From the NCBI GenBank assembly GCA_022566355.1, contig JADFJB010000092.1, positions 1 to 19,865 on the forward strand: a stretch of DNA of 19,865 nt, given 5' to 3'. The notes under the pieces were generated by a model. It worked only from the letters and a program-made list of their open reading frames with translations. It made no database searches and had not been told where the DNA came from. Positions 1 to 19,865 of the stretch are shown one piece after another (within the stretch, counting starts at the first letter, position 1; each line of letters starts with the position of its first letter). The position numbers and the translations under genes are program-made. The DNA is from a candidate division KSB1 bacterium (GTDB lineage Bacteria; Zhuqueibacterota; JdFR-76; DREG01).

Positions 1-306
1 ATCTGTGAAATCTCCGGTCAGTGTACGTACTACTCCTGCTGCTACTCCTTCTGGTGCATTGTGAAAATGTGCTAAATCAAGCGCTCCGGTCAAGTCTGAC
101 ACGCCGATGATAAAACTCAGTGTGTCACCGGCTGCGTTCAGGCTAAAGACCCCTCCACCGGTTCCTTCGCTCGGCACCACCACCGGCGGCACTTCCGTCC
201 CCGGACTCAACGTAGTCGTAAATTGGGTTTGAGCCTGAGCGCCTGTGGTTGAAGCAAGAATAAATAGCGCAAAAATCCACCAACCAAACTTAGTATACGT
301 GCGCAT
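1..306 (-). CDS. CHRD-domain exported protein (3' end outside window)
   Basis: The frame opens at ATG 306 behind AAGGAGG, and 102 codons are visible before the window edge cuts off the C-terminus. Residues 1-25 form a signal peptide: basic start MRTYTKF, a hydrophobic core with FALFILAS, then AQAQ. The mature part begins QFTTTLSPGTEVPPV, the usual opening of a CHRD domain (a beta-rich domain named from chordin and found in many exported bacterial proteins). It continues with GTGGGVFSL, LSFIIGVSDLTG and LAHFHNAPEG, matching the domain's central strands and the position of its conserved H-x-H. CHRD proteins are secreted or periplasmic and their biochemical role is not settled. A second CHRD gene lies 72 bases upstream on the same strand, so the two are probably co-transcribed. 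Confidence 0.85.
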   Translation of the reverse strand, partial: MRTYTKFGWWIFALFILASTTGAQAQTQFTTTLSPGTEVPPVVVPSEGTGGGVFSLNAAGDTLSFIIGVSDLTGALDLAHFHNAPEGVAAGVVRTLTGDFTD

Positions 307-340
307 AATGACCTCCTTTATTTAAATGATAAATGATATA

Positions 341-360
341 AATGAAAGAAAATGAAAGAA
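341..360. repeat. Perfect 10-bp tandem duplication
   Basis: AATGAAAGAA occurs twice in direct succession in the gap between the two CHRD genes. It is probably slippage and I see no function. Confidence 0.6.
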
Positions 361-378
361 AAGGTTGATTCAATGCTT

Positions 379-618
379 TTATTTTTCATCACTGGCCTCT
401 CCGTGAATGTGGGAAGCAGTATATTTCCCGGATAGACCACTAAAGGATCCGGTAACAGTCACTTTATTGCTGTCAACGGCAACCGATATCTTGCCTGTCG
501 CTGAAGTTGTAACAGCCGGAACCTCGTTATCTCCCGACAAGGGAATTTGTGTAAAGGCATTGTTTGTAAGAAGTATAGTTAGTAAAAGGCATCCAAAACT
601 CATTATCATTTTACGCAT
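379..618 (-). CDS. Half-length CHRD-domain exported protein
   Basis: This is a 79-residue protein starting at ATG 618 behind AAGGAGG. Residues 1-23 are a signal peptide (MRKMIMSFGCLLLTILLTNN, then AFTQ). The mature part starts IPLSGDNEVPAVTT and reaches SHIHGEASDEK, where it stops. That covers only the first half of a CHRD domain, which usually runs to about 110-130 residues and continues well past the S-H-I-H-G motif. The other two frames after the stop do not resume a CHRD-like sequence, so this looks like a truncation or deletion and not a simple frameshift. The intact signal peptide, good ribosome site and lack of internal stops mean that it may still be expressed. It precedes the CHRD gene at 306 and diverges from the sigma-factor operon at 1010. 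Confidence 0.7.
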   Translation of the reverse strand: MRKMIMSFGCLLLTILLTNNAFTQIPLSGDNEVPAVTTSATGKISVAVDSNKVTVTGSFSGLSGKYTASHIHGEASDEK

Positions 619-640
619 AACAACCTCCTTGTTTGGTTAA

Positions 641-1009
641 CGTTATGAAATTTGAGAATTTGCTATCTTTAATTTGAAATTGAATACTATTTAATTTGAA
701 TTATGCTCTGCAGAAATACTTGTTTTGCAATTAAAAGATATGAGGTATAACTATCCGTATCCGGGTTGTAATTTACAAAAATAAATAAATTCAGTTTTTA
801 AGTCAAGTAGTATTTACTTTTTTATTACTTTTTTGTAAAATAATTTGGTTCTCCTGTATTATTGTATATTAATATTTTAATATTGTTAAATGGGAATTTT
901 TAGGTATAGAACTTTTTTTTCATTTAATGATAAATTGTAAATCACAAAAGGCAAAACTTTTTTTCTTCCTTAAGCGTCCAATAAACTGTATGCAACATAT
1001 GGAGAATGA
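641..1009. other. AT-rich divergent intergenic region
   Basis: This 369-base gap separates the leftward CHRD genes from the rightward sigma-factor operon, so it should carry promoters for both. It is very AT-rich, with long A and T runs and no open frame that looks coding. The only site I would propose is the sigma-factor promoter listed separately. I see no tRNA-like or riboswitch-like fold. Confidence 0.6.
951..979 (+). promoter_or_regulatory. Candidate autoregulated ECF promoter
   Basis: GCAAAACTTTTT (951-962) is followed 16 bases after its AACT core by GCGTCC (974-979). An AAC-containing -35 with a CGTC-type -10 and about 16 bases between them is the general form of ECF-sigma promoters, and ECF genes commonly drive themselves. 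The first gene of the operon starts about 30 bases downstream. This is inferred from the pattern only. Confidence 0.35.
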
Positions 1010-1612
1010 ATGAACAATTTGAGTGATGCCGAATTAATCGAACGGTTCAGGAAAGGACAAATTCAGGCATTTAACTTGCTGGCATGGCGTTGGCAAAAGC
1101 CGATTTTAAATTTTCTATATCGATTTCTCGGAAATGTACAGGACTCAGAGGATGCTTGTCAAAAAACTTTTATTAAGGTATATCAAAAATTGATGGGTTT
1201 GCAGGATTTAAATAAATTTAGGGTTTGGCTTTATCAAGTAGCCGCGAATCAAGCGAGGGATCAATTGCGGCACAGGAAGCGGCATTCATTTTTTTCGATT
1301 GATTCAAACCCTAATATGGATGACGAAATAGTGCCTGAACTCCCTGACCCGGAATCAAATAATTTGGAAGGCAACGCACACGGGAAACAGTTACGGCAAA
1401 TATTTGAAGAAGCCATGCAAACCATACCGAAAGAACAGCGAGCCGTCATCGTTATGAAAGTATACCAGGATTTAAAATTTATTGAAATTTCAGAAGTCTT
1501 AAAATTGCCATTGAATACGGTGAAATCCCGCATGTATTATGGCTTAAAAGCTTTGAAAGAAACTCTCAAAAAACAGAACCTCAGTGAGGAGGCGTTGAGT
1601 TATGAAATGTGA
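1010..1612 (+). CDS. ECF-family RNA polymerase sigma factor
   Basis: This 200-residue protein has the two-domain layout of an extracytoplasmic-function sigma factor. Region 2 occupies roughly residues 5-80: DAELIERFRKGQIQAFNLL, then VQDSEDACQKTFIKVYQKL (the -10 recognition helix) and FRVWLYQVAANQARDQLR. An acidic linker at about 100-120 leads to region 4 at about 138-190, with TIPKEQRAVIVMKVYQDLKF and a helix-turn-helix EISEVLKLPLNTVKSRMYYG that would bind the -35. The in-frame ATG at 1010 has GGAG five bases upstream; an ATG at 1006 is out of frame and soon stops. The last 11 bases overlap the start of the anti-sigma gene, which implies translational coupling. The cognate signal and regulon are unknown. 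Confidence 0.95.
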   Translation: MNNLSDAELIERFRKGQIQAFNLLAWRWQKPILNFLYRFLGNVQDSEDACQKTFIKVYQKLMGLQDLNKFRVWLYQVAANQARDQLRHRKRHSFFSIDSNPNMDDEIVPELPDPESNNLEGNAHGKQLRQIFEEAMQTIPKEQRAVIVMKVYQDLKFIEISEVLKLPLNTVKSRMYYGLKALKETLKKQNLSEEALSYEM

Positions 1613-2288
1613 TTTGGTAAAAGACCAACTAATGGATTATGTTTTCTCGGAGTTAGATGATCCATCCCGGGGGAAAATAGATGAACATCTAAAGAAATGT
1701 GAGAATTGTTCGAATGAAGTTGTAGAATTCAACCAAACAGTAACAGTGATGAAAAAATGGCCCCAGGTTGAGCCGATACAAAAAATGATCTTCACGGTTC
1801 AGAAGCTCAATTTTCTTGATCGGGTAAAAACATTTTGGTCGGAATCGATGGAAACATCCCGAATTTGGCGCTGGGGTTTTCGTTTGTCCGTAACCGCTTT
1901 CGTCCTGGCTCTGTTATTCATTCGAGCGGATTTTACATATGGCGATGGCCAGTTTTCCATAACTTTTGGCGGCAAAGAAAACACAACCCGGATTTCAAAT
2001 TCACAAGAATTGGTGGCGGCTTTGAAAAAGGCACAACAAGAAAATTTATATTTAACCAGCCAATTGATTCAAGATAGCGAAATCCGACAAAGAAACTTAT
2101 ACATTTCCAAAATGAATGAGTTATCCAAAATGATGGATCGACAACGGCTGACAGATTTGCGATTTGTAGGTGAAAGCCTGAACCGCATAGATCGAAGAAA
2201 TACATATCAATTTGACCGGACTAATTCGATCTTGCAGGGACTCGTTCTAACGACAGGCTCAAACAATTTTGATAACAGAAATAAGTAA
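1602..2288 (+). CDS. Membrane-anchored zinc-finger anti-sigma factor
   Basis: The 228-residue protein begins with a zinc-binding anti-sigma (ZAS) module: Cys3 and then His29-x3-Cys33-x2-Cys36 within HLKKCENC. This module normally clamps the sigma factor at the membrane. A single transmembrane helix lies at about residues 91-107 (WGFRLSVTAFVLALLFI). The rest, about 110-228, would be periplasmic and contains a long charged helical stretch at about 132-190 that looks like a coiled coil and may be the sensing part. The start overlaps the sigma gene by 11 bases and has GAGGAGG upstream. The order sigma then anti-sigma is the standard arrangement and makes it the partner of the 1010 gene. Confidence 0.9.
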   Translation: MKCDLVKDQLMDYVFSELDDPSRGKIDEHLKKCENCSNEVVEFNQTVTVMKKWPQVEPIQKMIFTVQKLNFLDRVKTFWSESMETSRIWRWGFRLSVTAFVLALLFIRADFTYGDGQFSITFGGKENTTRISNSQELVAALKKAQQENLYLTSQLIQDSEIRQRNLYISKMNELSKMMDRQRLTDLRFVGESLNRIDRRNTYQFDRTNSILQGLVLTTGSNNFDNRNK

Positions 2289-2308
2289 ACAATAAACCGG
2301 AGAGTAAC

Positions 2309-3430
2309 ATGCGTTTTTCAAAAGAAATTACAGCATTTATTGTGATTGCAGCCCTTTTATTGATCGGAGATTCGAAACCCATTTTTAGTCAATCCAAGAA
2401 AGCGGTTATTAAATCGGAAATTTATGTCATGGAGAGCATTCTCGATCAATTATTGCAGGCTTCCCGCCAAAACTTATTCGAAGGAAAAAACATAAAAGGT
2501 TTTTACCTGGATGATTTTGGTTTGGTTTTTACAGTTAGTATAGAAAGAAACCTCTTTAGTATTTTTTCATTTGGTAACGAATTTGGAATTTCAGTTGGCA
2601 GGAGTGGGAATAAGAAAGACGAAGAGAAAGATAAAGCAAGATCGTTCGCATATGTGGCCGGCTCAATGGATACTGCTCAAATGAACGAATGGATGGATAA
2701 ACTGAATAAGAAAATTCATACATTTTTAGGGACATATGTTGATGTTAACAATCATCTGGGTTCAAAGGAAAATGTCGGTGTACTGGTATCTTTTAACAAC
2801 ATGGGCAGGAATCAACCGCTTGGGAAATTCTATCAGGTAGTGAAAAGTAATATTGTGGAATATAGAAATGACAAGATCGACCGGGATGGGTTTGTAACGA
2901 GGATAAACCAGCAGAATATCGATGATGGCAATGAGCTTGAACAAATTTCGATTATGAGCAGAATTTTACACTCAAGTTTATCTGAAAAAAGGAGCCAACT
3001 TTTTTTTGGCAATCGAAACATTAATGGCGTGTATATTAACAACCTCGGTGTCATGTTTACGGTTGGAGGAATTTCACTCATTCATGATTTAATCATAGAT
3101 TCTCTTCCCCTGGCTCCAAAAGTGTTTAGAGCGGAGGATTTTGCGTTTAGTGCGAGAAAAAGACAAGAGGAAGAAAAGAAGAAAGTAAAAGAGAAAATAT
3201 CAGATTATAAAAAGAAGATTGTGAAGATTATAGGTGATTATGGCCCGTCATTAAGGTTTCTCCCGGCGAATCAATCTATCATTGTTTTGTTTGGTGCGGA
3301 TGGCGGGTTCTCTGATGTTCAATCTTCAAATGTAATGATCCGTTTAAAAAAGGGTGATGTGATGAGATATTCCCAAAATAAACTTGATTTGAAAGGTCTC
3401 ATTAAACTAGCCCAGCTTGAAGAGTATTAA
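2309..3430 (+). CDS. Exported protein with a duplicated unknown domain
   Basis: I do not recognise this 373-residue protein. Residues 1-28 are a signal peptide ending PIFSQ, so it is probably periplasmic or outer-membrane associated. It is an internal duplication. Residues 41-78 (SRQNLFEGKNIKGFYLDDFG, then LVFTVSI) match 216-254 (KRSQLFFGNRNINGVYINNL, then GVMFTVGG). Residues about 135-198 (KIHTFLGTYV, NVGVLVSF, NIVEYRNDKIDRDGFVTRIN) match about 303-366 (KIVKIIGDYG, QSIIVLFG, GDVMRYSQNKLDLKGLIKLA). Each repeat is therefore about 150-160 residues. Lysine/glutamate-rich helices sit between the halves at about 101-110 and 283-303. It follows the anti-sigma stop by 20 bases with GGAGAG before the ATG, so it belongs to the same operon and may be the periplasmic partner or a target of the ECF system. 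Confidence 0.85.
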   Translation: MRFSKEITAFIVIAALLLIGDSKPIFSQSKKAVIKSEIYVMESILDQLLQASRQNLFEGKNIKGFYLDDFGLVFTVSIERNLFSIFSFGNEFGISVGRSGNKKDEEKDKARSFAYVAGSMDTAQMNEWMDKLNKKIHTFLGTYVDVNNHLGSKENVGVLVSFNNMGRNQPLGKFYQVVKSNIVEYRNDKIDRDGFVTRINQQNIDDGNELEQISIMSRILHSSLSEKRSQLFFGNRNINGVYINNLGVMFTVGGISLIHDLIIDSLPLAPKVFRAEDFAFSARKRQEEEKKKVKEKISDYKKKIVKIIGDYGPSLRFLPANQSIIVLFGADGGFSDVQSSNVMIRLKKGDVMRYSQNKLDLKGLIKLAQLEEY

Positions 3431-3458
3431 ACACGGCATGTTGAGAAGTAGCTAAAAG

Positions 3459-3487
3459 GTAATTATCAAAATTGCTTTTTTGATTAC
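3459..3487 (+). terminator. Weak stem-loop after the ECF operon
   Basis: GTAAT (3459-3463) pairs with ATTAC (3483-3487), and CAAAA (3467-3471) pairs with TTTTG (3478-3482), with a three-base bulge. It lies 29 bases beyond the stop of the operon's last gene and contains a T run in the loop and 3' arm. The stem is AT-rich and there is no clean trailing U tract, so termination here is only a guess. Confidence 0.25.
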
Positions 3488-3556
3488 TAATTATAATTAA
3501 GGGGAATTTGAGATCCAGACGATGAAATTTAGTTTTCAAAATAATTTACTTGCCAA

Positions 3557-3840
3557 TCACGATAAGAATTTCCCCACAAGGCGCTTTCCATTAATATCCC
3601 TGTAATCCTGTGAATGGGGATCATGACAATCGATGCATGACATAGATCCGTTGATACAGCAATCCCTGAACAGGTGATTCTGCTGATAGCCAAATTTTCG
3701 GATCCGGCCATCTGCAAAATATGGATTCTTGCCAAAAATAGGTAACTTAAGTGAATAATAATATTGTGCCGGATGTCATCAAACTGAATATGATTTATGG
3801 AAGAATTCGACACACGGAGTCAAAGAGTGCACTTAAACCG
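3557..3840 (-). pseudogene. Decayed multiheme c-type cytochrome fragment
   Basis: The frame read leftward from 3775 to the stop at 3557 encodes HPAQYYYSLKLPIF, then FADGRIRKFGYQQNHLFRD, then GSMSCIDCHDPHSQDYRDIN. CIDCH (minus strand, 3623-3637) is a CxxCH heme-attachment motif. A single CxxCH followed by DPHSQ and then R-D-I-N-G is typical of extracellular or periplasmic multiheme cytochromes. Upstream in the same frame two stop codons precede His-Pro where another CxxCH-Pro would be expected, and further up TPCVEFFHKS (about 3795-3823) looks like a broken CVECH motif. There is no start, no signal peptide and no full-length frame. I read this as the remnant of a larger cytochrome gene. Between here and 4058 I see nothing coding. 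Confidence 0.6.
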
Positions 3841-4058
3841 GGTTATCTTCCAGGGAAAAATTTGTAGTTTTGGGGGGAATTTAGAGTTTGAAGCAAAACT
3901 ATTTTATTTAGAAATACTTAAACAGCTATGTTAAGTCCAGATTATTTAAATTAATCATTGGTTTTATTTTCTCCAAGATATTTTGAAACCGGGAGACTTG
4001 CTGAATATTTTCGTAAAATGGAGATTTTGCAGCTCATCGTAACTATACCTAGCTAGGG

Positions 4059-4434
4059 TCATCTTGATTGATCTGACGATCTATAGACGCTGGCAATGGA
4101 GAGCTGCTTATCTTCAATTTTATCCTTCAACGATTTCCCATCTACATACATAGTCCATGGCGATATAGGCTCTATCTTCAAACTCGCCAATTTCATGGAT
4201 GGTAATGATGTTAGGGTGATTCAGAGCGGCAGTCGCTTTGGCTTCCCGTTTGAAGCGGGCATTTACTTCGGGGTCTTTGGAATAGAAAAGTGGCAAAAAT
4301 TTGAGGGCAACTTTGCGATCCAGCTCGGTGTCTTCGGCAAGGTAGACTTCACCCATCCCGCCCTCTCCAAGCTTTTCGAGAATTTTGTCCCGCCTGCTGG
4401 GCGGGATTGTTTGGCTGATCAAAGTTAGAAGCAT
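4059..4434 (-). pseudogene. 5' fragment of a Ser/Thr protein kinase
   Basis: The fragment encodes only the N-lobe of a Hanks-type kinase. It has the glycine loop [20 protein letters not shown], the lysine motif VALKFLP, the helix-C glutamate in [20 protein letters not shown] and YIAMDYV. It then shifts frame at about 4144-4151, where a duplicated GTA-T-GTA-GAT lets the next frame continue [19 protein letters not shown] before homology ends near 4070. No catalytic loop follows, so no active kinase can be made. It closely resembles the first 110 codons of the intact kinase gene that ends 32 bases upstream on the same strand, which points to a tandem duplicate that was then deleted. The N-terminus is also odd: PPSRRD replaces the usual SHYK/SHFK because a short palindrome sits there. 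Confidence 0.85.
4388..4406. repeat. Perfect 7-bp palindrome in the kinase relic
   Basis: TCCCGCC, a five-base loop TGCTG, then GGCGGGA. It lies in the codons that replace the SHF/SHY segment just ahead of the kinase core and is GC-rich against an AT-rich background. It could be a template-switch product or a tiny inserted palindrome. Confidence 0.6.
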
Positions 4435-4466
4435 CTTTCAAAAAATGAATATTCAGACCAAACATC

Positions 4467-7068
4467 TCATCCTTTTGGACGAAATAGTTCAACAAATGAG
4501 GGGTGATCCCATAAAGACTGAAAATCTATATTTCGATGTGGAAATATGCAATAGCCATAACCTTTTTTTAATGTGTCTATTAAATAAGTCATAGCTTGTT
4601 CCCGTTCATTGAGAATAGCGGCTGTTCTGGCTTGCTCTAATATATTATTGCCAAGAGGATGTTCTCGACTACTTAGCTTTTCAATAATCCGTAAAGCCTC
4701 ATCCCTGTCCTCTTTCCTGGCTGCAATTGCTCCTAAGTTACCCCAATAAAAAATATCTTGCGGATAATCCGCCGCCAATCCTTCAAATAAAACGCGAGCC
4801 TTTTCCCATTGTCCGGACAAATAATATGCGATCGCCAGACCATTTCGAGATTCTTGTGTTTTCATCTCTTTAGTTGTTCGAGAATTGTGCCAGGCAAGTG
4901 AACGGTCAGTTACTCTTTCAGAAGCATCCCCGTAACCATGACGACGCAGAGTTATTGCAGTTTCATTCATAATAAATCCTGGTGTCCACCTTTGGAACCA
5001 TGGCACACCTGCACGACCCCGTTGAGGTGGAAGAGTAAGGCATTCATCAAGAAGCTTGTTTAATTCCTGTTCTCTTCCTAATGCCGCCAATGCCCTGGTT
5101 TCGTACAGCAATGTTGCTATTCGTGTTGGGTGTAATTGACGACCTTGCCTTGCCTTGTTTAATTCTTCCTCAAAGTTTCCGGTCATATGAAGAGCTTGTG
5201 TATAAAAGTCCCAGAAATGCCAATCGTCTTTTAAATGATCATCATCGGTATCAATATTTGAGTAGGCTTCTAATGCTTCGTTGGGCCGCCCGTAAAAAAT
5301 AGCGTCCACGGCAAATTGAATCATGTATGGTGTGGTCGGTGCTATGCTTGCAATTCCCTTTGATGCCAGATATATTTTTTCTCGATCACCCTGGGTATAT
5401 GCCACACTCCAGTCCAGGCTGTGGCGTTCAAACGGGAGTGAGTCGCTCCCGGTAACGATAAAGGACATTACTTATCGAATCAACCTGGCTGAATTGACCT
5501 AGATTTAGATGACAACCTGAAGCATTTATTAAAGCAGTAACAAACGTCGTATCAAGGCTATATGCTTGATAAAACAAATCTTTCGCTTTTCTAAAATTGT
5601 GACGGGTTTGGTACGCGAGTCCTTCAATAAAGGCATTATAAGCTTGATAGTTAGGAGGTTGACTAATTCCATGCGTAAATGCCTCCATTCTGGCATCTAA
5701 GTGAGTTGCCATTACACCCATAACTTTTTGCTTTAATTCTCCGATTGTAGATATTGCATCTTCCAAACTTCCACCTACAGGTTCCAAACCACCAAGCAGT
5801 TTGTTTGTTGCCAGTTCCATTACTTGTGCCTGAAATTGAATGGTTTCACCCTGTTTGTAATAATTGCCGGAAATAACAATGTCCGACTTGGTTTTAGAGG
5901 CTAAAAACGGGATAACAGAAGCCATCTGTACGCTTTGTTCTGAGTCCTCTAACCCATGAGTGCTTGCTAGAACTGCAATGGTTGGAACCACATGCATCAA
6001 ATTAGTCTGTGCAAGGCCTTGAGAAATCCAATCTGCAGCTATAGTGCCCAATGGATCAAGTGAACTGTCTCCCGTTTGATTCTTGAATACAGCAACAACG
6101 ACTCGCTTTTTCTCCGGGATTGGGCTGTCTTTGTTTAAAAAATAAAAAAGCGTTATTGCCAGGAGAGCCAATATAGAAAATGTAGCCGCAGAAATCCTAG
6201 CCCAACTTATCTTTGCCGGTTTTTTAGAAACAGATGAGCTCAAGAGAACAGCAGGCATTTTTTCCTTATCAGATTGCAAATCAGCTAATAACTCATCAAT
6301 TTGTTGGTACCTTTCATCGCATTTTTTTATGAGTGCATTTTTAACAATCTGCTCCAACTTGTCCGGAACTTCGGATCTATGGATAGTAATCGCCTCTGGC
6401 TCTTCGTTTACAACCGAATACATAACCGCCGCTTCGTATTCACCTGGGAAAGGTACATTTCCTGAGATCATTTCATATAAAAGAACACCGGTCGCCCAAA
6501 TATCCGCCCGGTGATCAACCTCCTCGCCTTGGAATTGTTCGGGTGACATATAATAAAGAGTACCCATTGTGCTGGCTTCTTTAGTCAATTGTGTCGCGCC
6601 CTTTAGTTTAGCCAAACCAAAATCAAGAATCCTGACTCGATTATCCTGGTCAATCATTATATTTTCAGGCTTTAGATCTCTATGAACAATTCCAGCCTGG
6701 TGAGCTTTGCTCAGTCCATCACATATTTGGATTGTATAGTCAACTATCTGATTCAATGAAAGTGAGTCATCCTTAATCTTTTCTTTAAGCGTCACACCCT
6801 CTACGTACTCCATTGCGATATAGGTTGTACCCTCAAACTCACTAACCTCATGTATAGTAATAATGTTGGGGTGGTTTAATGCAGCTGCTGCTTTAGCTTC
6901 CCTTTTGAAGCGGGCATTGATTTCAGGATTAAAGGTGTTATTCGGAGGTAAGAATTTCAAAACTACCCTGCGTTTTAACTCAGTATCTTCTGCAAGAAAT
7001 ACTTCGCCCATTCCGCCTGCACCAATTTTTTTGAGGATCTTGAAATGTGAAATTGTTTTACCTACCAT
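4467..7068 (-). CDS. Membrane Ser/Thr kinase with TPR sensor, frameshifted
   Basis: The gene starts at ATG 7068 behind GAGAGG. Residues 10-265 are a complete Hanks-type kinase: glycine loop GAGGMGEV (16-23), Lys38 in VLKF, Glu57, catalytic HRDLKPEN (Asp131), DFG (Asp149), and MSPEQ as the APE-like motif. One transmembrane helix lies at about 290-311. Next comes a segment starting RVVVAVFKNQTGDSSLDPLG, the TolB/CsgG-like module common in these sensors, and then TPR-type helices to the C-terminus. The frame breaks at 5434-5436: RERLTPV then stops at 5428, while the next frame continues PFERHSLDWSVAYTQGD. Removing one C of a CCC run restores RERLTPFERHSLDW and an open frame to the stop at 4467, giving about 866 residues. 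The break may be a read error or a real mutation; the truncated form would keep kinase and membrane anchor but lose most TPRs. The gene follows the lipase-methyltransferase gene by 30 bases, so the two probably share one operon. Confidence 0.88.
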
Positions 7069-7098
7069 CTTGTACCTCTCTTGATAAAATCATCTTGA

Positions 7099-9002
7099 TT
7101 AAGACTTAGCTTCCAGCGGCTTCGTAGTTACCATAATCAAATTAACACCCTCAGGCTCTGCCATGACGAAATGCCGCCCTTCCGGAGCGCCGGCTTTACC
7201 GATGGCCAATAATTCATCTTCCGTGCGATGGATTAAAAACCAGTCAACAGTACTTTCCATCCATAAACGTAGAGGATTGCTCGGATGAAAGTTGCCAATT
7301 AACAACAGACCGCCGGGATTTAACTCAGTGTAGAGCCGGTTAATCATAATAGTTGCCACTTTCTCTTCCAGGTAATCGAAAAGCCCCAATGAATAAATAA
7401 TATCCTGAGGACCAAGAGTAATTTCCTTTTTGATTAGGTCCTTTACACTTGCGTTTACATAAATTACATCAAGCATTTTTTGGTCTGGTATATTTTCTCT
7501 TGCATAGTCCAGGGCTTCTTTATCTTGATCCAAAAGTGTCCAACGCAACTTCAAGTTTTGTGTATTTTCCGACAGCGACTTCATTGTTTCTGCTACTTCT
7601 CTTGCAGGTCCACAGGCAATGCTTGCCAGCGAAAGCTCTTTTAACTGATAAACTCTTTGCTGGATAATACCCTGAAGTATTTTAGCGCGGTTTCTAACCG
7701 CGTTTGTTGTGGGGCTAGAATAAACAAGAAAATTCAATAATTTTCCCATGTTCGATTTTGCATCAAATAACTCATTGTCATAAATGTAGTTCATCATTTG
7801 ATAATCGCCGGCATACCCTAACGGTTTCTCCAAGACTCTGCTTAAATAAGGATTTTGATCTAAAATGGATTTAAGATTGCCCAATCTTTTTTTAAATTCT
7901 TGGCTGGCAACTTGTGGATCCGGGTATTTGACATTCAAGGCATTCAAAAATTCTTGAAACTTTTTTGCAAATTTAGGAAACTCTTCGATCAACTCGCCAT
8001 CGGTCATATTGGCAGTTCTTCTCTCAAGCTCCTTAATGTAGGGTTCTATGTCAGAAATCTCATTTTCCACTGCCAAATTCGCCTGGGATATAGATTCTTC
8101 ATTTGTTTTTTTTAACTGCTCCGCTTTCATCACATGCTTTGGGTAATTGCCTTTCTCTATTTCCTGGATCGCTTCATAAGTAATTTTTATGCCAAGATCG
8201 ATAATTTCATCCACACGTGAAATATCTTTCGCCAATTCCTTTGGCACCCTTGGCCGCAACAAAATTTCGCAAGCCGGCTTGGAAAAATAGATTTCATTGC
8301 TGGTTTGCCAGCCTAGCATTCTTAAAACATGCGGTTGAGCTTTTTTCCCAAGAGGTAATTTTCTTTGTGTAGCGCTGTGAATTGGCTTGGCCTGGATAGC
8401 TATCACAAAATCCGCTCCCTCAGCATAAAGTGTTTTTGTGTCCAGGGGAGCAAAGATAGCGCCATCGGCCAATTGCATGCCACCCATCTGTTTTTCTTCC
8501 AAAAGCAAAGGCATGGCAAGACTGGCACGCACTGCATCAAAGACCTTCCCATGCCGCAGGATGACATTTCTTTGTGAAACTTTATCTGATGCCACGATCA
8601 ATAGCGGTATCCTAAGTTCGTAAAACTCCGGATCCCAACCAGTAACTTTAATCAATTCTTCGATGAGCTTCTCGCCGCTGGATAAAGGGAGGCCTGGGTA
8701 TTTCCTGTCATGTATCAACGCCTGCATTACACCATCAATTTCAGATATCCCAAGAACCTTATTCCTGATCTCCTCAGGAGATAATCCACTTGCGTAAAAC
8801 GCCCCAATTACGGCTCCCATACTTGTGCCGGAAATTAGACTCACTTCAATTTTTAACTGCTTTAGGGCAATTAGCATACCCAGATCAACCAATCCAATGG
8901 GTAATCCTGGCCCTAAAGCCACGCCAATTTTTTTGCCTTGAAAATGTCGGTGGCTCTATCGGAGAGTTGTAAACGGGTTAGGCTATTCGAGGTTGGTTGC
9001 AT
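7099..9002 (-). CDS. Patatin-like lipase fused to PhcB-like methyltransferase
   Basis: Continuous frame 7099-8922 encodes two domains. The N-terminal patatin domain (about 1-260, counted from the GTG at 8922) has the oxyanion loop GPGLPIG, nucleophile Ser34 in GTSMG and Asp153 in ADGA, the usual catalytic dyad of lipid acyl hydrolases. After a helical linker comes a segment with KPLGYAGDYQMMNYIYDNEL and a class I SAM-dependent methyltransferase domain (about 430-600): motif I ACGPAREV (436-443), acidic LLDQD (463-467), GLFDYLEE, NPGGLLLIGNF and DWFLIHRTEDE. That combination matches my memory of the family annotated as 3-hydroxypalmitate methyl ester biosynthesis (PhcB type). The natural start is probably ATG 9002, which has AGGA six bases upstream and gives MQPTSNSLTRLQLSDRATDI before KAKK; it reaches the patatin frame only by a -1 shift at an A7 run. 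The expected full product is 634 residues. The downstream neighbour is a membrane kinase. Confidence 0.85.
8928..8934 (-). other. A7 run in -1 slippery-heptamer phase
   Basis: Reading from ATG 9002, codons 23-25 are GCA AAA AAA, so the run is phased as A_AAA_AAA, the form of a -1 frameshift site. Without slippage, translation stops at TAG 8913-8915 after 29 residues; with a -1 shift it enters the 607-codon patatin frame as KKIGVALGPG. The same repair would result if one A were missing from the assembly. I see only a weak TGGC/GCCA hairpin just downstream. Confidence 0.6.
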
Positions 9003-9110
9003 GGCGTTTCCTAAAGCCTTAACTTTTATTTAAACCGATTTTTTTTAACCGTTCAGGAGTAGGTTGAAGCTAAAAGAGTAAGAATACTTTCCAGGGTTTC
9101 ATATTTTGTT

Positions 9111-9139
9111 AGTTTACATTTGTTTATTTGGAAAGTCAA
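9111..9139 (-). promoter_or_regulatory. Candidate sigma-70 promoter of lipase-kinase operon
   Basis: On the minus strand TTGACT (9139-9134) and TAAACT (9116-9111) are 17 bases apart. They match five of six bases of the -35 and four of six of the -10 consensus. This would give a leader of about 100 bases before ATG 9002 and supports that start over the GTG at 8922. Confidence 0.35.
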
Positions 9140-9338
9140 GGTCTTTTTGCAATTATAAATTGTTATTCCTGTGTATTCAAATAATTGAATATTGAATGAA
9201 AAATCACATACCCTAATCACAAAAACAAATTTAATAATTTCAGCATTGTTTTTTTCAGTTTCTTAATTCCCCACAAACTCACATAAACAAAAATCAAACA
9301 GACTGTATTCGCCAATACTACCATTATATTATTATATT

Positions 9339-9766
9339 ACATTTCTCACTTCGTTTTCAACACCTCCCACAAAGGATGATTTTCATGCTGAAATGAAAAT
9401 GCAATATCACCCCGATGGGGTTAGCATGTTTTTTAAACCCAATTGGCTATAAACATGACATCCCTCCGGGATTGAGACACAGCTCATCTGCTGGTATGAC
9501 AAGAGCCACAGGTATCAGGAAAATCCAGATGGCTAGTAACTTTCGCAAAATTACAAATGGTTCATTTAAGTTAGTGCCCTGACAACAGGGTTAACTCCGA
9601 TAGGAGTGAAATATTTATAGCCCATCAAGCCTCCTCACAGTGCCGAACCCCTTCGGGGTGAAATGATTGGTTTCACGCGATTTCTGACCAAAAATCAGGT
9701 CAAACGGACTCCTGAAATCGAATAAACGGGCACCGGGAATTGGCCTCAATTTGAAGTGAGAAATGT
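9339..9766. repeat. 428-bp segment bounded by 14-bp inverted repeats
   Basis: ACATTTCTCACTTC (9339-9352) and its exact reverse complement GAAGTGAGAAATGT (9753-9766) enclose the hairpin-repeat cluster. Outside both copies the sequence is a similar run of TTATTAT-type bases, so the symmetry may extend imperfectly. There is no transposase. It could be a small non-autonomous element or a decayed insertion; no target-site duplication is clear. Confidence 0.45.
9409..9670. repeat. Four degenerate hairpin repeats ending TTTATAG
   Basis: Four copies share a 5-bp stem with a 3-4 base loop followed by a T-rich tail of the form TGAAATATTTATAG. Copy 1: ACCCC-GAT-GGGGT at 9409-9421, tail to about 9436. 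Copy 2, on the minus strand: stem ATCCC-TCC-GGGAT at 9460-9472, tail CTATAAACATGAC at 9447-9459. Copy 3: ACTCC-GATA-GGAGT at 9594-9607, tail to 9620. Copy 4: ACCCC-TTC-GGGGT at 9647-9659, tail GAAATGATTGG. Stem bases differ between copies but pairing is kept, which indicates selection on, or an origin from, a folded unit. A separate CCCTG-ACAA-CAGGG hairpin lies at 9577-9590. Confidence 0.6.
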
Positions 9767-9918
9767 GAGTTATTATTAAATTATTATAGTCGGCCATGTA
9801 ACGTTAACTATATACCTCTATCAAAATAAGGAGTCAAGAATTATCTACAAAAAAAATTGTGAAGTTTTTTCAGGGCCACACTCGTCACTTCAAATATCCA
9901 GTATCCAGCAACCAGCAT

Positions 9919-11601
9919 CTAGAAACCGGTAAACTTCTCCTGGTATTCACCAAATACCGCCCGCATAGTGTCACAAATTTCACCTAGTGTGGCGTATGCT
10001 TTTACTGCATCTATAATAAATGGCAACAAATTTTCACTTCCTTTTGCTGCCGTTGCAACATGTGCAAGCGTTTGTTGCACCCTTTGATCGTCACGTCGCT
10101 TCTTTACGGCAGCCAGTCTTGAAATTTGATCTTTTTCAACCGATGGATCGACTCTAAGAATTTCAGGTTCCGATTGTTCCTCAACAACATAATCATTGAT
10201 TCCCACAATCGTGCGCTCGTTTTTCTCCACTGCCATTTGGTGTTGGTAGGCGGAATTCTGAATTTCTCTTTGCATATATCCAATTTCAATGGCTGCAACC
10301 GCGCCGCCTAATTCATCAATTTCTTCAATATATTTAGTCGCTTCTTGTTCGATTCGGTTCGTCAGGCTTTCTATGTAAAATGATCCAGCCAGTGGATCGA
10401 TGGTTTCCGCAACTCCTGATTCATGCGCTACGATTTGTTGTGTCCGTAAAGCAATGAGGGCGGATTCCTCGGTTGGCAATCCAAGCGCTTCATCACGGCT
10501 ATTTGTATGCAGGCTTTGGGTTCCGCCAAGAACGGCTGCCAGGGTTTGAATGGTCACACGAACAATATTGTTTTCCGGCTGTTGGGCTGTAAGGGTTGAA
10601 CCTGCCGTTTGCGTATGGAATCGCAGCATCATAGATTTCGGGTTTTGCGCGTTAAACCGGTTTTTCATTATGGTGGCCCACATCCGTCGTGCCGCTCGAA
10701 ATTTTGCGACTTCCTCCAATAAGTCGTTATGCGAATTAAAGAAAAAGGAAATCCGGGGAGCAAAATCATCGACGTTAAGTCCGGCCTCCACCCCTGCTTC
10801 TACATAGGCAATGGCATTTGCCAGGGTAAAGCCAACCTCCTGGGCAGCTGTTGATCCGGCCTCGCGGATGTGGTATCCCGAAATACTGATAAAATTCCAA
10901 CGGGGAACTTCCTTCGAGCAAAATTCAAATGTATCGGTAACCAGGCGCATGGATTGTTTTGGCGGGTAGATGTAAGTCCCCCGGGCAATATATTCTTTCA
11001 AAATATCGTTCTGAACCGTGCCGGACAATTGATTTCTTGGCACACCCTGCTTTTCCCCAACGGCAATATACATGGCCAACAGAACAACCGCCGGTGCATT
11101 CATCGTCATTGACGTAGACACTTTGTCCAGGGGAATGCCGTCAAATAATATTTCCATATCTTCCAGGGTGTCGATTGCCACTCCCACTTTACCCACTTCT
11201 CCCTTGCTCATTGGGTGATCTGAATCAAAGCCGATCTGAGTGCAGAGATCAAATGCTACCGAAAGTCCCATTTGCCCGAGACTGAGGAGATACTTGAATC
11301 TTTCGTTGGTTTTACTTGCAGTCGCAAAACCGGCATACTGGCGCATGGTCCAAAACCGGTTTCGGTACATATTTGGCTGAGCTCCCCGAGTAAAAGGAAA
11401 CTGCCCTGGAAAACCAAGCTGTTCTTCATAATCAAAGTCACGGAGTTGCTCGGGGGTATAAAGTCTGTCGATTTCAGTATCGGACCCGGTCACAAACCGA
11501 TCACGCCTTTCCCCAAACCGGTTTATCGTTTTGTTGAGGGACTGCTCTTCATAAACTTTACGATTCTTGGAAATTTGCTTTAATTTTTCAGGATCGAACA
11601 T
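9919..11601 (-). CDS. mcmA1: Methylmalonyl-CoA mutase catalytic subunit
   Basis: This 560-residue protein is the substrate-binding TIM-barrel part of methylmalonyl-CoA mutase (EC 5.4.99.2), which interconverts (R)-methylmalonyl-CoA and succinyl-CoA with adenosylcobalamin. Motifs include [20 protein letters not shown] with Tyr79, [45 protein letters not shown] with Arg207, [14 protein letters not shown] with Tyr243/His244, and [19 protein letters not shown]. The Tyr in NMYR and the Arg in ARGTYIYPP are the residues that mark a methylmalonyl-CoA mutase rather than an isobutyryl- or 2-hydroxyisobutyryl-CoA mutase, where the Arg position is usually Gln. The protein ends after the barrel and linker with no B12-binding DxHxxG domain, so it needs a separate small subunit, which is not in the window. 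Start ATG 11601 has GAGG upstream. It is probably used in propionate/succinate metabolism. Confidence 0.95.
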
Positions 11602-11937
11602 AAAAACCTCAATTTATTTGATGTTAGGTTAACTAAATATAAAATAAAACCTTGTGATAGAAAACAGCTTTTTTTATGAATTATTCAAGTTACTCAAAAA
11701 TTGGAATAGGTACCTTTCAAAATTGACCATTTTTGTTGAATATAAGCAAAGAAATTCAAGCAAGTATTTTTTAGTCCAAATATTGCATATCAAAGACCTT
11801 TTGTTTATATTCATGTGTTTTTTGAAAATTTCAAAAAGTTGCTTGTTGCTAAAAATCCTAAACCTTCCGAAAAATAGTAAAAAGTGCGATCTTCGCTAAA
11901 CACCTTTAAATAAAGTCAATATCCTGGAGAATCGAAT
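11602..11937. other. AT-rich divergent promoter region
   Basis: This 336-base region separates the leftward mutase gene from the rightward phosphorylase gene, so it must carry promoters for both. On the plus strand TTGCAT (11783-11788) and TATATT (11806-11811) are 17 bases apart and could serve the phosphorylase; the -35 is a poor match. The 81-codon frame at 11654-11899 is a low-complexity AT-rich frame without a ribosome site and I do not call it a gene. Confidence 0.45.
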
Positions 11938-14493
11938 ATGACACCTATTCGGAGTTTTAATATTGTACCCTCATTACCGGAAAATTTAAAGCCATTAAAA
12001 GAGCTGGCTTATAATGTTTGGTTTAGCTGGCACCCGGAAGTTGCCGACCTGTTCCGGCGTCTGGACATCAAACTGTGGGAAGAAACCTATCGAAATCCTG
12101 TCTTGTTTCTTGGAAAAATAAACCAGGAAAGACTGAACGAAGCGGTTCGGGATGAAGGTTTCATGACGCAATTCATGCAGGTTTACCGGGATTATCAGAG
12201 ATATATCAAAGATGAATCATTATTTGATTATGAACTCGATCGACCGATCGATTTTACCATTGCTTATTTTTCAGCCGAATATGGTTTAACTGACAGCTTG
12301 CCGATATATTCCGGGGGCCTCGGCATGCTTTCCGGAGATCATCTCAAATCTGCGAGTGATTTGAATTTTCCATTGGTCGCCGTTGGTTTACTTTATCAAA
12401 ACGGCTACTTCAATCAACAATTAAATTTGGACGGCTGGCAGGGCGAATTGTATAAGGAAAATGATTTCTTAAATTTACCGATTGTCCAGTTAAAAGACAA
12501 GAATGGCCATCCTGTTAAAATTTCCGTTCCTATGAAAGGTCATGATGTAAAGATTCATATCTGGAAAATCCAGGTCGGTCGTATTTCATTATATATGCTG
12601 GATACAAACCTTCGTGAAAACCGGGCCGAAGATCGCAAAATTACTTCCCACCTTTATGGCGGCGACCGTGAGATGAGATTGCGGCAGGAAATCGTGTTAG
12701 GCATTGGTGGTGTACGTGCCTTACACAAATTGGGATATTCACCTGCGGTTTATCATATGAACGAAGGACATTCGGCATTTGCCTGTTTGGAACGAATCAG
12801 GATATTAATGAACGAGAAGAAATTGAGTTTTGATGAGGCTTTTGAAACTGTTTATGCCAGTAATGTTTTTACGACACATACCCCGGTTCCTGCCGGGAAT
12901 GATGCTTTCGAACCCAAATTGATGGAAACCTATTTTAGTGAATATGCCAAAGAATTAAAGCTAACAATTAAACAGTTGTTGGCGTTGGGTCGATATGATA
13001 ACCCTGCCGATTCGGATCTGTTTGGTATGACTGTGCTTGCCATTAAAATGAGCGCCCAGGTAAATGGAGTTAGTAAGCTGCACACGGATGTTTCCAGGAA
13101 AATATGGCGGCAGTTATGGAAGAACCTTCCTGAAGAAGAAATCCCAATCCAACCCTTGACCAATGGTATCCATGTCCCTTCCTGGATATCCCCTGAAATT
13201 GCCGATCTTTATGACCGTTATCTCAGTCCTCGTTGGATCGAAGATCCTGACAATGAAAAAGTGTGGGAAGGTGTTGATAGAATCCCCGATGCCGAACTAT
13301 GGCAGACCCACGAGAGGAATCGAGAGCGTCTGGTGTCATTTACCCGGGCACGTTTACGTCAGCATTTAAAGCAAAGAGGCGCGCCTTTTTCTGAGATTAA
13401 AGATGTGAGCGATATGCTGGATCCGGAAGCGCTTACTATTGGTTTTGCCCGAAGATTTGCTACCTATAAACGCGGCAATTTGATTTTTCATGATCCCGAC
13501 AGGCTTGCCAAAATTTTAAATGATCCGGAATGTCCGGTCCAGATCATCATAGCAGGAAAGGCGCATCCCCAGGATGAACCCGGTAAAGAGCTGATTAAAA
13601 ATATTGTCGATTTTAGCAAAGACCCCAAGTTTAAGAACCACCTTGTCTTTATCGAAAATTACGATATACACATTGCCAGGCATTTGGTGCAAGGGGCCGA
13701 TGTTTGGCTCAATACTCCGCGGCGGCCTTTGGAAGCCTGTGGCACCAGTGGTATGAAGGCTGCGGCGAATGGGGCGTTGAACATGAGCATTTTGGATGGC
13801 TGGTGGTGTGAAGCCTTCAACGGAGAAAATGGCTGGGCAATTGGCCGCGGTGACGAGTTGCAGGATACCACTTTGCAAGACAACCTGGAAGCCCAGGCTA
13901 TTTATGAGCTTTTAGAAAATGAGATTGTTCCTCTGTTTTACCAGCGTTCCCGGGCGGGATTGCCAAGAATTTGGGTAAACAGAATGCGCAGCAGTATACG
14001 AACCATCTGCCCGGTTTTTAATACCCATCGAATGCTGGAAGAATATATGGTAAATTTTTATGTGAAGGCTGCCGGTGTTTGGCGTCGATTAAGTGAAGAC
14101 AATTTTAAAGGCGCGAAAGAATTAGCCGGTTGGAGAAATAAGGTTACTTCCAATTGGAATAAGGTTAAAGTTGTAGCAGTCGATTTTAAAAATCACCAAG
14201 ATGTGCCGGTGGGTTCAAATATTCCCGTTCATGTTAAACTCTTTTTAGATGGATTAGACCCCGAAGATGTAACTGTGGAATTGTATTATGGCAAGTTAAC
14301 CGCAAACGATGAACTCATTGCGGCAAAATCGGTGGCGATGCATCTCAGCGGCAAGGATAGCGGCGAAGCATTGCAATTTTCCGGTGATATTCGATGTGAA
14401 TTTACCGGCAAAGCCGGATTTCAAATTCGAGTGCTGCCCAAACATGATCTCCAACTCAATCCATACTATACCGGCAAAATGATTGTGGATTAG
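11938..14493 (+). CDS. glgP: Alpha-glucan (glycogen/maltodextrin) phosphorylase
   Basis: This 851-residue glycosyltransferase family 35 enzyme uses phosphate to release glucose-1-phosphate from alpha-1,4-glucans, with pyridoxal phosphate as cofactor. It belongs to the form with an extra N-terminal domain (DUF3417-like; LKELAYNVWFSWHPEVADLF at about 21-40), followed by IAYFSAEYGLTDSLPIYSGG and LGMLSGDHLKSASDLNFP, the phosphorylase core, VYHMNEGHSAFACLERIR, TTHTPVPAGNDAF, and IGFARRFATYKRGNL. The cofactor site is EACGTSGMKAAANGALNMS, in which Lys607 should form the Schiff base with PLP. The C-terminal about 110 residues form a beta-rich extension. The length fits the alpha-glucan family phosphorylases of bacteria such as Thermus and Thermotoga. 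The start has TGGAG about ten bases upstream. It stands alone and has no other glycogen gene beside it. Confidence 0.95.
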   Translation: MTPIRSFNIVPSLPENLKPLKELAYNVWFSWHPEVADLFRRLDIKLWEETYRNPVLFLGKINQERLNEAVRDEGFMTQFMQVYRDYQRYIKDESLFDYELDRPIDFTIAYFSAEYGLTDSLPIYSGGLGMLSGDHLKSASDLNFPLVAVGLLYQNGYFNQQLNLDGWQGELYKENDFLNLPIVQLKDKNGHPVKISVPMKGHDVKIHIWKIQVGRISLYMLDTNLRENRAEDRKITSHLYGGDREMRLRQEIVLGIGGVRALHKLGYSPAVYHMNEGHSAFACLERIRILMNEKKLSFDEAFETVYASNVFTTHTPVPAGNDAFEPKLMETYFSEYAKELKLTIKQLLALGRYDNPADSDLFGMTVLAIKMSAQVNGVSKLHTDVSRKIWRQLWKNLPEEEIPIQPLTNGIHVPSWISPEIADLYDRYLSPRWIEDPDNEKVWEGVDRIPDAELWQTHERNRERLVSFTRARLRQHLKQRGAPFSEIKDVSDMLDPEALTIGFARRFATYKRGNLIFHDPDRLAKILNDPECPVQIIIAGKAHPQDEPGKELIKNIVDFSKDPKFKNHLVFIENYDIHIARHLVQGADVWLNTPRRPLEACGTSGMKAAANGALNMSILDGWWCEAFNGENGWAIGRGDELQDTTLQDNLEAQAIYELLENEIVPLFYQRSRAGLPRIWVNRMRSSIRTICPVFNTHRMLEEYMVNFYVKAAGVWRRLSEDNFKGAKELAGWRNKVTSNWNKVKVVAVDFKNHQDVPVGSNIPVHVKLFLDGLDPEDVTVELYYGKLTANDELIAAKSVAMHLSGKDSGEALQFSGDIRCEFTGKAGFQIRVLPKHDLQLNPYYTGKMIVD

Positions 14494-14727
14494 TTTGTTT
14501 TGACAGGATTAACTGGGTTCGATTAGTAATATCTTTTGATTATTTCAGTCTTGAATTAGACTATCCTGTATATTTATCACTATAGATTATAACCTATAGT
14601 AAATAAACAACTTATATTATTATAAAAGGGGTTAAAGCAATGTATTGGTAACGTTTTTGCTTGATTTTTATGATTTTATAATATTATACTTACAACAAAA
14701 TACCTGTTTATAAACAAGGTGGTTTAT
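14494..14727. other. Convergent intergenic gap
   Basis: This 234-base AT-rich gap lies between the ends of two converging genes. It includes the inverted repeat at 14503-14569 and a second AT-only one, ACTATAG/CTATAGT (14579-14585 and 14594-14600). No GC-rich terminator hairpin with a T tract is apparent. Confidence 0.5.
14503..14569. repeat. Degenerate ACAGGAT...ATCCTGT intergenic repeat
   Basis: TTTTGACAGGATTAAC just after the phosphorylase stop and ATCCTGT at 14563-14569 give a 7-bp inverted repeat (14503-14509 with 14563-14569). From memory, the wording GACAGGATTAAC with a mirrored ATCCTGT recurs in intergenic repeats of many bacterial genomes. This copy is worn and its central part no longer pairs. 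Confidence 0.35.
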
Positions 14728-15609
14728 TTATTTAGCCGTTCTATATATTGGTGAAAACCAGGTGAATGTAGATGTCTCAGGGGACACGGTCAAGCCTTGA
14801 GCACCCTTTCTGAATAGCCATTTGAGAGACTTTGTTATAATATAATTCAAAACTTTGTGTCTTTCTTGAAGGAAATCAACCAAAATATCTGTATAGTCTT
14901 GGTCAATTTTCTCTAGCAGGATATTCTCGGGTCTCTTGAACTCTTGGTATAGATCTTCAATTGCCAATTTAAACTTCGGATCTCTATTATCAAAAGCCCA
15001 AAAAATAATAAATCGCCCGAAGTTCAATTCGCTAAGCATATCACACGATTTTGTGATAGAGTTATCTAAATAATCAAATAACCAGTTTTCATTGTCGACT
15101 TGCCCCTCCATTACATGTTTACGCAATTTGTCTCTAAGGGCATACAGTCGGTATCTATATCGTTTGATCGAAGTATCGAGACTAAATTTTTTTAATTCAT
15201 ATAAGAGATACAGACAAATGACGAAAAATAAAAATGCTACAAACATCATCTCAGACTCCTTTCTTTTTTGAGCCAGGTTGACTATGTTGTAAGTCCTTTC
15301 CAATAACTTTTTGTTCGTGGGCAGTTTTCCACCCAGACAATCTTTCGACCTCTTTTTCACATCCGTTAACAGCTCTTCATACTTTTTTTTATAGATATTT
15401 TTTTGTGCGAAGAGCACAACTGAAAAGAAAATAAGCATAAGAATTAACGGGTAAATTTGGTCAATGTTTTCCCCCAAAAAGAGCATACGGAAAAAACTTT
15501 GCTTATCTTCCGTGGCTCCGAAAGTATAAAATCCAAATAATAAGATCAATAAAAAACTCATAGATGGGCCAATTTTTTCAACAAGCCCTAGGAAAGTTTT
15601 GGAAAACAT
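14728..15609 (-). CDS. Unknown three-helix membrane protein
   Basis: I do not recognise this 293-residue protein. It has three hydrophobic helices at about residues 16-32, 52-68 and 121-137. Lysine-rich helical stretches flank them (70-90 and 138-165). The C-terminal half, from about 145, is a hydrophilic all-helical domain with many charged residues and DQDYTDILVDFLQERHKVLN. By positive-inside reasoning the lysine-rich segment 70-118 and the region after helix 3 may not lie on the same side, and I cannot settle the topology. The ATG at 15609 has no clear ribosome site, and a second ATG at codon 17 also lacks one. It is divergent from the gene at 15637 with only 27 bases between the start codons, so promoters must overlap coding sequence. 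Confidence 0.75.
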   Translation of the reverse strand: MFSKTFLGLVEKIGPSMSFLLILLFGFYTFGATEDKQSFFRMLFLGENIDQIYPLILMLIFFSVVLFAQKNIYKKKYEELLTDVKKRSKDCLGGKLPTNKKLLERTYNIVNLAQKRKESEMMFVAFLFFVICLYLLYELKKFSLDTSIKRYRYRLYALRDKLRKHVMEGQVDNENWLFDYLDNSITKSCDMLSELNFGRFIIFWAFDNRDPKFKLAIEDLYQEFKRPENILLEKIDQDYTDILVDFLQERHKVLNYIITKSLKWLFRKGAQGLTVSPETSTFTWFSPIYRTAK

Positions 15610-15636
15610 TTCAAAGGTTAAATAAAGGAGAAACCC

Positions 15637-15999
15637 ATGAAACCTTTTAACAAGAATGGCGGACCGATTTTCGCAGAAGTTTCAGCAGGGCAAGCGCAGA
15701 CAGGATCTTATGATCTCAAACTGTGGGAAGCTGATAAAAATGTGATCGTAAAGCGTTGGGAAGGCGATTTCTTAAACCCGGATGATGACAAATACAAACT
15801 CCCGGGAACCAACGAAGAAAACAACAAGCGACGGGTCCAGGCAGTTGTAGTGATTGCCCTTTTGGCTCCGATCGATCGCTATAGCGCCACATTGACCATC
15901 ACACAAGATGGTAATGAACTAGACAAAGTTACGATTGCCAACCAAACAAATGACCCCAGTGTCATTTTGAATTTATACACTACTCTAGAGCAAGCCTGA
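15637..15999 (+). CDS. Unknown 120-residue soluble protein
   Basis: The product has no signal peptide or membrane helix. It starts with MKPFNKNGGPIFAEVSAGQA and alternates short hydrophobic strands with charged turns (YDLKLWEADKNVIVKRWEGD, VQAVVVIALLAPIDRY, SATLTITQDGNELDKVTIAN), which suggests a beta-sandwich. An acidic loop FLNPDDDKYKLPGTNEEN sits in the middle and might bind a metal. I do not recognise the family. AAAGGAG precedes the ATG, and the stop overlaps the ribosome site of the next gene, which starts 12 bases on, so the two are translationally linked. Confidence 0.75.
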   Translation: MKPFNKNGGPIFAEVSAGQAQTGSYDLKLWEADKNVIVKRWEGDFLNPDDDKYKLPGTNEENNKRRVQAVVVIALLAPIDRYSATLTITQDGNELDKVTIANQTNDPSVILNLYTTLEQA

Positions 16000-16011
16000 G
16001 GAGATGTAATT

Positions 16012-17136
16012 ATGAAATCTTTTAGTAAAATCTTATTATTTGTTCTGTTATTTGGGGTAAATGCAATGGACGCTTTTTGCCAATTGCCATCCGGCATAAC
16101 CTTTAGCGATTTAACCGTGCCTCCCGTACTTGCCAATTCATTTCGGCTCGATTTCGCTGTTCCTGCAGCGCCAGCTTTCCAGCTTCTGGGCTCGGAACCA
16201 AGCACTATATTAAGGCCTTCTTCAGTCAAAGAGTTTGGCGCCAGTTTTTCAAGCTTTATCAATTCAAGCCAAAAGATTAGTATCCCAGGGGCTTTTGCGA
16301 TTGAGTTTTCTCCGGGGTTGCTCATCGGGGGCAATGAGTTAACACTTCAAGGATATTTGAATAAACCCTGGTTATACAGGTTGCGGCTTTCTGCCGGGAC
16401 AAAACGACTTGAAGGAGAAACAAACCCGACTCAAATAGCGTTTGGATTCCGGACCAGTTTTATCGATAAATCAGATCTTCGTGGGGACAAAGAACTGCTG
16501 GAGGATATAACGAAAATAACTAAAGAAATGCTCAAGAAAATCTCGGATGATGTGCCTCCGCCACCTCCAGGAGTAAGCGGAGCTGAAGTAGTACAACCAA
16601 GTTCCATACAGCAGACTTTAATTGACTCTTTGAATACGGTGCTTAAAAACAGGATAGATCTTGCTAAAGCTAATATTGATAATATTTGGAATAAAGATGC
16701 CCTTGATCTTGCTGGCGCTCTGCTCTTTAGCGCTCAAGATTCATTGGGTAAGAACTTACGAGCAGTTAAATTCACTGGCTGGTTTACTTATGCGAAAGGA
16801 ATTAGTTCGTGGGGTCAGTGGCTTCTAGGCTTTAAGGCCGGCACAGCACGAGATAGTGTAGGAACGCCATCGGATAGCCTGGGGAACAACTTTCATTTTT
16901 CGGGTAGCGCATCAACGCGTTTATATATAGGAAGTAATTCCTATAAAATGTTTGTGGAAGCACAATACTCAAAACAAAATCAAATGGAATTGCTTCTACT
17001 TAATGGCGGAGGAGAAGTTAGATTTCGAAATGGAATGTGGTTCTCATTTGGCGGTGGCGTCGAACGCAATTTTGATCTAAAAGAATGGAACATAGTTAGT
17101 AAGCTCACGCTCAATTTAGGGCTTCCCTTCCTGTAA
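16012..17136 (+). CDS. Probable outer-membrane beta-barrel protein, unknown family
   Basis: This 374-residue protein has a signal peptide (MKSFSKILLFVLLFGVNAMD, then AFCQ); it lacks a proper lipobox. Beta-rich segments follow (FAIEFSPGLLIGG, LTLQGYL, WLYRLRLSAGTKRL, IAFGFRTSFID). A helical insertion with a PPPPPG linker lies at about 150-225. After it, alternating strands resume (RAVKFTGWFTYAKG, WLLGFKAGTARD, FHFSGSASTRLYIG, YKMFVEAQYSKQ, MWFSFGGGVERNF, IVSKLTLNLGLPFL). A C-terminus ending in a strand with terminal aromatic/hydrophobic residues is the usual form of outer-membrane barrels. GAGGAG of its ribosome site overlaps the stop of the 120-residue gene, so the pair works as one unit. I cannot name a substrate or partner. 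Confidence 0.75.
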   Translation: MKSFSKILLFVLLFGVNAMDAFCQLPSGITFSDLTVPPVLANSFRLDFAVPAAPAFQLLGSEPSTILRPSSVKEFGASFSSFINSSQKISIPGAFAIEFSPGLLIGGNELTLQGYLNKPWLYRLRLSAGTKRLEGETNPTQIAFGFRTSFIDKSDLRGDKELLEDITKITKEMLKKISDDVPPPPPGVSGAEVVQPSSIQQTLIDSLNTVLKNRIDLAKANIDNIWNKDALDLAGALLFSAQDSLGKNLRAVKFTGWFTYAKGISSWGQWLLGFKAGTARDSVGTPSDSLGNNFHFSGSASTRLYIGSNSYKMFVEAQYSKQNQMELLLLNGGGEVRFRNGMWFSFGGGVERNFDLKEWNIVSKLTLNLGLPFL

Positions 17137-17402
17137 AAATAAAGAATATTTAAGTCAAAAACATAGATAATTTCAGATATGACCGAGTTTTAACACTTAT
17201 GTGTTCTATGAAGGGTTGTTATTCAAAGGAAATTGGGAGTTAAATGATTTTGGGTTACAATAAATAAATTTGACTTACTAAGGTCGTTTAACTTTTTTTT
17301 AAATAAATCTTGTTTCTCTAGACTAATTTGGCTATTTTTCTTTAAAATTCAGCCACTGATTAGGACAAACCAGGGAATTGAATAAATAACTTAACATAGC
17401 AA

Positions 17403-18251
17403 ATGAAATGCATTAATTGCAAAACTGATATATCAAAAAGTCAGGAACGGTCTTGTCCCACATGTGGGCAAGATATCGGATACCCTCACATTAGAGAAGT
17501 AAACCAGGAGGAGGAAGTCGAAGCTCTCGAGTTGAGATATCAGCAAGCCAAATCCACTGCTGAGGTAAATAATACAACCCAAGCGCTTAAAAGTTTTGAA
17601 GATTTTGTTAAGAATGCTTGCGCAACCATTAATGTTGATATAGATTTCTTGTACAATTTTGTTACGAATGACAAAGTTCTTTATTCAACATATGGTTTAC
17701 AGGTAAAAGGACAGGTGCGTAAACCAGCCGATAAGCAAGACGACCATAACCGAAAAATTGCCGAAGCAATCTTATTTGGAAGCTATGGCGAAAACATAAG
17801 ATATGCTGCTTTGTCCATAGACGGAACCGGTGTTAAGTCATACGGCCCGTTCGCTATTAAACTTAGAAATATTGCTATTGAGAATAGAACTGTCCTGCTG
17901 GAGAATGATTCTTTCGATTTTATAAAAGAAAGACAACTAACAATTGGTGACTCAATCCCAGCTGGATACCGGGCGACCTGGCAAGAAAAATATAAACTAG
18001 CTGTGGCAAAACATGGGGATGAAATTAGCGTAGATTTGCCAAAAGATGAATTTGCCGGAATTCTGTTATTTAGTGAAGGGAACTATGATACCGACCGATT
18101 CATAGAAGTTTACATATATGGTGCATTTGATAATAATGCCATAGAATCCGTACAAGGAAAGTCATCTTTACCTAAAAAGGTTGAATCTGCAATGCTTGAG
18201 GATGCGAAAGAATACCTCGACAACGCAGGTCAAAAATGGATCGAAGAATGA
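17403..18251 (+). CDS. Zinc-ribbon protein of unknown function
   Basis: The 282-residue protein opens with a zinc ribbon: Cys3-x2-Cys6 and Cys18-x2-Cys21 (MKCINCKTDI, SCPTCGQDIG). A short helical part follows (about 34-75, EEEVEALELRYQQAKSTAEV). The remainder is a compact alpha/beta domain with FLYNFVTNDKVLYSTYGLQV, YGENIRYAALSIDGTGVKSY, AIKLRNIAIENRTVLLENDS and PAGYRATWQEKYKLAVAKHG. I do not recognise it; no signal peptide or membrane helix is present, so it is cytoplasmic. The ATG at 17403 lacks an obvious Shine-Dalgarno sequence, and the 266 bases before it are AT-rich and empty. Its stop overlaps the next start in ATGA, the strongest sign that it and the TPR protein act together. Confidence 0.8.
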   Translation: MKCINCKTDISKSQERSCPTCGQDIGYPHIREVNQEEEVEALELRYQQAKSTAEVNNTTQALKSFEDFVKNACATINVDIDFLYNFVTNDKVLYSTYGLQVKGQVRKPADKQDDHNRKIAEAILFGSYGENIRYAALSIDGTGVKSYGPFAIKLRNIAIENRTVLLENDSFDFIKERQLTIGDSIPAGYRATWQEKYKLAVAKHGDEISVDLPKDEFAGILLFSEGNYDTDRFIEVYIYGAFDNNAIESVQGKSSLPKKVESAMLEDAKEYLDNAGQKWIEE

Positions 18252-19865
18252 TAGAGCAAGTATACATTTCCGGCAAAATCGGTAGAGCTATTTATCTTGA
18301 AAATGAAAGATACTTTTCACTTGGAGTAGCCGATGAAGATCAGGCCAGGGAGTGCCGGTCCGGAGACCTCTCATTCCTGATTGATAGCAGCGGCGAGTAT
18401 AAAGTGATGTCAGGCAAAAATATTAGTATCGACAGCATCAAAGATGCTTTGGTTGTTGACACAACTAACCAGCGTGCGCTTTCATTGTGTATTAGTGGTA
18501 TGGATCCTGTCCTTAGTGACAATACTCGATTGCTCTCGATCGAAGCCGCTGAAGAGTTGATACAAGAAAAACCGGTTTACAAATTTGTAAAAAACAGATT
18601 CCTGGCCAGGATTTTGCCAGAATCTGCGGAGGTTGAATCTGCAATATCCTTGGCTGATTCTGCGCATACTGATTTAATTTCCGAACTTTATGAAAATATG
18701 CTAGCGTCTCAAGAGTCAATAAGAGTGCTTCAAAATGTATGGCAAAATTTTGCCCCACAATACTTCGATGAACTGGATGAAAAATCGGCAGCGGAAAGTG
18801 TATTTATCGAAAATGGACTGTTTGCTGATATGGTCGATGCTGCTGTCAAAGAAAACAAAAGTGAGATGAAGTTGCTTACTGTCACTTATGGATCAAACCG
18901 AGAATTGAGTAATAGCTTACCAAGCAGCAAGCGAAGTGTAATTATCATCAATAATTTTGTGAACGATTTTTTAGCCAAACTTAATTTTGCCGGAAAAAAA
19001 GCTGCTATAAAAGAATCCGTTAAGACACCGGATAAACCGGTTGTTGTGGATCCTATTAAGCAATTAATTCAGGATTTTGGAATACAAAGCCGTCAACAAG
19101 TACAGAAATCAAGACGCATGGGTTCTGAAGCTGTCAAAGAAAAAGTAGATCAGCAAATTATGCAAATTGAGCGGTTGATACAGCAGAATAATATTCAACG
19201 AACTGATAGTTATTTGTTCGATCTGGTTAAATTCCAACTGGAACATGGTAAGAAAGAGTTCTTAGCAATGACACTCTGCAACCTTGCCAAAACAGCAATG
19301 GATTTAAACGATCTTGCTACAGCGGAGAGATTGATTACTTATGCCGGTTTGCTTGGTGTAGAAGATCCGGTTATCCCTAGTACCCAAGCTGAACTCTTGC
19401 GCAGGAATGGCTTTACTAAAGAAGCGCTCGTTGTTTATGAAGAAACCATCAGCCTGTTCCCCGAAGATGTCGTCGCAAAAAGTGGCCGTGCCGAAGTGCT
19501 GAAAGAAATGAATGAACTCGATAAGGCCCTCGCTGCCTATGATGAGACCATCAGCCAGTTCCCCAACGATGTCGTGGCAAAAAATGGCCGTGCTGAAGTG
19601 CTGAAAGAAATGAATGAACTCGATGAAGCTCTTGCAGCATTTGATGAGACCATCAACCTGTTCCCCAACGATGTCTTTGCAAAAAATGGCCGCGCTGAAG
19701 TGCTTAAAGAAATGAATAAACTCGATGAAGCTCTCGCTGCCTATGATGAGACCATCAACCAGTTTCCCAATGAGGTCGTGCCAAAAAATGGCCGGGCTGA
19801 AGTGCTGAAAGAAATGAATGAACTCGATAAGGCGCTCGTGGTTTATGAAGAAACCATCAGCCAGT
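18248..19865 (+). CDS. Large TPR-repeat protein (3' end outside window)
   Basis: The frame opens with ATG 18248 inside the preceding gene's stop (ATGA) and stays open for 539 codons to the window edge. Residues 1-260 (MIEQVYISGKIGRAIYLENE...) resemble nothing I know and have no signal peptide or membrane helix. About 280-315 is a charged helix (QQVQKSRRMGSEAVKEKVDQ) likely to form a coiled coil. About 318-392 is helical and TPR-like (FDLVKFQLEHGKKEFLAMTL, ATAERLITYAGLLG). From residue 393 on there are exact 34-residue TPR units of the type ALAAYDETISQFPNDVVAKN-GRAEVLKEMNELDE, four full copies and part of a fifth. TPRs bind proteins, so the likely role is a scaffold or sensor working with the zinc-ribbon partner. 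The number of repeats and any C-terminal domain lie outside the window. Confidence 0.85.
   Translation, partial: MIEQVYISGKIGRAIYLENERYFSLGVADEDQARECRSGDLSFLIDSSGEYKVMSGKNISIDSIKDALVVDTTNQRALSLCISGMDPVLSDNTRLLSIEAAEELIQEKPVYKFVKNRFLARILPESAEVESAISLADSAHTDLISELYENMLASQESIRVLQNVWQNFAPQYFDELDEKSAAESVFIENGLFADMVDAAVKENKSEMKLLTVTYGSNRELSNSLPSSKRSVIIINNFVNDFLAKLNFAGKKAAIKESVKTPDKPVVVDPIKQLIQDFGIQSRQQVQKSRRMGSEAVKEKVDQQIMQIERLIQQNNIQRTDSYLFDLVKFQLEHGKKEFLAMTLCNLAKTAMDLNDLATAERLITYAGLLGVEDPVIPSTQAELLRRNGFTKEALVVYEETISLFPEDVVAKSGRAEVLKEMNELDKALAAYDETISQFPNDVVAKNGRAEVLKEMNELDEALAAFDETINLFPNDVFAKNGRAEVLKEMNKLDEALAAYDETINQFPNEVVPKNGRAEVLKEMNELDKALVVYEETISQ
19424..19865 (+). repeat. 102-bp tandem repeats encoding 34-residue TPRs
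   Basis: Units start at 19424, 19526, 19628, 19730 and 19832 (cut by the edge). The first four are exactly 102 bases. They remain very similar at the DNA level, including synonymous sites: GAAGTGCTGAAAGAAATGAA recurs at the same place in nearly every unit. Near-identity in silent positions points to recent duplication or gene conversion and to possible copy-number variation between strains. Confidence 0.9.

Follow-up and report, generated by a model that had tools for sequence, protein, structure and literature searches.

The question raised by this locus is whether a single protein both frees an acyl chain from a lipid and methylates it. In the window, the whole stretch of 19,865 nucleotides that was analysed, one gene joins a patatin domain to a class I methyltransferase domain resembling PhcB. 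PhcB carboxyl-methylates (3-hydroxy) fatty acids, phcS lies directly after phcB, and some bacteria count each other by methyl-ester molecules of this sort. If the fusion works as proposed below, a single protein could turn cell lipids into methyl esters.

The fusion gene and its patatin half

The longest single-frame ORF of the patatin-methyltransferase fusion (7099..8922, minus strand) extends from GTG at 8922 to the stop codon at 7099-7101 and encodes 607 aa. Its frame is open up to 8955 (618 codons), and GTG at 8922 is the earliest in-frame start codon. The domain residues are numbered according to P0002, a 612-aa protein in which the fusion is translated from 8937. All features of the fusion given below are on the minus strand. 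A translation check places the patatin and class I methyltransferase motifs within this single unbroken frame, which bears out the earlier note, where GTSMG and DGA had been read in one frame with ACGPAREV, GLFDYL and NPGGLLLIGNF.

The patatin domain (8173..8937, residues 1-255) matches PF01734 (Patatin) with an E-value of 1.9e-15 and a score of 58 bits, and passes the curated cut-off of 27.7; the complete relative L117 gives a score of 38.6 bits. This half matches PlpD (5fqu) by sequence with an E-value of 6.8e-20, and the full-length model matches PlpD (5fya) by structure with a Z score of 20.6 over 190 aligned residues at 3.0 A. The predicted catalytic serine is Ser39 in GTSMG (8815..8829), and the predicted catalytic aspartate is Asp158 in DGA (8458..8466). 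These two residues and three glycines of the oxyanion loop (GPGLPIG, 8893..8913) are invariant in an alignment of three fusions and RssA. The serine motif is GTSMG also in the G056 copy and GSSIG in L117. The usual Arg or Lys of the loop (GxGxx[RK]G), which is common in Patatin, but not strictly defining, is replaced by Ile in the window and G056 and by Glu in L117, and is thus absent from all fusions, whereas the stand-alone patatins compared keep the Arg (GSGGARG and GGGGARG). The fusions therefore have the patatin fold and the dyad in common with RssA and PlpD, but differ from them in the loss of this Arg and in the presence of a methyltransferase. The patatin domain, which had been described as intact, is intact in its Ser-Asp dyad and in its three oxyanion-loop glycines, but not at the Arg/Lys position.

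Because no fusion has this Arg, with Ile or Glu standing in its place, the patatin half might be a catalytically weak lipid-binding module that merely presents the substrate. This alternative is improbable, because the fusions, at 44-58% overall identity, all retain the Ser, the Asp and the three glycines, a pattern expected under selection for hydrolysis. We infer that the patatin half acts as a hydrolase, the acyl donor of which may have shifted.

The body of the fusion is preceded by a 5' segment in another frame (8923..9002), which begins with ATG at 9002, has an SD-like AGGAA upstream and encodes a conserved N-terminus. The ATG 9002 frame reads MQPTSNSLTRLQLSDRATDIFKAKK and then closes. 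The sequence compared with it is MNTTLNSYSVTRLQLSPSAPQLQGAKK in L117 and SSRSLTRLMFSSKAAELKEAKS in L027, and the N-terminal reading of L027 is SLTRLMFSSKAAELKEAKSIGVALGPGLPIG. In L117, the N-terminus MNTTLNSYSVTRLQLSPSAPQLQGAKKIGVTLGAGLPEG is continuous with the body in one frame. In the window, the ATG 9002 segment joins the fusion body only across an A7 run (T7 on the plus strand, 8928-8934). Comparison with the relatives suggests that the ATG 9002 frame is very likely the true N-terminus of the window fusion, and therefore that the frame is broken at A7 in the window assembly; the cause of this break may be an assembly error, a slippage site or a true mutation. Thus, of the limits previously assigned to the gene, 7099-9002, the lower one coincides with the stop codon, but the upper one is the ATG of another frame than that of the fusion body.

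Family and fold of the methyltransferase half

The two domains are connected by a long helical linker (7918..8172, residues 256-340), predicted with low confidence from the secondary structure of the full-length model; the pTM of this model is 0.46, so that the mutual orientation of the two domains is not fixed. The PhcB/FmtB-like methyltransferase domain (7102..7917, residues 341-612) consists of a helical part and a Rossmann fold. Generic Pfam methyltransferase models match this half only below their cut-offs, and it is therefore without a good Pfam model. The superfamily signature KPxGYxGD ... RNR ... CGP ... GLFDYL ... GNF ... NP ... ME is nevertheless present. In the helical part, K, P, G, Y, G and D of the family signature KPLGYAGDY (7801..7827) are invariant among 39 sequences. 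ACGPAREV (7594..7617) is assigned by motif alignment as the putative SAM-binding loop, the first Asp of LLDQD (7522..7536) is the invariant acidic residue closing strand 2, G, L, D and Y of GLFDYL (7369..7386) are invariant, and NPGGLLLIGNF is located at 7288-7320. In the METHYLTRANSFERASE half, KPxGYxGD, the CGP loop, GLFDYL and W.L..R are common to all sequences in two alignments.

The motifs KPxGYxGD, RNR, CGP, GLFDYL, GNF and NP..ME are common to the fusion methyltransferase and a PhcB-like protein (Paraburkholderia graminis WP_114158447), and the identity is about 32% over the methyltransferase domain. Among plasmid sequences, the best match is to a protein of Paraburkholderia, the gene of which is followed by those for a histidine kinase and two response regulators in a phcBSRQ-like cluster. 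The Paraburkholderia PhcB-like protein has Arg at position 22, as does Ralstonia PhcB, which is responsible for the carboxyl methylation of (3-hydroxy) fatty acids (PMC6989110). However, PhcB-like proteins are about 468-500 aa long and have another N-terminal domain, whereas the fusion has a patatin domain at this position.

In a 100-row tree, the fusion methyltransferases form one clade with 99-100% SH-aLRT support. The PhcB reference rows of this tree are Burkholderiales PhcB-like proteins, with Ralstonia PhcB itself left out, and a tree uniting these rows with the fusion clade is rejected (AU p = 0.005). PhcB orthology is also ruled out by the neighbourhood: PhcB-like proteins, which are placed in a different clade from the fusion, are encoded in operons that also include a histidine kinase and response regulators, whereas the neighbour of the fusion is a Ser/Thr kinase and not PhcS with response regulators. 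A single query for a PhcS-type sensor found none in the fusion-bearing genomes. Thus, assignment of the second half to the PhcB family stands at the superfamily level, as judged from homology to the PhcB-like protein, but does not extend to PhcB proper, the product of which is 3-OH PAME or 3-OH MAME. The C-terminal half groups with the PhcB-like superfamily and not with an unrelated methyltransferase family, the outcome that the earlier note had set against its own proposal, and its motifs indicate that membership in this superfamily holds.

The AF2 model of the methyltransferase half (pLDDT 89.2, pTM 0.86) has a Rossmann fold and a helical domain as in 3OCJ. The best match of this model among PDB structures is 3ocj, with a Z score of 22.6 over 251 aligned residues at 18% identity (model 16-285 on chain 17-302). 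This match takes in the helical part and is about 4 Z units above every other row; the next row, ChlM (Z score 18.4 over 203 residues), is aligned from residue 49 onwards. The protein in 3OCJ, from B. parapertussis, is orthologous to Bordetella FmtB (BP2936), and its crystal contains a ligand, most likely palmitate, in the cavity of the all-helical substrate domain (PMC5426589). Overproduction of FmtB raised the amount of methylated fatty acids in cells, whereas that of a SAM-site double mutant did not; purified FmtB was inactive in vitro, and the authors allow for the effect being indirect (PMC5426589). The SAM-binding acidic residue of FmtB, Asp147, which was mutated, is located at the end of strand 2 and is followed by Tyr (PMC5426589). 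The Asp of LLDQD, invariant in the family at the end of strand 2, may hold the same type of position, but is followed by Gln in the fusion. FmtB, which acts on free fatty acids, consists of a helical substrate part and a Rossmann fold, as does the C-terminal half, but is stand-alone, membrane-associated, monocistronic and without the patatin domain that the fusion has. The predicted fold of the C-terminal half points to free fatty acids as the substrate.

Alternatively, the methyltransferase half may be a CheR-like protein carboxyl methyltransferase that regulates a lipase or a signalling protein. By sequence profile, the best PDB match is the chemotaxis methyltransferase 5ftw (E 9.5e-10), above 3ocj, and Pfam CheR gives a weak match (E 7.5e-4). 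However, 3ocj leads by 4 Z units structurally, with the helical part included, and the genes beside members of the family encode histidine kinases rather than chemoreceptors. CheR is rejected, because its Pfam score, 19.4 bits, is below the cut-off of 27. A CheR chain is absent among the structure matches listed, which excludes nothing by itself. The CheR-like function is thus very unlikely.

Recurrence and precedent of the domain union

The same fusion is found in three genomes of two named groups, at 44-58% identity. Among 82 genomes of the window's phylum, it is present in the window genome (G000) and in G056, another Calditrichota-phylum MAG, the copy of which (C223) is 58% identical over residues 2-575 and is cut at the C-terminus by the contig end. 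The Rhodothermaceae MAG G082 (C370) has the full-length fusion L117 (gene at 2769-4679), which lies mid-contig and is 44% identical over residues 2-604, and a second fusion copy, which is cut by the contig start. The Caldithrix sp. MAG G033 has the methyltransferase half only (56%). One relative (L026/L028) keeps the methyltransferase without any patatin, indicating that it is able to stand alone. No patatin remnant was found upstream of the methyltransferase-only Caldithrix relative L026, and no patatin adjoins the stand-alone methyltransferase relatives in 80 loci.

No other fusion was found in 114 genomes of the order of G082 or, besides G082, in about 390 genomes sampled from each of the phyla of G082, G083, G084 and G085. 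The four-phyla search, which scored the three highest-ranking candidates of each genome under strict thresholds and included one sample search without a positive control, shows rarity, not absence. The viral contigs searched gave a single weak relative of the methyltransferase.

Every example of the fusion is a MAG, the copies L027 and L118 are located at contig ends, and the window copy is broken in frame at A7, as might be the case for a MAG artefact. However, the junction between the two domains falls at the same point in independent assemblies, the L117 gene lies complete inside its contig, and the fusion clade has 100% support. Misassembly is rejected on the basis of three independent full junctions, and an artefact is hardly credible. 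The fusion is real, rare and conserved, and the concern that it occurs only here is removed by its recurrence in other genomes.

Each half is of a known kind, but a literature search found no paper describing the union of a patatin with a methyltransferase, and this combination of domains is new. In plan, its closest precedent is E. coli YnbC, in which an N-terminal acyl-ester-type hydrolase is joined to a methyltransferase. YnbC gives an hhalign score of 92.7 against the methyltransferase half over 203 columns, reaching into the helical part; the UbiG (59.7), Cfa (57.2) and BioC (39.4) families give lower scores over fewer columns and are rejected. However, the hydrolase of YnbC is an alpha/beta hydrolase (Hydrolase_4), whereas that of the fusion is a patatin, and the methyltransferase of YnbC, of putative function, is a Methyltransf_20 very distant from that of the fusion, which scores 15.3 bits against this model (PF12147), below the cut-off of 21. 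YnbC is called distantly related, not a member, because its branch in the tree is very long. The ynbC gene is located between the phospholipid-type genes ynbAB and ynbD, and its cluster encodes a CDP-alcohol phosphatidyltransferase and a CDP-diglyceride synthase. Because the hydrolase of YnbC is of another kind and its methyltransferase is a distant relative, unions of a hydrolase with a methyltransferase have apparently originated more than once, which makes fatty acid methyl esters derived from lipids a general product that can be tested for.

Proposed reaction and gene neighbourhood

The fusion is probably, with a likelihood of roughly 60%, a bifunctional enzyme that converts lipid-bound acyl chains to fatty acid methyl esters. 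The patatin domain, with its Ser39-Asp158 dyad, would hydrolyse an acyl ester to a free fatty acid. The PhcB/FmtB-like domain would take the freed fatty acid into its helical pocket, where the methyl group of SAM would be transferred to the fatty acid carboxylate to yield the methyl ester. Joining of the two halves would keep the scarce free fatty acid beside the methylating site. This two-step chemistry is coherent, because the second half is of the PhcB-like family and has an FmtB-like fold for free fatty acids. Sequence and model show that the fusion is conserved, that its dyad is intact, that it has SAM-binding motifs and an invariant acidic residue, and that the solved fold closest to its second half is that of a free-fatty-acid methyltransferase. 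What we infer is both activities, the passage of the product between the halves, the acyl donor, which may be a phospholipid, a neutral lipid or a thioester, and the chain. The union hints at the source of the fatty acid for the methyltransferase, namely a lipid hydrolase in the same chain.

A Ser/Thr protein kinase gene (5428..7068, minus strand; Pfam Pkinase E 3.6e-54; one predicted TM segment) begins 30 bp past the fusion stop on the same strand. With 14 Pkinase matches in the window genome, it is unlikely that the fusion and the kinase are adjacent by chance. Downstream of each of the two Rhodothermaceae copies are a STAS gene and a Ser/Thr kinase gene. These Rhodothermaceae kinases differ in build, one of them having a receiver domain, and in comparison with the L118 kinase, the window kinase is second among many near-equal scores, with no unique ortholog. 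In the related loci, a histidine kinase gene is directly downstream on the same strand in 41 of the 73 that have a downstream gene, compared with 2 of 166 control genes at least four places away.

The frequent pairing of the family with histidine kinases suggests, more weakly than the chemistry is suggested, that the product acts as a diffusible signal. The methyl ester may be a dedicated quorum signal that is exported and sensed, with the neighbouring Ser/Thr kinase, together with STAS in Rhodothermaceae, in the place of PhcS. The strong link of the methyltransferase superfamily to histidine kinases and the position of the kinase genes, directly after the fusion in the window and, together with STAS, downstream of both Rhodothermaceae copies, are consistent with this role. 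It is, however, rather doubtful, given the unlike build of the Rhodothermaceae kinases, the lack of clear orthology of the window kinase to that of L118, the 14 Pkinase matches in the window genome, and a receptor and export that are only putative. Moreover, we know of no signalling role for FmtB, the nearest solved relative. It is less likely still that the fusion is a one-protein methyl-ester signal synthase of Calditrichota and Rhodothermia, which obtains its acyl chain by drawing on membrane or storage lipid rather than on fatty acid synthesis and in which a Ser/Thr kinase/STAS arrangement replaces the Phc-type histidine kinase.

The same chemistry might serve the housekeeping of membrane or storage lipids, in which free fatty acids are cleared or detoxified as neutral methyl esters during lipid turnover, without signalling. 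FmtB esterifies an ordinary C16 fatty acid, an acyl-ACP desaturase gene is located near L027, and FabF-like and acyl-CoA synthetase genes are located near L026. Loss of the oxyanion-loop Arg with GxG kept would fit a neutral-lipid patatin; ATGL-type patatins are not known to have this Arg. However, the wider family is strongly linked to histidine kinases, and a kinase adjoins the fusions. A housekeeping role is a reasonable possibility, though one to which we give less than even odds.

PhcB-type systems and PhcB-like methyltransferases are mostly known from plant pathogens, and the present loci extend these methyltransferases and their histidine kinases to many uncultured phyla. In the loci L030-L107, a PhcB-like protein of about 480 aa followed by a histidine kinase is common in Verrucomicrobiota, Myxococcota and others. 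In the KSB1-type loci L062, L078, L084 and L099, a histidine kinase of about 610 aa is followed by a 303-aa stand-alone PhcB-like methyltransferase, and in L062, L078 and L084 a protein of about 105 aa, of unknown kind, is encoded ahead of the histidine kinase. This arrangement is possibly a Phc-like system in uncultured phyla.

Several other features of the window were observed. Three ORFs at 14728-18251 (293, 374 and 282 aa) have no Pfam match at E 0.001. The kinase ORF (5428-7068) and a TPR ORF (4467-5468), both on the minus strand, overlap by 41 bases in different frames and may together encode a single kinase-TPR protein, in which case the frame would be broken a second time. Beside the intact kinase is a truncated Ser/Thr kinase fragment of 104 aa (4120-4434, minus strand), perhaps a decayed duplicate. 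On the plus strand, an ECF-type sigma factor, a zf-HC2 anti-sigma-like protein and an unknown 373-aa protein are encoded in a row at 1010-3430.
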